This document shows, piece by piece, positions 1 to 64,000 of a stretch of 64,000 bases of DNA. This DNA comes from Halarcobacter sp. (lineage in GTDB: Bacteria; Campylobacterota; Campylobacteria; Campylobacterales; Arcobacteraceae): positions 868,001 through 932,000 of the forward strand of contig NZ_OY780939.1 of assembly GCF_963675975.1 (NCBI RefSeq). The letters run 5' to 3'. Numbering within the stretch: the stretch's first letter is position 1; each line of letters starts with the position of its first letter. The translations under genes were made by a program, and so were the position numbers. The notes beneath the pieces were generated by a model. That model had not been told where the DNA came from. It saw only the letters and a program-made list of their open reading frames with translations, and searched no databases.

Positions 1-818
1 TACTCCTTAATTATTACACTTAAACCACGCTTTATATTTGCTAGCGTGTAAATATCATCTATTTTTATATAATTAGTCTCTTCTGGAATTTCTAATAGAA
101 GAGAATCCTTCTTTTCTTCTGCTTTTACGATAGCTAGAATATCTAGATGTTTATCATAAAAAACCACTTGAGGAAACCATTCATTACCATATTTTGAAAT
201 TATGTTAATAATCTTTGCATTTTCTATTTTAATAAAATACGGACTTAACGGTTTCCTGAAATTTACCCTCTCATTGTTTGTAATTGTATACGCATTTGAA
301 AGGATAGAGTTAGATGTATCAATCTCATACACCCACTTTACAAACCCCTCTTGTTTGATATCAACAAATTTGCAATTGTTTTTTGCTAATTCCTTTGATA
401 ACATAAGAGGGTCGATGGCGGCCTCGGTTTTTAGGTTAATTGTCCATCTAATAACTTTATTTTCTTCGTAAATTAACTCTTTTGTAAAATAGTGATAATA
501 TCCCAATGCTGTTAAAGAATCAGAAATGATTTTCATAGATTTAATAGGATCGTTAGAGATTTTAAAAGTTATTGAAATATCTTCTGGTCTATCTAATCCA
601 ACCTTTAGTAATCCATTTTCCTTAAGTTTCTCCATTACTGTAATATAATTAACACTTCCATCTGAATAAAATGCAGAGTTTTTTTGAAATAAATAGTCTA
701 TTAAACTTCTATTTTCATTAAACTCTTTATATCCTATAATATTTTGAATCTTATCATCCAAAACAGAAGCATTCAACACTATTACACTAATAAAAAGTAA
801 ACTTAATTTTTTTATCAT
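1..818 (-). CDS. Hypothetical secreted protein, C-terminus cut by window edge
   Basis: I do not recognise this gene. The frame is open from an ATG at 818 down to the window edge, giving about 272 residues with no stop. It begins with a short signal-peptide-like segment (two lysines, then a hydrophobic run ending near Asn-Ala-Ser), so the product is probably exported to the periplasm. The rest is a soluble mixed alpha/beta protein with no repeats and no motif I can name. A GAGTGGA sequence upstream fits as ribosome binding site. It starts 9 bases after the stop of the upstream rRNA methyltransferase gene, so the two are probably co-transcribed. Confidence 0.75.
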   Translation of the reverse strand, partial: MIKKLSLLFISVIVLNASVLDDKIQNIIGYKEFNENRSLIDYLFQKNSAFYSDGSVNYITVMEKLKENGLLKVGLDRPEDISITFKISNDPIKSMKIISDSLTALGYYHYFTKELIYEENKVIRWTINLKTEAAIDPLMLSKELAKNNCKFVDIKQEGFVKWVYEIDTSNSILSNAYTITNNERVNFRKPLSPYFIKIENAKIINIISKYGNEWFPQVVFYDKHLDILAIVKAEEKKDSLLLEIPEETNYIKIDDIYTLANIKRGLSVIIKE

Positions 819-827
819 TTTCCACTC

Positions 828-1511
828 TTATTTTTTTAAGTTATAAATTAATATTCCACCAGCAACAGATACATTTAAAGAATCAAAGTCATTTGACATC
901 TTTATTGAAATCTTTTGATCAAGCTTTTTTATCATCTTGTTTGAAAGGCCATCACCTTCACTTCCAAGCACTAATGCCGTTTTCTCACAATTGTTTTCAA
1001 AACCTTTTAAGTCAATACCATCCATAGATGCTCCAAAAAGTTTGAATCCATTTTGTTTTAATTCATTGGCTACATCCAATGAGTTTGGATTATGACAAAA
1101 GGAAATATCAAAAAGTGCTCCGCTACTAGTTCTTGCTATACCTTCAAAGTTTAGTTGTCTTACATTGCTTGCAATTATTGTATTTACACCCAAAGAGTAA
1201 GCTGTCCGACAAATTGCTCCAATATTTCCAACGTCAGTAAGTCCATCTAAAACAATAACAAAATCTGAATCTTTGATATCTTTTAAAGATGAAGTTTCAA
1301 ACTCTTTTAGTCTTAGAAAAAATCCTTGGTGGTTTCCACCTTTTGCTAAACTTTGTGCTTTTTTATTATCAAGCTTTATAATTTTTTTATTTAGACTTGT
1401 AAATCTTTTAAATAGTTTTGGTTCAATATCTTTTGAAAACATAACTTCTTCTATAAGATTTGGATGTCTATCAAGTACGTAGAGTACTACTTGTTTTCCG
1501 TATATAATCAT
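828..1511 (-). CDS. rlmB: TrmH/SpoU-family 23S rRNA 2'-O-methyltransferase (RlmB-like)
   Basis: This is a SAM-dependent ribose 2'-O-methyltransferase of the SPOUT class, most like RlmB, which methylates G2251 of 23S rRNA in the ribosomal P-loop. The three SpoU motifs are all present in the last 130 residues: NIGAICRTA with the catalytic Arg, LVLGSEGDGLS for SAM binding in the trefoil knot, and FDSLNVSVAGGILIY. The N-terminal 75 residues look like the L30e-type RNA-binding domain of the family. At 227 residues it is near the usual length. The family includes tRNA methyltransferases (TrmH), so the exact substrate is less certain than the chemistry. Confidence 0.88.
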   Translation of the reverse strand: MIIYGKQVVLYVLDRHPNLIEEVMFSKDIEPKLFKRFTSLNKKIIKLDNKKAQSLAKGGNHQGFFLRLKEFETSSLKDIKDSDFVIVLDGLTDVGNIGAICRTAYSLGVNTIIASNVRQLNFEGIARTSSGALFDISFCHNPNSLDVANELKQNGFKLFGASMDGIDLKGFENNCEKTALVLGSEGDGLSNKMIKKLDQKISIKMSNDFDSLNVSVAGGILIYNLKK

Positions 1512-1596
1512 GGGCTAGATTTTATCTAAAATTTGTTGATAATTCACTTTTAAATGGAAATAATATTTACTAATAATAGAATATATAAAAATTTTT

Positions 1597-2406
1597 TTAT
1601 TGAGATAGTTGATTATATATCTCTTTTACACTTTTCCCTGTAAGTTTAGCTATTAGTTTTGCTTTTATTTTTGGTGCTAAATCAAGCTCTTCTATATCTG
1701 AAAGCTCTAGATTTTCACCTTTTGTTTTTGTAGGTTCAATTATTATAACCCATTCACCTTTTATATTTTCATTTTTAAATTGTTCAAAAAGATTTGAAGC
1801 AGTATCTTTATAAATCTTTTGGTGAAGTTTAGTAAGCTCTTTTGCTAAAAAAAGTGTTCTATTTTCATCTATATTTTTAATCTCTTCTAATGTTTTTAAA
1901 AGTCTATGTGGTGATTCATAAAGTATAGGTAAAATTGAGCTTTGCATAACTTGTGAAAGTTTTTGGTGTCTCTCTTTTCCTTTGTGAGCTAAAAATCCAT
2001 AAAATGTAAATTCTGTTTGTTCAAATCCACTCATCGCAAAAGCTGTCAAAACTGCATTTGCTCCAGGAATAACATCATAAACGATATTATTTTGAATACA
2101 AAACTCTACAAGTGAAGCTCCAGGATCTGATACACAAGGCATCCCTGCATCACTAACATATACAATATTTTTTTCAAAATCTTCTGATGTTAAAGTTTTT
2201 AGTATCTGTTTTTCGTTGTGTGAATGAAATGATTTAAAATCACTACAGTTGAATTGTAAATTTTCTCTTTGGGATAAAAGTTGAAGAAGTTTTTTTGTAA
2301 CTCTTGTGTCTTCACAAAAGATTAATTCCGCATCCAATAGGGCAGTGATTGCTCTTTTAGAGATATCCTCTAAATTTCCTATTGGGGTTGGAACTAAAGT
2401 TAACAC
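1597..2406 (-). CDS. rsmI: 16S rRNA (cytidine-1402-2'-O)-methyltransferase
   Basis: RsmI adds the 2'-O-methyl group to C1402 of 16S rRNA in the decoding centre, using SAM. The tetrapyrrole-methylase-like fold is recognisable from LVPTPIGNLEDIS at the N-terminus, then CEDTRVTKKLL, SDAGMPCVSDPG, IPGANAVLTAFAMSGF and FYGFLAHKGKER. The length of 269 residues is normal for the family. It lies immediately downstream of rpmE on the same strand, so translation-related genes form an operon here. I see no defects. Confidence 0.93.
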   Translation of the reverse strand: MLTLVPTPIGNLEDISKRAITALLDAELIFCEDTRVTKKLLQLLSQRENLQFNCSDFKSFHSHNEKQILKTLTSEDFEKNIVYVSDAGMPCVSDPGASLVEFCIQNNIVYDVIPGANAVLTAFAMSGFEQTEFTFYGFLAHKGKERHQKLSQVMQSSILPILYESPHRLLKTLEEIKNIDENRTLFLAKELTKLHQKIYKDTASNLFEQFKNENIKGEWVIIIEPTKTKGENLELSDIEELDLAPKIKAKLIAKLTGKSVKEIYNQLSQ

Positions 2407-2422
2407 TTGCTGTAAGCTAGAA

Positions 2423-2623
2423 TTATTTTTTAGCGTATTTAGCTTTGAATTTTTCTACTCTACCAGCAGCATCAACAATTTTGTGCTCACCAGTGAAGAA
2501 TGGGTGGCAAGCTGAACAAATGTCGATTCTCATTGACTCAACATTTGATTTTGTTTCAAATGTGTTTCCGCAAGCACAAGATACTGTACAAGCTTTGTAA
2601 TCTGGGTGAATATCTTTTTTCAC
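2423..2623 (-). CDS. rpmE: 50S ribosomal protein L31, zinc-binding form
   Basis: This is a 66-residue ribosomal protein L31 of the large subunit (intersubunit bridge). It is the C-plus, zinc-binding form: four cysteines sit in two pairs, CAC near residues 16-18 and CSAC near 36-39, and can form a zinc ribbon. The start MKKDIHPDY is typical for L31. It precedes rsmI by 16 bases in the same operon. Zinc-free L31 paralogues exist in other bacteria, but the cysteines rule that form out here. Confidence 0.95.
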
Positions 2624-2712
2624 TTGATTTTCCTTAGTTTGGTTAATGTCTAATAAAAGGTCGAATCTCTTGCCGCCCTTTACTAAACTCTTAAAATGAA
2701 ATCGGATTATAT

Positions 2713-3582
2713 CTAAAAAAACTTAAGTATCTCTGAATTTAAGTTTTCTATAAAGTTTGAAGTTTTTTCTTTAAATTGACCCTTGTTGAAAGTGTTTTGT
2801 CTTTTTGCTAGTTTTGCTGTATTTAGACTGATTTTTTCTTCTAACTCTTTTTTGTTTAGTTTTCCATCTAAATAATCAAGGGTTTCAATAATACCAATGG
2901 AACTCATACAATTTGGCTCTCTTGTGTATTTACCTTCTAAATAGATTACTTCATCGATAACACCGTCTTTTATCATCTGATTAGTTCTTAAAGCTATTCT
3001 TTCACGAAGTTTTTCCCTATCCCAAACTATTTCAAATATCTTTAAATCTTTTGCAACAGGCTCTTTTGGGTTTAGTTCAAAGTATTTTGATGGAGCCATT
3101 CCACTTTGTTTATAGATAGAAAAAGCTTTTCTAATACGATAAGAATCATTTGAAGAGATTTTTTCCATATACTCTTTATCTAAGTTGTATAACATCTCAT
3201 AAGTTTCTTGCTCAGAACTCTCAAGTGGAAACTCTTTTTCAATACCTGTTGATAAACCTTCTATTAAAGCTTTTAGATAGAACCCTGTTCCTCCTACAAT
3301 AATAAGATTATTGTTATTGTTTTTTGCATACTCTTTTGCATCTTTGTATGTTTGGATAAACTGGATTACATCAAAGTTTTCATTTGGATACACTTCATCT
3401 ATACCAAAATGTTTTATATCACCTCTTTCCTCTTTTGTAGGCTTTGCTGAGGCTATATCTATCTCTTTGTAAACTGATAAAGAGTCTAAAGAGAGAATAA
3501 TAGAATTTGTTTTTTGAGCAATATCTATTGATAGTGCAGTTTTTCCTGAGGCAGTTGAGCCAATAATTGCAATTTCTTTCAT
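2713..3582 (-). CDS. miaA: tRNA dimethylallyltransferase
   Basis: MiaA transfers a dimethylallyl group to N6 of A37 in tRNAs that read codons beginning with U. The N-terminal P-loop [11 protein letters not shown], the downstream [17 protein letters not shown] substrate-binding segment and [14 protein letters not shown] are diagnostic. Length (289 residues) is normal. Two of the unusual tRNAs in this window read UGA and UAG and carry A at position 37, so MiaA could in principle act on them; this is inference. It is transcribed divergently from the prenyltransferase gene at 3631, with about 48 bases between the two starts. Confidence 0.94.
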
Positions 3583-3630
3583 AAAAAAATTGTATCAAAA
3601 TTTTACTCTTATTTTGATATACTTTCGCCC

Positions 3631-4500
3631 ATGGAAAATATAAAACGAATTTTAAACAATTTTAATGAACTAGTTATGTTCAAACACTCAATTTTTGCTT
3701 TACCTTTTATCTTTATTGCTATGATTGTTTCATCAGTTGAAGTAAATGGTAGTGCGTGGTTTGGCTTTAAATTACTTATTTTAGGTGTATTAGCCGCTGT
3801 TAGTGCAAGAAATTTTGCAATGGGTTTCAATAGATATATGGATAGAGATATTGATGCTTTAAATCCAAGAACAATAAATAGACCAAATGTAGATGGAAGA
3901 GTAACTCCTACTCAAATGCTAGTTTTTGTTATTTTGAATGCTTTAGCTTTTATAGTGGTGGCATATTTTGTAAATGACTTGGCATTTTATCTTTCAATAC
4001 CTATTTTATTTGTTATAGGTTCATATTCTTATTTTAAAAGATTCTCTTATCTAGCTCACATAATACTTGGTATCTCTTTAGGTTTAGCTCCAATTGCAGG
4101 AGTTGTAGCAATTAGTGAAACTATAACTTTATGGTCAGTTTTATTAAGTATCGGTGTTATGTTTTGGGTTGCAGGCTTTGACTTATTGTATTCTTTACAA
4201 GATATTGAAGTTGATAAAAAGTTAGGATTACACTCAATACCTAGTAAATTTGGTGCAAAAAAGACAATGCTTATCTCAAAAATGTTTCACTTATGTACTG
4301 TTTTGTTTTGGTTTTTATTTGTTATTACTTCAACTAGTGGAATCTTTGCTTATTTAGCTGTAATAGTTGCAGCAGTTATGCTTACATATGAACATATTTT
4401 AGTAAATAGAGACTTCACAAAAATCGATAAAGCTTTTTTTACAGTTAACGGATATCTGGGGATTGTATTTTTCTTCTTGATACTTATTGACTCATTTTGA
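3631..4500 (+). CDS. mqnP: UbiA-family prenyltransferase, probably MqnP of the futalosine menaquinone pathway
   Basis: This is an integral-membrane aromatic prenyltransferase with about eight hydrophobic helices. The first Asp-rich motif is NRYMDRDIDALNPRT, which binds the Mg-diphosphate of the prenyl donor. The second is the DLLYSLQDIEVDKKLGLHS region. Campylobacterota make menaquinone by the futalosine route, where the UbiA homologue is MqnP, so that name is preferred over ubiA; this rests on lineage rather than on a residue I can point to. The gene ends in TGA (4498-4500), showing that UGA is used as a normal stop in this genome. Confidence 0.85.
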   Translation: MENIKRILNNFNELVMFKHSIFALPFIFIAMIVSSVEVNGSAWFGFKLLILGVLAAVSARNFAMGFNRYMDRDIDALNPRTINRPNVDGRVTPTQMLVFVILNALAFIVVAYFVNDLAFYLSIPILFVIGSYSYFKRFSYLAHIILGISLGLAPIAGVVAISETITLWSVLLSIGVMFWVAGFDLLYSLQDIEVDKKLGLHSIPSKFGAKKTMLISKMFHLCTVLFWFLFVITSTSGIFAYLAVIVAAVMLTYEHILVNRDFTKIDKAFFTVNGYLGIVFFFLILIDSF

Positions 4501-4550
4501 GACAAAGTTTAATCAACATTTAAAAATAACTTAAAAACTTTTTAGTTGTA

Positions 4551-4569
4551 TTTCAATATAATATTGAAA
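4551..4569 (+). promoter_or_regulatory. Palindrome overlapping the -10 of the GGDEF gene
   Basis: The bases TTTCAATAT-A-ATATTGAAA form a 19-bp perfect palindrome with 9-bp arms, 20 bases before the start at 4590. A TATAAT (4557-4562) lies inside it, so a protein bound here would cover the promoter. The half-site ATTGAAA also occurs around the island repressor gene near 6541, which may be coincidence in such AT-rich DNA. Confidence 0.4.
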
Positions 4570-4589
4570 TCAATTAAAAAGGCCTTTTT

Positions 4590-5393
4590 ATGAGCAATAA
4601 ACTAAAAGAAGTAACATATCTAACAAAAAAAGATTTAAAAAAACTAGATATCGTTTTACCTGGCAAGTATACAAACACTTTTGAAAATATTGCAAAGGTT
4701 TTAGAAGTTGATTTAGAGGACAAACAGATTGTAATAAAAGACTTAAGTAGCGATATTGACCACTTAAATAATATTGTTGACCAAACAAGTAAAAATTTAA
4801 ATCAAATACAAAAATCTACTGAAGATGCCCAACAAGCAATAAAAGATAAAAATGAAAAGACTCTAGAAGAGATAAGTAAAGAGTTAAAAAAGATGAAAGA
4901 AGAGATTGCTTTTTTACAAAAACAACTTTTCTCAGATCCTTTAACTGGAGCACTAAACAGAAAATGGTTAAATGAAACATACCTAAAAGATGATTGTTTT
5001 CAAAATGATGGATTTATTGCTTTTTTAGATTTAAATGATTTCAAAAAAATAAATGACACTTATGGTCATCTTGTAGGTGACCAAGTTTTAAAATATCTAG
5101 TTAAGTTTTTAAAAAAAGAGTTAACTTTCCCTGGTGTCGATATAGTAAGATATGCAGGAGATGAATTCTTACTTTTATTTAATAGAAGTAAAGTAACCAT
5201 TCCTAATATAAATAGAGTGGTAAATGAACTACAAATAAAACTAGCAAAACAAAATCTAAAATCCTCAAAAATAGATAGCTTGCACTTCTCTTTTGCCTAT
5301 GGTTTGACAACTTTCAAACATGGTGATACTTTTGATGAAATACTAGAGATAGTAGATGAATTGATGTATAAAAATAAACAAGAAGCAAAATAA
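4590..5393 (+). CDS. GGDEF-domain diguanylate cyclase
   Basis: This protein makes cyclic di-GMP from two GTP. The C-terminal GGDEF domain (about residues 115-265) has FSDPLTGALNRKWL at its start and RYAGDEF as the active-site loop; AGDEF is a tolerated variant of GGDEF. The inhibitory RxxD site is absent, because the residues before the loop are PGVD, so product inhibition is unlikely. Residues 35-110 are predicted coiled coil, probably a dimerisation segment. No membrane helix or sensory domain is visible. An AAGG motif about 8 bases upstream supports the ATG at 4590. Confidence 0.9.
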   Translation: MSNKLKEVTYLTKKDLKKLDIVLPGKYTNTFENIAKVLEVDLEDKQIVIKDLSSDIDHLNNIVDQTSKNLNQIQKSTEDAQQAIKDKNEKTLEEISKELKKMKEEIAFLQKQLFSDPLTGALNRKWLNETYLKDDCFQNDGFIAFLDLNDFKKINDTYGHLVGDQVLKYLVKFLKKELTFPGVDIVRYAGDEFLLLFNRSKVTIPNINRVVNELQIKLAKQNLKSSKIDSLHFSFAYGLTTFKHGDTFDEILEIVDELMYKNKQEAK

Positions 5394-5505
5394 AACGATA
5401 ATCTTAAACTTAACTTAATCTTAAGTTCCTACTTATACAAAACTATTAAGAAAAATGTATTAAAAAATTATATATAGTTGAATTAACGGTAATTCTAGGT
5501 ACTAC

Positions 5506-5534
5506 TTGACAAAACAATATATATTGTTTATAAT
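5506..5534 (+). promoter_or_regulatory. Consensus sigma-70 promoter with an 18-bp palindrome as spacer
   Basis: TTGACA (5506-5511) and TATAAT (5529-5534) are both perfect consensus hexamers at the ideal 17-bp spacing. The spacer is almost entirely the palindrome AAACAATATATATTGTTT (5512-5529), the natural place for a repressor to block the polymerase. This is the strongest promoter visible in the window, and it drives only the 40-residue reading frame at 5565. Confidence 0.75.
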
Positions 5535-5564
5535 GGTAATAAAATATAGAGAAAGGATATAATT

Positions 5565-5687
5565 ATGAGTATTTATAAATTAAAACTAGATGCAAATATG
5601 CAAACAAGTAAAAAAGCAAGTTTTACAAATCTCTCAATTTACCTTGGAATAATTTTAGCAGCAGCAGTAATTTTTGCTTTTATCTAA
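5565..5687 (+). CDS. Small single-pass membrane protein, 40 residues
   Basis: This short reading frame begins MSIYKLKLDANMQTSKKASF and then has one transmembrane segment (YLGIILAAAVIFAFI), with the stop right after it. A GAAAGGAT Shine-Dalgarno lies just upstream, and a perfect sigma-70 promoter about 30 bases before the start supports real expression. The shape (charged N-terminus, one C-terminal helix) fits a regulatory or tail-anchored micro-protein. No function can be named. It sits in the core chromosome, next to tRNA-Arg. Confidence 0.7.
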   Translation: MSIYKLKLDANMQTSKKASFTNLSIYLGIILAAAVIFAFI

Positions 5688-5774
5688 CTCTAGAGTCTAA
5701 ACTAAGTAGAATTCAGAGTAGTTTAAACATAGTGTGTGTAAAATTCGCACTCTAAAGTGTATTTACACACAAGC

Positions 5775-5851
5775 GCGTCTGTGGCTCAACTGGATAGAGC
5801 GCCGGGTTTCGGCCCCGGTGGTTGTGGGTTCGAATCCTACCAGGCGTGCCA
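5775..5851 (+). tRNA. tRNA-Arg(UCG), island integration site
   Basis: The cloverleaf is complete: acceptor 5775-5781 with 5841-5847, D-stem GCTC/GAGC, anticodon loop TTTCGGC giving UCG, a short variable loop, T-arm, discriminator G and an encoded CCA. Its 3' portion from 5806 through the CCA and two more bases is duplicated exactly at 53438-53485, which marks it as the attachment site of the island. The gene stays intact because the element carries the missing 3' end. Confidence 0.93.
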
Positions 5852-5853
5852 TT
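5806..5853 (+). repeat. Left attachment site (attL), 48-bp direct repeat
   Basis: These 48 bases cover the anticodon-loop-to-CCA half of tRNA-Arg and match 53438-53485 base for base; flanking bases differ on both sides. With the integrase gene next to the right copy, this is the standard signature of site-specific integration into a tRNA 3' end. Confidence 0.93.
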
Positions 5854-5856
5854 TAG

Positions 5857-5910
5857 AAGCTCGATATAATGAACTCTGTAGAGTTTTTATATCGGGCTTT
5901 ATTATTTTAA
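5857..5910 (+). terminator. Intrinsic terminator after tRNA-Arg
   Basis: AAGCTCGATATAA (5857-5869) pairs with TTATATCGGGCTT (5887-5899) through 13 pairs including one G-U. A smaller hairpin (AACTCT/AGAGTT) sits in its loop and a T-rich tail follows. It lies just inside the island and can end tRNA-Arg transcription. Confidence 0.7.
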
Positions 5911-5921
5911 TAAAATTTAAA

Positions 5922-5939
5922 TTCCAACCTATTTCCAAC
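5922..5939 (+). repeat. Integrase arm-type site, left copy
   Basis: TTCCAACCTATTTCCAAC occurs here and again at 53293-53310, each time just inside an island end. Each copy itself contains the half-site TTCCAAC twice. Paired subterminal repeats of this kind are typical arm-type binding sites of tyrosine integrases. Confidence 0.6.
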
Positions 5940-5941
5940 TA

Positions 5942-6517
5942 TTACTCAAAAGATAAATGTTTATTTGAAAGATTTCTACCTTCCCATAACATAGAAAGAA
6001 AATATTGATACCGTTTAGAAATAAAATCTATTTCTATATCAAATAGTTCTTCAATAAAAATAATAGCATTAGTTCTGTTTCTTTCTATAATACCATGCTG
6101 AACTTTGTCTTTTAGTAATTCAATTCTATAATTTCTAATTGCTTGTATTAAAGAATTTCTATCTATATTTTTTAAATCAACAGTTTCACTCTGGAAAGCT
6201 CGATACATTAATATAAGTTCTGCTTGATAATTAGAAATTGATTTTTTAGATTTTTCAACAATTCTATATCTTATCGAATTAGAGATCAATTCATCTTCTA
6301 TATATATATTATGAGATGGTTCTTCACTCTCTTTGAATAAAAAATACAATGCATTTTCATCAATTGTTGCTAACTTTTCTAATAATGTTCCTATGGCATT
6401 TCTTGATTTCCATCCACTTATTGTAGATTGTTGAGTATTTAATACTGTAGCTAATTCTGTTGTATTTTTTACATTGAAATACAATATTAATTTTTCAATA
6501 AGCTTGCCTGCATTCAT
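5942..6517 (-). CDS. CI-type phage repressor-like transcription regulator
   Basis: The N-terminal 65 residues match the helix-turn-helix domain of phage CI repressors: LIEKLILYFNVKNTTELATVL, then QQSTISGWKSRNAI as recognition region and ALYFLF. The C-terminal half is helical and lacks an S24 peptidase Ser-Lys pair that I can see, so RecA-dependent self-cleavage is not evident. The start at 6517 is preferred over an in-frame ATG 39 bases upstream because AAAAGG lies at proper distance. It is transcribed away from the gene at 6707. TTGAAATA-type repeats in and before this gene are likely operators. Probably it controls excision or transfer genes of the island. Confidence 0.72.
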   Translation of the reverse strand: MNAGKLIEKLILYFNVKNTTELATVLNTQQSTISGWKSRNAIGTLLEKLATIDENALYFLFKESEEPSHNIYIEDELISNSIRYRIVEKSKKSISNYQAELILMYRAFQSETVDLKNIDRNSLIQAIRNYRIELLKDKVQHGIIERNRTNAIIFIEELFDIEIDFISKRYQYFLSMLWEGRNLSNKHLSFE

Positions 6518-6540
6518 AATTAACCTTTTTTTATGATAAT

Positions 6541-6559
6541 TTATTGAAATATACAATAA
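6541..6559. promoter_or_regulatory. Likely repressor operator, TTATTG-N7-CAATAA
   Basis: An inverted repeat with 6-bp arms and a 7-base AAATATA spacer lies between the divergent repressor and excisionase-like genes. Related ATTGAAATA motifs lie near 6474 inside the repressor gene and near 6615 inside the rightward promoter spacer, so several sites of one regulator are likely. Confidence 0.5.
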
Positions 6560-6605
6560 TAATGATAAAAAATAAAGAAAATATTTAGAAAGTAAATAAA
6601 AAGTA

Positions 6606-6634
6606 TTGACATATATTGAAATATTTGATATTAT
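6606..6634 (+). promoter_or_regulatory. Sigma-70 promoter for the 6707 gene
   Basis: TTGACA (6606-6611) and TATTAT (6629-6634) are spaced by exactly 17 bp. The spacer contains ATATTGAAATATT, which resembles the operator-like repeat at 6541, so repression by the CI-like protein is plausible. Confidence 0.6.
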
Positions 6635-6706
6635 CTTGATTAATTATTTATTATCTAAATATTTATTTAATAAATAATGATTATATTTAAATATGAAAGG
6701 AATAAA

Positions 6707-7234
6707 ATGAGTTGTACATATAATTATAAATATGAGAAAAGTGATATTTATATGGATATATACAAAAATCCAGATGAAAAATGGAAAGATATAATTGTAA
6801 ATAATCCAGAAATGCGTAATAGAATAACTGTCAATGAACTAGAATTATCATCTATACTTGGACAAGGAGCATCAGTCTCAACATTAAGTACTTTACGTAG
6901 TGCAGGGAAACAGTATATTGAATATATACAAATAAAAAAAAGATCAAGAGTACTTTATCCATTAATTAATATATGTGAATTTACAACTGAGATGAAAATT
7001 GCGAATAAACATGATTGGCTTGTAAGACAGATTAAAAAATCTGACTATTTAGAGTTAAATAGTAATATAATAAATCAAAATACTATTGCAAAAATATTAG
7101 GTGTTAAGCCAGGAACAATAATAGAGTATAGAAAAGAAGGATTATTTATTGAACCTATAAAAGTAAAAGGAACGTTATTTTTAATAGACAATTTAGTTAG
7201 CTGGGTATTAAAAAATTCAATTAAGTGCGTGTAA
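6707..7234 (+). CDS. Protein with two excisionase/MerR-like winged-helix regions
   Basis: The protein of about 175 residues has two similar stretches: one around ELSSILGQGASVSTLSTLRSAG, followed by basic residues, and one around NTIAKILGVKPGTIIEYRKEG followed by a short beta wing. Both resemble AlpA/Xis-type DNA-binding domains, but this is pattern recognition, not a named match. The ATG at 6707 has an ideal AAAGGAAT upstream, so it is preferred over the ATG at 6677. Position opposite a CI-like repressor at the island left end suggests an excision or transcription-activation role. Confidence 0.6.
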   Translation: MSCTYNYKYEKSDIYMDIYKNPDEKWKDIIVNNPEMRNRITVNELELSSILGQGASVSTLSTLRSAGKQYIEYIQIKKRSRVLYPLINICEFTTEMKIANKHDWLVRQIKKSDYLELNSNIINQNTIAKILGVKPGTIIEYRKEGLFIEPIKVKGTLFLIDNLVSWVLKNSIKCV

Positions 7235-7244
7235 AGAGTGTATA

Positions 7245-7718
7245 TTGAAAGATCTAGAATTAAAATTAAAATTAACGAATGAGAGTCAAAAAAAAATGAT
7301 TAATTGGTTCTCAAGACAAAATGAAGAAATAAAACTAAAAATATTTGAAGAAAAGAGAAATCATTTTTTTAAACTGAAACAAGATATCAATGAAAAAAAT
7401 GAAATAGTTGATTACATGTCTTTTATTTTAGCCGTAAAAGTTATCCATGAAAAGCTTGATTATCTGAATAAAAAAAATAAAAGCAAATCATTAAATGAAA
7501 TTACCCACATCACTAATCTTGAATTGAAATCATTTAAGAAAGTATCAAAAAAAGAAAAGTATGATGCAATTGTGGATAGGTTTTCAATTATAGATAAGTT
7601 GAGAGAAGAGAGTTACAGCTGGAGAGATATTTCGCTGATTTTTAAAACTAAATATAGACAAGATGTCTCACATCAATACATAAAAAATGTATATGAGGAG
7701 TTAAAGGATGGACAATAA
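7245..7718 (+). CDS. Hypothetical helical protein
   Basis: I do not recognise this 157-residue, lysine-rich and mostly helical protein. The last 45 residues (LREESYSWRDISLIFKTKYRQDVSHQYIKNVYEEL) resemble a helix-turn-helix of the type found in small plasmid regulators, so DNA binding is possible. It starts with TTG after an AAAGAG motif, 10 bases behind the upstream gene, and its 3' end overlaps the next gene by 11 bases. The three genes 6707-8121 therefore form one transcript. Confidence 0.55.
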   Translation: MKDLELKLKLTNESQKKMINWFSRQNEEIKLKIFEEKRNHFFKLKQDINEKNEIVDYMSFILAVKVIHEKLDYLNKKNKSKSLNEITHITNLELKSFKKVSKKEKYDAIVDRFSIIDKLREESYSWRDISLIFKTKYRQDVSHQYIKNVYEELKDGQ

Positions 7719-8121
7719 TTCAGTATTATATGGAATTATCTATATAATCACATTAATAATAAGTGTAGTGATAATTAAAAATAATATAAAGAGAATCTTT
7801 ATTAGTTTTCTTGTTCAAGAAAGAAAAAAAATCAAAAAAAGTATAGATGAAATATTACTTGTGCACAACAATGATATTGAGAATCTTAGTAGAAAATTGC
7901 ACTTAAGTAGAGATCAATTAAAACGAATAGATCTAACTTTGCATCCTTTAAAAGACACTACAGAAACGATTATGAATGATCTTCATGGCATTTCACTACT
8001 TACAGTTGCCATAAAAAACACACTTGATGAAAGAAAAAAACTTGAAGAAAAAATAAAAGTTTTGAAAAAAGAGAATACAAGATTAAGAGAAAATATTAGA
8101 GAAATGGAACTAAGATTATAA
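7708..8121 (+). CDS. Single-pass membrane protein with C-terminal coiled coil
   Basis: The 137-residue product has one N-terminal transmembrane helix (about residues 8-26), a basic cytoplasmic flank and a long heptad-rich C-terminus (DERKKLEEKIKVLKKENTRL). This architecture is common in plasmid and island proteins that anchor DNA-processing factors to the membrane, but no family can be named. It overlaps the upstream gene by 11 bases, which indicates translational coupling. Confidence 0.55.
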   Translation: MDNNSVLYGIIYIITLIISVVIIKNNIKRIFISFLVQERKKIKKSIDEILLVHNNDIENLSRKLHLSRDQLKRIDLTLHPLKDTTETIMNDLHGISLLTVAIKNTLDERKKLEEKIKVLKKENTRLRENIREMELRL

Positions 8122-8350
8122 AGGGGGATTTAACACTCCCTAATTAAAGACCATTAAATATTCAGTAGCCAATAGATTATGAAATTGTAACATAGTCTAT
8201 CTTAGTGGAACGATTTGTTCCAAATATTACAGGTTGTGGAACAGTCAGCATCTAGCCAAATTTTAAAGCTTTATTCAAAGATTAATATAAAAAAGTTTAT
8301 GGAATGTTAGAATATTTATATTACTTTAATTTAAGTTGTTTAATAGTACC
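8122..8350. other. Non-coding gap with a small inverted repeat
   Basis: No reading frame is convincing here. TGGAAC-gattt-GTTCCA near 8206 is a 6-bp inverted repeat that could be a regulator site. The run AGGGGG...CTCCCT just after the stop at 8121 can form a weak stem without a T-tail. Nothing else is visible. Confidence 0.4.
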
Positions 8351-8409
8351 GGTTTTGAAAACCGGCGAGGTTCACGCCTCCGAGAGTTCGAATCTCTTGC
8401 TCTCTGCCA
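8351..8409 (+). pseudogene. tRNA-Ser(UGA) 3' fragment, left copy
   Basis: The 59 bases run from the anticodon stem (loop TTTTGAA, anticodon UGA) through the class II variable arm and T-arm to an encoded CCA. The acceptor 5' strand and D-arm are missing, so it cannot be a functional tRNA. The sequence recurs at 17080-17138 with two differences that form a compensating T-stem pair (A-T here, G-C there). It looks like an attachment-site remnant of a former insertion at a tRNA-Ser gene. Confidence 0.8.
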
Positions 8410-8963
8410 CTTTTTCTAAAATCAATCAAATTTTTTAACTTCAAATCAATTTTTAATCAATACCTTTTTATATTTTTTGACACAAATTTGACTTGCTATT
8501 TTGACCTGAATTTGTCATAGAAATCTATTGGAATTACTGATAGAAAGCATGATTGTTCTATAAGTCACTATCAATACTTTGGAAAAAGTTTTCGATTTAT
8601 TCAACCAAATTATGCTGGAAAAAATATGTTGTACACTTTAGACAAATAAATAAAACTGAAGGTTAAGGAAGAATAATATTAGAAGATGGATAACAAGTAT
8701 CATATCAGATTGGTCTGGAATAAAAAGATCCACAAGCCAAATACATAACTGCTTTATTGTATAGATTTTTTATAAATAATAAATTAAACACTTATTTGAT
8801 ATTATCTTTCAGCTTTTAATAATATATTTGAATAGTTTTAGAATTTTAAAATATTATTATAAAACTATTGAAAGTTAAACTTCTTGCTAAATTTATTATT
8901 TGAGCCTTTGTTGACATAGTCATTATTAATGAATTTATATAAAATTTAATCTTGGATAATTCA
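8410..8963. other. Non-coding stretch before the STAND gene
   Basis: About 550 bases contain only short broken frames. TTTGAC occurs three times between 8478 and 8505, and TGACACAAATTTG...AATTTGTCA is an imperfect inverted repeat there, possibly a relic end of an insertion element or a regulator site. No promoter clearly matching consensus was found. Confidence 0.35.
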
Positions 8964-11900
8964 ATGTACAAAATTGATTTAAATGAAGCTCTCTATAAAT
9001 CTTTAAAAGAAGATTATAAAAAGCATAAAGAAAACAAACAATATCAGTCTCAACTACAGTGTGGATTTGATTATATGGAAGCTTTGATTAAACTTTTTGG
9101 GACTCTATCCATTTCAGTGATAAAAGATATAGACAATGATTTATTTGAGGAGTTATTTAGTAAAAACTTTAAACTTTGCCCATCTTTAGGTGACTTCAAA
9201 AGTTTAACTACTACACCATTTTCTAAAAATAGTAAAAAGATAATAAATAAAAAAGAACTTAATAAAATATATAGTTTTTTAGATAAGCTTTTTTATGAAA
9301 AAGTATCTTTAGAATTAATAGATATGAATTTGTTATATGAAGGTAAAATTAAAACTAAAACTATCAATTCAACAATCATTTTATTAAATGAATACGTTGT
9401 TAGTTTTAGAAATAAACTAAAAGGACATGGTGCTTCATTTAAAAATGAAGATACTAAGCAAATAAATGCAATTTTAGAATCTTTAGACAAGCTTTTAAAT
9501 CATTTAGAATCAAAATATGAAGAAATTTTAAAAGAAATAGATTTTTATTTAATAGAGGATATTAAACAGTTAAAAATATACCATACAAATTCTAATACTA
9601 CTTGTGAACTTTTACCTATAGTTTCATATGTTAAGTGTGAGAAGCTATCTTGTAGTTTAGATCCTAAAGTTAAATTATTCTTTTATAATGATGGAAAAGA
9701 ATCTAAATCCCACTATTTAGATTATAGTTATAACCATTATTATCAAATAACCTCAAAAAATGAAATATATGAAAATTTAACTAAATTACAAGAAGAGATT
9801 CTTCAACATTCAAGTTCAGATATACAAAGACAATCACATTTACTATCACATTTTGTTGGACGTGAAGAGGAACTTAAGCTAGCAAAAGAACATATATTAA
9901 AATCTATTAATAATAGAAACTCATCGTTTATAAGTATAATGGGAGAGCCAGGAATTGGAAAATCAGCATTCTTAAGTCAACTACAACAAATTATAATTGA
10001 AGATGAGAATCTTCAAAATGAAATTAATACTTATACTTTTTTTGCTCAAAAGAATAAAATGGGTGGAAATACAGAAGAAGATAAATATATATGGAACAAA
10101 CTAAGTTCATATTTTAATAATCATGGTGTAAGTATAAAACAAGAGGGTGAATTTAGTTTAATTAAAAATCTTGAAACATTATTTCAAGCATATGAAAATG
10201 ACACTAAAACTAAACCCCTAATTTTAATAATTGATGGATTAGATGAGTTCTCAAATCCAGAAGATATAATTAGAAAAATACCATTAAATTTTAATTCAAA
10301 AATTCAATTAATATACTCTTCAAGACCATATTCGAATATTAAAAAGATAATAAGTTCTATATTATCAACATGTGAATCTTTAAATATATTAAACCAAGAT
10401 AATCTTATTAAAGAAGGGAGTTCATTTATTATAGGTAGACTGAAGGATGATGATGTAAAAGAGCTTTTATCAAGAGTTTTACCTAAGAAAGAATTTCCTA
10501 TAGAGTCTGATGATTATATTGAAGTGACTAATACAATAATTGAAAAGTCAGAATCAGTACCACTGTATATTCACTACATTACACAGTTATTTAAAGAAAA
10601 AAATATTTCTCATAATGAAAACATTGTATATGAAATAAAACAATGGGCAAAAAAACTTCCTCCAAAACTGGCAAACTTTTATATACAAACCTTTAAAGAA
10701 ATTAAACCTTTATCAAGGTCTATTCTTCAAGTGGTAATGCTCTCATACTCAAATATTAGTAAAGAAGATTTATATACAATTTTAAAAGCCACAGAACCTA
10801 ACAGATTTAATGACTTAGATGAAACATCTTTTATAGAAAATCATTTTAATGAAATTGAGATATTTTTAAGTATAGATAATGAATCTAAATATAGTTTCTA
10901 TCACTTGTCAGTTAAAGAACAACTAGTTGAATATTTTAAAGATATTAATCAAGCATTTTCTTTTAATAAAGAAAAATTAGACTCGATAATGTATCAAGCA
11001 CATATAGATTTTTATTCAAATAAAATTGATGATATTTTATACATAAAGAAAAACTCAGATTTGTACAATTTTTTAGAATCTTTATCTAAAAATATTAATA
11101 AAGATAATATTTCAAGTTATTATAAAGATAACTATTTTCATATTTTAAATACCCTTGTATGGAGTAATATTTATATTTCAATGATTAATCATGAAAACAT
11201 GAAAAATGAAAAATATGAATCTATTAAAAATCATGTAGATTTAACAGAAGAAAATATTAATGAAGTAAATAATTTCTTTAATTTATTTAACAAAAAAGAA
11301 AACAAACATCTATTTGAAATAAGATATGCTTATGAGTTGGCTTTTATAGCAAAAGACTATAAAAAAGTATTAGTGTATAAAGATATGTACGAAAAGTTTG
11401 TTCAAGATTTATTTTTGGATATAGCACTTAATATAGATAAATTAGATTATATACAAAAGTTTGTAGAACATAAAGATGATTGGGCTAATGCTTTAAATGA
11501 AGATATTCAAGAGATTATTATAAATATAATCTCACAACAAGAAGTTTTAGATGACAGTTTTTATGATGTATTGTTATTTTTGGAAGATAATCATAGTGTG
11601 CAACTTTTTTCTAAAATATCAATTCAAAAGGCTTTAGAGCTACAGGAAAATTTTCCTGAATGGTATAAAGTTGATGCACTTAAAAAAATTATAAGTAAAA
11701 CAGTTGATGAGAAAATATTAGATAAAGTTTTAGATATAGCTAAAATTAATATTGAATGGGGTACGTTACAAGTTATTCCAAAAATTGTATCAAAAATTGA
11801 TAATATCGAAAAAGCTTTAGAAATAACAAATAATATTTCTGATCATCATTACAAATTTGAAGCCTTAGTAAATATATTATCTAAAATGGGTGATATTCAA

Positions 11901-14315
11901 AAAGCTTTAGAAATAGTAAATAATATTTCTGTTGAAGAAGACAAATCAAAAGCATTGAGCTATATAGTATCTAAAATTGATGATACTAATAAAGCATTAG
12001 AAATAATAAATAATATTTCTGTTGAAGAAGACAAATCAAAAGCATTGAGCTATATAGTATCTAAAATTGATGATACTAATAAAGCATTAGAAATAATAAA
12101 TAGTATTTCTGTTGAAGAAGACAAATCAAAAGCATTAAGTTATATAGTATCCAAAATTGATGATACTGATAAAGCATTAGAAATAATAAATAGTATTTCT
12201 GTTGAAGAAGACAAATCAAAAGCATTAAGTTATATAGTATCCAAAATTGATGATACTGATAAAGCATTAGAAATAATAAATAGTATTTCTTATAAAGTAG
12301 ATTCTATAACAGCATATTCTCATTTTCTATCAAAAATTAATAAAATTGATGAAGCTTTAGAATTAGTTAATGATATTTCCGATAGATGGTATAAATCAAA
12401 AGTACTCAGAAATTTAGCATCTAAAATAGATGATATTGAAAAAGCATTAGAAATAGCATATAGTATAAATGATAAAATAGATAAATCAAATGCTCTTATA
12501 AATATAGGAATAAAAGCAAATAATAAAAATATATTAGAAAAAGCATTAGAATTTATAAATAGTATTATCTCTTATGAAAGAATTGAATTTGATTTAATTA
12601 CAAAAATAGTTTTAAATACAAATTATAAAGAAATATTAGAAAAATCTATACAAATAGTTAACGATGCTACTCATTTGAGGTACAAATTTAATACACTTGT
12701 AAATATTGCATCAAAAACAAATGACATTGATAAAGCCATAGCAATAGCAAATAGTATTTCTGTTGATGAATACAAATCAAAAGCTCTTATAAATGTATTA
12801 TCAAAAATAAGTGATATTGAAAAGGCAATTCTGATTATACAGATAGTTAATAAAATTCCTTCTAAAATTTATAGAACACCTATTCTTTCACATTTGTTGT
12901 TGAAAATAAAAGATACTGAAAAAGCTCTAGAACTAGTAAATAGTATTTCCGATAAAGAGGATAGAATTGAATTTTTATTTGATATTGCAATAAAAACTAA
13001 TGATTTGGAAAAAGCTCTAGAAATAATAAATAGTATTTCTGATGAATCCTATAAAATTGAACTTCTTGAACAAATAATATCAAATACAGAAGATAAAAAA
13101 ATATTAGATAAAGCTTTTAAAATAGTAAATTGCATAATTAATGAATATTCTAAATCAAGGCTTTTAATAAATATATTATCAAAAATTAATAAAATTGATG
13201 AAGCTTTAAAAATATTTGATACTATTGATGCTTATGAATGGGATAAAGCCGATGTCCTTGCAGATATATTATCAAATACTAATAATAATAAAATATTAAA
13301 AAAAGTTCCAGAAATAATAAATAGTTTTACTAATATATACGACGAGTGGGATAAACCTGGTTCTGTTTCTTATATTGTACTTCAAATAAAAGATACTAAA
13401 AAAGCTCTAGAAATAGCAAATAGTATCTATGATGAAAATGATAAAATTGAATCTCTATTAGCTATTGCAATGAAAACTAATGAGATAGAAATAGCATTGG
13501 AAATAGCAAGTATTATCTCTAGTGAAAATTATAAATCTAAAATATTTTTATCTGTAATATCTAAAATAAATGAGATGGAAATAGCATTAGAAATAGTAAA
13601 TAGTATTTCTGTTGAAAATTATAAATTAGAAGCCTTTATTAACATAATATCAAGAACAGTTGATGAAGAAATATTAAATAAAGTTTTAGAAAAAGCTAAT
13701 AATATTACTAATGAAAATTATAAATCTAAAATACTTTCATATGTAATATCAAAAACAAATGATCTTGAAAAAGCTTTAGAAATAGCAAATAATATCTCAG
13801 ATGAAAGTTATAAATTAGAAGCTTTTAAAAACATTATATCAAGAATAATTGATGAAAAATTACAAAATAAAGTTTTAGGAAGATTGGTGAATTACTCAAT
13901 TAATTTGAAGAATTATTATGAATTAAAACTAGAAATTGATAAAAAAACAAATTTATTAAACTATCTATTTTATAATAAGTTATTTAATCAAAATACAAAT
14001 ATAAACGAAACTATAGATATTCTTTCTTTACTATCACCTGATGATGTATTAGATTATTATAATATTGAATTTCAAGTTGAAAATAATAAAGATTCAAAAC
14101 TATATAGTTTACTTGAAAAAATGATAAGTAATAGTGGAGACAAAAAAATATTTACAACTATAAAAGAAGAAGTAAGAAATGATGATTTTATGCTTGAAAA
14201 ATTCATAAATTTATATGGTAATGAACTTGATATAACAAAAGATGAGTATGAAGAAGAATTTACATATAAAACTTTTAAAAGAAATATAGAATATTTTAAA
14301 GAAAGTTTAAAGTGA
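8964..14315 (+). CDS. STAND-family NTPase with N-terminal HEPN-like domain and C-terminal helical repeats (candidate antiphage sensor)
   Basis: This giant protein (about 1,785 residues) has the layout of antiviral STAND proteins. The helical N-terminus includes an RNKLKGH (R-x5-H) near residue 150, the HEPN RNase motif. A linker follows, then a P-loop NTPase with GEPGIGKSAF near 330 and LILIIDGLDEF near 425. From about residue 960 to 1650 come 30-35-residue TPR-like repeats built on KALEIxNxISxxxYKxxAL. In such proteins repeats sense a phage product, the NTPase oligomerises and the N-terminus kills the cell; here that is inference. ATG 8964 with GGAT before it is preferred over TTG 8952. The stop overlaps the next start as GTGA. 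Confidence 0.75.
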   Translation: MYKIDLNEALYKSLKEDYKKHKENKQYQSQLQCGFDYMEALIKLFGTLSISVIKDIDNDLFEELFSKNFKLCPSLGDFKSLTTTPFSKNSKKIINKKELNKIYSFLDKLFYEKVSLELIDMNLLYEGKIKTKTINSTIILLNEYVVSFRNKLKGHGASFKNEDTKQINAILESLDKLLNHLESKYEEILKEIDFYLIEDIKQLKIYHTNSNTTCELLPIVSYVKCEKLSCSLDPKVKLFFYNDGKESKSHYLDYSYNHYYQITSKNEIYENLTKLQEEILQHSSSDIQRQSHLLSHFVGREEELKLAKEHILKSINNRNSSFISIMGEPGIGKSAFLSQLQQIIIEDENLQNEINTYTFFAQKNKMGGNTEEDKYIWNKLSSYFNNHGVSIKQEGEFSLIKNLETLFQAYENDTKTKPLILIIDGLDEFSNPEDIIRKIPLNFNSKIQLIYSSRPYSNIKKIISSILSTCESLNILNQDNLIKEGSSFIIGRLKDDDVKELLSRVLPKKEFPIESDDYIEVTNTIIEKSESVPLYIHYITQLFKEKNISHNENIVYEIKQWAKKLPPKLANFYIQTFKEIKPLSRSILQVVMLSYSNISKEDLYTILKATEPNRFNDLDETSFIENHFNEIEIFLSIDNESKYSFYHLSVKEQLVEYFKDINQAFSFNKEKLDSIMYQAHIDFYSNKIDDILYIKKNSDLYNFLESLSKNINKDNISSYYKDNYFHILNTLVWSNIYISMINHENMKNEKYESIKNHVDLTEENINEVNNFFNLFNKKENKHLFEIRYAYELAFIAKDYKKVLVYKDMYEKFVQDLFLDIALNIDKLDYIQKFVEHKDDWANALNEDIQEIIINIISQQEVLDDSFYDVLLFLEDNHSVQLFSKISIQKALELQENFPEWYKVDALKKIISKTVDEKILDKVLDIAKINIEWGTLQVIPKIVSKIDNIEKALEITNNISDHHYKFEALVNILSKMGDIQKALEIVNNISVEEDKSKALSYIVSKIDDTNKALEIINNISVEEDKSKALSYIVSKIDDTNKALEIINSISVEEDKSKALSYIVSKIDDTDKALEIINSISVEEDKSKALSYIVSKIDDTDKALEIINSISYKVDSITAYSHFLSKINKIDEALELVNDISDRWYKSKVLRNLASKIDDIEKALEIAYSINDKIDKSNALINIGIKANNKNILEKALEFINSIISYERIEFDLITKIVLNTNYKEILEKSIQIVNDATHLRYKFNTLVNIASKTNDIDKAIAIANSISVDEYKSKALINVLSKISDIEKAILIIQIVNKIPSKIYRTPILSHLLLKIKDTEKALELVNSISDKEDRIEFLFDIAIKTNDLEKALEIINSISDESYKIELLEQIISNTEDKKILDKAFKIVNCIINEYSKSRLLINILSKINKIDEALKIFDTIDAYEWDKADVLADILSNTNNNKILKKVPEIINSFTNIYDEWDKPGSVSYIVLQIKDTKKALEIANSIYDENDKIESLLAIAMKTNEIEIALEIASIISSENYKSKIFLSVISKINEMEIALEIVNSISVENYKLEAFINIISRTVDEEILNKVLEKANNITNENYKSKILSYVISKTNDLEKALEIANNISDESYKLEAFKNIISRIIDEKLQNKVLGRLVNYSINLKNYYELKLEIDKKTNLLNYLFYNKLFNQNTNINETIDILSLLSPDDVLDYYNIEFQVENNKDSKLYSLLEKMISNSGDKKIFTTIKEEVRNDDFMLEKFINLYGNELDITKDEYEEEFTYKTFKRNIEYFKESLK
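11931..12290 (+). repeat. Four tandem 90-bp repeats inside the STAND sensor domain
   Basis: Four consecutive 90-bp units begin at 11931, 12021, 12111 and 12201. Units 1 and 2 differ by one base and units 3 and 4 are identical, so the array arose by recent pairwise duplication. Each unit encodes 30 residues of the sensor repeat and keeps the frame, so copy-number changes by slippage or recombination would alter sensor length without destroying the protein. Confidence 0.9.
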
Positions 14316-15019
14316 GTAGAATAATAATATACGGAGATATTCATGGATGTCTTGAAGAATTTAAAAATCTTAGAAAAAAAATTGATTTTAATGAAAATGA
14401 TAAAGAAATTGTAATTGGAGATATTTTAGACAAGGGTCCCTATTCAGTTGAAACTTTGAGATTTTGTATAGAAAACAAGATAGAATCAATTTTAGGGAAT
14501 CATGAATATAAATATTTAAGATACAAAAAACATTATGAGTTATTTGTAAAAACAAATAAGAAAATTCCAATGAAACTTGATGATGAAAAGTCAAAAATAT
14601 TTGAAAGTTTAAATAATGAAGATTTTGAATATCTTTTAAATATGAATTTTTATAAAAAAATTGATAATCTTACTTTGATTCATGCCGGAATTACTAACGA
14701 TATTAAGCTTGATGAGAATAATCAACATGATTTAGAAAAACTTTTGTGGATTAGAAAACTTGATGATAATCAAAAGCCAGTAGCTTTAAGAGATAGTAAT
14801 TTAAATTACAAATGGTGGAGTGAATATTATAATGGAAATCAAGGTTTTATAATATATGGTCATCAACCATTTGATAAAATAAAAATTGATGAATATTCAA
14901 TAGGTATTGATACAGGGTGCGTTCATGGAAATAAATTAACAGCTTTAATAATTAATGACACAATAAATCCAAAAGATAATTATTATCTAGTTCAAATAGA
15001 AGGGAATAAATATGCATAA
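14312..15019 (+). CDS. Calcineurin-like metallophosphoesterase (PPP phosphatase / ApaH-like)
   Basis: All PPP-family metal motifs are present: GDIHG (residues 8-12), GDILDKGP (36-43), GNHE (62-65), a later histidine in LIHAG and YGHQPF. The enzyme could be a Ser/Thr or Tyr protein phosphatase or a dinucleoside tetraphosphatase; the sequence does not decide. The GTG start overlaps the STAND stop by 4 bases, which ties its synthesis to that protein. I infer that it works with the STAND system, for example as a regulator of its activation, but no such partnership is known to me. Confidence 0.82.
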   Translation: MSRIIIYGDIHGCLEEFKNLRKKIDFNENDKEIVIGDILDKGPYSVETLRFCIENKIESILGNHEYKYLRYKKHYELFVKTNKKIPMKLDDEKSKIFESLNNEDFEYLLNMNFYKKIDNLTLIHAGITNDIKLDENNQHDLEKLLWIRKLDDNQKPVALRDSNLNYKWWSEYYNGNQGFIIYGHQPFDKIKIDEYSIGIDTGCVHGNKLTALIINDTINPKDNYYLVQIEGNKYA

Positions 15020-16541
15020 AGATTTTGAAGAAAAAGAGTCTAGCAAAATTAAGCTTAACTTAAAAGTTTCATATCCATTTATTTATTGCAAAGATAGTTT
15101 AATTGAATCCCTAGAAAAAAGCCTATCTCATAATAAAAAAGATAAAATTCCAGGGAATCTTCTTAGTTATGTTGATAGGCTTAATGAAAGTAATGAAACT
15201 TTCAAATATGATCTTAAACATATGAATTATTTAAAATTAAAAATTAAAAGACAATTTCATGAAATTAAAATTGAAGATATGTATATAGAATTTCATGATG
15301 ATACAATTGCTATTTTAAACATTTTTTATAAATTGATTAAACCAAAATTATCAGAATTGTATTTAATTAATAAGTCTTTATCTTCAATATATTCAAAATC
15401 TAATAATGAAACATTTATTTCAATAACTGCAGCTAATAAAGTTAAAAATAATATTAATCCAGAAAAACAAACTTTTTATAATCCACATAATAATACAAAA
15501 CAAAACAAAGTTAAAAATGACTATCCTTTTTCATATAATGATTCTCATAAAAACTGTAGTTTCTTTCCTGAATATATAAAAGAAATATTAGAGACTAAGA
15601 ATTACTATAAAGGTAGAGTAGGGTTTAACAAAGAAGAGAAAGAAAAAATAAAAGAAGAAAATGAAAATTTTAGAGTCGATAGATTTGCTAGTATAAATCC
15701 TCACTATTTGTTCTATGAGAATCAAATAAAACTATTTAAATATTTTGAAAATAAAGATGAAGAATATTTTATAAATTATGATACATTTATTACATCATTA
15801 ATTTTGAGGTTTGTTAAGCCAAATAAATCTTATATGTTCTATGATAATTTTAATCCTTTGGCAACAAGTTATTTAAATAGTTACGTAGCTATAAATATAA
15901 ATTCCTCAGAATTAGATGAAGAAATAAATAATAATTTCATTTCGTATGAACCTTTTTTAAATTATAAAAGTAAAAAAGGTGCAAAAATTCATAAAAATGA
16001 TTTTTTTGAAATATATCAGTCTCAAGTGGACACGTACACAATAGGAAATACAAATAGCATTGTACATTTAGTTTCTAATCCGGATATGTTAAATATAAAA
16101 CTTAATGAACATTATTTTATTTATCAATTAACAATCTATCAAAGAGTAAAAATGTTAAATATTATAAATTCATCAATTTTGAATATTGATTTTGAAAAAA
16201 ATGAAAATAATATTTTTACAAAATGGATTAGAAAAGCTTACCTTGGTTTTAAAAGAATGATGACAATGGATGAACAAAATGCAGTATATAAAAAGTTTTT
16301 AACAAACTATAATTTTCAAGTCATTTCTAATAGTGCATCGGTAGATAACTCCTATAAATTCTTTAGAAAATGTAATGAAATTGATCTATTATCAAGTCAA
16401 TTTAATACAATTTCGTCTAAATTTGGTAAATTAAAAGATATATTTGAACATACATTTGGGAAAGTTGCCGTAGTTATTATGTTTATAATTTTAATCTTTC
16501 CGTATGTAAAAACTTTTTTATCCTTTATCTTTGGGAAATAA
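15012..16541 (+). CDS. Hypothetical protein with C-terminal membrane anchor
   Basis: I do not recognise this 509-residue protein. It is rich in Asn, Lys and Tyr and largely soluble. It ends in a single hydrophobic helix (VAVVIMFIILIFPYVKTFL) 10 residues from the C-terminus, so it is probably tail-anchored in the inner membrane facing the cytoplasm. It overlaps the phosphatase gene by 8 bases and has AAGGGA ahead of its ATG. Co-translation with the STAND ATPase and a phosphatase makes a membrane-acting effector or signalling partner plausible. Confidence 0.65.
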   Translation: MHKDFEEKESSKIKLNLKVSYPFIYCKDSLIESLEKSLSHNKKDKIPGNLLSYVDRLNESNETFKYDLKHMNYLKLKIKRQFHEIKIEDMYIEFHDDTIAILNIFYKLIKPKLSELYLINKSLSSIYSKSNNETFISITAANKVKNNINPEKQTFYNPHNNTKQNKVKNDYPFSYNDSHKNCSFFPEYIKEILETKNYYKGRVGFNKEEKEKIKEENENFRVDRFASINPHYLFYENQIKLFKYFENKDEEYFINYDTFITSLILRFVKPNKSYMFYDNFNPLATSYLNSYVAININSSELDEEINNNFISYEPFLNYKSKKGAKIHKNDFFEIYQSQVDTYTIGNTNSIVHLVSNPDMLNIKLNEHYFIYQLTIYQRVKMLNIINSSILNIDFEKNENNIFTKWIRKAYLGFKRMMTMDEQNAVYKKFLTNYNFQVISNSASVDNSYKFFRKCNEIDLLSSQFNTISSKFGKLKDIFEHTFGKVAVVIMFIILIFPYVKTFLSFIFGK

Positions 16542-16566
16542 TATATAAATAAAGAAAATACAAACT

Positions 16567-16866
16567 ATGACACTTGAAGAAAAAAAACAGAGACGAGCTA
16601 GTATGTCACAAGAAGAGCTTAATAATCTTAAGCCTATGTTAGATCCTGATGGCTTTCCAGTTTACAACGAGTACTTTATAATGGTTATGGAAGATGGGTT
16701 ACCATGGTGTGAACCTACAAAAGAAGATATGAATGAAAATTTTGAATTTCCTAGTCCAAAATCTTTTTTTAATGGACAAATTAAAGATAAACCAATAACA
16801 AAAGAACAAGCAATAAAACTTGCTTTAGCATATAAGAAAAGTTTAGAGGAATCAGAGAAGAAATAA
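16567..16866 (+). CDS. Hypothetical 99-residue protein
   Basis: A small acidic and lysine-rich protein that begins MTLEEKKQRRASMSQEELNN and has a conserved-looking core around LDPDGFPVYNEYFIMVMEDGLPW. No known family or membrane segment is visible. It lies 25 bases after the membrane-anchored gene and is the last gene of the STAND operon, so it may be a small regulator or an unrelated passenger. Confidence 0.55.
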   Translation: MTLEEKKQRRASMSQEELNNLKPMLDPDGFPVYNEYFIMVMEDGLPWCEPTKEDMNENFEFPSPKSFFNGQIKDKPITKEQAIKLALAYKKSLEESEKK

Positions 16867-17079
16867 AATAAAATTGAATTTTTTTAAATCTTTTTTACCT
16901 TTTTAGATTTCTTATTTAACCTTAAAACAAAACATAATTAGTGTCTAAATTTTTGCCAATAGAAACCTGTCCCAAAAGAGCTTTTTAAAGACAATAAAAA
17001 GACATTTTTTAGACACACCTAAAAAACATAAAAAGTCTCTTTATATGGGGTTCAGATATAGATAGAGTTTTTAATAAAA
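16867..17079. other. Non-coding spacer before the tRNA array
   Basis: No coding signal. T-rich runs follow the end of the STAND operon, and AAAAGAC-type repeats near 16998-17040 can form a weak hairpin. The stretch ends at the second tRNA-Ser fragment. Confidence 0.35.
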
Positions 17080-17138
17080 GGTTTTGAAAACCGGCGAGGT
17101 TCACGCCTCCGAGGGTTCGAATCCCTTGCTCTCTGCCA
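17080..17138 (+). pseudogene. tRNA-Ser(UGA) 3' fragment, right copy
   Basis: This matches 8351-8409 except for two bases that together restore a T-stem pair, so both copies derive from functional tRNA-Ser genes. Like the left copy it lacks the acceptor 5' strand and D-arm. The two fragments are direct repeats enclosing the STAND operon (8.7 kb), as expected for attachment sites of a nested element whose integrase is lost. Confidence 0.8.
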
Positions 17139-17186
17139 TTATTTTTTAATCATTTTATATTATCACTGTTAAAATGGTTATCGAAT

Positions 17187-17262
17187 GAGGATATAGCAAA
17201 GTTGATAATGCACCTGATTGCAAATCAGATATTCATCGGTTCGAGTCCAGATATCCCCTCCA
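17187..17262 (+). tRNA. tRNA-Cys(GCA), degenerate and island-borne
   Basis: The anticodon loop TTGCAAA gives GCA, and discriminator T73 followed by CCA is the bacterial cysteine identity. The acceptor stem has one A-C mismatch. The T-stem is poor, with only two strong pairs plus a wobble next to a good TTCGAGT loop. It may be a weak or decaying copy of the host gene carried by the element. It lies 48 bases after the tRNA-Ser fragment and before tRNA-Leu. Confidence 0.75.
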
Positions 17263-17311
17263 TTTTTTTATTAATTTTTGTATTTTTACAAAAATTATTC
17301 TTTTTATTTGT

Positions 17312-17398
17312 GCGAGTGTGGCGGAATAGGTAGACGCGTGGGACTTAAAATCCCATTCTGGTTTCGGAGTGTGAGTTCGATTCTCACCATTCACACCA
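17312..17398 (+). tRNA. tRNA-Leu(UAA), island-borne
   Basis: A class II tRNA with anticodon loop CTTAAAA (UAA), a short extra arm, T-stem GTGAG/CTCAC and discriminator A with encoded CCA, all consistent with leucine. The acceptor stem has one mismatch (C2-A71) and one G-U. The order Ser fragment-Cys-Leu suggests capture of part of a host tRNA cluster. It ends 88 bases before the Septu ATPase gene. Confidence 0.85.
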
Positions 17399-17485
17399 CC
17401 TAAATAATTTAATAATTATTTAGAGTTTTATTTGTATAATCATTTATTATTTAATTTATTATAGATAAGTGAGACATGGATATAA

Positions 17486-19321
17486 ATGAAGTTAATATAC
17501 CTAAAGATTCAAAAGTATAAGAATATAGAAGATATTGAGTTAGTTTTTGATCAAAATCATGAAGTTACACTTCTTCATATGGAAGATAAAAAAGATAGTA
17601 AAAAAAAAGCTTTTTATCTTGAAATAAAAAATAAAGAAAAACAAGATTCTGAAAAATTAAATATATTTGACTGTAATGTTTCATTTAATGCAATAGTTGG
17701 TGAAAATGGGACAGGGAAAACGAATGTTTTAGAGACAATATGTAATTTAAACCAAGAAAAACTTTCTGAAGATAATTTAATATTTAAAGTGTATAAAAAA
17801 GATGATATATATTATTATTTAATTAATGATAATGACAAAACACTCTATATTCATAGTAGTTCTGATAGTATAAAAGAAGAAAAAATTAAGCCTTTTGAAG
17901 AATTGTCCTCTTATAGTACAATATTTTATTCAGAAATTCCTACAAAGAATGTAATCGAATATAGGCAATTAAAAAATATCTCTTTTTGGAAAGAAGTACA
18001 AAAAGTACAATTAAAATATATAAAGAAGCACATCAATAATAATTTTAATAAAGAGAGTGTACTTTATTTAGATGAAGATTATGATTTTAATTCTGAAATA
18101 GAAGAAGTTTCATTAAATTATTCAATTAATAAAGTTAAAAGTGAAATGCAATTAAATCAACTTTATTTAGAACATGAGTTAAAGTATTATCCAAATATTG
18201 AAAAAAAAATAAACAAAGTGTTATTTGAAGTAACTCATGAAAAATTTGCACAAGTTGATATACATAATGTTGAAGAAGTCACTTCTTGTATTATTTCTAT
18301 AGTTTTTAGTGAGTATATAGATGAAAGTTTACTAAAGTATGATAAAGATTCATTAAAAGAAAATAAACAAACTCTTCTAGGGTTAAAAGATTTTTTAGAT
18401 GAGAATTTAAATATAGGATTAGAGGAAGAAAGGAAAATCAATTTTCAAGATATTAGAAAAGAAATAAAATCTATTACTTATACAGATTTAATAGATTATG
18501 AATTTTTAAATAATAAATTAAAAGATATAAAACTTTTTGAAGATGAGTACACAAAATTTATTGAAAGAATTGAAAATGATATTGATATTGAAGATGATAA
18601 TGAAAGTTTAATAATAGCAAAAAAAAGATTTTGTACTAAAAAGTTTATAGAATCATTATTCCCATTTATAAAGTATGGAATATTTAATTTAAAATGGGAG
18701 CTTGAACTAAGTACAGGTGAGGAATCTTTAATGTATTTTTTTTCAAGATTATTTCAAACTTTCAGAAAAAATCCCTCAATAAAAAACTATATTATCGTTG
18801 TTGATGAAATTGAGGCTTATTTACATCCAAATTGGCAGAAAAATTTTATAAAGTCAATTAATGATTTTTTAAAATTAAAAGAGTTTGAAGATTACAATTT
18901 TAATATCATAATGACTACACATTCACCTTTTGTACTATCTGATCTTGAGGATAAGGACATTATATATTTAGAAAAGAATGAAAATGGATACAGTAAAAAT
19001 TCTAGTAATGAAATTGTTATTGATACTTTTGGTTCAAATATTCATGAACTATTAAGTCATTCTTTTTTTATGGATGATGAATTACCTATTGGAACTTTTG
19101 CAAAATCAAAAATTGAAGAAGTCATTAAATTATTGAATAAAAATTCTGAATTGATTCAGGAAGAACATTTATTATGTATTAAAATAATCTCAATTATTGG
19201 AGAACCAGTATTGCAAGAAAGATTATGGAGTATGTATCATTCTAAAATCAAAAATTCAGAATCAAAGTCTAAAAGTAACTTATTGGAAATAAAAGAATAC
19301 TTAGAAAAGCAGACTAAATAA
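17486..19321 (+). CDS. ptuA: Septu-type AAA ATPase (PtuA-like)
   Basis: A 611-residue ABC/SMC-like ATPase: Walker A GENGTGKT at 72-79, a long helical insertion, a signature-like STGEES, Walker B IIVVDEIEAYLHP with D440-E441, and the switch histidine in TTHSPF near 478. Immediately downstream, overlapping by one base, is an HNH protein. This ATPase-plus-HNH pair is the definition of the Septu antiphage system, in which PtuA controls DNA cleavage by PtuB. Other AAA15/OLD-like ATPases share the motifs, but the partner decides. Confidence 0.82.
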   Translation: MKLIYLKIQKYKNIEDIELVFDQNHEVTLLHMEDKKDSKKKAFYLEIKNKEKQDSEKLNIFDCNVSFNAIVGENGTGKTNVLETICNLNQEKLSEDNLIFKVYKKDDIYYYLINDNDKTLYIHSSSDSIKEEKIKPFEELSSYSTIFYSEIPTKNVIEYRQLKNISFWKEVQKVQLKYIKKHINNNFNKESVLYLDEDYDFNSEIEEVSLNYSINKVKSEMQLNQLYLEHELKYYPNIEKKINKVLFEVTHEKFAQVDIHNVEEVTSCIISIVFSEYIDESLLKYDKDSLKENKQTLLGLKDFLDENLNIGLEEERKINFQDIRKEIKSITYTDLIDYEFLNNKLKDIKLFEDEYTKFIERIENDIDIEDDNESLIIAKKRFCTKKFIESLFPFIKYGIFNLKWELELSTGEESLMYFFSRLFQTFRKNPSIKNYIIVVDEIEAYLHPNWQKNFIKSINDFLKLKEFEDYNFNIIMTTHSPFVLSDLEDKDIIYLEKNENGYSKNSSNEIVIDTFGSNIHELLSHSFFMDDELPIGTFAKSKIEEVIKLLNKNSELIQEEHLLCIKIISIIGEPVLQERLWSMYHSKIKNSESKSKSNLLEIKEYLEKQTK

Positions 19322-20277
19322 TGAACAAAGTTAAAATAGATGATTCATCTAAAAATGAAATTTATAAATATATAAAGACTAAGTTTAATGGAGGTTTTAA
19401 GAAAAATTCTAAGGATGATACTTGGGATATTAAATTAGAAGATTTTAATGAACTAATTAAAAAATATTTATTTCAATATGATGGAGATATTAATTTAGAA
19501 AAATTAGTAAAATATTCTTCAAAAGAAATGGATAATTTAATCAATTCTATTAAAAAAGATAAAATAGAGTTTAATGATAAAAAAGATCTTGAAAAAGTGT
19601 CTTTTTCTAAATATTTTCATGAACTGTATATAAGATTAGATAACTTTTTAATAATAGAGGCATTAAATATTAAGGTATGTTTATATTGTAATAGAAATTA
19701 TATTGTAAACTTTAAAAATAATAATGGGAAGCAGGTCACAGCACAATTAGACCATTTTCATAATAAAGATGAATTTCCTTTTTTTTCAGTTACAATTGAA
19801 AATTTAATTCCATCATGTCCTACTTGCAATATTAGAAAAAGTAATCTTAATAAAGAAATTTTTAATCCATACTCTGACTGTTTTCATAATCATGCAAATT
19901 TCAAATATAATGGAATAGTTGATAGTGATGAAAAATATGATTTTTTCCATGAAAAAAGAGTAAAACTTGAATTAGAATATTTCGGGGATGAACATGAAAA
20001 AATTAAAGCTGAGAATTACAACAGTGTGTTTAATATAAAAAGTATATATAATGAACATAGAAATATAGTTTCTGATCTTTTAAAAAAAGAAATTATTTAT
20101 TCTGATGAATATGTAGAAAAACTATATGAAAATTATAAGGGTATTTTTAAAAGTAAAAAAGAAGTTTTTGATATGGTATTAAACACTGACATAAATGAAG
20201 ATGAAATGAATAATTCACCGATGAATAAATTAATATGCGATATATCTAAACAGTTAGGGATTTTAAAAAAGAGATAA
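19321..20277 (+). CDS. ptuB: Septu-type HNH endonuclease (PtuB-like)
   Basis: A 318-residue protein with an HNH core: CLYC (C120, C123), QLDHF with the catalytic-type His near 145, LIPSCPTCN (C166, C169) and NPY. The two Cys pairs bind the structural zinc. The spacing of these elements is that of PtuB and related HNH proteins linked to AAA ATPases. The start codon overlaps the ptuA stop as TAATG, so the two are coupled and presumably act as a complex that degrades DNA on phage infection. Confidence 0.84.
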   Translation: MNKVKIDDSSKNEIYKYIKTKFNGGFKKNSKDDTWDIKLEDFNELIKKYLFQYDGDINLEKLVKYSSKEMDNLINSIKKDKIEFNDKKDLEKVSFSKYFHELYIRLDNFLIIEALNIKVCLYCNRNYIVNFKNNNGKQVTAQLDHFHNKDEFPFFSVTIENLIPSCPTCNIRKSNLNKEIFNPYSDCFHNHANFKYNGIVDSDEKYDFFHEKRVKLELEYFGDEHEKIKAENYNSVFNIKSIYNEHRNIVSDLLKKEIIYSDEYVEKLYENYKGIFKSKKEVFDMVLNTDINEDEMNNSPMNKLICDISKQLGILKKR

Positions 20278-20296
20278 TACTTTCTTATCCCCTCCC

Positions 20297-20313
20297 CCTC
20301 CTAAGTAAGGAGG
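20297..20313. terminator. Hairpin after the Septu operon
   Basis: CCTCCT-aagta-AGGAGG is a perfect 6-bp GC-rich stem 20 bases after the ptuB stop. The following bases are only moderately T-rich, so it is a possible rather than certain terminator. Confidence 0.45.
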
Positions 20314-20497
20314 ATTATTAATATAGAGTAAATTCAAACTTTTGCAATTAAAAAATCTAATCTATATTTTTTTTCTTTTAATAGTTTTAACAATAATTTC
20401 AATGGGGCTCGTAGAGTTAAACTTTTTATTTTAAAGTATTACTTTTTTTAATTCTAAATTTTATATAATTAAAAAAAATATTTTTTAAGGAATAATA

Positions 20498-21010
20498 TTG
20501 AAATTATATGAACTAATTAAAAATCAAAGAATTACTTTTGATACTCATCAAGCAGGTGATGGACAAGAAGTCAAATGGAGAAATGTACATTTAGAAAAAT
20601 CTATTAAAGGGGAAAAAGGCAAGATTCGTTTTCCTTTTTTAGGTAAAGAGGAACCTTCTAATTCAGGAATGAGCAATGAGAATTTTGAAAAAGTAAAGAC
20701 AGAAGTAAAAAAGATACTTAAAAAAAATACTCAAAAACTTGATCAATTAGGGCAAAAAATTGAATCAGAACTTGAAAGGTTTAGTCAAGGTGTTGCTACA
20801 GTTCATGATGCTGAAGAAGCAGCAAAAAGATTTGCAGAGTATTTTGATTTAAAACCCGACTTTATTGATAAAGTAGTAAAATATAGAAAGGAAAGATTAT
20901 CTGAATTTACTACACTACATTTTTCAAAGATAGGACAAAGAGTCTTTGCTATTAAACTAACATCTCATCAAATTATGTTAGAAGAACGTAAATCTAGATA
21001 TCTAAAATAA
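20498..21010 (+). CDS. Hypothetical 170-residue protein
   Basis: Not recognised. It has a TTG start after TAAGGAAT, a glycine-containing N-terminal part (HQAGDGQEVKWRNVHLEKSIKG) and a charged helical middle (about residues 60-130). There are no membrane segments or cysteines. It stands alone between the Septu genes and an IS remnant. A single-gene island cargo or an orphan toxin-antitoxin component are both possible. Confidence 0.6.
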   Translation: MKLYELIKNQRITFDTHQAGDGQEVKWRNVHLEKSIKGEKGKIRFPFLGKEEPSNSGMSNENFEKVKTEVKKILKKNTQKLDQLGQKIESELERFSQGVATVHDAEEAAKRFAEYFDLKPDFIDKVVKYRKERLSEFTTLHFSKIGQRVFAIKLTSHQIMLEERKSRYLK

Positions 21011-21014
21011 TAGA

Positions 21015-21207
21015 TGATTTGTCAACAGAAAATAGGACATAAAATTTTCCTAAAGCTCTTACTTTAGGAGCAGTTTTTATTAAAGGTGAGCTTTTCCCAA
21101 AAATAGTTGAATTTTGGAACATTCTCCAAAAGTACAGGTTGTTGAACTTTAAATATATTAACTTAGATAATTTGAACTTCTAAGTATGAATTATTGTAGC
21201 CAGATCA
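21015..21207. mobile_element. Degenerate IS3-like remnant, left of the recoding module
   Basis: A 193-bp stretch has an IS-like end at each side. The segment starting TGATTTGTCAACAG near 21015 carries AATAGGACAT, and TTGTAGCCAGATCA at 21194-21207 is the inverted counterpart. The same end recurs as TGATCTGGCTACAA at 28075-28088, followed by TTAGGACACAAAATT. The inside is too short for a transposase, so it is an internal deletion derivative. Confidence 0.55.
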
Positions 21208-21261
21208 TACATTTAATATTAATTTAAAAGAATATTATATAATTACAATAAAAAAACAAAT

Positions 21262-22200
21262 TTATATAAAAATTTCCCATATAAATCTATTTTTTATATC
21301 TTTTGATAAATTCTCTTTGACATTAATATTTGTATTTATCTTATAAATAGAGTTAAACCTTTGATATAGACCTAAGACTTTTGAGTGTTCAAACTCTAAT
21401 GATATTTGATTACAATATTTATTACACTGTTCTTGAACAAAGTACCTATTTTTATCTTCAAACAATCCTGCTATATCACAAGCTTTTGAGTTGGCTATTG
21501 TTATATTTGGGTAGTAAAAGTCAACTTGTAGCTTTGGTTTTTCTTGTAAAAACTCTAAGTTTAGATTGATATTTTCTATTGAGAATCTTCCAACACCTAA
21601 ACTTTTATAAAATTCCCTTGTTTGACTACACTCAAATTCACTTTGAGATAAAAGTTCACTTTGACTTACTAGTTGCTCATTTGTTAAATCACTTGGCTTT
21701 ATAGAATCAATAAAAGCACTTTTAATCACTTTTGAAAAGGTTAAACCAAGTACAGGTTTAAGATTTTTATACTCACTTGCTAATTGTAAAGTTCCAAAGT
21801 CATTTACAACAACTTCTGTATAGCTTTGGTTTAAAAGTTCAAAAACCTCTTTTATATCATTTAATTTAAACTCACTAATTGGTGGTAAACTAAATACAAA
21901 GTTATAGTGTCTTGAGTCACAAATCTTTTTTGCTTCTAATATATCTGTAAATGATGGAATAAGATGCTCACAAGAGCTATTCCCAAAGTAGATACCTTTT
22001 ATTATATTTTTTATATCTCTTTTATCAAAGAAAAGTTCTTCTTGGTATTTTAATATTTCATTTGCACAATTTAAATTAGTTTGATATTCAATTAAAGAGT
22101 TAGCATCTATTAAAAGTGAAGCTTTTGATAAAGATGAAGGAAGTAAATCATCTAAGTTTTTTAGTATTTTTAGGTTATTTGCTTTAATATACAGTTTCAT
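21262..22200 (-). CDS. U32-family protein, UbiV-like partner
   Basis: This 312-residue protein has the layout of the smaller U32 partner such as UbiV: IYFGNSSCEH early, a central alpha/beta barrel with VVNDFGTLQLASEY, and cysteines in SKACDIAG and EQCNKYCNQ in the last third that could bind a 4Fe-4S cluster. Known U32 pairs do oxygen-independent hydroxylation with prephenate as oxygen source, and other members (TrhP, RlhA) act on tRNA and rRNA. Its ATG overlaps the TGA of the upstream U32 gene (ATGA), so the two are coupled. Given the tRNA in the same operon, an RNA substrate is my inference. Confidence 0.68.
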   Translation of the reverse strand: MKLYIKANNLKILKNLDDLLPSSLSKASLLIDANSLIEYQTNLNCANEILKYQEELFFDKRDIKNIIKGIYFGNSSCEHLIPSFTDILEAKKICDSRHYNFVFSLPPISEFKLNDIKEVFELLNQSYTEVVVNDFGTLQLASEYKNLKPVLGLTFSKVIKSAFIDSIKPSDLTNEQLVSQSELLSQSEFECSQTREFYKSLGVGRFSIENINLNLEFLQEKPKLQVDFYYPNITIANSKACDIAGLFEDKNRYFVQEQCNKYCNQISLEFEHSKVLGLYQRFNSIYKINTNINVKENLSKDIKNRFIWEIFI

Positions 22201-23333
22201 AGTTGATATTGACTCTTTGTATAATCATAGGTTTCATTTTCATTTAGTTCATTTAGTAGCTTATATAATTCTCTTCCTCTTGATGGAACTTTATATGAGA
22301 CTATATTTTTATGCTTTTCAAAAATTCTAATAGTTGCTAAGATAGCTTTATTATTTAGTTTATGAAACGTTGGATAATAATCCATATCTTCAAATTTTAC
22401 AGCTTTTAGTTTATTGAGTATCTCTTTTGCTTTTGGAAACTCTAGGGATTTTAAAAGATTTAAAAGTCTGATAAAATCTTTTTTTGATTCTTTTAAGTAG
22501 TTAATATCATATCTATTTATCCTATCTAAACATTTGGCTATATTTTGAGAGTTAAATTCATATCTGTTTAATTCTATTTCATCAAGTAGTGAATTTAAAT
22601 CTAAAAAGTGCTTATTTAATAATTCTTTTTTCTCTTGGTCATTTAGTTTTCTATTTTTAACTATCTGTTTAAAACTAGCACTAGCACTTTGTATAGGCTT
22701 TTTATTTGTAAAAGCAAAGTTACACAAAGATCCAAAGCCAACAGAGTCATATCCATGCTCACTAAAGCAAAAGCTTTCTGAATATCGACAATTATCCCCA
22801 AATAAAAAGCATTCAAACTTATCGTCAGGAAAACTTGAAACGATAGTTTCTAAATCTTTTATTTGAATATCTCTTGGTAGTATAAATTTATATGGATTAA
22901 ACTGTCCTTTGAAAAATTTTACAGCATTTGTAGTATAAAGTCCAAAAAGATTTGATAATACTATTTTAGAGTAGTTTTGAGATTTTAAAAATTGTGCCAT
23001 TGTAATATTAGCAACGATAATTGCATCTACTTTTTTATAAAAAAGCTCATATATCTTTTTTGAATACTCTAGCATAGTAGTGTTTGAAGTAAAAGAGTTT
23101 AATGCTAAGTATATCGTTGCATTATTTTTATGTATAATATCTATGGTTTCATATATTTTATCTAGGTTAGTAAATTGTTCTTTTACTCTATATCTTCTAT
23201 TTAAAGAAGTTTGAGAGGAGTATTTCTCATAATACTCTTTAGGTAAGTATCCAAAATAAAATTGTTTTATACCTTGGTTTAGAAGTACAGTAATATTTGT
23301 ATCTTCATCTATACCAATAATTACTTTGTTCAA
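22197..23333 (-). CDS. U32-family protein, UbiU-like partner
   Basis: A 378-residue U32 protein. Residues 1-170 form the barrel N-terminus. The family cysteine cluster appears as ECFLFGDNCRYSESFCFSEHG, with another Cys in GSLCNF. The C-terminal 150 residues are helical and not typical of UbiU. It starts with TTG, 17 bases after the CCA of the CUA tRNA, with AAGGAAAT as ribosome site, so tRNA and protein share a transcript. It ends in TGA that overlaps the start of its partner; if UGA were read through here the extension would be only about nine residues. Peptidase activity, the historical U32 label, is unlikely. Confidence 0.7.
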   Translation of the reverse strand: MNKVIIGIDEDTNITVLLNQGIKQFYFGYLPKEYYEKYSSQTSLNRRYRVKEQFTNLDKIYETIDIIHKNNATIYLALNSFTSNTTMLEYSKKIYELFYKKVDAIIVANITMAQFLKSQNYSKIVLSNLFGLYTTNAVKFFKGQFNPYKFILPRDIQIKDLETIVSSFPDDKFECFLFGDNCRYSESFCFSEHGYDSVGFGSLCNFAFTNKKPIQSASASFKQIVKNRKLNDQEKKELLNKHFLDLNSLLDEIELNRYEFNSQNIAKCLDRINRYDINYLKESKKDFIRLLNLLKSLEFPKAKEILNKLKAVKFEDMDYYPTFHKLNNKAILATIRIFEKHKNIVSYKVPSRGRELYKLLNELNENETYDYTKSQYQL

Positions 23334-23349
23334 TATTATTTCCTTTATA

Positions 23350-23442
23350 TGGCGAGGGTAGAGGGAATCGAACCCACTCTGAGTATTGGAAGTACTCTCT
23401 CCAGGCTTAGAGTCTGGTGTGCTACCATTACACTATACCCAC
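23350..23442 (-). tRNA. Amber-decoding tRNA (anticodon CUA) with long variable arm
   Basis: Read on the minus strand, acceptor GTGGGTA pairs with TACCCTC (one mismatch). The D-arm is GTGT/GCAC, the anticodon stem CCAGA/CCTGG with loop CTCTAAG, giving anticodon CUA (plus-strand 23408-23410). The variable arm has a 5-bp stem GAGTA/TACTC, the T-loop is TTCGATT, discriminator G73 and encoded CCA. U33 and A37 are normal. CUA pairs with UAG. G73 is shared by bacterial Gln and Ser tRNAs; the long arm favours Ser, the GGGTA/TACCC acceptor core resembles Gln. It lies 56 bases after the recoded gene, which contains two in-frame TAG codons, and 17 bases before the U32 gene. Confidence 0.82.
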
Positions 23443-23498
23443 ATTATTATAAAAGGTAGTAATTATTTTAAACTGATAATGAAAAAGTTAGTTGCTTA

Positions 23499-26400
23499 TT
23501 AGTCAGAATATATTATAACTTGTTGTACATTACCTGATCTATTATCAGTAACAGTTGCTCTAATAGTCTAACCATTCTTATATCATCAATCATCAGGAGT
23601 GAAAGTGATACCTGAAAGTGTATTTCAAGTTCATGATTGAGTAGAAAAAGTACCTAAATATCATGAAGCTTCAGATAATGACCAACTTACATCAGAAAGA
23701 GCATCATCAGTAATAGTTAATCAAATATTAGTTAATTGAGCAGCACCAATCATATTTCATGTAGATGTTGGATTTGATAGTGTTGGATTTGTATTATTAC
23801 TACTTGTAAAAGTATTATTTACAGTTGAATTGATTGAATTTCAGTATACATCAGTTCAAGTAATAGTAAGAATATCTCAAGCAATTGGATGAGGCACATT
23901 TGTTTGTACATTATTTAATCTTAAATTTCCTGATACAATATTGTGAGAACCAATAGTTGTACCATTAGCATAAGATGGAGTATTTAAAGATGCTCAACTT
24001 AATGAATCATTTGCACTTAAATCTACAATTGAATATGTAGCATATTTAGTATCAACTGAAGTATTATATACAAATGAGCTTGGTGCAACTGTATCTAAAG
24101 CAATTGTAATACTTCCTGCATTTGAAGTATAACTTGCATTTACTCCTCTAACTTCTATTAATAGAGCAGAATTGTCAGCTTGTGCTGGTAATGTATAAGT
24201 TGTTACATTTCATACATCTACCCAAGAACCACCATTTACTCTAACTTCATATGAAGTTGCTCAAGCTAAACTTGTCCAAGAGATTGTTGGAGTATTATCA
24301 TTTGTTTTATTATCGAAATTCAATGGCCCAGTATCAGAAGATGCTACTAAGTCAACTCATGAAACAGTTGAACCAGAAATATCAACTCCTGTTAACTCAA
24401 TACTATCACTAATACTATTTGATATATTTCCAGAAGGATCTTTTACATAAATGTAAAGAGTTTTTGTACCTAAAGTACTATTTGAGAAAGTATATGTACT
24501 TGGTTTAGAAGATACCCAATTACTATCATTTACAGCAGGTGTAGTAGCGGATTCTGTAACAATCTATCCTGAAACAGTTTCTCAAGCATAGACTAAATTA
24601 GTTAAATTAACTGTTGTTGAACTAGTAGTAGCTGCATCATTATTGATATTAAATGATAGTGGTGCAGGTGGTGGAGTAGTATCAGTTACTACAACAGTAT
24701 TTGTAGTAACAGTTAAAGCATTAGATCTTTTAGTTTCATAATTAGAAGTATTAGCATTAAGAGCTTCTCCTTTAGTAACTACATAATAAGTAGTATTTAC
24801 AGTTAATCCACTAAAGTCTCCAGAAGAACTAGAACTTACTAAGTTAGTTAAACCTGCATCAGAATATAATTCAACAGTAACATTCTGAACTCCGTCCACA
24901 TCAGTGAAACTACCAATAGTAGTATTGATTGAAGTATCTGTTTTGGAATCTAAAGTTGGAGCACTAATCGTAGTAGAATTATCTGCTCAAATAGATGCAT
25001 TAGTATTTGTAGTAACAGTTAAAGCATTAGATCTTTTAGTTTCATAATTAGAAGTAGTAGTATTAAGAGCTTCTCCTTTAGTAACTACATAATAAGTAGT
25101 ACTTGCAGTTAATCCACTAAAGTCTCCAGAGGAACTAGAACTTACTAAGTTAGTTAAACCTGCATCAGAATATAATTCAACAGTAACATTCTGAACTCCG
25201 TCCTCATCAGTGAAACTACCAATAGTAGTATTGATTGAAGTATCTGTTTTGGAATCTAAAGTTGGAGCACTAATCGTAGTAGAATTATCTGCTCAAATAG
25301 ATGCATTAGTATTTGTAGTAACAGTTAAAGCATTAGATCTTTTAGTTTCATAATTAGAAGTAGTAGTATTAAGAGCTTCTCCTTTAGTAACTACATAATA
25401 AGTAGTACTTGCAGTTAATCCACTAAAGTCTCCAGAGGAACTAGAACTTACTAAGTTAGTTAAACCTGCATCAGAATATAATTCAACAGTAACATTCTGA
25501 ACTCCGTCCTCATCAGTGAAACTACCAATAGTAGTATTGATTGAAGTATCTGTTTTGGAATCTAAAGTTGGAGCACTAATCGTAGTAGAATTATCTGCTC
25601 AAATAGATGCATTTGAAACTACAATAGATACTGTTTGGGTTACTGTATGAGTTCCATCAGACACACTATACTGAAAACTATCTGCTCCTAAAAAATTTGT
25701 CGTTGGTGTGTAACTAAATGATCCATTTGAACTAACATTTAAAGTTCCATTTACTGGTTCTTTTACTTTTGCATAAATTAAATTTTCACTATCTTTATCT
25801 GTTGCAGTTAAGCTACCATTATAAGTTTGGTTTTGTTCTACAGAAAATGATTTAAATGTGGGAATAGGTTTTGATGTGATTCTTTTATTAAATTCTTCTG
25901 GGTTGATTTTTTTTGCTATAATCTCAGATGTATAAATTTGTTCTTCGAATTTATCTCTCATTTTTAAACTTCTATTTGCTATATTTTCTTGATATGCTAA
26001 AGTTACCATCATATTTTTACTTGTATTTCGTGTTGCTGTTAATATTGGAGAGAAAGTACCATTTGAAAAATTTGAGAATCCTGCAAATTTATAATTTATT
26101 CCAGCCCTAATACTATAATTATCATCATCATGTTCTATTGAATCATATTTCAATTCTAGTTTTAAATCATCAATAGGATAGTAAGCTGAACTAACTGAAT
26201 AATCAGAGATGGTTTTACTATATGCTTTTGCATTTTGATAAGAACCTAATAAATCAACAGAACCCAAAGTACCTATATCTTTTTTTAAAGCACCCTCTAC
26301 ATACCATATTTTTGTTGTTGTATCTGCATCACCTGCATTAGTTAACTTATTTGCTAAATAACCAAATTCAAAGTTAAAAGATTTATCATTACCATAACCA

Positions 26401-26771
26401 AATGCGGTACCTAAAGTTACTTGTCTAATATCAGTTAAACTTCAATAAATAGTCTCTTCTTTATTTAAATAACCTAATCCAAGTTTTGTATAGAACATAT
26501 TATTTATATCTATTCTTTGTACTAAACCAGCTTTTTTGTAATCATTACCTTTTTCTATTCTAAAGTCAGTATAGTCAGAATCATATTTAAATCACATACC
26601 ATTATATGATGTATCATCTACTTTTTCACCTGCACCATAAAAAGAAATATTATCTAAGAAAGATTTTTCTAAATTTTTTTTACTAATTAAGTTTTTATCA
26701 TTTGTTGCATTTACATTATTTGCTAAAAGCATTATTGTAACAATTGAAAGTGGTAATTTTCAGTATTTCAT
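23499..26771 (-). CDS. Recoded surface protein: inverse-autotransporter-like barrel plus Ig-like repeats, 21 in-frame TGA and 2 TAG
   Basis: From ATG 26771 (preceded by GGAGAAGAA) one frame runs 1,090 codons to a double TAA at 23501. It includes TGA codons 4, 60, 110, 391, 493, 595, 730, 805, 837, 854, 926, 965, 972, 977, 1005, 1017, 1037, 1047, 1049, 1062 and 1063, and TAG codons 736 and 1068. There are no frameshifts and no inner TAA. Reading TGA as Gly gives natural text such as SLAGATSYEV, ITGTDVYGNS and TFTPDDGGYKNG; Trp is TGG at its own sites. Domains: signal peptide, beta-barrel (about 35-300), cadherin-like domain (300-385), 102-residue repeats (391-700), then fibronectin/Ig-like domains. 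It is probably an outer-membrane adhesin. Standard decoding yields a tripeptide from the first ATG. Confidence 0.88.
24697..25612 (-). repeat. Three tandem 306-bp repeats in the recoded adhesin gene
   Basis: Near-identical 306-bp units (102 codons) begin at 24697, 25003 and 25309 on the plus strand. Three in-frame TGA codons recur at the same repeat position (24987, 25293, 25599). The period is a multiple of three, so the frame is kept. Duplication of a unit that already contained TGA means the stop was tolerated when the array expanded. Confidence 0.9.
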
Positions 26772-26789
26772 TTCTTCTCCATAAATACA

Positions 26790-26832
26790 ACCCAATTATA
26801 AAAAAAGAGTATCTCTTCTTTTATAATTGGGT
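26790..26832 (-). promoter_or_regulatory. 20-bp hairpin in the leader of the recoded gene
   Basis: ACCCAATTATAAAA (26790-26803) is perfectly complementary to 26819-26832. Inside the loop AAGAG pairs with CTCTT around a TAT turn, with a single A-C mismatch between the two stems. The whole forms an almost continuous 20-bp hairpin whose base lies 18 bases before the ATG, next to the GGAG ribosome site. It could be an attenuator, an RNA-binding-protein site (a dsRBD-like gene lies nearby) or an upstream terminator. Confidence 0.7.
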
Positions 26833-27175
26833 AAAACAATAAATATTTTCATCAGAGCATATAAGCAATTACATAAAATCAGAAGATTTATCTTTTATTT
26901 ACCTCAATTATAAAACTTTTTTGCCCTTAGTAACCTGGTATCCCTCCAAGTATTTATCACAAATAGTTTATAACAATAAAAGTCTGTCTTTTAAACCGTT
27001 TTATTCTTTTTTTGATTTTAACATTTTTGCTAAAGGGTAAGTTTAGCTTACTTTATAAAATCATATATGGTGATTATATTATTTATTATTAAAAATATGA
27101 AATTATTATATTAACCTTAATCTAAAAATTTACTTAAAATATTTATAATTAAAACTTTTTTTTATTATTTTTTTG
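26833..27175. other. Divergent intergenic region of the recoding module
   Basis: No coding frame is visible. The region must hold the promoter of the recoded gene on the minus strand. A GC-richer patch, TTGCCCTTAGTAACCTGG near 26931-26948 and TATCCCTCC after it, stands out from the AT-rich surroundings and could be part of a structured leader, but it matches no riboswitch I can name with confidence. Confidence 0.35.
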
Positions 27176-27181
27176 TATAAT
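27174..27181 (+). promoter_or_regulatory. -10 element of the UCA tRNA
   Basis: TGTATAAT ends 15 bases before the tRNA 5' end, so transcription would start about 7-9 bases upstream of the mature tRNA. The TG next to the hexamer may compensate for the lack of a recognisable -35. Confidence 0.55.
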
Positions 27182-27196
27182 TGAATCGATTAAATT

Positions 27197-27287
27197 GCGG
27201 ATGTGACATAATGGCTGTGTGCTGGGCTTCAACCCCAGATTGGACTCCAATCCAGTTACGCGGGTTCGATTCCCGTCGTCCGCTCCA
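27197..27287 (+). tRNA. Opal-decoding tRNA (anticodon UCA) with glycine-like acceptor and long variable arm
   Basis: Acceptor GCGGATG pairs with CGTCCGC. The D-arm is ACAT/GTGT, anticodon stem CTGGG/CCCAG and loop CTTCAAC, giving anticodon UCA at 27229-27231. A 21-base variable region can form ATTGGA/TCCAGT, and T-stem GCGGG/CCCGT carries loop TTCGATT. U73 and CCA end the tRNA. G1-C72, C2-G71, G3-C70 and U73 are the bacterial tRNA-Gly acceptor identity. It is not a typical selC: acceptor plus T-stem is 7+5, the D-stem is 4 bp with a normal GG-containing loop, and the discriminator is not G. It faces the recoded gene with 21 TGA codons and precedes a dsRBD-like gene by 14 bases. Confidence 0.85.
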
Positions 27288-27301
27288 ATTTAAGGACTAT
27301 T

Positions 27302-27988
27302 GTGGCAAAACATATTTATCATCTGCCTTTACAAGATACATTAAAGTTTTTTAAAGAGAATAAAACATTTATAAATGAGGGATTGAATAATACTGCTATA
27401 TTTGAATATAGGAAGCTATATGGCAGAACTTTTTATGAACTGCAAATAAAAGAATTTATTGAGTTTTTTAAAATAGACAAAGATTTATCTTATGCTTTAA
27501 AAACAATCAACTATTTTAAATCTGAAAACTTTTTAAATAATATATACACTTTCTTAAATATAGATACAAGAAATAGTAGTAAGTCTATTCCAAATAGAGA
27601 TTTTTTATACACTATGATTTATATATTTAATGACAAAAATAAGGAGCTTTGTAATAAATTTTTTCACAAAGTTTTTTTACATTTTTTTACAACACTTAAT
27701 CAAAATACGAATACACAGATAGACTATATAGACTTATCAAAAACTTTAGCAAAAAATAGAAAGATTGTCTTAAAAGATTCATTCGGAGAAAAAGAAGATA
27801 ATTCTTATTTTAAAATATTTTTAAATGATAAAATCGAAGTTGAACATTATGGAAAGTCTATAAAAACACTACGAAAAAAGGCTTACAAACAACTTTTTTA
27901 TAAGCTTTTAGATGAAGATATTATAAATAATGAAAATATAAAAGCTGTTGAAGCTAGAGAAAACTTACTCTTATATAAAGATATTTAA
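27302..27988 (+). CDS. Putative dsRNA-binding protein co-transcribed with the UCA tRNA
   Basis: The 228-residue protein has a C-terminal stretch (about residues 145-210) shaped like a double-stranded-RNA-binding domain: a helix, the strand YFKIFLNDKIEVEHYGKS, then basic KTLRKKAYKQLFYKLL. The N-terminal 140 residues are helical and unrecognised; no RNase III signature is present. It starts with GTG (after TAAGGA), 14 bases behind the tRNA CCA, so tRNA and protein share a transcript. I infer that it binds or processes the atypical tRNA or the leader hairpin of the recoded gene. The dsRBD assignment is moderate. Confidence 0.62.
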   Translation: MAKHIYHLPLQDTLKFFKENKTFINEGLNNTAIFEYRKLYGRTFYELQIKEFIEFFKIDKDLSYALKTINYFKSENFLNNIYTFLNIDTRNSSKSIPNRDFLYTMIYIFNDKNKELCNKFFHKVFLHFFTTLNQNTNTQIDYIDLSKTLAKNRKIVLKDSFGEKEDNSYFKIFLNDKIEVEHYGKSIKTLRKKAYKQLFYKLLDEDIINNENIKAVEARENLLLYKDI

Positions 27989-28328
27989 ATTATAAATTAA
28001 ATTTTATGTCTGCTTGAAAGTTGGATATTACAACAATAGATTGTTCCAATGTTTTTTTAATTCTATTTTAGTTTTGATCTGGCTACAAAAATTAGGACAC
28101 AAAATTCTGAACAGTCTTATCATTAACTTCTTATATTTTGAACACAGGTAGTAATTATAAGCTTACCGTGTTCCTCAAAGTGTTCAAAAAGTCTAAATAT
28201 TAAATTTTCTTAAACCTTTTAGAGTTTTGGAACAATAAAAGTCACTTGTTTAAATTACAAATCTAATTTTTCTTCAAGCCTTCCTTCAAAAAATATAGCA
28301 AGTTGAGAAATGGTTAAAGACTAATTCT
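27989..28328. mobile_element. IS3-like end and non-coding remnant, right of the recoding module
   Basis: TGATCTGGCTACAA (28075-28088) is the inverted copy of 21194-21207. With the following TTAGGACACAAAATT it matches the IS-like segment at 21015. The bases after it (to about 28230) have no intact frame. The remnants at 21.0-21.2 and 28.1 kb therefore flank the recoding module in opposite orientation. Confidence 0.5.
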
Positions 28329-28640
28329 TCATAGGCATAGTCCATTTCTTATTGACATATGAGTCTGATGTTTTTTAACTATTTGAGGTTCATAAGAACC
28401 GCTTTTATTTCTTGGAACATCAAGTTCAAATTCACCAACACTACTTTTCATAGTTTTAGTAGTTTTACCATTTTTTCTATTTTTATTTATCTCTGTGATA
28501 AGATGAGATTCAAGTTCTACTTGCAATGCAGCTTCTGTAAGTTGTTTGATAAGAGGAGCTAAAACTACATCTTTACCATCTTTTTTTGCATCTACTTTAA
28601 TTTGTTCAAGTGCATCTATTAAATCAAGTGTTTGATTCAT
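28329..28640 (-). pseudogene. IS256-family transposase, N-terminal fragment
   Basis: The first 90 or so residues are typical of an IS256-type (MULE) transposase N-terminus: LAPLIKQLTEAALQVELESHL, NRKNGKTTKTMKS and DVPRNKSGSYEPQIVKKHQTHMS. It then breaks off into unrelated sequence and stops at 103 residues, where the full protein would have about 400 with the DDE domain. The bases GAGTGACACAAAATCTCT near 28671 may be the original IS end. Confidence 0.8.
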
Positions 28641-29327
28641 TGTTCAATCCTTTGGAATAAATTCTATCAGAGTGACACAAAATCTCTAACACTCTCATAT
28701 AGAACAGCAACTACAATTTTTATTACTAATCTTATTTGTATAGAACTTGATTAAATTCTTAATAGTTTTTAAACAATTTATCAGATAAATACTATAAAAA
28801 ATGTACTTATAATATATAAATAATGTAAACAAGAGTGTAAACAATGTGTAAATTTAGAAGTAAAATATAGTGTAAATTATTTTTGTTTTTTTATTCTTAA
28901 AATTTGAATTCATAGTACCTATAGCTATTTAATCAGAAAAAAGGAAACGGAAGTAAAAATAAGTTAATGGTAATAATATAAAACTAATTAGGTAAATAGT
29001 TTACAAAATACATGCTAGGATGAAGTTTTATTTTTATCTTATGAAAATAAGACAATGTTTCAATTCATTGTTAAAAAATTGGGTTTGACTTAAGAGTTAT
29101 TCTATTTGTCTTAACCAAACTATATTAAAAATAGAGTGCCTTCAAAGAAGGGTGAGTTTCATCAGTTCTCGCAAAACTGTAAAGTCATAATTTTATTAAG
29201 TTATGCAAGCATTCATGAGCTAAAGATTGAACTAATGTTGATACTTCATTAGTCAAACAAAAAGTAGATTGACTCAACACATACCTGTATATTATGAGGC
29301 AGGAGAAAAAAATGATAAAGGAAATAA
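28641..29327. other. Non-coding region with GTGTAAA direct repeats
   Basis: No intact gene. Between 28822 and 28877 the motif GTAAA with G/A-TGTAAA(C/T) context occurs four times (two of them 12 bases apart), resembling iterons or recombinase arm sites. It precedes a tyrosine-recombinase gene at 29328. Confidence 0.4.
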
Positions 29328-30251
29328 ATGAGGGGTTCTGTTTATTATCAAACATCAGTTCTAACAAAGGAGATATTTGTAGAAGGTGCAAAAAAGATTG
29401 ATAGAATAAATCCAGATCACAATCATTTTAATTGTGTTGCATCATATAAAAGTATGGAAACATACAGAAGAGTTTGGAATAACTTATTTAACTATTTAAG
29501 AGAACACTGGAAGCTAAAAAACTGTGAATTAATAACATACGAACATGTTGAGGCTTATTATCTTTATAAAATTGAGTATTATCCTACAAAACAGTATGCT
29601 GAAAAAATTGTAAGTGCAATGATGAAATTAGAATTTATCTTAAATAAATATTCAAAACAAAAATATGATAATCCAATATCGTATGATTTTAGTAAACTAA
29701 AAAGACTTTTATCCGCTTCAAAAAAAATAAAATTTGTTTCTGATATAAAAAAATCTAGAGCATATATAAATCCCTATCGAATAATTGAAAATCTTGAATA
29801 TTATAACCATCAATTAGCTGCACTAATGCAGTTAGAAGGTGGAGCAAGAAGTGAGGGAGTTACTTTAATAAATAGATCTCAATTAAAAGGAATAAATATT
29901 GATGATATTACAAAAAAAGAAATTGGAGTTATTGAAACAAAAGAAAAAGGAGGTAAAGTAGGGGATATTTTAGTTTCAGTAAAGACATATGAGTTGTTGG
30001 AACAATATTTTATAGATAAAAATGTTAATAGTTTTAGAATTAAATATCAAAAGTATGCAAATGACATTAGGCAAGCTTGCTTAATGTCAAAAGAAAGTGA
30101 AAATGGTTCTCACGGTTTTCGTTGGACATTTTGTCGAAGGAGGGTGAGGGAATATCAACAATGTGGTTACTCATATGAACAGGCTTTACAAGGAGTTTCT
30201 TGGGAAATGAAACATTATAGAGCTAGTATTACTGAACATTATTTATCGTAA
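29328..30251 (+). CDS. Tyrosine recombinase-like protein
   Basis: A 307-residue protein with an N-terminal SAM-like helical domain and a C-terminal catalytic domain. Candidates for active-site residues are the Arg in LEGGARSEGVTLI, HGFR (His-x-x-Arg), a Trp/His in VSWEMKHY and the Tyr in ITEHYLS at the very end. A Lys in the beta-hairpin (ETKEKGGK) also fits. An AAAGGAAAT precedes the ATG. The sequence differs from both other recombinases in the island, so it probably came with another element. Confidence 0.7.
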   Translation: MRGSVYYQTSVLTKEIFVEGAKKIDRINPDHNHFNCVASYKSMETYRRVWNNLFNYLREHWKLKNCELITYEHVEAYYLYKIEYYPTKQYAEKIVSAMMKLEFILNKYSKQKYDNPISYDFSKLKRLLSASKKIKFVSDIKKSRAYINPYRIIENLEYYNHQLAALMQLEGGARSEGVTLINRSQLKGINIDDITKKEIGVIETKEKGGKVGDILVSVKTYELLEQYFIDKNVNSFRIKYQKYANDIRQACLMSKESENGSHGFRWTFCRRRVREYQQCGYSYEQALQGVSWEMKHYRASITEHYLS

Positions 30252-30438
30252 TTGATAACCTAACTATATTTAAATTTTCTTTTTATTAAACCTTCTTGTG
30301 TGATATAAAATTTATTAATATAAACGATATCTTATAAGTAAAATTAGAGGTAAAAAATTTAATAAAATTTTAATTTATTGTTTTAATTATGATTTTATGA
30401 TAATATACAATTCAAAGGTATTTTATTGATATATTAAT

Positions 30439-30470
30439 AGGTAAAAACCTAGGTAAAATTTGAGGTAAAA
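30439..30470 (+). repeat. Three AGGTAAAA direct repeats at 12-bp period before the Fic gene
   Basis: AGGTAAAA begins at 30439, 30451 and 30463, exactly 12 bp apart, with a fourth copy at 30348. The repeats end 30 bases before the Fic start, so they may be binding sites of a regulator, possibly the Fic protein itself through its C-terminal winged helix. Confidence 0.6.
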
Positions 30471-30499
30471 TATATTGCAAAGAATGAAGGAATATTAAA

Positions 30500-31702
30500 A
30501 TGTTTATTACCCCTGTAATCCCAGAGACAAATGAAATAAAAATAGATAACAACCTTTTAAAAAAAGCTGAAACTGTTGTTGTTGAAAGTGCAAAATTAAC
30601 AGGTGGACACAATATTCATTTTATTAGTGCTTTAAAAGAGTTACTTAGAATTACAAATAGTTATTACTCAAATAGAATTGAATCTGAAGGTACCCATCCT
30701 ATTGATATTGAAAGAGCGATGAAAAAAGATTTCTCAAGTGACATTAAAGAAAAAAATTTACAACAATTGTCTTTAATTCATATTGAAGTACAAAAATATC
30801 TTGAAAAAAAAGCTTTAGAAGATAGTGAAGATAAACTATTCTCAAAAAATACTATTCTTAATATCCATGAAAAGTTCTATTCAAAAGATGAAATGAAGCA
30901 TACTCTTGACATAAAACATGGAGATTTATCGGTTTCAATGGTGCCAGGAGAGCTCAGAGATGGACCTGTTAAAATAGGTTTACATATCCCACCAGCAGAT
31001 GACGAATTAAATTCTTGTTTTAACGAATTTGAAACTTTATATAATCAATGTATACCAAGTACTAAAACAATAAAATTAATTAATGCATTATGCTCACATC
31101 ATAGATTAGTGTATATACATCCCTTTTTTGATGGTAATGGAAGGATTTCTAGATTATATTTAGATTACCTATTTCAAAGAATAAATTTAGATGGTTATGG
31201 ACTATGGAATTTATCAAGAGGTTTAGCAAGAAATATAGATGGATACCAAGATGCCTTATCAAAAGCTGATGAACCATATAGAGGTGGATATAATGATGGC
31301 AGAGGAAATTTATCATTAAAAGGTCTTGCCTATTTTTTAGAGTTTATGTTAGATATTGCATTAGATCAAATTAGTTATATGTCAAGTGTGATTAGAATTG
31401 ACCAAATTTCATCAAGAATATCAAATTATGTAAAGTTCGCAGAGCAGAATATGTATTTTAATATAAAACCTCTACCAAAACATTCAAATATAATATTCCA
31501 AACCCTTCTAGTTCAAGGAGAAATACCTAGAAATAGTGTTAAAGATATATTGGGAGTTAGTAAACCAACGGCAATAAAAATAGTAAGAGAATTAGAAGAG
31601 AGAGGATATTTGCAATCTAGTGAACCTTCAAGCCCTATTAGGATTAAATTAAATTCACATTTTGCAGCAGAGATTATCCCTGAACTATTCCCTAAAGCTT
31701 AA
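30500..31702 (+). CDS. Fic-domain protein with C-terminal winged helix
   Basis: This 400-residue protein carries the Fic active-site motif HPFFDGNGRISR near residue 213. Fic enzymes transfer AMP or related groups to target proteins. An N-terminal segment SNRIESEG fits the inhibitory helix of class II Fic proteins, with Ser in place of the usual Gly/Asn after the Glu. The C-terminus (GVSKPTAIKIVRELEERGYLQ) is a winged helix, so it may bind DNA and regulate itself through the AGGTAAAA repeats upstream. No separate antitoxin gene is seen, in line with an intramolecular inhibitor. Confidence 0.87.
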   Translation: MFITPVIPETNEIKIDNNLLKKAETVVVESAKLTGGHNIHFISALKELLRITNSYYSNRIESEGTHPIDIERAMKKDFSSDIKEKNLQQLSLIHIEVQKYLEKKALEDSEDKLFSKNTILNIHEKFYSKDEMKHTLDIKHGDLSVSMVPGELRDGPVKIGLHIPPADDELNSCFNEFETLYNQCIPSTKTIKLINALCSHHRLVYIHPFFDGNGRISRLYLDYLFQRINLDGYGLWNLSRGLARNIDGYQDALSKADEPYRGGYNDGRGNLSLKGLAYFLEFMLDIALDQISYMSSVIRIDQISSRISNYVKFAEQNMYFNIKPLPKHSNIIFQTLLVQGEIPRNSVKDILGVSKPTAIKIVRELEERGYLQSSEPSSPIRIKLNSHFAAEIIPELFPKA

Positions 31703-31730
31703 AAGTTTGTTTTGTATAGATGATTTTATT

Positions 31731-32381
31731 TTATAACAGCTTCAACAACTTGTCATAATATTCATCAGAAAAATCTAATGATTGATAATCCTCTTCCTCT
31801 TGACATTTTTCTACAAATACAGAATCTTTTAATTGAGGAAAATACTCTTCTATATCTTTTACTTTAATCCCTTTAAATGCATTCAAATATTCTATAATAT
31901 GGAATAGAGGCATATGAATCTCATAATTTTTTACATAATTATAAAATCCTCTAAACTCTTCTTTTATTAATAAATTCAAGCCTAAATAAAATAGTTTATT
32001 TTTATCAATAACTTTACTATACTCTTCAATTAGTTTTACTTTTATATCTTCCTCACATTTAAATTTTATAACTTCTTTTATAAAATTTTGAGAGAAGGAT
32101 GAAAGATTCTCTTGATTTTTTTTAATTAGTTTCAAAAATATTAATAATTCTTGATTAGTAAAATTTGCTATAAACATCAAATACTCTTGATAAATATCTT
32201 CTTTTGAATATTGGATATTGTCAAACTTTGATATTGAACCAGTTTCTAAGAATTCTTCTATATCTTTTTCAGTTAAATATTTATGAAGTAAAGAGATTAT
32301 TGGTCTGTCCTCTTTCTTCCATATATAGTAACTATTAATACTAAAATCCATCAACTTAGATACAACTTTATGGTATGCCAT
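31731..32381 (-). CDS. Hypothetical helical protein
   Basis: A 216-residue, Glu- and Lys-rich soluble protein that I do not recognise. It is almost all helical, with no cysteine cluster and no membrane segment. It is convergent with the Fic gene (28 bases apart) and divergent from the small-membrane-protein operon. It could be an immunity or regulatory protein for either neighbour, without direct evidence. Confidence 0.55.
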   Translation of the reverse strand: MAYHKVVSKLMDFSINSYYIWKKEDRPIISLLHKYLTEKDIEEFLETGSISKFDNIQYSKEDIYQEYLMFIANFTNQELLIFLKLIKKNQENLSSFSQNFIKEVIKFKCEEDIKVKLIEEYSKVIDKNKLFYLGLNLLIKEEFRGFYNYVKNYEIHMPLFHIIEYLNAFKGIKVKDIEEYFPQLKDSVFVEKCQEEEDYQSLDFSDEYYDKLLKLL

Positions 32382-32572
32382 TTAATTCCTTTAATAGATT
32401 TTACAATTAAATTGCTTAGTAAAAAGATTAATAATATATGAATAAATATACTTTTAATATAAATATTATTAATAATATAAGAATAATATAAGTTTTATAG
32501 TACTAGAATTCATAATATATTAATATAATTATTTAGTATTCATTTATTATGAATATTAAAAAAGGAATAAAA

Positions 32573-32989
32573 ATGCTAGTACTTAAAATTATAGCAGTAG
32601 CAATAGCTCTATTTTTGCTATTTGGATTAATGATGAAATTAAATGAATATGCATATAAAAAATATAGCTATGAGTTTTTTACTGAAACAACATTTGGAAT
32701 ATATATGACTATTTATGCATCTGCTTATATTGGATATGAATGGTACATTAGTTCTTTAAAAGATGAGAAAGATATATTAAATGGAATAGTTGTAATGGTT
32801 ATCTCTTTTTTAATATTTCTTGGAACTGCTATTTATAATATTCAAAGTACTAAATTTTTATTTGGTTTAGTATTTACTATTATTCAAGCTATTTTATTTA
32901 TTCCTTTTTGTGTAATTGGACTCATAGTTATAGCTTTTGCAATAGCATACTTTTCACAAACAAAACCTGTTTATCAAGTTAATAAATAA
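32573..32989 (+). CDS. Small integral membrane protein with about four helices
   Basis: The start at 32573 is preferred to 32549 because AAAGGAAT lies 8 bases before it. The 138-residue product has four hydrophobic helices and no recognisable motif. It is the first gene of a compact operon of five small genes (to 34188), three more of which encode membrane proteins. The spacing to the next gene is 11 bases. Confidence 0.6.
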   Translation: MLVLKIIAVAIALFLLFGLMMKLNEYAYKKYSYEFFTETTFGIYMTIYASAYIGYEWYISSLKDEKDILNGIVVMVISFLIFLGTAIYNIQSTKFLFGLVFTIIQAILFIPFCVIGLIVIAFAIAYFSQTKPVYQVNK

Positions 32990-33000
32990 AAGGAGTAACT

Positions 33001-33285
33001 ATGTCTGAAGATATTGAGTGTGAAAAAGAGAAAAAGAAGTTTTTTAAATATGTAAAAGGTCTTATATTTTTAATTGCTGTTTATATAGTTTTATATTTTA
33101 CTCATAGTATAGATAAAAATAGAGTTGATAAAATAGCTATAGCATTTGAAAATAACCAAGAGCTTATTTGTGATAATAAAGTAGTATCTTCTACAAAAGG
33201 GTATAAGTACTATAAAAAAGAGTCTAACTTAATAACTGATGGTGATAATATCTTTGAATTATCAAAATGTTTAATAAAGGAGTAA
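33001..33285 (+). CDS. Small single-pass membrane protein
   Basis: 94 residues: a charged N-terminus (EDIECEKEKKKFFKYVKG), one transmembrane helix (about 20-37), then a periplasmic-type domain with two cysteines (LICDN and SKCLIK) that could form a disulfide. It follows the previous gene by 11 bases with an AAAGGAG ribosome site and precedes the next by 3 bases. Function unknown. Confidence 0.6.
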   Translation: MSEDIECEKEKKKFFKYVKGLIFLIAVYIVLYFTHSIDKNRVDKIAIAFENNQELICDNKVVSSTKGYKYYKKESNLITDGDNIFELSKCLIKE

Positions 33286-33288
33286 TTT

Positions 33289-33558
33289 ATGTCTTGTAAA
33301 TTTTATAAAACAATGAATGAGTATTTTAAAGAGTTTTATATACTTATTACAGTTAGTAGTGCCCTTGCATTAATAGTTGGATTTTTCTATTTTTTATATA
33401 TTATGGCATTTGAAAACTATGTAAAAAGTTCAAGTGATGTAAGCTTTGCTCTTATATATTTAGTTTTTTGCCTTATATCAATTGGAGTGGGAGTTGGCAT
33501 TATTGATAAAAATGATTGGAAAGAAACTATAAAAGATAAAAAAAGTGAAGAGGATTAA
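33289..33558 (+). CDS. Small two-helix membrane protein
   Basis: 89 residues with two transmembrane helices (about 16-38 and 50-70) and a charged C-terminal tail (DKNDWKETIKDKKSEED). An AAAGGAG ribosome site lies before the start. No family can be assigned. It is the third gene of the small-protein operon. Confidence 0.6.
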   Translation: MSCKFYKTMNEYFKEFYILITVSSALALIVGFFYFLYIMAFENYVKSSSDVSFALIYLVFCLISIGVGVGIIDKNDWKETIKDKKSEED

Positions 33559-33599
33559 AAAACTATTTTTTTCTCTAAATCTTTTATTACATCAAATAT

Positions 33600-33905
33600 A
33601 TGAAAATAGATGAAATTATATTACTAGGTAGTTATCTACTTATAGTTGTTCAAGTAACTATATACAATCATAAGATTATTTCAAATATAAAAAATATGAA
33701 TAAAAAAGAGATATATAGTAATCTTTACTATGAAAATAAGTTTATAAATATTTATTTACTAAGCTCTATATTTGCAGTTGGTGTATTTTACTACTATTTG
33801 TCACTGTATGCTTATATTGTATTTTTTATATTGACTATTATTTTAATGTTCTCTCTGTCTTCATTGAAGCTGCACTTTATAAAACAAATAAATAAAAAGG
33901 ATTGA
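33600..33905 (+). CDS. Small three-helix membrane protein
   Basis: 101 residues with three hydrophobic helices (about 5-23, 48-65 and 68-88) and a basic C-terminus (HFIKQINKKD). The ribosome site before the ATG is weak. It ends one base before the next gene. No motif recognised. Confidence 0.55.
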   Translation: MKIDEIILLGSYLLIVVQVTIYNHKIISNIKNMNKKEIYSNLYYENKFINIYLLSSIFAVGVFYYYLSLYAYIVFFILTIILMFSLSSLKLHFIKQINKKD

Positions 33906-33906
33906 T

Positions 33907-34188
33907 ATGTGTTTATTAAAAGATATAAAAGTTAAATGTTCTAGTTCAAAAGATGAACATCTTTGTTCTAATCATAGATTAATTTATAAAACCTGGTGTG
34001 AAGCTGGAGGATATTTAAAATTAATTGTAAATAATGTAGATGCAAGTGAAATTGAAAATATTGAATATTTTAAAGATATTTTAGTTGATTTAGAATTTGA
34101 TATTGAAAGTTTGGATTTGGATGATATGAATGATAATAGAAAACTTCATGATAAATTTCAAGACCCTATAAAATACTATATTTTATAA
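33907..34188 (+). CDS. Small soluble acidic protein
   Basis: 93 residues, with three cysteines in the first third (MCLL, VKCSS, HLCSNH), a fourth at TWCEAGG and a strongly acidic C-terminal half. It is the only soluble member of the operon. An AAAAAGGATTG motif precedes the ATG. A metal-binding role is possible from Cys/His content, but this is speculative. Confidence 0.55.
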   Translation: MCLLKDIKVKCSSSKDEHLCSNHRLIYKTWCEAGGYLKLIVNNVDASEIENIEYFKDILVDLEFDIESLDLDDMNDNRKLHDKFQDPIKYYIL

Positions 34189-34290
34189 GGTCTTACAGTT
34201 TTATGGTATTTACAAATAAAAAATTAAAAAAAGGATTTATAAAACATAATAAAATGTTTATATATCTAATAAATTATAAGGTTTTTAAAA

Positions 34291-34875
34291 ATGGTTGAGA
34301 AAATTAAAAGAATAAAAGAGAGTATTACAGAAGTAGAGTTTAAAAAATTAATGTCATATATTAGAGGTGATGAATCTATTAGAAAAAATACAAGAGACAA
34401 TTTACTTAGAACATTTATTTTTTTATACTTTTCTGGTTTGAGATTAAATGAGGTTCAGGAATTAAAAATAAAAGATATAAAAAATTTACTTGATGAGAGA
34501 ATGATAAAAGTTTATGTATCAAAAACTTCTAGTGAAAGAAAAATTTATTTATCTAGTTCATTTAAAAAAGAAATTGAGAAGGTATTTGATTTTACAAATG
34601 AAAATGATGAAAATAGAGTTATTCATAAAAGTATCAATAGAAAAGATAAGATTAATAATATTGTATTTATACAACAGGTCAATTCCAAAATGAAAGAGAT
34701 ACTTGGACCTGGATTTACTTCACATTCATTTAGACAAGGATTGATTACGGAGATGGGAAGTAAGTCTATTAATGTGAAAATTATCTCCAATTTTATTGGG
34801 CACAAAAATGTTAGTACAACTTTAGGTTATATTAGACCTACTGATGAACAAATTAGGGATGCATTGGTTAGGTAA
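34291..34875 (+). CDS. Tyrosine recombinase, catalytic domain only
   Basis: A 194-residue XerC/D-like catalytic domain. It has Arg in SGLRLNEVQEL, a Lys-containing hairpin VSKTSSERKIYL, His-x-x-Arg as HSFRQG, His in IGHKNVSTT and the nucleophile Tyr in TTLGYIRP. The N-terminal core-binding domain is missing. It may be a natural minimal recombinase or a truncation; the good start context (after a T-rich gap) and complete active site suggest function. It sits directly before a candidate structured RNA. Confidence 0.75.
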   Translation: MVEKIKRIKESITEVEFKKLMSYIRGDESIRKNTRDNLLRTFIFLYFSGLRLNEVQELKIKDIKNLLDERMIKVYVSKTSSERKIYLSSSFKKEIEKVFDFTNENDENRVIHKSINRKDKINNIVFIQQVNSKMKEILGPGFTSHSFRQGLITEMGSKSINVKIISNFIGHKNVSTTLGYIRPTDEQIRDALVR

Positions 34876-34883
34876 AATCATAC

Positions 34884-35166
34884 AGGCAGTCCTTTATGGG
34901 GTATTGCCTGTAAGCCCTAGATTTGTTTTTGGCTACACACTAAGCATTGGTGCAGAGTTATTGGAATACTGCTTCGCCGACTGATAAAACTAACTGTGTC
35001 AACTACTCACATCACTAGGGATGACACCAAATCAACCCCGATTCAATAGCCCAGGACTACTAATAAAATCAGTCTAACACCTTATTGGGGAATATCTCTT
35101 CGTTAATGAGTCAATTCAAAACACCATATACAAGTATGCTGGCAATAAATTCTGCTATAACTGCCT
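34884..35166 (-). ncRNA. Candidate structured RNA between recombinase and CBASS
   Basis: This 283-base stretch has no reading frame and is clearly richer in G+C than its neighbours. Its ends are complementary (AGGCAGT at 34884-34890 with ACTGCCT at 35160-35166). Inside, GTGTCA/TGACAC encloses CATC/GATG, and other short stems are visible. At the 3' side on the minus strand, ACAGGCA/TGCCTGT forms a hairpin followed by ATGATTTT, like a terminator. A miniature transposable element with inverted ends is the main alternative. The family is unknown to me. Confidence 0.5.
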
Positions 35167-35206
35167 CCTTGTAATCGAATTGATTTTTATTTTAACATAA
35201 ATACCA

Positions 35207-35872
35207 TTATTTAAAATCACTTAAATACTTACTATACCAAGACCTTGATGCAAAATATCTAAACCGATTAATCTTGACATTCAATTTATTTTTACATTTT
35301 CCAAGTCTTTCTCCACAATTACAAGGGCAAGATAATTTATTTGCAACTCTTTTTTTTAACGAGAGCATTTTAATAATTTTCTTTATATCATTCTCATCTT
35401 CTATACCAAATATATTTCTATACTCTGAAAATATTCCTTCATCGCCATGAGCTAATTCATCAAAAACTAAATCTACTCCATCTTGTATTTTTAATGATAC
35501 AGCATATAGATATGGAACTAAACAATATTTAACAAATCCATTAAGTGTTGGTTCTTTATTTAAAAGTTCTAACAGTCTTAAAGGTGCACCTAAACATAAA
35601 CTATGATTATAAGTGCTCGGATTAATATGAAAATGTTCAGTTTTAGGAATTTTATCTCCTATCTCTTCAACAATTGGTACACTTGAGGGGAAGTCATTTT
35701 TAATAGTTATCTTCAATTTATAAGAATCAGTTAGTTCCTTATACCCATCAGTTTTTGCTTTAAAATGATATGTTCCTTCAACTATCAAGCCATCTAAATT
35801 TGATGGCTTGATAGACATATGGATATTATTATTTAAAAAATCTTCTAGTTTAATTTTATGGATTAAACTCAT
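35207..35872 (-). CDS. E2-like ubiquitin-conjugating-fold protein of type II-short CBASS
   Basis: A 221-residue protein with an E2-like core: FPSSVPIVEEIGDKIP, then HINPSTYNHSLCLGAP with the candidate catalytic Cys in LCLG. The C-terminal CPCNCGERLGKCK cluster could bind zinc. It directly follows the CD-NTase stop (TAA then ATG, no gap). In short type II CBASS an E2-only protein conjugates or primes the CD-NTase C-terminus; no E1/JAB genes are present here, consistent with that subtype. The CD-NTase family and the context make the assignment fairly safe. Confidence 0.78.
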   Translation of the reverse strand: MSLIHKIKLEDFLNNNIHMSIKPSNLDGLIVEGTYHFKAKTDGYKELTDSYKLKITIKNDFPSSVPIVEEIGDKIPKTEHFHINPSTYNHSLCLGAPLRLLELLNKEPTLNGFVKYCLVPYLYAVSLKIQDGVDLVFDELAHGDEGIFSEYRNIFGIEDENDIKKIIKMLSLKKRVANKLSCPCNCGERLGKCKNKLNVKINRFRYFASRSWYSKYLSDFK

Positions 35873-37063
35873 TTAAGACTTTCTCCAAGGTTTTGCAGTT
35901 TCCTCTTTTTTAATATTAAACTCATTTGCAAAGACCTCTGAAGTAGCTAAACCTAAAGCTATACCTATTTTTGTAGCTTCAGTTAAAGAAATAGACATCT
36001 TTTCTGCTACAAAATCCGAATCAAAACTACCATTATCGTTTCCAGTTATTGAAGCAAAATCTCTTCTTGCAGCCATAAGCCATAAGTTAAAGTTTTCTTC
36101 TAACTTTAAATGCTTATGGTCTGGAAGATACCACTTATCAGCAAAGTCTTCCTCAGGTCTAGTTGGGTTAGCTACTCTTGGTATAGTACTACTAATAAAG
36201 TCATCCATATCTCTTAAAATAGTTTTCAATGCACTTGCCAATTCTGTTTCTCCATTATAAGCATGAGTAGAAAGTGTTGTGATTATTACAGAGATTGGTT
36301 TTGAATCCTCATTATCTTTAAACATACAGTCTCTATGCCTTTTTAATAACTGAATAACTCTTTGTAATACTGTTTTTTGATTAAAAGTTGGTAACTTATC
36401 AACTTGTGCTTTTTCCATTAATAAAGTCACTTGATTTGGATGCATTCGAGACTCAAACCAAATAGCATATCCTTCAGGGTTACTTATATTCCAATCTGCA
36501 TCTATTTTATTATAGTTATCTTTTTCTATATCAGTTATAGATAACGATTTACTAGAAATATCTCTTGCTAAATTAGTATCTGCTACAAACTTTTCGTGAA
36601 TGTCTTCATAAATTAAATTTGTAATTGATTCATCTAATGGAATAGAAGGAACTATGTCCATATGAAAACTAAGAGAATCTTGATATTCAAGCCTCCAACA
36701 TCTTCTTTTTTCATCCTTTTCAGCCTTTATACCTTTTGATTTTCTATAAAGCTCTAACTCTATACCTATAATTTCTTTTAATTCCTTTTGTGTATGTGAG
36801 CCTTTTGAAATACCTGTTCTTGCATTACACGCTAAATCCAAATCATATTCTTCTTCACTATCTAAAGGTCTTATCGCGGTACCTAATCTAAATGAACCTT
36901 GAGGGAAGATGTGTACATCATTACTACTTAACAGTGAATCATCCCTATCAAACCAGTCTCCTAAATCTTCATACCTATTTTTTGCTTTTTCATATGCCGA
37001 GTCAGGTAATTCTAATAACTCTACAATTTTTTCTAATATTAAACTTTCTTTTCTGTTAGTCAT
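35873..37063 (-). CDS. CBASS CD-NTase (cGAS/DncV-like nucleotidyltransferase)
   Basis: The signature GSFRLGTAIRPLDSEEEYDLDLAC near residue 57 holds the GS motif and the two metal-binding Asp residues. A third acidic residue sits in SFHMDIVPSI. The enzyme makes a cyclic oligonucleotide after phage infection, which activates the effector encoded upstream. The ATG at 37063 has GGAG 8 bases before it and overlaps the stop of the effector gene. The C-terminus ends in KPWRKS, the tail that E2-type partners act on in related systems. Confidence 0.88.
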   Translation of the reverse strand: MTNRKESLILEKIVELLELPDSAYEKAKNRYEDLGDWFDRDDSLLSSNDVHIFPQGSFRLGTAIRPLDSEEEYDLDLACNARTGISKGSHTQKELKEIIGIELELYRKSKGIKAEKDEKRRCWRLEYQDSLSFHMDIVPSIPLDESITNLIYEDIHEKFVADTNLARDISSKSLSITDIEKDNYNKIDADWNISNPEGYAIWFESRMHPNQVTLLMEKAQVDKLPTFNQKTVLQRVIQLLKRHRDCMFKDNEDSKPISVIITTLSTHAYNGETELASALKTILRDMDDFISSTIPRVANPTRPEEDFADKWYLPDHKHLKLEENFNLWLMAARRDFASITGNDNGSFDSDFVAEKMSISLTEATKIGIALGLATSEVFANEFNIKKEETAKPWRKS

Positions 37064-38219
37064 TTGTATCTGCTCCAATAACTATTGTTTCCATAAACTT
37101 ATTATGTTTATTGTTTTGATCATAAATAATCCACTGCATATCTGATTTTGGCATTCTTATTCTTCCAAACTCTACTGAACATGATATAGGCATTGCAGGA
37201 AAAATTTTCAATGGTTTATTTGAATGCTTTTCATTAATCTTAACCATAAGTTTCCTCATCTCTTTTCTAAATAATGAGAGTTGAGATTTTGCTTTTATAA
37301 AGTCATTATGTAAAAACTTTTCAGAAACAGTCACTTCCCAAATATTCACATTTTCACCAGTAACTTCATAAACCCTATCTTCTGATATTTTTCCACTTAA
37401 CGATAAAACTAAGACTGGCTCTTTTGAATAATTACTTGGCTCTGAAATTAAAAACTCAAAGTCCTCTGGATCTTCTTGCCAACACCATGTTTTTGGTTCT
37501 CTTATCGGTTGATAGGTATCTACAGAAATTTTATCTGTAAACAACGTTCCAAGTTTTATTAAAAGAGGCATTGGTGCAAATGCAAATACCGAAAAGTCTG
37601 CAGGGTTATTATCTTTTATCTTTGGTAAGATTACTTCTTTGAAACTCTGTTCTAAGTTTTGTGATTCTGCTTGCCAAAAAATCATATCGTCATCTTTGAA
37701 AGATAGTTTTGTTGAAAGGTCTAATGGTAATTCGTTAACAGGGTATTTCTCTGGAAACATAGCTGCAAATACTTCTTTAGTATTTATTGTAGAGTTTTGT
37801 TCCCCAATATTAGCACAATATAAAACTACATGAGATCGTTTATCTATTGATATACTTGACGTAATATAAACTCTATATTCATGCTCATATTTCCATTGTT
37901 TTAATAATTCTGCAGAATATATTGTTCCATCAATATCTTTATCAATTTTCTTATGACAATCGTGACAAAGAAGCATTAAATTACTAATATTATTAATTAA
38001 TGCCTGGTCACTTGCTAATTCATCGCTCCAACCTCTAGGTCCATCTTCTGAGAATGAATAAATATGTGCTTTCTCTGATATATTAACTTTTTCTTGAGTA
38101 ACGGGAGATTTATATAGTACCCTATTACAACCATCAAACTGACATCTGCCAGCACTTTTTGCCCACAGTTCTTTTTCTACTGAAGGGTTTATATTTCTAT
38201 TTAAGACTTTTTCAGCCAA
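37056..38219 (-). CDS. cap5: CBASS effector: HNH endonuclease fused to SAVED domain (Cap5-like)
   Basis: The N-terminus starts with an HNH domain (ELWAKSAGRCQFDGC, EKAHIYSFSEDGPRGW, NLMLLCHDCHKKID). The remaining 250 residues fit the SAVED ligand-sensing domain (HVVLYCANIG, FAPMPLLIKLGTLF, PVLVLSLSG). On binding the cyclic nucleotide the HNH part cuts DNA. A longer frame opens at 38279, but family N-termini begin close to the ELWA motif and AAAGGA lies before TTG 38219, so this start is preferred. It is the first gene of the three-gene CBASS operon. Confidence 0.86.
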   Translation of the reverse strand: MAEKVLNRNINPSVEKELWAKSAGRCQFDGCNRVLYKSPVTQEKVNISEKAHIYSFSEDGPRGWSDELASDQALINNISNLMLLCHDCHKKIDKDIDGTIYSAELLKQWKYEHEYRVYITSSISIDKRSHVVLYCANIGEQNSTINTKEVFAAMFPEKYPVNELPLDLSTKLSFKDDDMIFWQAESQNLEQSFKEVILPKIKDNNPADFSVFAFAPMPLLIKLGTLFTDKISVDTYQPIREPKTWCWQEDPEDFEFLISEPSNYSKEPVLVLSLSGKISEDRVYEVTGENVNIWEVTVSEKFLHNDFIKAKSQLSLFRKEMRKLMVKINEKHSNKPLKIFPAMPISCSVEFGRIRMPKSDMQWIIYDQNNKHNKFMETIVIGADTND

Positions 38220-38392
38220 TAAAGTATCCTTTACATTAGTTGGTGTTACAAAAAAGGATATATTTAATAAAAAAATCAATTAATGATCTAGTTTATTTTA
38301 GTTTAATGTACAAGAAACTATACTTCTTTTGAACTTTTATAGATTAATTGTACTAATTACATCCAATTTTAGTAACACTTAATTTATACAAA

Positions 38393-38432
38393 AAGCGTGT
38401 AAAAAACCTGATTGCCGTCAGGTTATACGCTT
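38393..38432. other. Two-part stem-loop between CBASS and type III R-M
   Basis: AAGCGTGT pairs with ATACGCTT (one G-U) and encloses ACCTGA-ttgccg-TCAGGT. The structure is compact and GC-richer than its surroundings. It lies in a 395-base non-coding gap with no other feature besides the terminator at 38561. It could be a regulatory element ahead of the CBASS operon. Confidence 0.45.
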
Positions 38433-38560
38433 AAAACAATATACATCAGTGTTTAAATAATTAACTCGCTTCTATTCCATTTTGCTCCTTATATCAAATT
38501 AGATTTAGAAAATTTCCCATTTTCCAATATTTATTTTACATTTTTTTTTAAAAACCTTTA

Positions 38561-38587
38561 GGATATATTGCAAAATGCAATATATCC
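38561..38587 (-). terminator. Terminator of the type III R-M operon
   Basis: GGATATATTGCA-aaa-TGCAATATATCC is a perfect 12-bp stem with a 3-base loop, 29 bases beyond the res stop. On the minus strand it is followed by TAAAGG and then a long T-run. Confidence 0.7.
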
Positions 38588-38615
38588 TTTTATTTTGACT
38601 TTCTGTTTTCATTAA

Positions 38616-41600
38616 CTAGTTTCCATTAACTATCTTCATCAAGGTATCATAGTTATCTACCTTATCATACTTCACTTTATCTGTACTAATCTTTTTAAAG
38701 AACTCTCTAGCACAATCAATTTTTATCTCTTCAATCTTTCTAGTCTGCAGGCTTGACATACTTCCTTTTGTTTCAGCTACAAAATAGATGTATTTTACAC
38801 TTCCCTCTTCAAATGATATCGCCCAATCTGGATTGTAATTACCTACTGGGGTAGGGATAAAGAATCCTCTTGGTAATTTTGCATAAACAACAACTTCTTT
38901 ATTTGTATCAAGTTCATTTACAAAATCAATTTCATTTTTAGAATCAGTTACGATGTAATCGTAAATATGCTTATCCACTTTCTTTGCTTTAGAGAAGTTT
39001 TGTTTTTCACTTTCAGCAAAGAATATATCACTATCAAATTTTTGATCAATTGGACTATATGTAAGTTTATTTACTACCATAGCTGCTTTTTGCTCATTGA
39101 TGATTCTACTTGATTGAGAAATAAACTCTTCAGGATTTACTCTATAAAGTCTAAATTTATCAGGCTCTATTAATTTAAATATTTCACCAACTGTTTTTCT
39201 AGTAAGTTTAGTATTCTCTGCAACCTTACCTATAAGGTCATATCTAACTTTAGATTGTACGCTTCTAGTTTCTGATACTGTCTCTTTTTCTTCTTCTTTA
39301 AATCCAGCTCCAGATTTCAAAGACTCATAAGCAATATTATCTGTTTGAGTACCACCTACAACTGTATATTCTAAAGCTTTTACATGCAACTCTTTATTTA
39401 TAGCATTTTTTGCATTCTTAACAAGTTCACTACTATCAAAATCGACTGTATAAACAGCTTTTTGATTTATTTTATTCCATAGCTCTTGGAACTCTTTTTT
39501 CTTAAAGTTCTTTTCATTTATTGGATTTGTATTATCTTTAGTCTCATCTTCAACCATACCATCAAGAGCATTTTTGCTAAATAGGCTATCAATTAGTTGG
39601 AATACTTGTTCTTTATACTCTTCTAGCTCTTCTGGTAGCTTAGCAAGTGTTTCTTCATCTTTTGCATCATGGTAATCTTTTGATATCATATCTTCATCAT
39701 CTACATAATCATTTTTAACTAGATATTTGTAGATTTGTTTAGCCATTTTATCATCAACTTTGATTTTCTCTTCACCAACAATAATCGTCTTACCACTAAA
39801 GAAATCTGCATCTGCAACTTTAGGTCTAGTAGTTAATGTTTCACTAATATCTTTTTGTAAACCAGTAACAAAATCTTTATAACTTTCATTTGCTATTACT
39901 GTTAAGATATTTGTCTTATGAACTGTTGCAGGATTATCCATTCTTTCACCATGCTGATTTACACAGATTCTCATCCCTCTACCAACTTCTTGTCTTCTTG
40001 AAATAGTATTATCACTATGTTTAAGTGTACAAATTACAAAAACATTTGGATTATCCCATCCTTCTCTAAGTGCTGAGTGTGAAAAAATAAATCTAGTTTT
40101 TTCTTTAAAAGATAGTAGTCTTTTTTTATCTTTTAAAATCAAATCATAAGCATCTACATCATCTGCAAGTCCAGCATTTTCACCTCTTGCTGAAACTTTT
40201 GGATCAATCATCTTTTTATGTTTATCTTGAGCAAAATATCCATTATGAGTTTCATAGGCACCAATCCCTTTTAAATATTCTTCATAATCTTTATCATAAA
40301 TCAAACCAATATTTTTTACCGCTTCTTCATACTCTTCTTCAAAGATTCTCGCGTATTCACCATTTGATTCATCTTCATTATCATAAATTCTATATTTAGC
40401 TACTTCATCTATGAAAAATAGACTTAAAACTTTAATTCCCCTTGAATAAAGCATTTGTTCTTTTTGAAGGTGAGCTTTTATTGTTTCTCTTATTTGTATT
40501 CTTCTAATACTCTCTTCATTTACATCTCCACTAGCTTCACCAACACTAAGTTCAATACCATTTTTAAAGTAAATCTTGTTTTTATAAGCATCAATTTCAC
40601 TTACTACAAAATCTCTATATTGAGATAATCCTTCTGATTTAACTTCTAAATCATCACCTACTTCAATTTTTCTAGTAACTGTTTTTATACCACTATTAGT
40701 TCTTAGTTCAAACTCTAATCTTGCTATTGGTGGTTTAGAACTACTTATTTCTATACCTTCTAAATATAGATATGCATTTGTACCACTAAGCCCTTTTACA
40801 GTAATACCTCTAACAGATATTTTCTTAACTAGTTTTTGATTATAAGCATCAAGTGCATCTAATCTATGGATTTTGTTATATTCTTTTTTGAATGTTGCAG
40901 AATATCTGAGTATAAACAAAGGATTGAACTCTTTTAGAGATTTAAAACTCTTACTCTCTTTTTTAGCATCACCTTCTATCTTTTGAGGTTCATCTATGAT
41001 AAGTATTGGTCTATTTGCTTTTATAACATCAATTGGACGTCTACTATTAAAACTATCTAGTTCATCATAGATTCTTCTATTATCAGCTCCAGTTGCATTA
41101 AATGCTTGAACATTGATAATCATAATATTAATTCCAGCATCACTAGAGTAATCTTCTATATTATGAAGTTCTTTAGAGTTATAGATAAAAGATTTTACTT
41201 GTTTCCCATACTCTTCTTTAAAATATTCACGTGTAAGCTCTATAGATTGTTGAACACCTTCTCTAATTGCAATACTTGGTACAACTATGATGAATTTATT
41301 CCAACCATACTGTTTATTTAGTTCAAAACAAGTTTTCGTATAACAAAATGTCTTACCAGTACCAGTCTCCATCTCCACATCAAGGTTAATATCACATACA
41401 CTATTTGTAATCAACTTATCTGATACTGGAAGATTTTGTTCTCTTTGTACTTTATGGATGTTCTCAAAAATTTGAATTGGAGTAATAGTAAAATCACTAT
41501 TTTTAAATCCACTTAACTCTTCTTCAAAATCTATATTAGATTGCTCACCGTGAGCGACTGTTTTTATTTTCCCTGGATCTACTCTATAGCTAATACCATC

Positions 41601-41684
41601 TACTTTTTTTTGACCTCTAAAACAATCAACTACAGAATTTACTGCATTTTCTTGGTACTGCTGTTTTTTAAATCTAATATTCAT
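38616..41684 (-). CDS. res: Type III restriction endonuclease, Res subunit
   Basis: A 1,022-residue DEAD-like helicase/nuclease. Motif I is METGTGKTFCYT near residue 113, motif II DEPQ in LIIDEPQKIEG, motif VI RRQEVGRGMRI. The C-terminal PD-(D/E)xK nuclease is seen as NPDWAI...FVAETKG. With the Mod subunit it forms the complex that cuts unmethylated DNA after ATP-driven translocation or diffusion. It starts right after the mod stop. All key motifs are intact, so it should be active. Confidence 0.92.
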   Translation of the reverse strand: MNIRFKKQQYQENAVNSVVDCFRGQKKVDGISYRVDPGKIKTVAHGEQSNIDFEEELSGFKNSDFTITPIQIFENIHKVQREQNLPVSDKLITNSVCDINLDVEMETGTGKTFCYTKTCFELNKQYGWNKFIIVVPSIAIREGVQQSIELTREYFKEEYGKQVKSFIYNSKELHNIEDYSSDAGINIMIINVQAFNATGADNRRIYDELDSFNSRRPIDVIKANRPILIIDEPQKIEGDAKKESKSFKSLKEFNPLFILRYSATFKKEYNKIHRLDALDAYNQKLVKKISVRGITVKGLSGTNAYLYLEGIEISSSKPPIARLEFELRTNSGIKTVTRKIEVGDDLEVKSEGLSQYRDFVVSEIDAYKNKIYFKNGIELSVGEASGDVNEESIRRIQIRETIKAHLQKEQMLYSRGIKVLSLFFIDEVAKYRIYDNEDESNGEYARIFEEEYEEAVKNIGLIYDKDYEEYLKGIGAYETHNGYFAQDKHKKMIDPKVSARGENAGLADDVDAYDLILKDKKRLLSFKEKTRFIFSHSALREGWDNPNVFVICTLKHSDNTISRRQEVGRGMRICVNQHGERMDNPATVHKTNILTVIANESYKDFVTGLQKDISETLTTRPKVADADFFSGKTIIVGEEKIKVDDKMAKQIYKYLVKNDYVDDEDMISKDYHDAKDEETLAKLPEELEEYKEQVFQLIDSLFSKNALDGMVEDETKDNTNPINEKNFKKKEFQELWNKINQKAVYTVDFDSSELVKNAKNAINKELHVKALEYTVVGGTQTDNIAYESLKSGAGFKEEEKETVSETRSVQSKVRYDLIGKVAENTKLTRKTVGEIFKLIEPDKFRLYRVNPEEFISQSSRIINEQKAAMVVNKLTYSPIDQKFDSDIFFAESEKQNFSKAKKVDKHIYDYIVTDSKNEIDFVNELDTNKEVVVYAKLPRGFFIPTPVGNYNPDWAISFEEGSVKYIYFVAETKGSMSSLQTRKIEEIKIDCAREFFKKISTDKVKYDKVDNYDTLMKIVNGN

Positions 41685-41685
41685 A

Positions 41686-43656
41686 TTAGATAACCTTTAG
41701 GTCTGTATCAGGTGAATATTGTTTAAAGATTTGCTCTGTATTGATTCTAACATCATCACTTTCAAAGCTACTATCTTTGAACACTACTTTTAAGATATCA
41801 TCCATTTTAGCTATCTCAGTTACTAGTGCTTCATCTATAGTATTCTCAAAACAAGCAACAAGTACGTTATCATCTACAAAGTAAACTTCTTTTCCTAAGA
41901 TATCTTTTTTTACTATTGGTAAAGTTAAATCAACCCCACTATCAAGTAGTACTTGGAAAAGTAAATCTAAAGAGTTTCTATCATCTTTTATATTGTCAAC
42001 AGTAGTGTCAAAAAGAGATTCTTGTGTTATCTCATCTGGACTGTAGTAAACATTTTCCATATTAGAACTATCTATTTTAAGAACTCTAAATCCAATATCT
42101 AAATCACTTTTCCCACTCTCTTCAACTATTTTTTTACCAGCTCTTCTTATTCTTTCTTTACCTATTTCACAAATGGTTTTATAACCTGCTTTGTAGGCTT
42201 CAGATTTTTCATCAGTTAACTCAGGAATTTGTACACATATAAATTTTCTATTACCATTGTCTTCTTTATTAAGATGTATAATACTATGGGCAGTTGATGC
42301 GGAACCACTAAAAAAGTCCAAAACTATAGAGTCTTTTTCTGTAGCAAAATTTATAATTTTGGATAAAACTAACTCATCTTTAGGGTTTTCAAATATTTTT
42401 TTCCCAAATAGAGACATTAATCTTTTTGTTGAAGCTCTTCCATCCATATAAAAAACACTGTATGGAACTTCAGTCTCTCTATCTTTTAGGTAAGCTTTTA
42501 GTTTTGGAACTGTTGTATGGTCTTTCCCGAAATCTACTTTATCCTCCGCAATGAGTTTGTTTAATGTATCTAGCGTAAATCCCCAGCCTCTTGATGGTAC
42601 AGCCACTGGTAATTTGGTAATTGGATGTGGAATTTCATATCTTGGTCGTGAAGCTCCAGACTGTGAAGATATATTGTCTGGAAAATATATTCCTTTTGAA
42701 TCTACACTTGAATAATGTTTATTTTTTTTAGCTGGATCTGATTCTGGTAAGTTTTTAAACCAAACTTTCAATGCCTCTTCTATTTTTGAATAGTTGTTTC
42801 CGAATTCTTTTTTTAGCTTTTCATATTGTGCGTATATACTGTCAAGACCCTCTTTTCTTTGTCTCCATATAATATTTTTACTTTTTATAAATTCAATGTT
42901 TTTTACATAAATTAAAATATACTCATGTGATACAGACACATACCTTGAATCATTTTTTTTACCTGCTGACCATATTAATTCTGTAATAAAATTATTTTCA
43001 CCATAAATTTCATCACAGACTTTTTTTAAATTATGAGCTTCATTATCATCAATCGATATAAATATTACACCATCTTCTTTTAATAAATTTCTAGCAAGTT
43101 TAAGTCTTGGATACATCATAGATAACCAGTCACTATGGTATCTACCATTTGATTCTAAGTTTGCTACAAGTCTTCCCTCTTCACTTATCTGGCCACTTGC
43201 TTCAAGCTCTTCATCTTTGTCAATTGTAAAGTTATCTTTGTATACAAAATCATTACCAGTATTATATGGAGGATCAATATAAATCATTTTGATTTTATTT
43301 AGATAACTCTCTTGCAGAAGTTTTAAAGCTTCTAAGTTGTCACCTTCGATATATAGATTTTGTGTTGTATCAAAGTTTACACTATCTTCTACATCAGGTC
43401 TAAGCGTTTTATTTATAGGCTTATTAGCAGTTACTAATGCTTCTTTCTTACCAGGCCAATTTAAAGAGTATCTCTCTTTTGTACCATCAACAATATTTTC
43501 AGATAATTCTTGTTTTAACAAATCAAAATCAATAGCTTTTTTTACATTTCCCTTTTCATCTTTTGTTTCTGTTACACAGTTAGGAAATAGTGCTGCAATT
43601 TGAGCTATATTTTCATTTGTAAAATCAGGTGTTGTCATATCTAGTTTTTCTATCAT
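41686..43656 (-). CDS. mod: Type III DNA methyltransferase, Mod subunit
   Basis: A beta-class N6-adenine methyltransferase of about 656 residues. The catalytic DPPYNTG is near residue 137 and the SAM motif DFFSGSASTAHS follows near 450, the order of beta-class enzymes, with the target-recognition region between and after them. The ATG at 43656 overlaps the RloB-like stop as ATGA; an in-frame ATG lies 9 bases upstream. No simple-sequence tract of the phase-variable kind is seen in the gene. Confidence 0.92.
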   Translation of the reverse strand: MIEKLDMTTPDFTNENIAQIAALFPNCVTETKDEKGNVKKAIDFDLLKQELSENIVDGTKERYSLNWPGKKEALVTANKPINKTLRPDVEDSVNFDTTQNLYIEGDNLEALKLLQESYLNKIKMIYIDPPYNTGNDFVYKDNFTIDKDEELEASGQISEEGRLVANLESNGRYHSDWLSMMYPRLKLARNLLKEDGVIFISIDDNEAHNLKKVCDEIYGENNFITELIWSAGKKNDSRYVSVSHEYILIYVKNIEFIKSKNIIWRQRKEGLDSIYAQYEKLKKEFGNNYSKIEEALKVWFKNLPESDPAKKNKHYSSVDSKGIYFPDNISSQSGASRPRYEIPHPITKLPVAVPSRGWGFTLDTLNKLIAEDKVDFGKDHTTVPKLKAYLKDRETEVPYSVFYMDGRASTKRLMSLFGKKIFENPKDELVLSKIINFATEKDSIVLDFFSGSASTAHSIIHLNKEDNGNRKFICVQIPELTDEKSEAYKAGYKTICEIGKERIRRAGKKIVEESGKSDLDIGFRVLKIDSSNMENVYYSPDEITQESLFDTTVDNIKDDRNSLDLLFQVLLDSGVDLTLPIVKKDILGKEVYFVDDNVLVACFENTIDEALVTEIAKMDDILKVVFKDSSFESDDVRINTEQIFKQYSPDTDLKVI

Positions 43657-44357
43657 TGAGGGCATCCTTTTCTATCATCTTGGAAATGTTTGTGTTGTTT
43701 TAAATGTTCTAATTCATCTACTAATAAATGCATTTTAGTAGATGGGTCATCTGTACTTGCACTTTGTGCTGCTTTATATGTTACTGCACTATTTTCTCTT
43801 GCGTCTTCTAATTTTTCAGCTATTAGTTTTTTTGCAAATTCTCTATCTGCTTTTGTATAACCATTTACATGTGTTCTAAGTGAGGTACTTATCAATTGTC
43901 CACAAGGGCTATGTCCTGATGTACCAAAACTTTGTGTCGTTTGGCAAAAGTGCATTAATATCCAATATTCAAAACATGGTACTGATGTTATGGGACAAAT
44001 TATCGTATCACATTTTTTACGTGAACTTTCGTTAAAGTCTTTGATCGTTTGTAATGCTGATGTGTACGATTGATGTTGATCTTTATCAATGACACAGTAA
44101 ACTTTAGTATAGGGGTTCCCCTTATTACATGCATCTTTAATTGCTTCTTTTGCATGTTTAACTACAGAGTTTGGAGCAGACCCTTGTGATGGAACAATAT
44201 GAATCGCAGCATTATCTAAAGAAAGAAAATCTTTTAATTCTATTAGATAATTTGGTTCAGTTTGTGTTCCTTCACAAATGATTAATACAGTATCTCCAGT
44301 ATAACGAGTTTTAGTATTCCTCTTTTCAACATTAGTACTTCTATTTCTCCTCGACAT
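43653..44357 (-). CDS. rloB: RloB/AbiLii-like protein
   Basis: A 234-residue RloB-family protein: basic N-terminus (MSRRNRSTNVEKRN), VLIICEGTQTEPNYL with a TOPRIM-like Glu, and VYCVIDKDQH with the acidic pair. The start at 44357 follows GGAGTT and overlaps the RloA-like gene by 17 bases. RloA/RloB pairs are related to AbiLi/AbiLii abortive-infection proteins and are often inserted within restriction loci, as here before mod. Confidence 0.8.
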   Translation of the reverse strand: MSRRNRSTNVEKRNTKTRYTGDTVLIICEGTQTEPNYLIELKDFLSLDNAAIHIVPSQGSAPNSVVKHAKEAIKDACNKGNPYTKVYCVIDKDQHQSYTSALQTIKDFNESSRKKCDTIICPITSVPCFEYWILMHFCQTTQSFGTSGHSPCGQLISTSLRTHVNGYTKADREFAKKLIAEKLEDARENSAVTYKAAQSASTDDPSTKMHLLVDELEHLKQHKHFQDDRKGCPQ

Positions 44358-45642
44358 ATTGAACTCCCATAGCACGTTCTATACTTTTAAAATAAGGAAG
44401 TGCACCATATCTACCACTAAAGTAACTTTTTTCAATATCTGTTACACCTTTTCGTGGTTTAAATTCAACCAGTGAGAAAAGTTCAGTTGCTTTATTTTTC
44501 TTTTCACAAAACCATATTTGATCACGCCTAAAAATCTCTTGTGACATTACAGAAGTTTCGTGTGACGTAAAAATTAATTGGGCATGTTTTTTATTTGTTT
44601 CCTTACTATGAAATAACTCTATTAAAAACCTAACCATTAATGGATGGAAGTTATCATGTAGTTCATCAACTACAAGCACATTTCCATTTTCAAGAGTATC
44701 AATCCAAGGACCTAAAAATGCTAAAAACTTTCTTGTACCATCTGATTCTTCATCGAAGTCAAAATATATATCTTCTCCTTGAATATTTTTATGCACAGAT
44801 GCAACATCAAGAAGTTTTTTATCTTTAAAATCTTCCACTATCTTATTTCTTAATACATCAGGTATATCTTCAGACAGTTTTGAAGGATCAAACTCTTCTT
44901 CTGTAATTTTTAATTCTTCAATATCTAAATCTGCAACATTTAAAAACTTATTTATTAAATCTTTATACTCTTCTTGTTCGTATAGCTCATAGGTAAAACT
45001 AGGGTCTAGTCTTGCTGTACTTTCTAATACATGAAAAGTTTCATTAAACCAATCATAAACAGGCTTTAACTGTTCACTGTTTAATTGAGTTGCTGTTGAC
45101 AAAAATAGTGCATTCTTACGAGTAGATTCACTCCATATTTTTTTATTTCCATTAAACTTTGAACCAAAATACCAATCAGTTTTTTCTTCATCTTGATTGT
45201 ATTCTCTTTCAAACCAAGTTTGTGCAGGTCCTTCTGGAAAAGCATAAAGCCATTCTTCCAATATCTTTTCAGTATTTAAAATAAACCCATACTGATATCT
45301 AACCTCTTTAGAAACAAAGATTATTTCAAATTCAGTTGGTTCATCTTTCGTACCATTATCTAATAAAAAAGGTGTTATAGGTAACTTTGTACCTCTTTTA
45401 ATTTTTGAATCAGAGTCTAAAACTAATCTTTGCATAGTCTTCATAGCTTTTAGTAAATTACTTTTCCCAGATGCATTAGGACCATAAATAGTTGCACTAC
45501 TAAGTAGTTTAATAGGTTTCTTCTTTTCTGTTGTAGTAAATGTGTTAGTATCTTCTAGCTCTTTAGCATTTGACTTTACCATTGATAATGTTTGTTGCTC
45601 TTTTATAGAACGATAATTCTTAACTTTAAATTCAATTAGCAT
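44341..45642 (-). CDS. rloA: RloA/AbiLi-like AAA ATPase
   Basis: A 433-residue AAA15-type ATPase with FKVKNYRSIKEQQTLSM at the N-terminus, Walker A YGPNASGKSNLLKAM, signature-like ESDGTRKF, Walker B VLVVDELHDNFHP and the switch His in TSHETSVM. With the downstream RloB-like nuclease-fold protein it forms an AbiL-like pair. The overlap of the genes supports a complex. PARIS AriA shares the fold, but its partner is a different TOPRIM family. Confidence 0.82.
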   Translation of the reverse strand: MLIEFKVKNYRSIKEQQTLSMVKSNAKELEDTNTFTTTEKKKPIKLLSSATIYGPNASGKSNLLKAMKTMQRLVLDSDSKIKRGTKLPITPFLLDNGTKDEPTEFEIIFVSKEVRYQYGFILNTEKILEEWLYAFPEGPAQTWFEREYNQDEEKTDWYFGSKFNGNKKIWSESTRKNALFLSTATQLNSEQLKPVYDWFNETFHVLESTARLDPSFTYELYEQEEYKDLINKFLNVADLDIEELKITEEEFDPSKLSEDIPDVLRNKIVEDFKDKKLLDVASVHKNIQGEDIYFDFDEESDGTRKFLAFLGPWIDTLENGNVLVVDELHDNFHPLMVRFLIELFHSKETNKKHAQLIFTSHETSVMSQEIFRRDQIWFCEKKNKATELFSLVEFKPRKGVTDIEKSYFSGRYGALPYFKSIERAMGVQYVEEK

Positions 45643-45774
45643 TGTTTTACCTTATTATTAATCAATTGCCATATTTTGACATTTTATTGCAAAAAAGTCA
45701 AGTTGAATAGACTATTATATTAATTAAAGTTTATTTTTTGACATAATTTTGTAAAAAATGCACTTTGATTGTAA

Positions 45775-46440
45775 CTATGAGTTGTTTAGTAGAATAATTT
45801 GACTTTTTAAGTGTTTCAATTGAGTATTCAATTCAACTTTTTTATTAAACTGTTTTTCTTTTGACCTTTTAGCTTTTAACAGGTCATATTGTTTTTGTAG
45901 TTTTTCAAGTTTCTTATGTGTTTCAACTTCCTCTTTTAAAGACTTATTTGTAGATGTGATATTTGGTATTAATTCTTTAATTGTTATTTCATAAAGTTTT
46001 TCTAAATCTAAAACCGTAGGTAATGATTCTTTTGGATGGGAAATATCAATCCAAGGTGAACTAAAGTATTTATCAACAATCCATTTACTTGTATCTGCTT
46101 CATTAAGCCTTTTATATGCAGACTTGATTTGTATCTTATCTTTTTTCCTTAGTTGAAATATTATAGGAAATGCTATTGCTTTATCAATTGCCCTTAATAC
46201 ATCTTCATCAAGATTATCTTGCTTTAGCTCTATATCAAATACTTGAATCTCTGTAATGTTATCTGTAGCATTTAGATTTAATGTAGTTGAAGACAATTTG
46301 TGTAACCAAATGATTTTTTCTACTTGTTTTACAATCTTATCTTTCAAACTTGTATTTATTGATGCTTTTTCATATATCTTATTTTTTGGTATGATTTTAT
46401 TAAATCTTGTTTTTAGAGGATATTCAAAATATGCGTACAT
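45775..46440 (-). CDS. DUF4391-like protein
   Basis: A 221-residue protein starting MYAYFEYPLKTRFNKIIPKNKIYEKA. It has the W/D-rich middle (KWIVDKYFSSPWID) and C-terminal coiled coil (residues 165-220) typical of DUF4391 proteins. These are regularly found next to a large helicase and type III mod/res genes. It starts 3 bases after the helicase stop. Its function is unknown; a bridging or sensor role in the complex is a guess. Confidence 0.7.
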   Translation of the reverse strand: MYAYFEYPLKTRFNKIIPKNKIYEKASINTSLKDKIVKQVEKIIWLHKLSSTTLNLNATDNITEIQVFDIELKQDNLDEDVLRAIDKAIAFPIIFQLRKKDKIQIKSAYKRLNEADTSKWIVDKYFSSPWIDISHPKESLPTVLDLEKLYEITIKELIPNITSTNKSLKEEVETHKKLEKLQKQYDLLKAKRSKEKQFNKKVELNTQLKHLKSQIILLNNS

Positions 46441-46442
46441 AT

Positions 46443-49400
46443 TTAAATATCCTGAACTACTATAAAGTTAATTAATTCAAAATTATCAAGTCCTTCTATA
46501 GTATTTACAAGTGCAGTAGTTGAACCTCCAGTAAATAATGAATCTATATCTTTATCTTCGTTGATGTCTATCATAGACTTAATAGCTTTCTCTAGTAAGT
46601 CTGAATAAAAAGACATATCTTTTCCATCATTAGTTTGTTGATTAAAAGTATGGTATGCTTTATCAATAGGCTCAATTGTCCCTTTACAAGCATTTCTAGC
46701 TAAATCTAATAGTTTTTTTGCTTCTGTATGGTCTGCAATTACATTTGCTTCATTGTCAATATATATTAAATAATATGGATAAAGTCTATTTTGCCCTTCT
46801 ACTTTTGAATTCACACTTTTGTCTCTATTTAAAAGTATGAATATTACTCCAGGTACTAAACCTTTTTCATAATCAGTATTTACAACTGCATGTAGACCAT
46901 TTGGTAATGAACCTAAGTCTCCATTCTCTTTAATGTAGTTTAATAAATCCATTCTAAAGTCATTTAGACCTAAATCTGTGATATTTACACCAGTCTTTAA
47001 ATCTTCCATTTCAATAACTTCTTCTTGAAGTTTTCTAAGTTGCTCTTTTCTATACGAAATATCATTTGCTTTAGAACTTAAAACATTATCATCACCTGTT
47101 GCAGTAACGTCTGCAATCATCATTCGATTTTCAACTCTTTCTTTTAGGTTTATATATTCATCTAGAGAGATATTTGGCCAGTAGTTAACCATTTGAATAA
47201 CATCGTTTTTAGAACCAATTCTATCAACCCGTCCAAATCTTTGAATTATCCTTACAGGGTTCCAGTGAATATCATAATTTATTAGGTAATCGCAGTCTTG
47301 TAAGTTTTGACCTTCGCTAATACAATCTGTTGCTATAATAATATCTATCTCTTCTTGTTCATCGGGGAATATAAGTTTCTTTTCTTTTGAAATGGGTGAA
47401 AATAAAGTTAAAAGACCTTGTAAATCATAGGTGTCTTTAATAGTTGATTTTGGAGTCTGACTACCAGTAATAAGTCCCGTATTTATATCATAATCATTTT
47501 TGTATAACAAAGCTAAGTTATCGTACAAATACATTGCTGTGTCTGCAAATGCAGTAAAGATTAAAACTTTTTTATTATCTTTATTTATTGGATTACTCAT
47601 CTTATTTTTAATATGAGATTTTAAATGTTGAAATTTAAAGTCATGTTCTGGTGTAATCTTTTCCATTTCAAACAATAATGCATTGATAATCTCTAAATCA
47701 CTTGAAATATCATATTTCCAAGAAGATAAATCCATATCTGATAAATCTATTTGAATTTTATTTCCAACAGTTAAATCATCAAAATTTGATAAATCTTCAT
47801 CATCTAGCGTATCTTCATTTATATTTGTAAAGTCACTGAATTTTGAACCTACTTTATTTTGTTCAAACAGCTTGATTTTCTCTAAAATTAATTCATTATT
47901 CTCTTTTAGCTTTTCTAACGTTAATCTAAATGAATGTACAGAACTCTCTAATCTTTTAAGAAGATTTGTTGTCATTAGTGATTGAAGGGACTTCTCTCTA
48001 TCTACTTGTTTAAACCTTCCTCTTCCACCTTTAACTTCTGTATCATAAAGTTCTTCATAATATGAGACTCTACTAGGTAAGATATAACTTACAGGTGCAT
48101 ATACACATAGTTTCAATAAAGATAACTCTTTAAAAATATCATTGAATCCTAATGTATTTTGCAATTCAGTAAGTTTAGGGTGAAAAGAGATTGGTTTGTT
48201 TCTTTTAGGGAAAGTACCTATATCACTTGTATCATAAAATGTTTGAATATGCTTTCTGCTTCTTGCAATCGTAACACTATCTAGTAATTCAAAAAAATCA
48301 AAATCTAAAGCATTTAAAATAGCTTCAGCAGTTCTTTTCTCTGCCTCTAGGTTAGACCACCAGTTAAATGTAGCTTGTGCACGTCTAAAAATCTCTTCTA
48401 TATCTCTTGTAGTCTTAAGCTTCTCATTTATCTCATCTGCATTACCTTCATATGCTAAGGCTAATTGATTCTTTAAATCTGTGAATCTATTGTTTACAGG
48501 TGTAGCTGAAAGCATTAAAACCTTGGTTTTAACACCTTTTTTAATGATTTCATTCATTAATCTTTGATATCTAGTTTCTTTATCTTTATAAGCATTGTTA
48601 TTTCTAAAATTATGGGATTCATCTATTACAACTAAATCATAATTTGCCCAGTTTATTTTATCAAGTGCTATACCATGAGAATAACCACTTGTTCTTTGTA
48701 AGTCTGTGTGATTTAATACATCATAGTTAAATCTATCTTTAGTAAATATATTTGTCACTAGATTTGAATTATAAGCTAGCCAGTTATCTGCAAGCTTTTT
48801 TGGACAAAGAACTAATACAGACCTATTTCTCAATTCATAATACTTCACAACTGCTAACGCTGTAAATGTTTTACCAAGCCCAACTGAATCAGCTAGAATA
48901 CATCCATTAAATGTTTCAAGCTTATTGATAACACCTGTTGCTGCATCTTTCTGAAAGTTATACAACTTATTCCAAACAAGTGTATCTTTAAAGCCTGTTA
49001 AATCATTAGGCAGTACATCTTCATTTAGATCCTCTAAAAATTCATTAAAGATATTATATAGAATCAAAAAGTAGATTTTCTCAGGTGAGTTCTCTTTGTA
49101 TACTGTAGAGATGTGTTCTATTAAACTATTGGTAACATCTTGTATTTTCTCTTCATCATTCCATATTTGATCAAACAAATTTAAATAGATTTGAGTCATT
49201 GCTTTATCATTAATTTTATTTACAAAGTTTGAAACAGCATTACCTTTTTGATAACCTAAGTCGACGGCACTAAAGCCAGAAATTGGATTATAGGCAGAAG
49301 TCTCTTCTCCATCAATGCATAGAAACTGTTGCATAGGTGAGTTTGTAGTATTTGATTTAAATGTTGCTTTTCTTTTTATCCAATTAGCACACTCTTGTGC

Positions 49401-49712
49401 TATAGCTTTTTGGTTTAACTTGTTTTTGAGTTGTATCTCAAATTCATTTCCATAGAAGTCTTTTTCTCTTTTTTGTTTAGGAATAAAGAACTCTCTTTGT
49501 TCTTTTTTTAGTTTATCTGTTGCTTCTACTGGAGTAAAAGAAGGTGAAGTAAAAATAAATTCAATTGATTCCACTTTCTCTAATTCTTCTTTTAATGCTT
49601 CATAGGCATAAATAGAAAAGTATGAAGCTGCTATTTTTAATTTTGAACCATTTGAAAGCGATTGCTTTAAATCATCCCCTAATAAAGTATTTAAATTATC
49701 TAATATTTTCAC
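46443..49712 (-). CDS. SNF2-type helicase with PLD-like N-terminal domain
   Basis: A 1,089-residue superfamily-2 helicase. The first 170 residues resemble the phospholipase-D-like domain of helicase-related proteins (KLKIAASYFSIYAYEAL, EFIFTSPSF) but no clear HxK motif is visible. Helicase motifs: ADSVGLGKTFTA near 277, VIDESHNFRN, SATPVNN and QRFGRVDRIGS. It is the first gene of the long operon helicase-DUF4391-RloA-RloB-mod-res. It probably adds DNA translocation or an extra defence function to the type III locus. Confidence 0.82.
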   Translation of the reverse strand: MKILDNLNTLLGDDLKQSLSNGSKLKIAASYFSIYAYEALKEELEKVESIEFIFTSPSFTPVEATDKLKKEQREFFIPKQKREKDFYGNEFEIQLKNKLNQKAIAQECANWIKRKATFKSNTTNSPMQQFLCIDGEETSAYNPISGFSAVDLGYQKGNAVSNFVNKINDKAMTQIYLNLFDQIWNDEEKIQDVTNSLIEHISTVYKENSPEKIYFLILYNIFNEFLEDLNEDVLPNDLTGFKDTLVWNKLYNFQKDAATGVINKLETFNGCILADSVGLGKTFTALAVVKYYELRNRSVLVLCPKKLADNWLAYNSNLVTNIFTKDRFNYDVLNHTDLQRTSGYSHGIALDKINWANYDLVVIDESHNFRNNNAYKDKETRYQRLMNEIIKKGVKTKVLMLSATPVNNRFTDLKNQLALAYEGNADEINEKLKTTRDIEEIFRRAQATFNWWSNLEAEKRTAEAILNALDFDFFELLDSVTIARSRKHIQTFYDTSDIGTFPKRNKPISFHPKLTELQNTLGFNDIFKELSLLKLCVYAPVSYILPSRVSYYEELYDTEVKGGRGRFKQVDREKSLQSLMTTNLLKRLESSVHSFRLTLEKLKENNELILEKIKLFEQNKVGSKFSDFTNINEDTLDDEDLSNFDDLTVGNKIQIDLSDMDLSSWKYDISSDLEIINALLFEMEKITPEHDFKFQHLKSHIKNKMSNPINKDNKKVLIFTAFADTAMYLYDNLALLYKNDYDINTGLITGSQTPKSTIKDTYDLQGLLTLFSPISKEKKLIFPDEQEEIDIIIATDCISEGQNLQDCDYLINYDIHWNPVRIIQRFGRVDRIGSKNDVIQMVNYWPNISLDEYINLKERVENRMMIADVTATGDDNVLSSKANDISYRKEQLRKLQEEVIEMEDLKTGVNITDLGLNDFRMDLLNYIKENGDLGSLPNGLHAVVNTDYEKGLVPGVIFILLNRDKSVNSKVEGQNRLYPYYLIYIDNEANVIADHTEAKKLLDLARNACKGTIEPIDKAYHTFNQQTNDGKDMSFYSDLLEKAIKSMIDINEDKDIDSLFTGGSTTALVNTIEGLDNFELINFIVVQDI

Positions 49713-49964
49713 AAACGACCAACTTTATATAATTAAGTAATATATATTTTATTAAAAAAATCATAAATGTATATTTAATAGCTAAAATATTAGAAAGAAT
49801 TAGTTTTCTTTTTTAAGGTTAGTGTATAAACTTCAAATCTTTATTAAATTAATAGTAGTTTATTGAAGCTTTTAATGCTTATTGAAGTACTTATTAATCT
49901 ATTTTTATTTTATGTACAGACTTTAAAAATATTAATATAATAGTTACCACAATTTAATATAAAG

Positions 49965-50045
49965 TATTCTAGGCTCGGCAAAGCAATTATTAATCTGCTT
50001 AGCAAGTGGTCACTTGATTTTCTTGCTGAGCCTAGAGTATTTTTT
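49965..50045 (+). ncRNA. Candidate three-way-junction RNA with terminator tail
   Basis: TATTCTAGGCTCGGCAA (49965-49981) pairs with 50023-50039 over 17 positions including two G-U. Inside are two hairpins, AGCA/TGCT and the perfect CAAGTG-GT-CACTTG. Six T follow at 50040-50045. The whole looks like a compact three-way-junction RNA ended by its own terminator-like stem. It is isolated from genes (the helicase is divergent, upstream). A simple terminator cannot be excluded but would have no gene to serve on this strand. Confidence 0.5.
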
Positions 50046-50152
50046 GAGATTGATAATTGTATGCCGATAATTTATTCAAACTCAAAAGTCTCAAACATTA
50101 TACATAATTTATAAAAATTAGTTATTGATTTTTTATATTTGGAAGGGGTGAA

Positions 50153-50187
50153 TGAAGCTCCCTCTGTTTGGCGACTGAAGAGCTTCA
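50153..50187. other. Isolated 8-bp stem-loop in the non-coding region
   Basis: TGAAGCTC and GAGCTTCA are perfect complements around a 19-base loop. It lies between two larger structured elements and may belong to the same RNA as the 50248-50515 segment. Confidence 0.4.
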
Positions 50188-50247
50188 CTAAGATAAAATC
50201 TTATATTTTGTATTTTAACATAAACAAAATTTTTAATCAACTCAATT

Positions 50248-50515
50248 GTTGAGAATTAAGTACTGCTTGTTAAAAGATAGGCATATTCTCTTGTGTCTGA
50301 TGAAGTAGCCATCTACAAGGCCAATTCTAGTTATAGGTATCTTGTATAAACGCCATTTGGTGAACAAATGAAAAAGAGACCGAAAATGTTCCATAACTAT
50401 TTGGATTAAAACCTTTGAAAGGTGCATTGCGGACGTAGTGAGAGAGGAAACAATTGAAGCTAAAAAGATGGACTACATGCAGATATGGCGTAGTGTTTGA
50501 TACTAGATTCTCAAC
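50248..50515. ncRNA. Candidate structured RNA, about 270 bases
   Basis: GTTGAGAAT (50248-50256) and ATTCTCAAC (50507-50515) close a domain with no supported protein frame. Inside it are several local stems: CTTGT/ACAAG enclosing GTAG-ccat-CTAC, CATTTG-gtgaa-CAAATG, ACCTT/AAGGT and ACTAC/GTAGT. The G+C content is above the surrounding DNA. This density of nested hairpins suggests a large island-borne RNA, comparable in style to GOLLD or ROOL RNAs, but I cannot assign it to any family or decide the strand. Confidence 0.5.
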
Positions 50516-50883
50516 CAAACTTGAGGTATTTTTTCTAAGTCTAGTTATATAACTTTACATTGACCTACAAATCATTGATATAACTTATAACTATAATGAT
50601 ATGAAAAATATACAGTATCGCATTACCCACTATGAAACCTCGCTGATATGAGCATGTAAAAGTATTAGCTAAAGTGTAAGTGATTTATTCCAAGGGTATT
50701 ATTTTGGAAGTTTGGTGTATTAATCAGGCCAAATTTCTACAGCTTCAGAAGATTAAATCCAGGGTATATATTAGTGTTTATTAATAATATTATATAATTT
50801 TAGTTATTATGGAATATAATTTAGTATAATTTAAATCTATTTGACTATATACTGAAAATAGAATAATTAGGTGGTTTGTAATA
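50516..50883. other. Non-coding stretch before the 50884 gene
   Basis: No frame or clear promoter. The G+C content falls again after 50760, just before the GTG start at 50884. The earlier half may belong to the structured RNA. Confidence 0.35.
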
Positions 50884-51942
50884 GTGCTAGAAGATTTTAA
50901 CAAAGAGTTTTGGAATATCTGGGGAATTGTAGGTAATAGGCGAATATATACAGATGAAGATGTTTTTAGGATTAAAAGTTCATGGAGAGAATCTATAAAA
51001 AGAAATTTTTTTAAATTTTTGAATAAAGAAAAAATTTCAGATAGAACTTTTATTCAAATTTTATATAATGAACCAAATACATTCTATTTACTTTTTGAAA
51101 ATCTTTTAAATAATCAAAAAAACAATCTTTTTTATGTTAAAGAACTGAATAATTTATCTTTTAGTTTTAAGTTCTGTCAGATTTTTAATGTATGTGATAA
51201 TAATACTATCATTGATTTAATCTCATTTCAAATAGCATATATAGTAGAACATATGAAAACTATAAAGATTGATGTTAAATTATTTGATGAGACTATAAAA
51301 ACCAAATCTTTAATGCACTATATAGAGCAATTAAAAATCAAAAAGAATAAAAATACATATGGAATAGCAAGAGAACTTTCTTTAATTCATAATAATCTAC
51401 TAAGAGATATAAAAAAGAGAGGATATAAAACAGCTATTAAAGAAATGAAAGAAGATGAAAGCTTTGGATCTACGTTTGAAAAAGATATTTCAACTTGGAA
51501 AAAAGGGAAATTGCCAGGGTTTTTCAAATTGTTAGTTTTATCAGTTGCTTTATTTGAAAATTATCCTAAGGAAGAAAGGTTTGCAAGTTTTTTATTACTT
51601 TTAATAGCAAGGGGATTGTTATATATAAAAGACTCATATAAGATAAATGTAGATATAGAGAATAGATTTATTAAAAGGTATTCTTTCTTTCGAGAAGAGT
51701 TAAGTTCTCTTTTTAAAGATAAGTCCTTTGAGGAAATAGATCGGCTACAAAAAAAATATTGTATAAGTTTTGAAAAAATATTTGGAGAATTAGACAATGA
51801 AATTACTATTAATATGGATGATTTGATAAAGAATATATATTCTTTTTTTGAAAATAAAATAGATGCTTTGAATATAAATGATAGTATGCAAGATAAAATG
51901 AATGATTTTGTAAAAAGTGAAAATATAAAGTTTCACTATTAG
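50884..51942 (+). CDS. Hypothetical 352-residue protein
   Basis: Not recognised. The protein is soluble and helical, rich in Phe, Asn and Lys, with one moderately hydrophobic stretch (FASFLLLLIARGLLYI) too short to be certain as a membrane helix. GTG start after AGGTGG. It lies alone between a structured RNA candidate and a micro-ORF near the right end of the island. The codon use matches the other island genes. Confidence 0.6.
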   Translation: MLEDFNKEFWNIWGIVGNRRIYTDEDVFRIKSSWRESIKRNFFKFLNKEKISDRTFIQILYNEPNTFYLLFENLLNNQKNNLFYVKELNNLSFSFKFCQIFNVCDNNTIIDLISFQIAYIVEHMKTIKIDVKLFDETIKTKSLMHYIEQLKIKKNKNTYGIARELSLIHNNLLRDIKKRGYKTAIKEMKEDESFGSTFEKDISTWKKGKLPGFFKLLVLSVALFENYPKEERFASFLLLLIARGLLYIKDSYKINVDIENRFIKRYSFFREELSSLFKDKSFEEIDRLQKKYCISFEKIFGELDNEITINMDDLIKNIYSFFENKIDALNINDSMQDKMNDFVKSENIKFHY

Positions 51943-52029
51943 AGTAATTTTTATTTTTAAAGATAATATATAATTTTTTATACTCTTTTTTGATTAAAAG
52001 TAGTAAAATTTTTATTTAAGGGATAAATC

Positions 52030-52113
52030 ATGTCAAAACCAAGACCTTTTAATGGGCCTAGTACAACAGGAAAACCATCTGGAAAAGGAAGAGGTAATAA
52101 CCCTTCCAAATAG
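52030..52113 (+). CDS. 27-residue basic Gly/Pro/Ser-rich peptide
   Basis: The frame reads MSKPRPFNGPSTTGKPSGKG and then RGNNPSK, with a clean TTAAGGGAT ribosome site and a strong terminator right after. The composition (Pro, Gly, Ser, Thr, basic) is not that of random AT-rich DNA, where such GC-rich codons would be rare. It is unstructured and might bind nucleic acid. No function can be given. Confidence 0.65.
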   Translation: MSKPRPFNGPSTTGKPSGKGRGNNPSK

Positions 52114-52115
52114 TT

Positions 52116-52150
52116 AAATAATTCCTAGTATAATATACTAGGAATTATTT
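52116..52150. terminator. Bidirectional terminator between micro-ORF and integrase
   Basis: A 15-bp perfect stem (arms 52116-52130 and 52136-52150) with a 5-base loop has A-tails on one side and T-tails on the other. It can therefore end the rightward micro-ORF transcript and the leftward integrase transcript. Confidence 0.85.
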
Positions 52151-53271
52151 TAAAAGTTTAAATTGCTTATTGCATCTTTCCCGCTATCAGGAGATAACTT
52201 AGCATACCTAAGGGTCATTTTTATATCACTATGGTTCATAAGTTTTTGTATCGTAAAAATAGGAGTTCCATTAATAGCAAGATGAGATGCAAAAGTATGC
52301 CTAAGAGTATGAACTACAGCTCTATTCTTTCTGTCTTCTTTATCTAAATCTTGATTGAATAGTTTATTTAGAATATCTAACATCTGTCTTTGAATTGTTG
52401 TTGGTCTATCAGAGAATATTTTGTCATTAAAGTTTAGATTTTTACACCATTTATCAAGTAAAATAGTAAGTTCATCTGTTAAAAAACTTTTATATGAGAT
52501 TCTCCCTTCTTGATCTTTTTTCAAATCATATAAAGTAATACGCTGATTACTAAAGTCTATATCTTTTTTAGAAATATATAGAATTGAAGCTAACCTTGCT
52601 CCTGTTGTTAAGGCAATTTTTGTAAATAAAAAAAGTCTTGGATTATCTTCTAGGTATTTATACAATTCTTTTATTTCTTCTAACGTCAAATATCGATCTC
52701 TAGTGTTTCTAATTGATTCAAGTTCAATATACTTTATATAATTGTTTTTTAATAGCTCTTCCTTAATTGCAAAACTAGTAATCGATTTAAGAATTGTTAG
52801 TATATTGTGAACAGTTTTATCTGATAGAGGCAATCGTCTTTGGTTTTTTGACTCTTTAATTTTTGTTTGAAGTTTTCTGATATCTTCTTTTGTAATACTT
52901 TCAAGATCTTTTTCATAAAAAAAAGGCTTAAGATGTTTTTTAAACGTAGAATAATCACTATCTTTGCTTTTCCCTTCTTTTCTCGTTTTAAAATATTTTT
53001 CTTGAATATCATCTAATAGTACTTTTTTAGCTTTTTTATTCTTTGCTGCAGCCGGTGGCTCTTCACCTAGTCTTATTTTTGTAATGATTTCATTTCTTTT
53101 CTGATAGCAATAGTTTTCTCTAATACCTTCTGAAAATTTACCTAGTTTAATTTCTTTTGTCTTGTTATTTAAATCTTTATATGTGATATAATAAGTTTTA
53201 TCTGGTTTACCATTTGAAATAGATTCTCTATAATATACGCCAGTTTTAGAAGTCTTTATTCTTTTATTCAT
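52150..53271 (-). CDS. int: Tyrosine integrase of the island
   Basis: A 373-residue phage-type integrase with all catalytic residues: Arg in TTGARLASILYI, His-x-x-Arg in HTLRHTFASHL, His in LMNHSDIKMTL and Tyr in RYAKLS. The N-terminal 70 residues form an arm-binding domain (GVYYRESISNGKPDKTYYITY) and the middle is the SAM-like core-binding domain. It lies 166 bases from attR and reads inward, the normal place for an integrase. It should catalyse recombination between attL and attR. Confidence 0.93.
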   Translation of the reverse strand: MNKRIKTSKTGVYYRESISNGKPDKTYYITYKDLNNKTKEIKLGKFSEGIRENYCYQKRNEIITKIRLGEEPPAAAKNKKAKKVLLDDIQEKYFKTRKEGKSKDSDYSTFKKHLKPFFYEKDLESITKEDIRKLQTKIKESKNQRRLPLSDKTVHNILTILKSITSFAIKEELLKNNYIKYIELESIRNTRDRYLTLEEIKELYKYLEDNPRLFLFTKIALTTGARLASILYISKKDIDFSNQRITLYDLKKDQEGRISYKSFLTDELTILLDKWCKNLNFNDKIFSDRPTTIQRQMLDILNKLFNQDLDKEDRKNRAVVHTLRHTFASHLAINGTPIFTIQKLMNHSDIKMTLRYAKLSPDSGKDAISNLNF

Positions 53272-53292
53272 GAGGATATTATATCATAATCT

Positions 53293-53310
53293 TTCCAACC
53301 TATTTCCAAC
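53293..53310 (+). repeat. Integrase arm-type site, right copy
   Basis: Identical to 5922-5939 (TTCCAACCTATTTCCAAC) and in the same orientation. It lies between the integrase start and attR, where arm-type sites are expected, and could also allow the integrase to regulate its own promoter. Confidence 0.6.
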
Positions 53311-53437
53311 CTGACAATAGATTTAATTGAATTTTTTAGATTTAATTGAATTTTGTTAAAATCTTAAAAGCCCTATTCTATGGTGCTTTAGTGGATATTT
53401 AATTTTTTACATTTTATTGAATATTATATAAAATAAA

Positions 53438-53485
53438 GTTTCGGCCCCGGTGGTTGTGGGTTCGAATCCTACCAGGCGTGCCATT
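53438..53485 (+). repeat. Right attachment site (attR), tRNA-Arg 3' remnant
   Basis: The 48 bases equal 5806-5853 and include the tRNA-Arg 3' half with CCA. There is no 5' half, so it is not a gene. It marks the right boundary of the island. Confidence 0.93.
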
Positions 53486-53556
53486 AGTTATTAAAATCTT
53501 TTTCTATTAATATGAAATCAGTAGTTGAATTAAGACTTAATAAATATATTTATAAC

Positions 53557-54256
53557 TTACCCATCACTTTTAATACTAGATTTTTTCAAGATTATAAACC
53601 CAATAACAGCCGATAGTATTGAACCTATTAAAATAGCAACTTTATTAAAATTTAATATATAAGTGTATCCTTCAAAAGCTAAGGTATCTACAAATATGCA
53701 CATAGTAAATCCTACTCCTGTTAATATTGCTACTCCATATATGTGCATCCAGTTTGATAGAGTTGGGATTTTTGATATTTTTAGTTTTATACAAATATAT
53801 GTAAATAAAAATACGCCTAGTTGTTTTCCTACAAAAAGACCAAATATTATCCCTAGTGATAAATTTGTTATTAGGTTTTTGAAGCTTAGTTCACTTAAAT
53901 CTATTCCTGTATTTAAAAAAACAAACAAAGGTAAAATATAGTAATTTACCCAAAATCTACTATGGTGTTCTAATATTTTTGAAGGAGATGTATTTTTGTT
54001 TTGTATTGTTGTACTTTTTAGAGGAGCAGTAAAAGCTATGATTATCCCAGCAAGTGTCGCGTGTATTCCTGAGTTTAAAATAAAAAACCATAAGAAGATT
54101 CAAACAAAAAGATAAAAACCTAGTTTTTTTACATGGAAATAGTTTAGCAAAATCAAAATAACTATTGCCAAAAAAGCAAAAAATAAAGACGAATATGACA
54201 ATTCAGTATTATAAAATAGGGCTATTATTAATATTGCTCCAAGGTTATCATAAACC
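53557..54256 (-). pseudogene. nhaA: nhaA Na+/H+ antiporter, 5'-truncated and with one in-frame TGA
   Basis: The frame begins inside the conserved segment YDNLGAILIIALF and continues through SGIHATLAGIIIAF, HHSRFWVNYYILPLFVF and GVGFTMCIF to the normal C-terminus. The N-terminal half is missing; the CobW-like gene lies directly upstream. A TGA at 54100-54102 interrupts FYLFV-IFLWFF, where E. coli NhaA has YILVGVVLW: the stop sits at a glycine. The second Asp of the ion-binding pair is Asn. Because half the protein is absent I call it a pseudogene, but the TGA-for-Gly exchange matches the recoded island gene. Confidence 0.75.
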
Positions 54257-54264
54257 TCTTTTCT

Positions 54265-56043
54265 TTATGCCACTAGTTCCTCATAGTCTTGGATTTTTTC
54301 TCCTATAAAGATTAAAAAATTTTCTTTTCTTTTATCATCTTCTATCTCTTTAATATCGTAAAAGCCATCTACATATTGAACTATATATTGCGAGTTTAAG
54401 TCTTCAAACTCTACTATTCCTTTTACTCTTAAAATATTTTTTGGAATATTTTTTAATGATTCTTCGAACTCTTTTCTATTTAATTTTTTATCTACAAGTT
54501 TTTTTATACTTGAAATATTATCCTCTAAATGGGTTCTAAATATTGTTGTTTCTTCATTAAACTCTGTTGAGATATGATTTGTACTGTTAGTTAATTGGGC
54601 TTGATTGGTTACTTCATTTGGGTTTATATTGCAATTTAGAGTTTTTATTATGGCAGCACATCTATTTTGTAGACGAATTTTATTTTCAATTTTTTCAAGT
54701 TCTTCTTTTTCTAGTAAATCAATTTTGTTTAATAGTATCACATCTGCAGCTCTAATTTGATCTTTAAATACTAAGTAAGTTGAGATTAGTTTTTCATAAC
54801 TTTTTGCATCAACTATTGTGATGATAGAATCAAATTCTATTAAATCACCTAATTCATCTATTTCACTTAAAAGGTTAAAAGGGTTTGCAACTCCTGTTGT
54901 TTCTAAAATTATAGTGTCAGGTACTTTTTTATCTAGCAGGATAGTAATAGCACTTCTTAATTGACCTGCCATGGAACAACAAACACACCCTTCATCTATC
55001 TCTACCATATTATAATCATAATCTAAAAGTTTACCATCTAAGCCAGTTTTACCTATTTCATTTTGAATAATTCCAATAAATCTGGAGTTTTGATTTTCAA
55101 ACTCAATAAAGTTTTGTAAGAAATTTGTTTTTCCTGATCCTAGAAAACCTGTTACAACTATTAGTTTTGGTTTTAAAGAGTTAGTTTGTTTGTTTATAAA
55201 GTTTTTTAAATCCAAATCTAATTTACTCCAAGTCCCTGATAACAAAAGTTTATGAAGTATTGAATTGTTTTTATCTATTTTTAGATTTTTATTATCATTA
55301 TAATCAATTGAGAATTCTAGTTTAGTGACATTTGTATCTTCTTTTTTACTTTGAATACCTTCTTTGTCATAAATGACAGCATTAACTTTAGTTTTTTTTA
55401 TTTCAAAACTACTTGGGGCTTTTTTTATAATTCGTGTGAGCAAAGTGTTGAAAAAATTGAAAAAAGGTAATATGAATTTAAAAGACGGAAAGTTTTTATC
55501 TATGTTATTGGGCAATATAATATATTTGTTATTTGTTAAGTTATTAATATCTTCAATCCCATCTTTTGTATATGTTTTGATTCTATTTAGAACTTTATAT
55601 TTGATTTCTATATTGTTTTTATTTTTGGATATGTTTAATATAAGTTTTCCAATTTTAAAATTTAAATACATTTCAAGGAAAGAAGAAAACCCTTTTACTT
55701 TTTCAATAAATTGCTCACAGTTTACTATATATTCTTCTATTAAAGAAGAGTTTTGTAATTCTTTCTCATTTGGTGAAGGGAAATAATATATATCAAAAGT
55801 TGATTCATAACTATTTTCTTTTTCTATAGATTCACTTTGAATTAAGCCATATATTCCCTTTTTAGAGTCAAACTTTAGTGTCCAACACTCTTGAGAATCA
55901 TTGTATTGATGCATACCTTTATATCCTGTGATTTTTTTTAATATAGGATCATAATTTGCTTTAATCAAAAGTGTTCTCATTAGTGAGTTAAAATCTTTTT
56001 GTGTACCATTGAAAGTTAATGGATAAAAATCTTCTAATTTCAT
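54265..56043 (-). CDS. CobW/COG0523-type GTPase with long N-terminal extension
   Basis: The C-terminal 300 residues form a CobW-like metallochaperone GTPase: P-loop GFLGSGKTNFL near 297, the metal motif EGCVCCSM (CxCC), DTIILETTGVANP and LLNKIDLL. The N-terminal 280 residues are unlike standard CobW proteins and unrecognised. Family members insert zinc or cobalt into target proteins. The gene follows an MBL-fold protein (a metalloenzyme) by 29 bases, so metal delivery to that enzyme is a sensible inference. Confidence 0.83.
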   Translation of the reverse strand: MKLEDFYPLTFNGTQKDFNSLMRTLLIKANYDPILKKITGYKGMHQYNDSQECWTLKFDSKKGIYGLIQSESIEKENSYESTFDIYYFPSPNEKELQNSSLIEEYIVNCEQFIEKVKGFSSFLEMYLNFKIGKLILNISKNKNNIEIKYKVLNRIKTYTKDGIEDINNLTNNKYIILPNNIDKNFPSFKFILPFFNFFNTLLTRIIKKAPSSFEIKKTKVNAVIYDKEGIQSKKEDTNVTKLEFSIDYNDNKNLKIDKNNSILHKLLLSGTWSKLDLDLKNFINKQTNSLKPKLIVVTGFLGSGKTNFLQNFIEFENQNSRFIGIIQNEIGKTGLDGKLLDYDYNMVEIDEGCVCCSMAGQLRSAITILLDKKVPDTIILETTGVANPFNLLSEIDELGDLIEFDSIITIVDAKSYEKLISTYLVFKDQIRAADVILLNKIDLLEKEELEKIENKIRLQNRCAAIIKTLNCNINPNEVTNQAQLTNSTNHISTEFNEETTIFRTHLEDNISSIKKLVDKKLNRKEFEESLKNIPKNILRVKGIVEFEDLNSQYIVQYVDGFYDIKEIEDDKRKENFLIFIGEKIQDYEELVA

Positions 56044-56072
56044 TGTTGACTCCTTTTATTGGATGTGATTAC

Positions 56073-57233
56073 TTATCCAAAAGTAATCACATCTCCATTA
56101 CCTAAGTAGGCTTTACTTTTAGATTTATATTGTGCAGTACCTTGTACAATTGGATAACCTGCACGTATAAATTTCTCTGCTGTTAATAACCCTGTACAGT
56201 GGTTACATCCTATTTTCTCAAAATTCCATTTATTTAAAGAGATAACCAAGTCATCATATTTAGGATCCCAATCATCAAAAGGTGAAATATGTAATCCTCC
56301 ATAAATACCGTACATTTTGTCATTGTCATATTTCAATTCTTTGTATGCAGTGTTTGCAAATTTGATAATACCTTGGTGACAACACCCTGTTATACTAACA
56401 AGACCTTTATCTTTTACATTTGCAAATATTGATTGCTCACCAAATACTCTACAAATAATTGGTACATCAAAAACATAAGTTGCAAGACCTGGTTCTAACT
56501 CATGAAGACCTGGTTTTATAACTTCAAGTTCGCCTTTATGTCCTGAATCTTTTATATATTGTAAGCCCTCTTTGTAAAACCCTTCTGGTATTATTACTTT
56601 TAAGTTAGGGTTATATTTCATAGCAACAGGGAATCCCCAAAAGTGGTCAAAATGTTCATGGGAAATTATCAAAGTATCTATTTCACCACTTTCCAACATT
56701 TTATCAATACCTTCTCTTTTAAAAGATTCATCCATCCATTTATATGACCATCCAACATCCAAAAGATATTTTTTTCTTGTGCCATCTACTCTTTCTACAT
56801 CAATTAATGCAGCAAATCCACCGGCATTATCTGGACTTACAGAGTTGGTTTTTATAATATCCCAAGCTTCATCAAGTTTTTCAGGAAGTAGATGTTTGAT
56901 TTTTGCTATCCCTTTATCATAACTTCCTTTTGCTAAACCTGTTCCATCTCCAAATGGTGGCCAGTTAAAATCATATTGATTAACTAGTAATCCACCTGCA
57001 CCTTTAATATCACCCATCAAAGTTGCATTATCAAACCAACTTGTTTCACTTATGTTAGTCACTTTCACACTTTTAATACTACCAAAGTCGGTCATTTTTC
57101 TCTCCAAATCAGGAAGAAAAATCTCTCTCATAGGAGAATAAGAGAAAAGACCCATGGCTGCAAGTGCACCTAAACCTAAACCAGTTGCTGAACCTTTTAT
57201 AAAGTCCCTTCTAGATTCATTTGTAGTTTTCAT
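56073..57233 (-). CDS. Tat-exported MBL-fold metallohydrolase
   Basis: A 386-residue protein with a twin-arginine signal (SRRDFIKGSATGLGLGALAAMG) and a metallo-beta-lactamase core: HEHFDHFWG (HxHxDH), a later His in GCCHQG and a C-terminal GIYGGLHISPF. It resembles the MBL proteins once linked to dihydropterin-type substrates. It is folded with its metals before export. The gene lies 11 bases after an 11-helix membrane protein and before a CobW GTPase, a likely functional unit at the inner membrane. Confidence 0.82.
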   Translation of the reverse strand: MKTTNESRRDFIKGSATGLGLGALAAMGLFSYSPMREIFLPDLERKMTDFGSIKSVKVTNISETSWFDNATLMGDIKGAGGLLVNQYDFNWPPFGDGTGLAKGSYDKGIAKIKHLLPEKLDEAWDIIKTNSVSPDNAGGFAALIDVERVDGTRKKYLLDVGWSYKWMDESFKREGIDKMLESGEIDTLIISHEHFDHFWGFPVAMKYNPNLKVIIPEGFYKEGLQYIKDSGHKGELEVIKPGLHELEPGLATYVFDVPIICRVFGEQSIFANVKDKGLVSITGCCHQGIIKFANTAYKELKYDNDKMYGIYGGLHISPFDDWDPKYDDLVISLNKWNFEKIGCNHCTGLLTAEKFIRAGYPIVQGTAQYKSKSKAYLGNGDVITFG

Positions 57234-57244
57234 TTTATCCTCCT

Positions 57245-58630
57245 TTATTTAAATATCGTCAATAATTCACCCATTACAGGTAAAGTATAAACAATGATAA
57301 AATATGCTGAAACACCAACAACTGTTCCTACTACTAAACCTAAGTTAAATCTAGGAGTTATTTTAATTTCCTCTTTATCAACTTTTCTACACTCAGTGAC
57401 AGTTTCAGATGAAAGTCTCCATCCTGGCCAGTTATCCATAAACCAGTGGTTTATAAGCATAATGTTAATTAACCAAATCATTGGAATCATTGGGAATTGT
57501 TGTGGATGTGAGAACCCTTTTTGAGTTCCTAAAAATAAATGTGAAGTTTTATAATATACATAATATATAGCTACAGCTGCAACTATTGTAATGATATTTC
57601 TAAGTAACACATTTATTGGTTTAGAGTATTTAGTAACGCAGTCTTGCATATAAAAGTGAATATACAAAGCAGGAACTAACCAAAAAATTGCCATTTCACC
57701 AACATGTAACCATCTCCAATCTGGTGACATCAATCTTCTTGTTCCTCTAATCGCTTCTCCCCATATTAACTCTTGAACAAAATATAAGAAAAAGCTAACA
57801 GCCATTGCAATTATAATAATTCCAAAAAATGAAGTTATTCTTCTAATCCAAGCAGTTTTAATTAAAGAGAAAGGGTATCTCTCCCATATTGTTTCATACA
57901 TCCAAACAATAACGGTACAACACATAATCCAAGCAATATTAAAGTTACCATGAACTGTATCAGCAAATGCTTCCCACCAAGGTGGTGTAATTGCTGTAAA
58001 TTGTTGCCAAGGATCAAATAAAATTGCCATATGTGAGTGAAAAGCTACAAAGTATACAATCATACTAAGTAAAAATGTAAACATTAAGATTGTAAAACCT
58101 TTAACAGGTTGTTTCATGTTTTCCCAAGGAGAACCCTCTGCTGCAACAACCCAAGCAGGACTAAGCCAAGAAGCAATAGCCGCAAACATCAATATAGCTT
58201 GTGCAGAATACTCTTCGGCATAAAATGCTACAATTCCTAACTCTTCAAGTTTTTCAGGACTAAAATATGCAATAGCATAATCTCCTAATATTGTTTGGAA
58301 GAAAACTTCTAATACAATAGCAAAAATGAAAACAGTTAAGACTGTAAAAATCACCCCTTTTAATAAAGGGTTAGTGTTTTTTAACCATTGTTTGTTAAAT
58401 GGCCAAAAGTCAAAGATATAAGCAATCCAAATCATTATAACAAGAAGCCATCTACACCACATATAACCTACATAAGGTGTATACATTCTCATTAAACCTC
58501 TAGGATCCTGGAAGATCCACCAAGTCACATAAAACAAAAATAAGACAAAAACTGTGTTAAGAATAAGTGGCCAAGGGCCATTCCATCTTTTTTCAAGTTT
58601 TCTCTCTTCTAGAAAAAGTTTATCTTGCAT
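57245..58630 (-). CDS. Polytopic membrane protein, about 11 helices
   Basis: A 461-residue protein, exceptionally rich in Trp and with histidines in the helix borders (AFHSHMAILF, LHVGEMAIFW, INHWFMDNW), which would suit metal or heme binding. I cannot name the family. It is the first gene of the operon with the MBL and CobW proteins. A PAS histidine kinase and a response regulator lie just upstream on the same strand and may control it. Confidence 0.65.
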   Translation of the reverse strand: MQDKLFLEERKLEKRWNGPWPLILNTVFVLFLFYVTWWIFQDPRGLMRMYTPYVGYMWCRWLLVIMIWIAYIFDFWPFNKQWLKNTNPLLKGVIFTVLTVFIFAIVLEVFFQTILGDYAIAYFSPEKLEELGIVAFYAEEYSAQAILMFAAIASWLSPAWVVAAEGSPWENMKQPVKGFTILMFTFLLSMIVYFVAFHSHMAILFDPWQQFTAITPPWWEAFADTVHGNFNIAWIMCCTVIVWMYETIWERYPFSLIKTAWIRRITSFFGIIIIAMAVSFFLYFVQELIWGEAIRGTRRLMSPDWRWLHVGEMAIFWLVPALYIHFYMQDCVTKYSKPINVLLRNIITIVAAVAIYYVYYKTSHLFLGTQKGFSHPQQFPMIPMIWLINIMLINHWFMDNWPGWRLSSETVTECRKVDKEEIKITPRFNLGLVVGTVVGVSAYFIIVYTLPVMGELLTIFK

Positions 58631-58739
58631 GACATCCTCCTTTGTTATAAATCTATTTCTAATTTAATTATAAAAAAAGAGTGTCTATAAAATGTAGAAT
58701 TAAATATTAAAAAAGAGCTTTAAATTGTCTATTAATTGT

Positions 58740-59882
58740 CTATTTTTTTATTGGAAGTTTTATTGAAAATGTTGCACCATTATTTTTGTTATTTATTGCT
58801 GTTAAGTATCCTTTACAGTTGTCTTCTATAATAGTTTTAGACATACACAAACCAAGACCTGTACCATTTGTAGATGATTTTGTTGTAAAATAAGTATTAA
58901 AGATTTTATTCAAATTTTCTTCTTTTATTCCCCCTGCATTATCACTTATATCTAAATAGGCAAAATCGTTTTTACTATAAGTTTTTATTTGAATAGTTCT
59001 ATTTTTAATATTATTTTCAATAAAGGCATCTTCTGCATTTTTAAGGATATTTAACACAACTTGACGTAATTCATTTTCTAAAGTATATATATTATCATGT
59101 GATTTAAAATCAATTATTAAATTTATTTGATTATTTAAAAGAATAGGTTTTACTATTTTTAATGTGTTTTCTACAATATCTTCAAGACTTGTTATTACTT
59201 TTTGTTTATCAAGTTTAAAAAAGTTTCTAAAGTCATTGATTGTATTAGATAGATGTTCTGCTGAATCATCTATTAGGTGTAGTTCATTTAAGAACTCTTC
59301 TTGATTAAATTCTTCTATTAATAATTTTGCTTGAAGAAAACTTGTAGTTGCAGATATTGACATTAATGGTTGTCTCCATTGGTGGGAAATCATATTTAAC
59401 ATCTCACCCATTTGTGCTAGTCTTCCTTGGTATTGTAATTGTCTATCTTTTTCTCTTAATATTTTTATTTGAGAATCTATTTTACTATTAAGAGTATCAT
59501 TGAGTTTTGCTAATTCTTCTTGAAACATAACTCTTTTGTTAATATTAGTAATAATCCATAACACCTCTTGCTTATCTTTAATCACATCTCCTGTGATTTT
59601 TATCCATATAGAAGAACCGTCTCTATGTCGAAATTTATATTCTAGGTCTAAGGTATTATTTTCTAATACTGTATTAAATGCAATCTCACCAAATTTTTTA
59701 GAAGATTCATCTGATATATGTAATACTCTGGCGTGTTTGTTAATCAACTCTTCATAGCTATATCCAACAATATCGCAAAATGTTTTATTCACTTCTAAAA
59801 TGGTTCTATTTTTATCAACAATTAAAATACCCACACCACTATTGTTAAATATATGTTCAAACCATTTTTCTTTATTTTTCAT
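58740..59882 (-). CDS. PAS-domain sensor histidine kinase
   Basis: A 380-residue cytoplasmic kinase. It has an N-terminal PAS domain (NSGVGILIVDKNRTILEVNKTFCDIVGYS) with PAC motif, a coiled coil, the H-box ISHQWRQPLMSIS with the phospho-His, and N/G boxes (ILKNAEDAF, DNAGGIKEENL, GTGLGLCMSK). HQWRQPL is the Campylobacterota/delta type. Its ATG overlaps the response regulator stop by one base, so they are a cognate pair. No membrane segment is seen, so it senses a cytoplasmic or redox signal. Confidence 0.9.
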   Translation of the reverse strand: MKNKEKWFEHIFNNSGVGILIVDKNRTILEVNKTFCDIVGYSYEELINKHARVLHISDESSKKFGEIAFNTVLENNTLDLEYKFRHRDGSSIWIKITGDVIKDKQEVLWIITNINKRVMFQEELAKLNDTLNSKIDSQIKILREKDRQLQYQGRLAQMGEMLNMISHQWRQPLMSISATTSFLQAKLLIEEFNQEEFLNELHLIDDSAEHLSNTINDFRNFFKLDKQKVITSLEDIVENTLKIVKPILLNNQINLIIDFKSHDNIYTLENELRQVVLNILKNAEDAFIENNIKNRTIQIKTYSKNDFAYLDISDNAGGIKEENLNKIFNTYFTTKSSTNGTGLGLCMSKTIIEDNCKGYLTAINNKNNGATFSIKLPIKK

Positions 59883-60589
59883 TATTCTTCCAAGTTTAAT
59901 TCATAACCCTCACCATATTTAGATTTTATTAGGTGAGTGCCAAGTTTTTTATGAAGTCTAGAAATTAAGCCTCTAACACGTTTGTTATCATTGTAATTAT
60001 CATCAAATAGTTCTATCTCAATATCTTCACTTGAGCAAAGAATATTTCTTGAAGAACTTAAAAGTTTAAAAAGTTTTGTTTCATTTTTTGTAAGTTTTAT
60101 GTGTTTTGAATCTTTATATAAAGTATAAGTATTATTATCCCATATAAAGTTATCAATTAGTTTTGTGTTGCTACATTGTACTGAAACAGTTGCTAATTTT
60201 TTTATTATCTTTTCGATAACACTTTGTATTTGGTCTAGTTTAAAAGGTTTTAAAATATATCCATCAATTCCAAATTCTATAGTTTTTAAAAGGTATTCGG
60301 TATTATCGTAAGCAGAGAAAATGACAATGGGAATATTTATATCTTTTTTTCTAATAAGCTCAATCATTGATATTCCATCCATTTTGGGCATATTTACATC
60401 TGTAAATATAATATCAATTTTTTCATTGTTAAAAATATCAATAGCCTCTTTTCCATTTGAAGCAAGAAAAATCTTGTGAAAATAAATATTTAAAACTTTT
60501 GAAGTTTGCAGTCTTACTTTTTCATTATCTTCTACATAAAGGATTGATAAGTCTTTACATTTATTTTGTATCTCTTTTATATTTTCCAT
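59882..60589 (-). CDS. OmpR-family response regulator
   Basis: A 235-residue regulator. The receiver domain has the acidic pocket (LYVEDNE), phospho-Asp in IIFTDVNMPKMDG and Lys in ILKPFKL. The C-terminal winged helix (KHIKLTKNETKLFKLL, KRVRGLISRLHKKLG, IKSKYGEGYELNL) binds DNA. It lies between two histidine kinase genes in the same direction; the overlap with the downstream PAS kinase makes that one its primary partner. Confidence 0.9.
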   Translation of the reverse strand: MENIKEIQNKCKDLSILYVEDNEKVRLQTSKVLNIYFHKIFLASNGKEAIDIFNNEKIDIIFTDVNMPKMDGISMIELIRKKDINIPIVIFSAYDNTEYLLKTIEFGIDGYILKPFKLDQIQSVIEKIIKKLATVSVQCSNTKLIDNFIWDNNTYTLYKDSKHIKLTKNETKLFKLLSSSRNILCSSEDIEIELFDDNYNDNKRVRGLISRLHKKLGTHLIKSKYGEGYELNLEE

Positions 60590-60627
60590 AATACATAATT
60601 ATACTATTTATTTGATATATTATTCCT

Positions 60628-62592
60628 CTATACATCTTTTATAGGTAAAAGAATAGTAAACTTAGCTCCTTTGAAACTTTCATTTCCAAAAGGTGTACTT
60701 GTATTATCTACGTGGATATGTCCATCTAGGTGGTTTGTTATGATTTGGTAGGTCATGTATAGGCCTATACCTGTTCCTTGTGCTTGGTGTTTTGTTGTGA
60801 AGTAGGCATCGAAGATTTTATCTTTTATCTCTTCTTTTATCCCATTTGCGTTATCTTTTATCTCTATTAGTAGGTATTCTTTTGTTTCATCTATTTTAAA
60901 GTGGTTTAATCTTTTTGGGTTTTTTGTTTTGTTAAAGTGTTTGATTGTAAAGAAGATTGTTCTTTTTCTATCATTAAGTGGGCTTAATGCATCTATTGCG
61001 TTATTTAAGATATTTATCAAGGCTTGATTAAGTTCATTTTCATAGGTGTAGATTACAAAGTCTTCTACTTTTGGTACTATATGGATAGGGTGGTTTTTTA
61101 TTCTTACATTTATAAGATCAGTTGTTCTTTCAAATATTGATTTTGTTGAAACTAGAGATTGTTTTTTATTTGGATTGAAAAACTCTCTAAAGTCATCAAT
61201 CGTTTTAGATAAATATTGGGTTGCTTTTAAAATAGAATTCAAAGAGTTTGTTTGTGATTCTTTTGTTAGTATATTTAGTTCATCCTCAAGCTTTATTCCA
61301 CTTGCCGCTGTACTTATAAGATTTAGTGGTTGTCTCCATTGGTGGGCGATATTACCAATCATTTCACCCATTGATGCCATTTTTGACTGTTGATATAACA
61401 TCTCATCTTTTTTTCTATTTGCTTGAATCTCTTTTTGGATTCTTTTTCTATAATTACTAAAAAATATTCTTAGTCTATTTGATACATATGTTGCAAGTAG
61501 TATTAGAACTATTGATAAAATTATACTTATTAAAAGAATTTTTTCAAAAGATTTATTATTTATCTTTTTTAATTCTATCTCTTTTTTTTCTAAATAATTC
61601 ATCATATCTTTTGTGTAAAACCCTGAAGCTATAGCCCATTCCCAATTTTGAAGACCTCTTACATAGGTGATTTTTTCAGAAGGTTTACCTGTTGAGGGCA
61701 TTATTGTTCCTTCGTATGAGATAAAACCTTTTCCCTCTTTTGCTTTAGCTATTATTGATTGGGTAATTTTAATTCCATTTGAATCTGTAAGACCAATCCT
61801 ATTTTTTCCTACATATTCTTTTTTTATGTGGGCTAATTGATATCCATCATAATCAAAAACTAGAACATAACCATTTTCTCCATAGGTGATATTTTGAATA
61901 TATTGTAAGATCTCTTTTTTCACATTATTTGTAATATTATTTAGATATTCTCCTGTTCCTATTACTATATTTAAAGGTCTAAAAACTTTATTAAATGTAA
62001 TCTTTTCATATTTTATTTTAGTTTCATTTGGCTTATACCAAAAGAGGTTGGTAAAGGTTTCATTCTCAGTTTTTAATTTTTCAAGTGAATTTATAATAGT
62101 GTTTATTGTTTCACTTTTTCTTCTCTCATATATATTTGTATTTTCAAAGTCAGGATTAATTGGATGTAGAATAATACTTCCATATAAGTCATTTATATAA
62201 AAATAGCTTCTACCCTCATTAAATCTGATTGGACGTAAGGCTTCTTTTATTTGTGTTAAGAGAGCTTGTCTATTTAGATTGGGATTTTTCTTATAAATAT
62301 TTTCAATTACAGCGTATGCCTCATTTACCCTATTTTTTAGGTCTTCTTTTACTTGTGTCTCTAAGGCATCTTTTTTTTCTTTTATGAGTGAAAAAACTTT
62401 TTCAACATGTAGTTTTGCAATCTCTTTATTTGTATCTATATAGTTTTTTTCATATATTTCCATATCTTTTTCAAAGTTTTTTAAATTTTGATAATAGATT
62501 AATGCGTTAACTAACAATGCAATTAAGATAATAATAACTACAGGAGAATATTTAATAAAATCTAAAAGATTTTTTTCACTTTTTATTAGCAT
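60628..62592 (-). CDS. Cache-domain membrane sensor histidine kinase
   Basis: A 654-residue kinase: an N-terminal membrane helix (VVIIILIALLVNALIYY), a large periplasmic region with Cache-type motifs (RSYFYINDLYGSIILHP, NIVIGTGEYLNNI, GYVLVFDYDGYQLAHI, NWEWAIASGFYTKDMM), a second helix near 350-370, then H-box IAHQWRQPLNLIS and catalytic boxes (INILNNAIDAL, DNANGIKEEI, GTGIGLYMTY). Cache domains bind small organic ligands. It follows the lipoprotein gene without a gap. Confidence 0.9.
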   Translation of the reverse strand: MLIKSEKNLLDFIKYSPVVIIILIALLVNALIYYQNLKNFEKDMEIYEKNYIDTNKEIAKLHVEKVFSLIKEKKDALETQVKEDLKNRVNEAYAVIENIYKKNPNLNRQALLTQIKEALRPIRFNEGRSYFYINDLYGSIILHPINPDFENTNIYERRKSETINTIINSLEKLKTENETFTNLFWYKPNETKIKYEKITFNKVFRPLNIVIGTGEYLNNITNNVKKEILQYIQNITYGENGYVLVFDYDGYQLAHIKKEYVGKNRIGLTDSNGIKITQSIIAKAKEGKGFISYEGTIMPSTGKPSEKITYVRGLQNWEWAIASGFYTKDMMNYLEKKEIELKKINNKSFEKILLISIILSIVLILLATYVSNRLRIFFSNYRKRIQKEIQANRKKDEMLYQQSKMASMGEMIGNIAHQWRQPLNLISTAASGIKLEDELNILTKESQTNSLNSILKATQYLSKTIDDFREFFNPNKKQSLVSTKSIFERTTDLINVRIKNHPIHIVPKVEDFVIYTYENELNQALINILNNAIDALSPLNDRKRTIFFTIKHFNKTKNPKRLNHFKIDETKEYLLIEIKDNANGIKEEIKDKIFDAYFTTKHQAQGTGIGLYMTYQIITNHLDGHIHVDNTSTPFGNESFKGAKFTILLPIKDV

Positions 62593-63168
62593 CTATTCTT
62601 CCAATTGCCTCATGATTTGGGCTTTTGCTCTATTTGATAAAATATTTTCATATAAATGATAATCAACATTAAAAAGTTTTTTACTACTTAGTTGAATATC
62701 TTCGGCAAGTGTTGAGGTATCTAGTTTTATTAGTGTAAAAAGTTGTTTTTTATTGTTTTCCCAAAAACCTATAATCTTAGCTTTGTCTAAAGATTTTAGT
62801 GCTATTTGTTCAGCTTCTTTTCTCAAATCTTTTTCAAAAACTTTACTTGGAACTTTTTCTAAATAGTTTTTTAGTATTTTCATAGTTTTTATATAAACTT
62901 TTCTACTAAGATTGTGTCCGGCACTTATCAAAGCTTTTTGTTTTGATAGTTTTGGTTGCTCTTGGTTTACATTTTTTGTAGCACCAAGAGCAACAATATT
63001 GTTTTTTTCTTTTTGTTCTTTTAGCCAAATGGGAGCTTCATCTGGAATCTCTATTTTAACCCTGTTTTCATCATCCTTTGAGTCAGAAAAAGGGTTTAAT
63101 GAAGAGAATGAAAAACACCCACCAAATAAAGATATTATTAAAACCGAAAGAATAAAACTTTTTTTCAT
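62593..63168 (-). CDS. LPP20-like lipoprotein
   Basis: About 191 residues with an SPase II signal: MKKSFILSVLIISLFGGC, where LFGGC is the lipobox and the Cys becomes lipidated. The mature part has ALISAGHNLSRKVYIKTMK, as in LPP20-family proteins of Helicobacter and relatives. ATG 63168 is chosen over TTG 63177 because it starts the signal peptide properly and lies just after the purT stop. Surface or periplasmic location; function unknown. Confidence 0.8.
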   Translation of the reverse strand: MKKSFILSVLIISLFGGCFSFSSLNPFSDSKDDENRVKIEIPDEAPIWLKEQKEKNNIVALGATKNVNQEQPKLSKQKALISAGHNLSRKVYIKTMKILKNYLEKVPSKVFEKDLRKEAEQIALKSLDKAKIIGFWENNKKQLFTLIKLDTSTLAEDIQLSSKKLFNVDYHLYENILSNRAKAQIMRQLEE

Positions 63169-63170
63169 AA

Positions 63171-64000
63171 TTAACAATCAGTAAATTTTGAGATAATCTC
63201 TCTTGACTTATCTAATGCAGTCTTACTTGAATCTTTATCAAATACAAGAGCTACAGCCATTCTTCTTCCTTCATGTGATTGAGGTTTACTAAATACTCTT
63301 ACATAACTATTTTCTGTAAAAGCAGAATCTTCTATATCAATAACTGGAGTAAAAGTATCATTTTCAGCTTTATATGCTGCACTTGCTCCACAACCATAAT
63401 CAATATAATCTAATGGCAGACCTAATACAGCTCTAACATGAAGTGCAAATTCACTTTGACTTTGAGTAATCATAGTAACCATTCCTGTATCATGTGGTCT
63501 TGGACTTACTTCACTAAAATAAACTTCATCGCCTTTAATAAATAGTTCAACTCCAAAAATACCTCTACCACCTAAACCATCGGTAATTGTCTTAGCTATC
63601 TCTTGTGCTTTTGTTTTAGCTGTTTCACTCATTTCCATTGGTTGCCATGAGAATACATAGTCACCATTTTTTTGGATATGTCCAATAGGTTCACAGAAAA
63701 CTGTTTGGTTCTCATTTCTTGCAGTTAACATAGTGATCTCATAATCAAAAGTGATAAACTCTTCAACTATTAACTCACTTGCATCTCCTCTAGCTTCTTT
63801 TGCTAACTCCCAAGAGTCCATTAGATCCCCAGCATTTCTTGCAATACTTTGACCATGACCTGATGAACTCATTACAGGTTTAATCACACAAGGAAATCCA
63901 ATCTCTTTTGCAGCATCTTCTAAAGCTTCAAATGTAGTTACAAACTTATAGTTACTTGTTGGTAGGTTTAATCTTTCAGCAGCAAACTCTCTGATGTTTT
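63171..64000 (-). CDS. purT: Formate-dependent phosphoribosylglycinamide formyltransferase, N-terminus beyond window
   Basis: The visible 276 residues are the C-terminal two-thirds of PurT, an ATP-grasp enzyme that makes formyl-GAR from GAR, formate and ATP in purine synthesis. Recognisable parts: [75 protein letters not shown] and GLPL. The reading frame stays open to 64000, so the start lies outside. It ends just before the lipoprotein start. Confidence 0.93.

What the first reader, a model, noticed from the sequence alone, without database searches (positions are those of the whole stretch)
23499..26771. A 1,090-codon surface-protein gene with 21 in-frame UGA and 2 in-frame UAG codons
One frame stays open from ATG to a double TAA if UGA and UAG are read as sense. 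There is no frameshift and no in-frame TAA, though AAA, GAA, TTA and TCA codons one step from TAA are abundant. A decaying gene would show TAA and frameshifts. UGA sits at glycine positions (SLAGATSYEV, ITGTDVYGNS, DDGGYKNG), while Trp is TGG at five or more separate sites. Other genes in the window end normally in TGA. This looks like gene-specific recoding UGA to Gly in a standard-code bacterium.
Basis: partly seen in the sequence, partly recalled or inferred. Interest (0 to 1): 0.96.

Follow-up and report, generated by a model that had tools for sequence, protein, structure and literature searches.

The report
Gene island reading UGA as glycine
A bacterium that otherwise appears to use the ordinary genetic code carries a surface-protein gene full of "stop" codons beside its own glycine-type tRNA that can read them, and parts of the same kit recur in related bacteria, which points to a natural system that rewrites the code for a few chosen genes.

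Summary
On the minus strand, 26771 to 23502 is one 1,090-codon frame with 21 UGA, 2 UAG and no UAA, ending in UAA UAA. Nearby lie a tRNA with anticodon UCA and glycine-type features (27197-27287; ARAGORN labels it Sec), a new protein X with a predicted RNase III fold just 3' of it (27302-27988), and a second odd tRNA with anticodon CUA (23350-23442) followed by two U32-family genes. A structured leader RNA precedes the gene (26906-26973). The kit, or parts of it, recurs in scattered Campylobacterota: of ten tRNA(UCA) loci seen, six have a UGA-containing, apparently secreted, protein gene within 2.5 kb. Homologues put glycine at UGA columns (32 of 115 cells; none of 5,000 random draws as high; Trp 0). 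A separate tRNA-Sec lies beside SelA elsewhere in this genome, and UGA still ends other genes in the window. Best explanation: a dedicated tRNA-Gly(UCA) recodes UGA to glycine in a few surface genes of a standard-code bacterium. That X and the leader select those mRNAs, and that the CUA tRNA reads UAG, are inferences. No protein or RNA data were available.

The parts
23502..26771 (-). UGA/UAG-containing surface-protein gene, 1,090 codons (21 UGA, 2 UAG); Ig-like/cadherin-like domains; N-terminal part with stop-free homologues in the same genus
23496..23501 (-). double TAA stop
24564..24566 (-). UAG at codon 736
23568..23570 (-). UAG at codon 1068
26906..26973 (-). conserved structured leader RNA (hairpin with AGGGAUA loop, internal loop, outer stem) upstream of the gene
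26792..26830 (-). strong hairpin just upstream of the start codon (z-score -5.8)
27197..27287 (+). tRNA with anticodon UCA, glycine-type features (U73, G1:C72, C2:G71, 3' half like tRNA-Gly), 5-bp variable arm; proposed UGA-reading tRNA-Gly
27302..27988 (+). gene X: new family, predicted RNase III endonuclease fold plus dsRBD, 14 nt after the tRNA(UCA)
23350..23442 (-). second odd tRNA (tRNA*), anticodon CUA, G73, long variable arm; ARAGORN label 'tRNA-Pyl'
22197..23333 (-). U32a: U32-family gene directly after tRNA*
21262..22200 (-). U32b: partner gene overlapping the end of U32a; no family match of its own in Pfam, its G393 counterpart only a weak U32 match

Best explanation
This is a dedicated recoding island. 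A tRNA with glycine identity and anticodon UCA reads UGA as glycine in a small set of secreted or surface-protein genes, while UGA stays a stop for other genes. Shown: the tRNA gene, its co-location with UGA-containing genes in several genomes, the glycine bias at UGA columns, gene X next to the tRNA, and a covarying leader RNA. Inferred: charging by the host glycyl-tRNA synthetase; that X (a predicted, probably catalytically dead, RNase III-fold RNA-binding protein) and the leader favour decoding on these mRNAs; and that UGA placed early in the gene (codon 4 here) makes the surface protein all-or-none, depending on the tRNA. The CUA tRNA probably reads the two UAG codons, amino acid unknown. 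The 0.8 is for glycine decoding by the UCA tRNA, with or without selection by X and leader.
For: (1) tRNA(UCA): 8 full sequences from 7 genomes fit a 7/5 cloverleaf with a 5-bp variable arm: 96.2% of cells paired, 8 of 26 pairs with double changes, 0 of 500 shuffles as high on four of five measures. All 8 have U73 and G1:C72; 7 of 8 have C2:G71. Its last 29 nt match tRNA-Gly genes of the order: at 25 of 26 partial-match loci that I scanned, ARAGORN shows a tRNA-Gly at the match; the exception, L031, is cut there by its contig end. In the phylum search the model's lower hits include 8 ordinary tRNA-Gly(ccc) genes. (2) Amino acid: with one vote per genome, Gly in 32 of 115 UGA cells, against 240 of 6,286 at non-Gly sense codons and 174 of 305 at GGN; Trp 0, Cys 0; 0 of 5,000 draws as high. 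Best columns: own codon 60, 4 of 4 Gly; G103 gene 2 codon 98, 21 of 22. (3) Gly content is low without UGA (1.1-5.5%) and ordinary with it (4.0-7.4%) in 8 genes. (4) Among 100 genomes (own included), full-length tRNA(UCA), tRNA* and U32a each occur in the same 2, own and G036. (5) UGA-containing genes lie within 2.5 kb of tRNA(UCA) at 6 of 10 loci seen. (6) The leader model built from 5 sequences found 2 new ones (60.7 and 56.1 bits), each upstream of a UGA-containing gene. (7) A separate tRNA-Sec lies beside SelA elsewhere in own and G036; SelA was not found in 6 of 8 carrier genomes.
Against: No expression, tRNA charging or peptide data. Many UGA columns are in fast-evolving repeats and do not align to Gly: codons 391, 493 and 595 here had 0, 1 and 0 Gly cells. 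Gene X is broken or truncated in G101, G102, G103, G104 and the G036-C2 copy, so the system is decaying in part of its range. At 4 of 10 tRNA(UCA) loci no UGA gene was seen; at two of these (G036-C7, G100) the tRNA is at a contig edge, at G102 and G283-C7 flanks were visible. G393 has a UGA gene, the leader and tRNA*, but no tRNA(UCA) was found, though only 10 candidates there were scored. The leader model found no hit in G036. Energy folding of the own tRNA(UCA) alone did not return the cloverleaf, one of five covariation measures was no better than shuffles, and single leaders fold only modestly better than shuffles (z -0.9 to -3.9). In G036 the tRNA beside SelA scores slightly lower on the tRNA-Sec model than the UCA tRNA (42.2 vs 43.8 bits), so that score alone does not separate them. 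Duplicate gene copies in G036 differ too little to show purifying selection (6 nonsynonymous vs 4 synonymous; 6 vs 5).
Confidence: 0.8

Rival explanations
1. The UGA-containing genes are decaying pseudogenes and the tRNAs are relics that no longer make full-length protein.
For: Gene X is broken in several genomes; a degenerate tRNA(UCA) relic is seen in G071 and a degraded copy in G283-C7; one G036 copy of gene A is cut by an insertion, by my reading of the sequence.
Against: The own gene keeps one frame for 1,090 codons with no TAA. UGA columns are enriched for Gly rather than the Trp expected from single G-to-A decay of TGG. Similar frames recur in other genomes. Own gene X has an open frame and the own tRNA(UCA) fits its model fully.
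Confidence: 0.09
2. The genes were imported from Absconditabacteria or Gracilibacteria, which read UGA as Gly genome-wide (code 25), and are not translated in the new host.
For: Same codon meaning as in those groups (PMC13092985 passages).
Against: Own N-terminal region is 44-46% identical to stop-free proteins of the same genus. G103 gene 2 is up to 49% identical to stop-free proteins of the same order as the window's genome. The 8 named tRNA(UCA) stretches carry Campylobacterota titles (phylum recalled). The tRNA 3' half matches tRNA-Gly of this order.
Confidence: 0.03
3. The UCA tRNA is a selenocysteine tRNA and the UGA codons encode Sec.
For: ARAGORN calls it tRNA-SeC; epsilonproteobacterial tRNA-Sec also has a 7/5 acceptor/T stem (PMC4607533 passages); in G036 it scores slightly above the tRNA beside SelA on the tRNA-Sec model.
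Against: It has U73, a 4-bp D stem and a 5-bp variable arm, whereas the tRNA beside SelA in this genome has G73 and longer arms. PMC5330540 (passages) holds G73 essential. SelA was not found in 6 of 8 carriers. So many Sec in structural surface domains is implausible.
Confidence: 0.01
4. UGA is read as tryptophan by near-cognate tRNA-Trp or by the UCA tRNA.
For: UGA to Trp is, as I recall, the commonest bacterial reassignment.
Against: TGG is used in the same genes and aligns to Trp in 79% of cells; UGA aligns to Trp in 0 of 115 cells.
Confidence: 0.02
5. Glycine recoding is real but unspecific: the tRNA is a plain weak opal suppressor acting on all UGA, and X and the leader are unrelated neighbours. 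(This shares the core decoding claim, so its odds overlap with the 0.8 above.)
For: The four TGA-ending window genes have a second stop 0-8 codons on, so general read-through would cost little.
Against: X follows the tRNA on the same strand at the 8 loci where the 3' side is readable, and the leader model's 6 strong hits in 18 genomes all lie upstream of UGA-containing genes.
Confidence: 0.25

Closest known systems
Genetic code 25 (Absconditabacteria/SR1 and Gracilibacteria)
   Same: UGA means glycine; a tRNA-Gly with anticodon UCA (the latter recalled)
   Different: There it is genome-wide and UGA is not a stop. Here UGA still ends other genes of the window, only a few surface genes are known to use it, and the tRNA has a 5-bp variable arm and partner genes
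Selenocysteine insertion (SelA, SelB, SelC, SECIS)
   Same: Gene-specific UGA recoding with a dedicated UCA tRNA and a structured RNA in the mRNA
   Different: Amino acid is canonical glycine; tRNA lacks tRNA-Sec features; no SelA hit in 6 of 8 carriers; the RNA is a 5' leader serving many UGA codons; partner is RNase III-like, not an EF-Tu-like SelB
Classical opal suppressor tRNAs
   Same: Anticodon UCA on an ordinary tRNA body
   Different: Conserved across several genera with its own target genes, partner gene and leader, rather than a laboratory or sporadic mutant
Phage stop-codon reassignment (crAss-like phages)
   Same: A suppressor tRNA carried with recoded genes
   Different: Phage cases are UAG-to-Gln or UGA-to-Trp (recalled); here islands on bacterial contigs, and own X has no match in the phage or plasmid collections
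RNase III and mitoribosomal mL44
   Same: Predicted fold of gene X (endonuclease fold plus dsRBD)
   Different: No Pfam or PDB sequence match; catalytic acids appear replaced by Lys, Lys/Arg and Tyr; encoded beside a tRNA

Membership tests
Genetic code 25 genome | UGA read as glycine | tested here: met
   Gly 32 of 115 UGA cells vs 240 of 6,286 elsewhere; inferred from alignment only
Genetic code 25 genome | UGA not used as a stop in the genome | tested here: not met
   4 of 40 window ORFs of 150 aa or more end in TGA, apart from the fragment of this gene; window only
Selenocysteine system | tRNA-Sec features (G73, long D and variable arms) | tested here: not met
   U73, 4-bp D stem, 5-bp variable arm. 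In own, 42.7 bits against RF01852 cut-off 47 and 48.2 for the tRNA beside SelA; in G036 the scores are 43.8 and 42.2, so the score alone is not decisive
Selenocysteine system | SelA present | tested here: not met
   Found in own and G036, where another tRNA lies beside it; not found in 6 of 8 carrier genomes, whose completeness is not told
Selenocysteine system | SECIS element after each UGA | not tested
   No SECIS scan was run
Opal suppressor tRNA (tRNA-Gly UCA) | Cloverleaf with anticodon UCA | tested here: met
   energy folding alone does not return it
Opal suppressor tRNA (tRNA-Gly UCA) | Glycine identity (U73, G1:C72, C2:G71) | tested here: met
   8 of 8, 8 of 8 and 7 of 8 sequences; identity set recalled from E. 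coli GlyRS work; charging itself not testable
RNase III family (gene X) | RNase III fold plus dsRBD | tested here: met
   Model pLDDT 77.9; the 14 Foldseek matches at E 0.001 or better are RNase III chains or one mitoribosomal protein, best E 1.9e-4 (protein name mL44 recalled); VIA Z up to 11.8, a value the tool warns can be common for helical models
RNase III family (gene X) | Four catalytic acidic residues | tested here: inconclusive
   Read off A3 against the recalled signature: two sites Lys and Lys/Arg in 6 of 6 rows, a third Tyr; no residue-level structural alignment was made
Pyrrolysine system (tRNA*) | tRNA-Pyl with PylS | not tested
   ARAGORN label only; relatives of tRNA* have anticodon CCG, which argues against Pyl

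The most novel reading that the evidence does not exclude
A new kind of genetic-code island. Special tRNAs with a shared kind of variable arm (UGA-reading glycine tRNA; a second tRNA reading UAG here and perhaps CGG in relatives, possibly modified by the adjacent U32 proteins), a dead RNase III-fold protein and a structured mRNA leader together give a chosen set of surface genes their own code. The early stop codons then act as a translational lock: the surface protein is made only when the island's tRNA and protein are active, and the gene is silent if transferred alone.
Probability: 0.45. Interest if true: 0.97.

Novelty: categorically new. Interest (0 to 1): 0.93.

Why it matters
If true, one cell runs two meanings of UGA, one of them an ordinary amino acid, separated by gene rather than by compartment or organism. 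The well-known gene-specific schemes insert selenocysteine or pyrrolysine. It would give a natural, portable system for orthogonal translation, offer a stage by which genome-wide code changes such as code 25 could begin, and could explain why such genes are missed or called pseudogenes by annotation. It is directly testable with one tRNA, one reporter and mass spectrometry.

Tried and rejected
HGT from code-25 bacteria was my first idea on seeing the pilin/FecR-like gene in G036. I dropped it because homologues, tRNA body and named carriers point to Campylobacterota. I first took the second hairpin of tRNA* for a tRNA-Gly(UCC) anticodon arm; comparison with tRNA(UCA) shows it is a variable arm of the same kind, whose loop ends in CCAA in 6 of 8 tRNA(UCA) and 3 of 3 tRNA* sequences. 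I first thought closeness to a 'selC' was chance; it proved to be the key tRNA.

Led nowhere: Pfam and NCBIfam for X, PDB sequence search for X, phages and plasmids for own X, viral contigs pattern for tRNA(UCA). Weak X hits in G058 and G384 had no tRNA(UCA) nearby and I treat them as doubtful; the G335 hit is a frame-broken fragment without tRNA in 17 kb. Rfam at E up to 1 gave only tRNAs in L001, L017 and L018, so no known family for the leader there. Plasmid homologues of the own protein fell mainly on the Big_9 region in the 20 of 32 rows listed and were not used for residue counts. UAG: codon 736 had six aligned cells counting every locus (S 2, I, N, D, V) and four with one vote per genome, no Gly; codon 1068 had none, so its amino acid cannot be told.

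Counting notes: the recoded-ORF finder uses TAA and TAG as ends and a codon-usage filter, so absence of TAA in those relatives is by construction; I set aside L049 120-815 and L071 573-3728 (UGA only near the end, or an early UGA in a long ordinary frame) and treat the two L017 minus-strand pieces as one broken copy of gene B; L076 repeats L018. Residue counts drop gaps, stops and X, those keep gaps and stops; homologue loci came from 16 genomes, one of which (G113) has a TGA in its match; P0010 had no homologue hits and P0011 one. Phylum searches scored at most 7 or 10 candidates per genome, so absences there are soft.
Full report
OBSERVATION. The frame is real and lies on the minus strand, ATG at 26771 to TAA TAA at 23501-23496. 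It holds 21 TGA, 2 TAG and 5 TGG in 1,090 codons, with no TAA. Shuffling the same bases 2,000 times never gave a TAA-free run above 262 codons. UGA is still a stop for other genes in the window: 4 of 40 ORFs of 150 aa or more, once the fragment of this gene is set aside. The window is position 868001-932000 of a single-contig 3.27 Mb genome.

WHAT IS NEXT TO IT. Two unusual tRNA genes flank the gene. Upstream, on the plus strand at 27197-27287, is one with anticodon UCA. Downstream, on the gene's own strand at 23350-23442, is one with anticodon CUA. ARAGORN calls them tRNA-SeC and tRNA-Pyl. Gene X starts 14 nt after the UCA tRNA (27302). Two genes, U32a and U32b, follow the CUA tRNA (23333 down to 21262).

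THE UCA tRNA IS GLYCINE-TYPE, NOT SEC. Eight full sequences from seven genomes fit a standard 7/5 cloverleaf plus a 5-bp variable arm. 96.2% of cells pair, 8 of 26 pairs change on both sides, and no shuffle of 500 is as high on four of five measures; the fifth, further pair types, is not above shuffles. Energy folding of the own sequence alone does not give the cloverleaf, so the fold rests on Rfam and covariation. All eight have U73 and G1:C72; seven have C2:G71. This is the glycine identity set as I recall it from E. coli. Its last 29 nt match tRNA-Gly genes of the order: 25 of 26 partial-match loci scanned show a tRNA-Gly there, the other being cut by a contig end. The lower hits of its covariance model in 397 phylum genomes were eight tRNA-Gly(ccc), one tRNA-Ser and two tRNA*. 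The genome has another tRNA with G73 and longer arms beside SelA, and so does relative G036; six other carriers have no SelA hit. On the tRNA-Sec model the own pair separates (48.2 vs 42.7 bits) but the G036 pair does not (42.2 vs 43.8). PMC5330540 (passages read) holds G73 essential for tRNA-Sec. PMC4607533 (passages read) reports that tRNA-Sec in this phylum also has a 7/5 stem, so stem length alone does not decide; the D arm, variable arm, base 73 and location do.

THE SAME KIT ELSEWHERE. Among 100 genomes (own included), the full UCA tRNA, the CUA-type tRNA and U32a each occur in exactly the same two, own and G036; a 37-nt relic is in G071. A pattern scan of the 84,980-species collection gave 8 stretches, titled Sulfurospirillum sp. 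MAG-6 (two), Campylobacteraceae (two), Sulfurimonas, Sulfurovaceae, Nitratifractor and Sulfurovum. MAG-6 is G036. A model search of 397 phylum genomes found full-strength hits only in own and G283, the latter apparently the same Nitratifractor assembly, with a second, degraded copy. So the kit is rare and scattered. Of ten tRNA(UCA) loci (own; G036 C23 and C7; G100; G101; G102; G103; G104/G283-C14; G105; G283-C7), six have, within 2.5 kb, an apparently secreted or surface-protein gene with in-frame UGA: own 21, G036-C23 gene A 10, G101 8, G103 12 and 20, G105 2, and a truncated gene with 1 in G104. At G036-C7, G100, G102 and G283-C7 none was seen; in C7 and G100 the tRNA is at a contig edge. 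A further UGA gene beside the tRNA*/U32 module is in G393 (5 UGA). G036 has a second UGA gene B of 22 UGA with a pilin-like start and FecR domain, which has no start codon in view and in one copy is broken.

WHICH AMINO ACID. I aligned five UGA-containing proteins, UGA as X, to homologue loci of 16 genomes (one, G113, with a TGA in its match). With one vote per genome, Gly fills 32 of 115 UGA cells; N 12, D 11, V 11, S 9, A 9, T 4, W 0, C 0. At non-Gly sense codons Gly is 240 of 6,286; at GGN codons 174 of 305. No draw of 5,000 matched it, the highest reaching 10.5%. Counting every locus, TGG columns are Trp in 79% and UGA columns Gly in 33.5% of 230 cells. The best columns are own codon 60 (4 of 4), and in G103 gene 2 codons 98 (21 of 22), 326 (8 of 8) and 359 (8 of 8). 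The two G103 paralogues set a GGN glycine against UGA at three sites, by my reading of their translations. Against this, many own UGA columns lie in variable repeats and show mixed residues (codons 391, 493, 595, 1005-1049). A second argument is glycine content: without UGA it is 1.1-5.5%, with UGA 4.0-7.4% in eight genes.

GENE X. X follows the UCA tRNA on the same strand at the eight loci where that side is readable, 10 to about 850 nt away. It has an open frame in own, G036-C23, G036-C7 and G105 (ending somewhat earlier there), and is broken or cut in G101, G102, G103 and G104. Four X proteins have no Pfam match even at E 10 and the family no PDB sequence match. The phylum search found X in 5 of 397 genomes, two of these doubtful and one a fragment. 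The predicted structure (pLDDT 77.9) is an RNase III endonuclease fold plus a dsRBD: the 14 Foldseek hits at E 0.001 or better are RNase III or a mitoribosomal protein I take to be mL44; VIA Z is up to 11.8, which the tool says can be common for helical models, but both domains match in order. From the alignment and the recalled RNase III signature, two catalytic acids read Lys and Lys/Arg and a third Tyr, so I think X is a dead enzyme that binds RNA. That is inference.

LEADER RNA. Upstream of the UGA genes of own, G101, G105 and both G103 genes lies a 68-nt element with one shared structure; single sequences fold only modestly better than shuffles (z -0.9 to -3.9). A model from these five, searched in 18 genomes, gave strong hits only at those five plus one new place in G104 (E 3.4e-15), which precedes a truncated gene with UGA at codon 4; the remaining six hits had E 0.01 or worse. 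On held loci it also found G393's, again just upstream of a UGA gene. With all seven, 95.6% of cells pair, 9 of 17 pairs change on both sides, and no shuffle of 500 is as high on any of five measures; five of the seven built the model. G036 gives no hit. A separate hairpin sits just before the own start codon (z -5.8).

tRNA* AND U32. The CUA tRNA has 81%-identical relatives in G036 (two copies) and a further relative in G393, both with CCG in the anticodon place, and has the kind of variable arm seen in tRNA(UCA); the UCA model scores it 53.9 bits against 42.3 for the window's tRNA-Leu. U32a and U32b follow it directly in own and G393 and at about 1.6 and 5.2 kb in the two G036 copies. U32 proteins include RNA hydroxylases (recalled; the NCBIfam matches UbiU and TrhP are far below cut-off). 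Of the three genomes seen with tRNA*, only own has CUA, and only the own UGA gene has UAG, which suggests the pair belong together; the amino acid is unknown.

MECHANISM. Most likely the UCA tRNA is charged with glycine and reads UGA in these genes. Because UGA often comes early (codon 4 in own, 6 in G036 gene A, 15 in both G103 genes, 4 in G104, 19 in G393; 58 in G101 and 61 in G105), without the tRNA no useful product would appear, so the arrangement could act as a lock on a surface protein. How ordinary UGA stops are spared is open: selection by X and leader, low or timed expression, or cheap read-through, since the four TGA-ending window genes have another stop within 0-8 codons.

NOVELTY. 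Eight full-text searches of an open-access library gave, in the rows listed (at most 15 per search), no paper describing gene-specific UGA-to-Gly recoding or such an island; most subscription papers are not in that library, and PMC4833512 was not held. PMC8629427 (one passage read) warns, for yeasts, that pseudogenes mimic stop-to-Trp change; the Gly bias here is not that pattern. PMC13092985 (passages read) says suppressor tRNAs occur in 0.3% of the genomes it analysed, in bacteria with the standard code, and reads them as countering nonsense mutations.

Noticed in passing
window 21262-23333 (-): U32a found in only 2 of 100 genomes (own and G036) and again beside tRNA* in G393 with U32b; possible tRNA-modifying enzymes tied to tRNA*.
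   Followed up: partly
L161 (G393:C41) 1-3086: Small contig with leader RNA, a 5-UGA gene with an EF-hand-like DYNHNxIIDxR stretch (by eye; no significant Pfam match), tRNA*(CCG), U32a and U32b, but no tRNA(UCA) found in that genome.
   Followed up: partly
L050 5424-5493 (G071): Decayed relic of tRNA(UCA), 25 bits, overlapping a normal ORF; no UGA-rich gene found in the 11 kb around it and no X hit in that genome.
   Followed up: partly
L017 and L018 (G036 C23 and C2): The UGA-gene island is duplicated in G036, with apparent insertion sequences in between and genes that look HipB/HipA-like by eye after tRNA* in C23.
   Followed up: no
L160 33-124 (G283:C7): Second, degraded tRNA(UCA) copy with altered D arm and 3' end; ARAGORN does not call it.
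   Followed up: no
window 30500-31702 (+): Fic/DOC family gene close to the island.
   Followed up: no
L087 7980-10300 (G058:C14): Long CRISPR-like repeat array; the weak X hit (38 residues) lies near it and may be chance.
   Followed up: no
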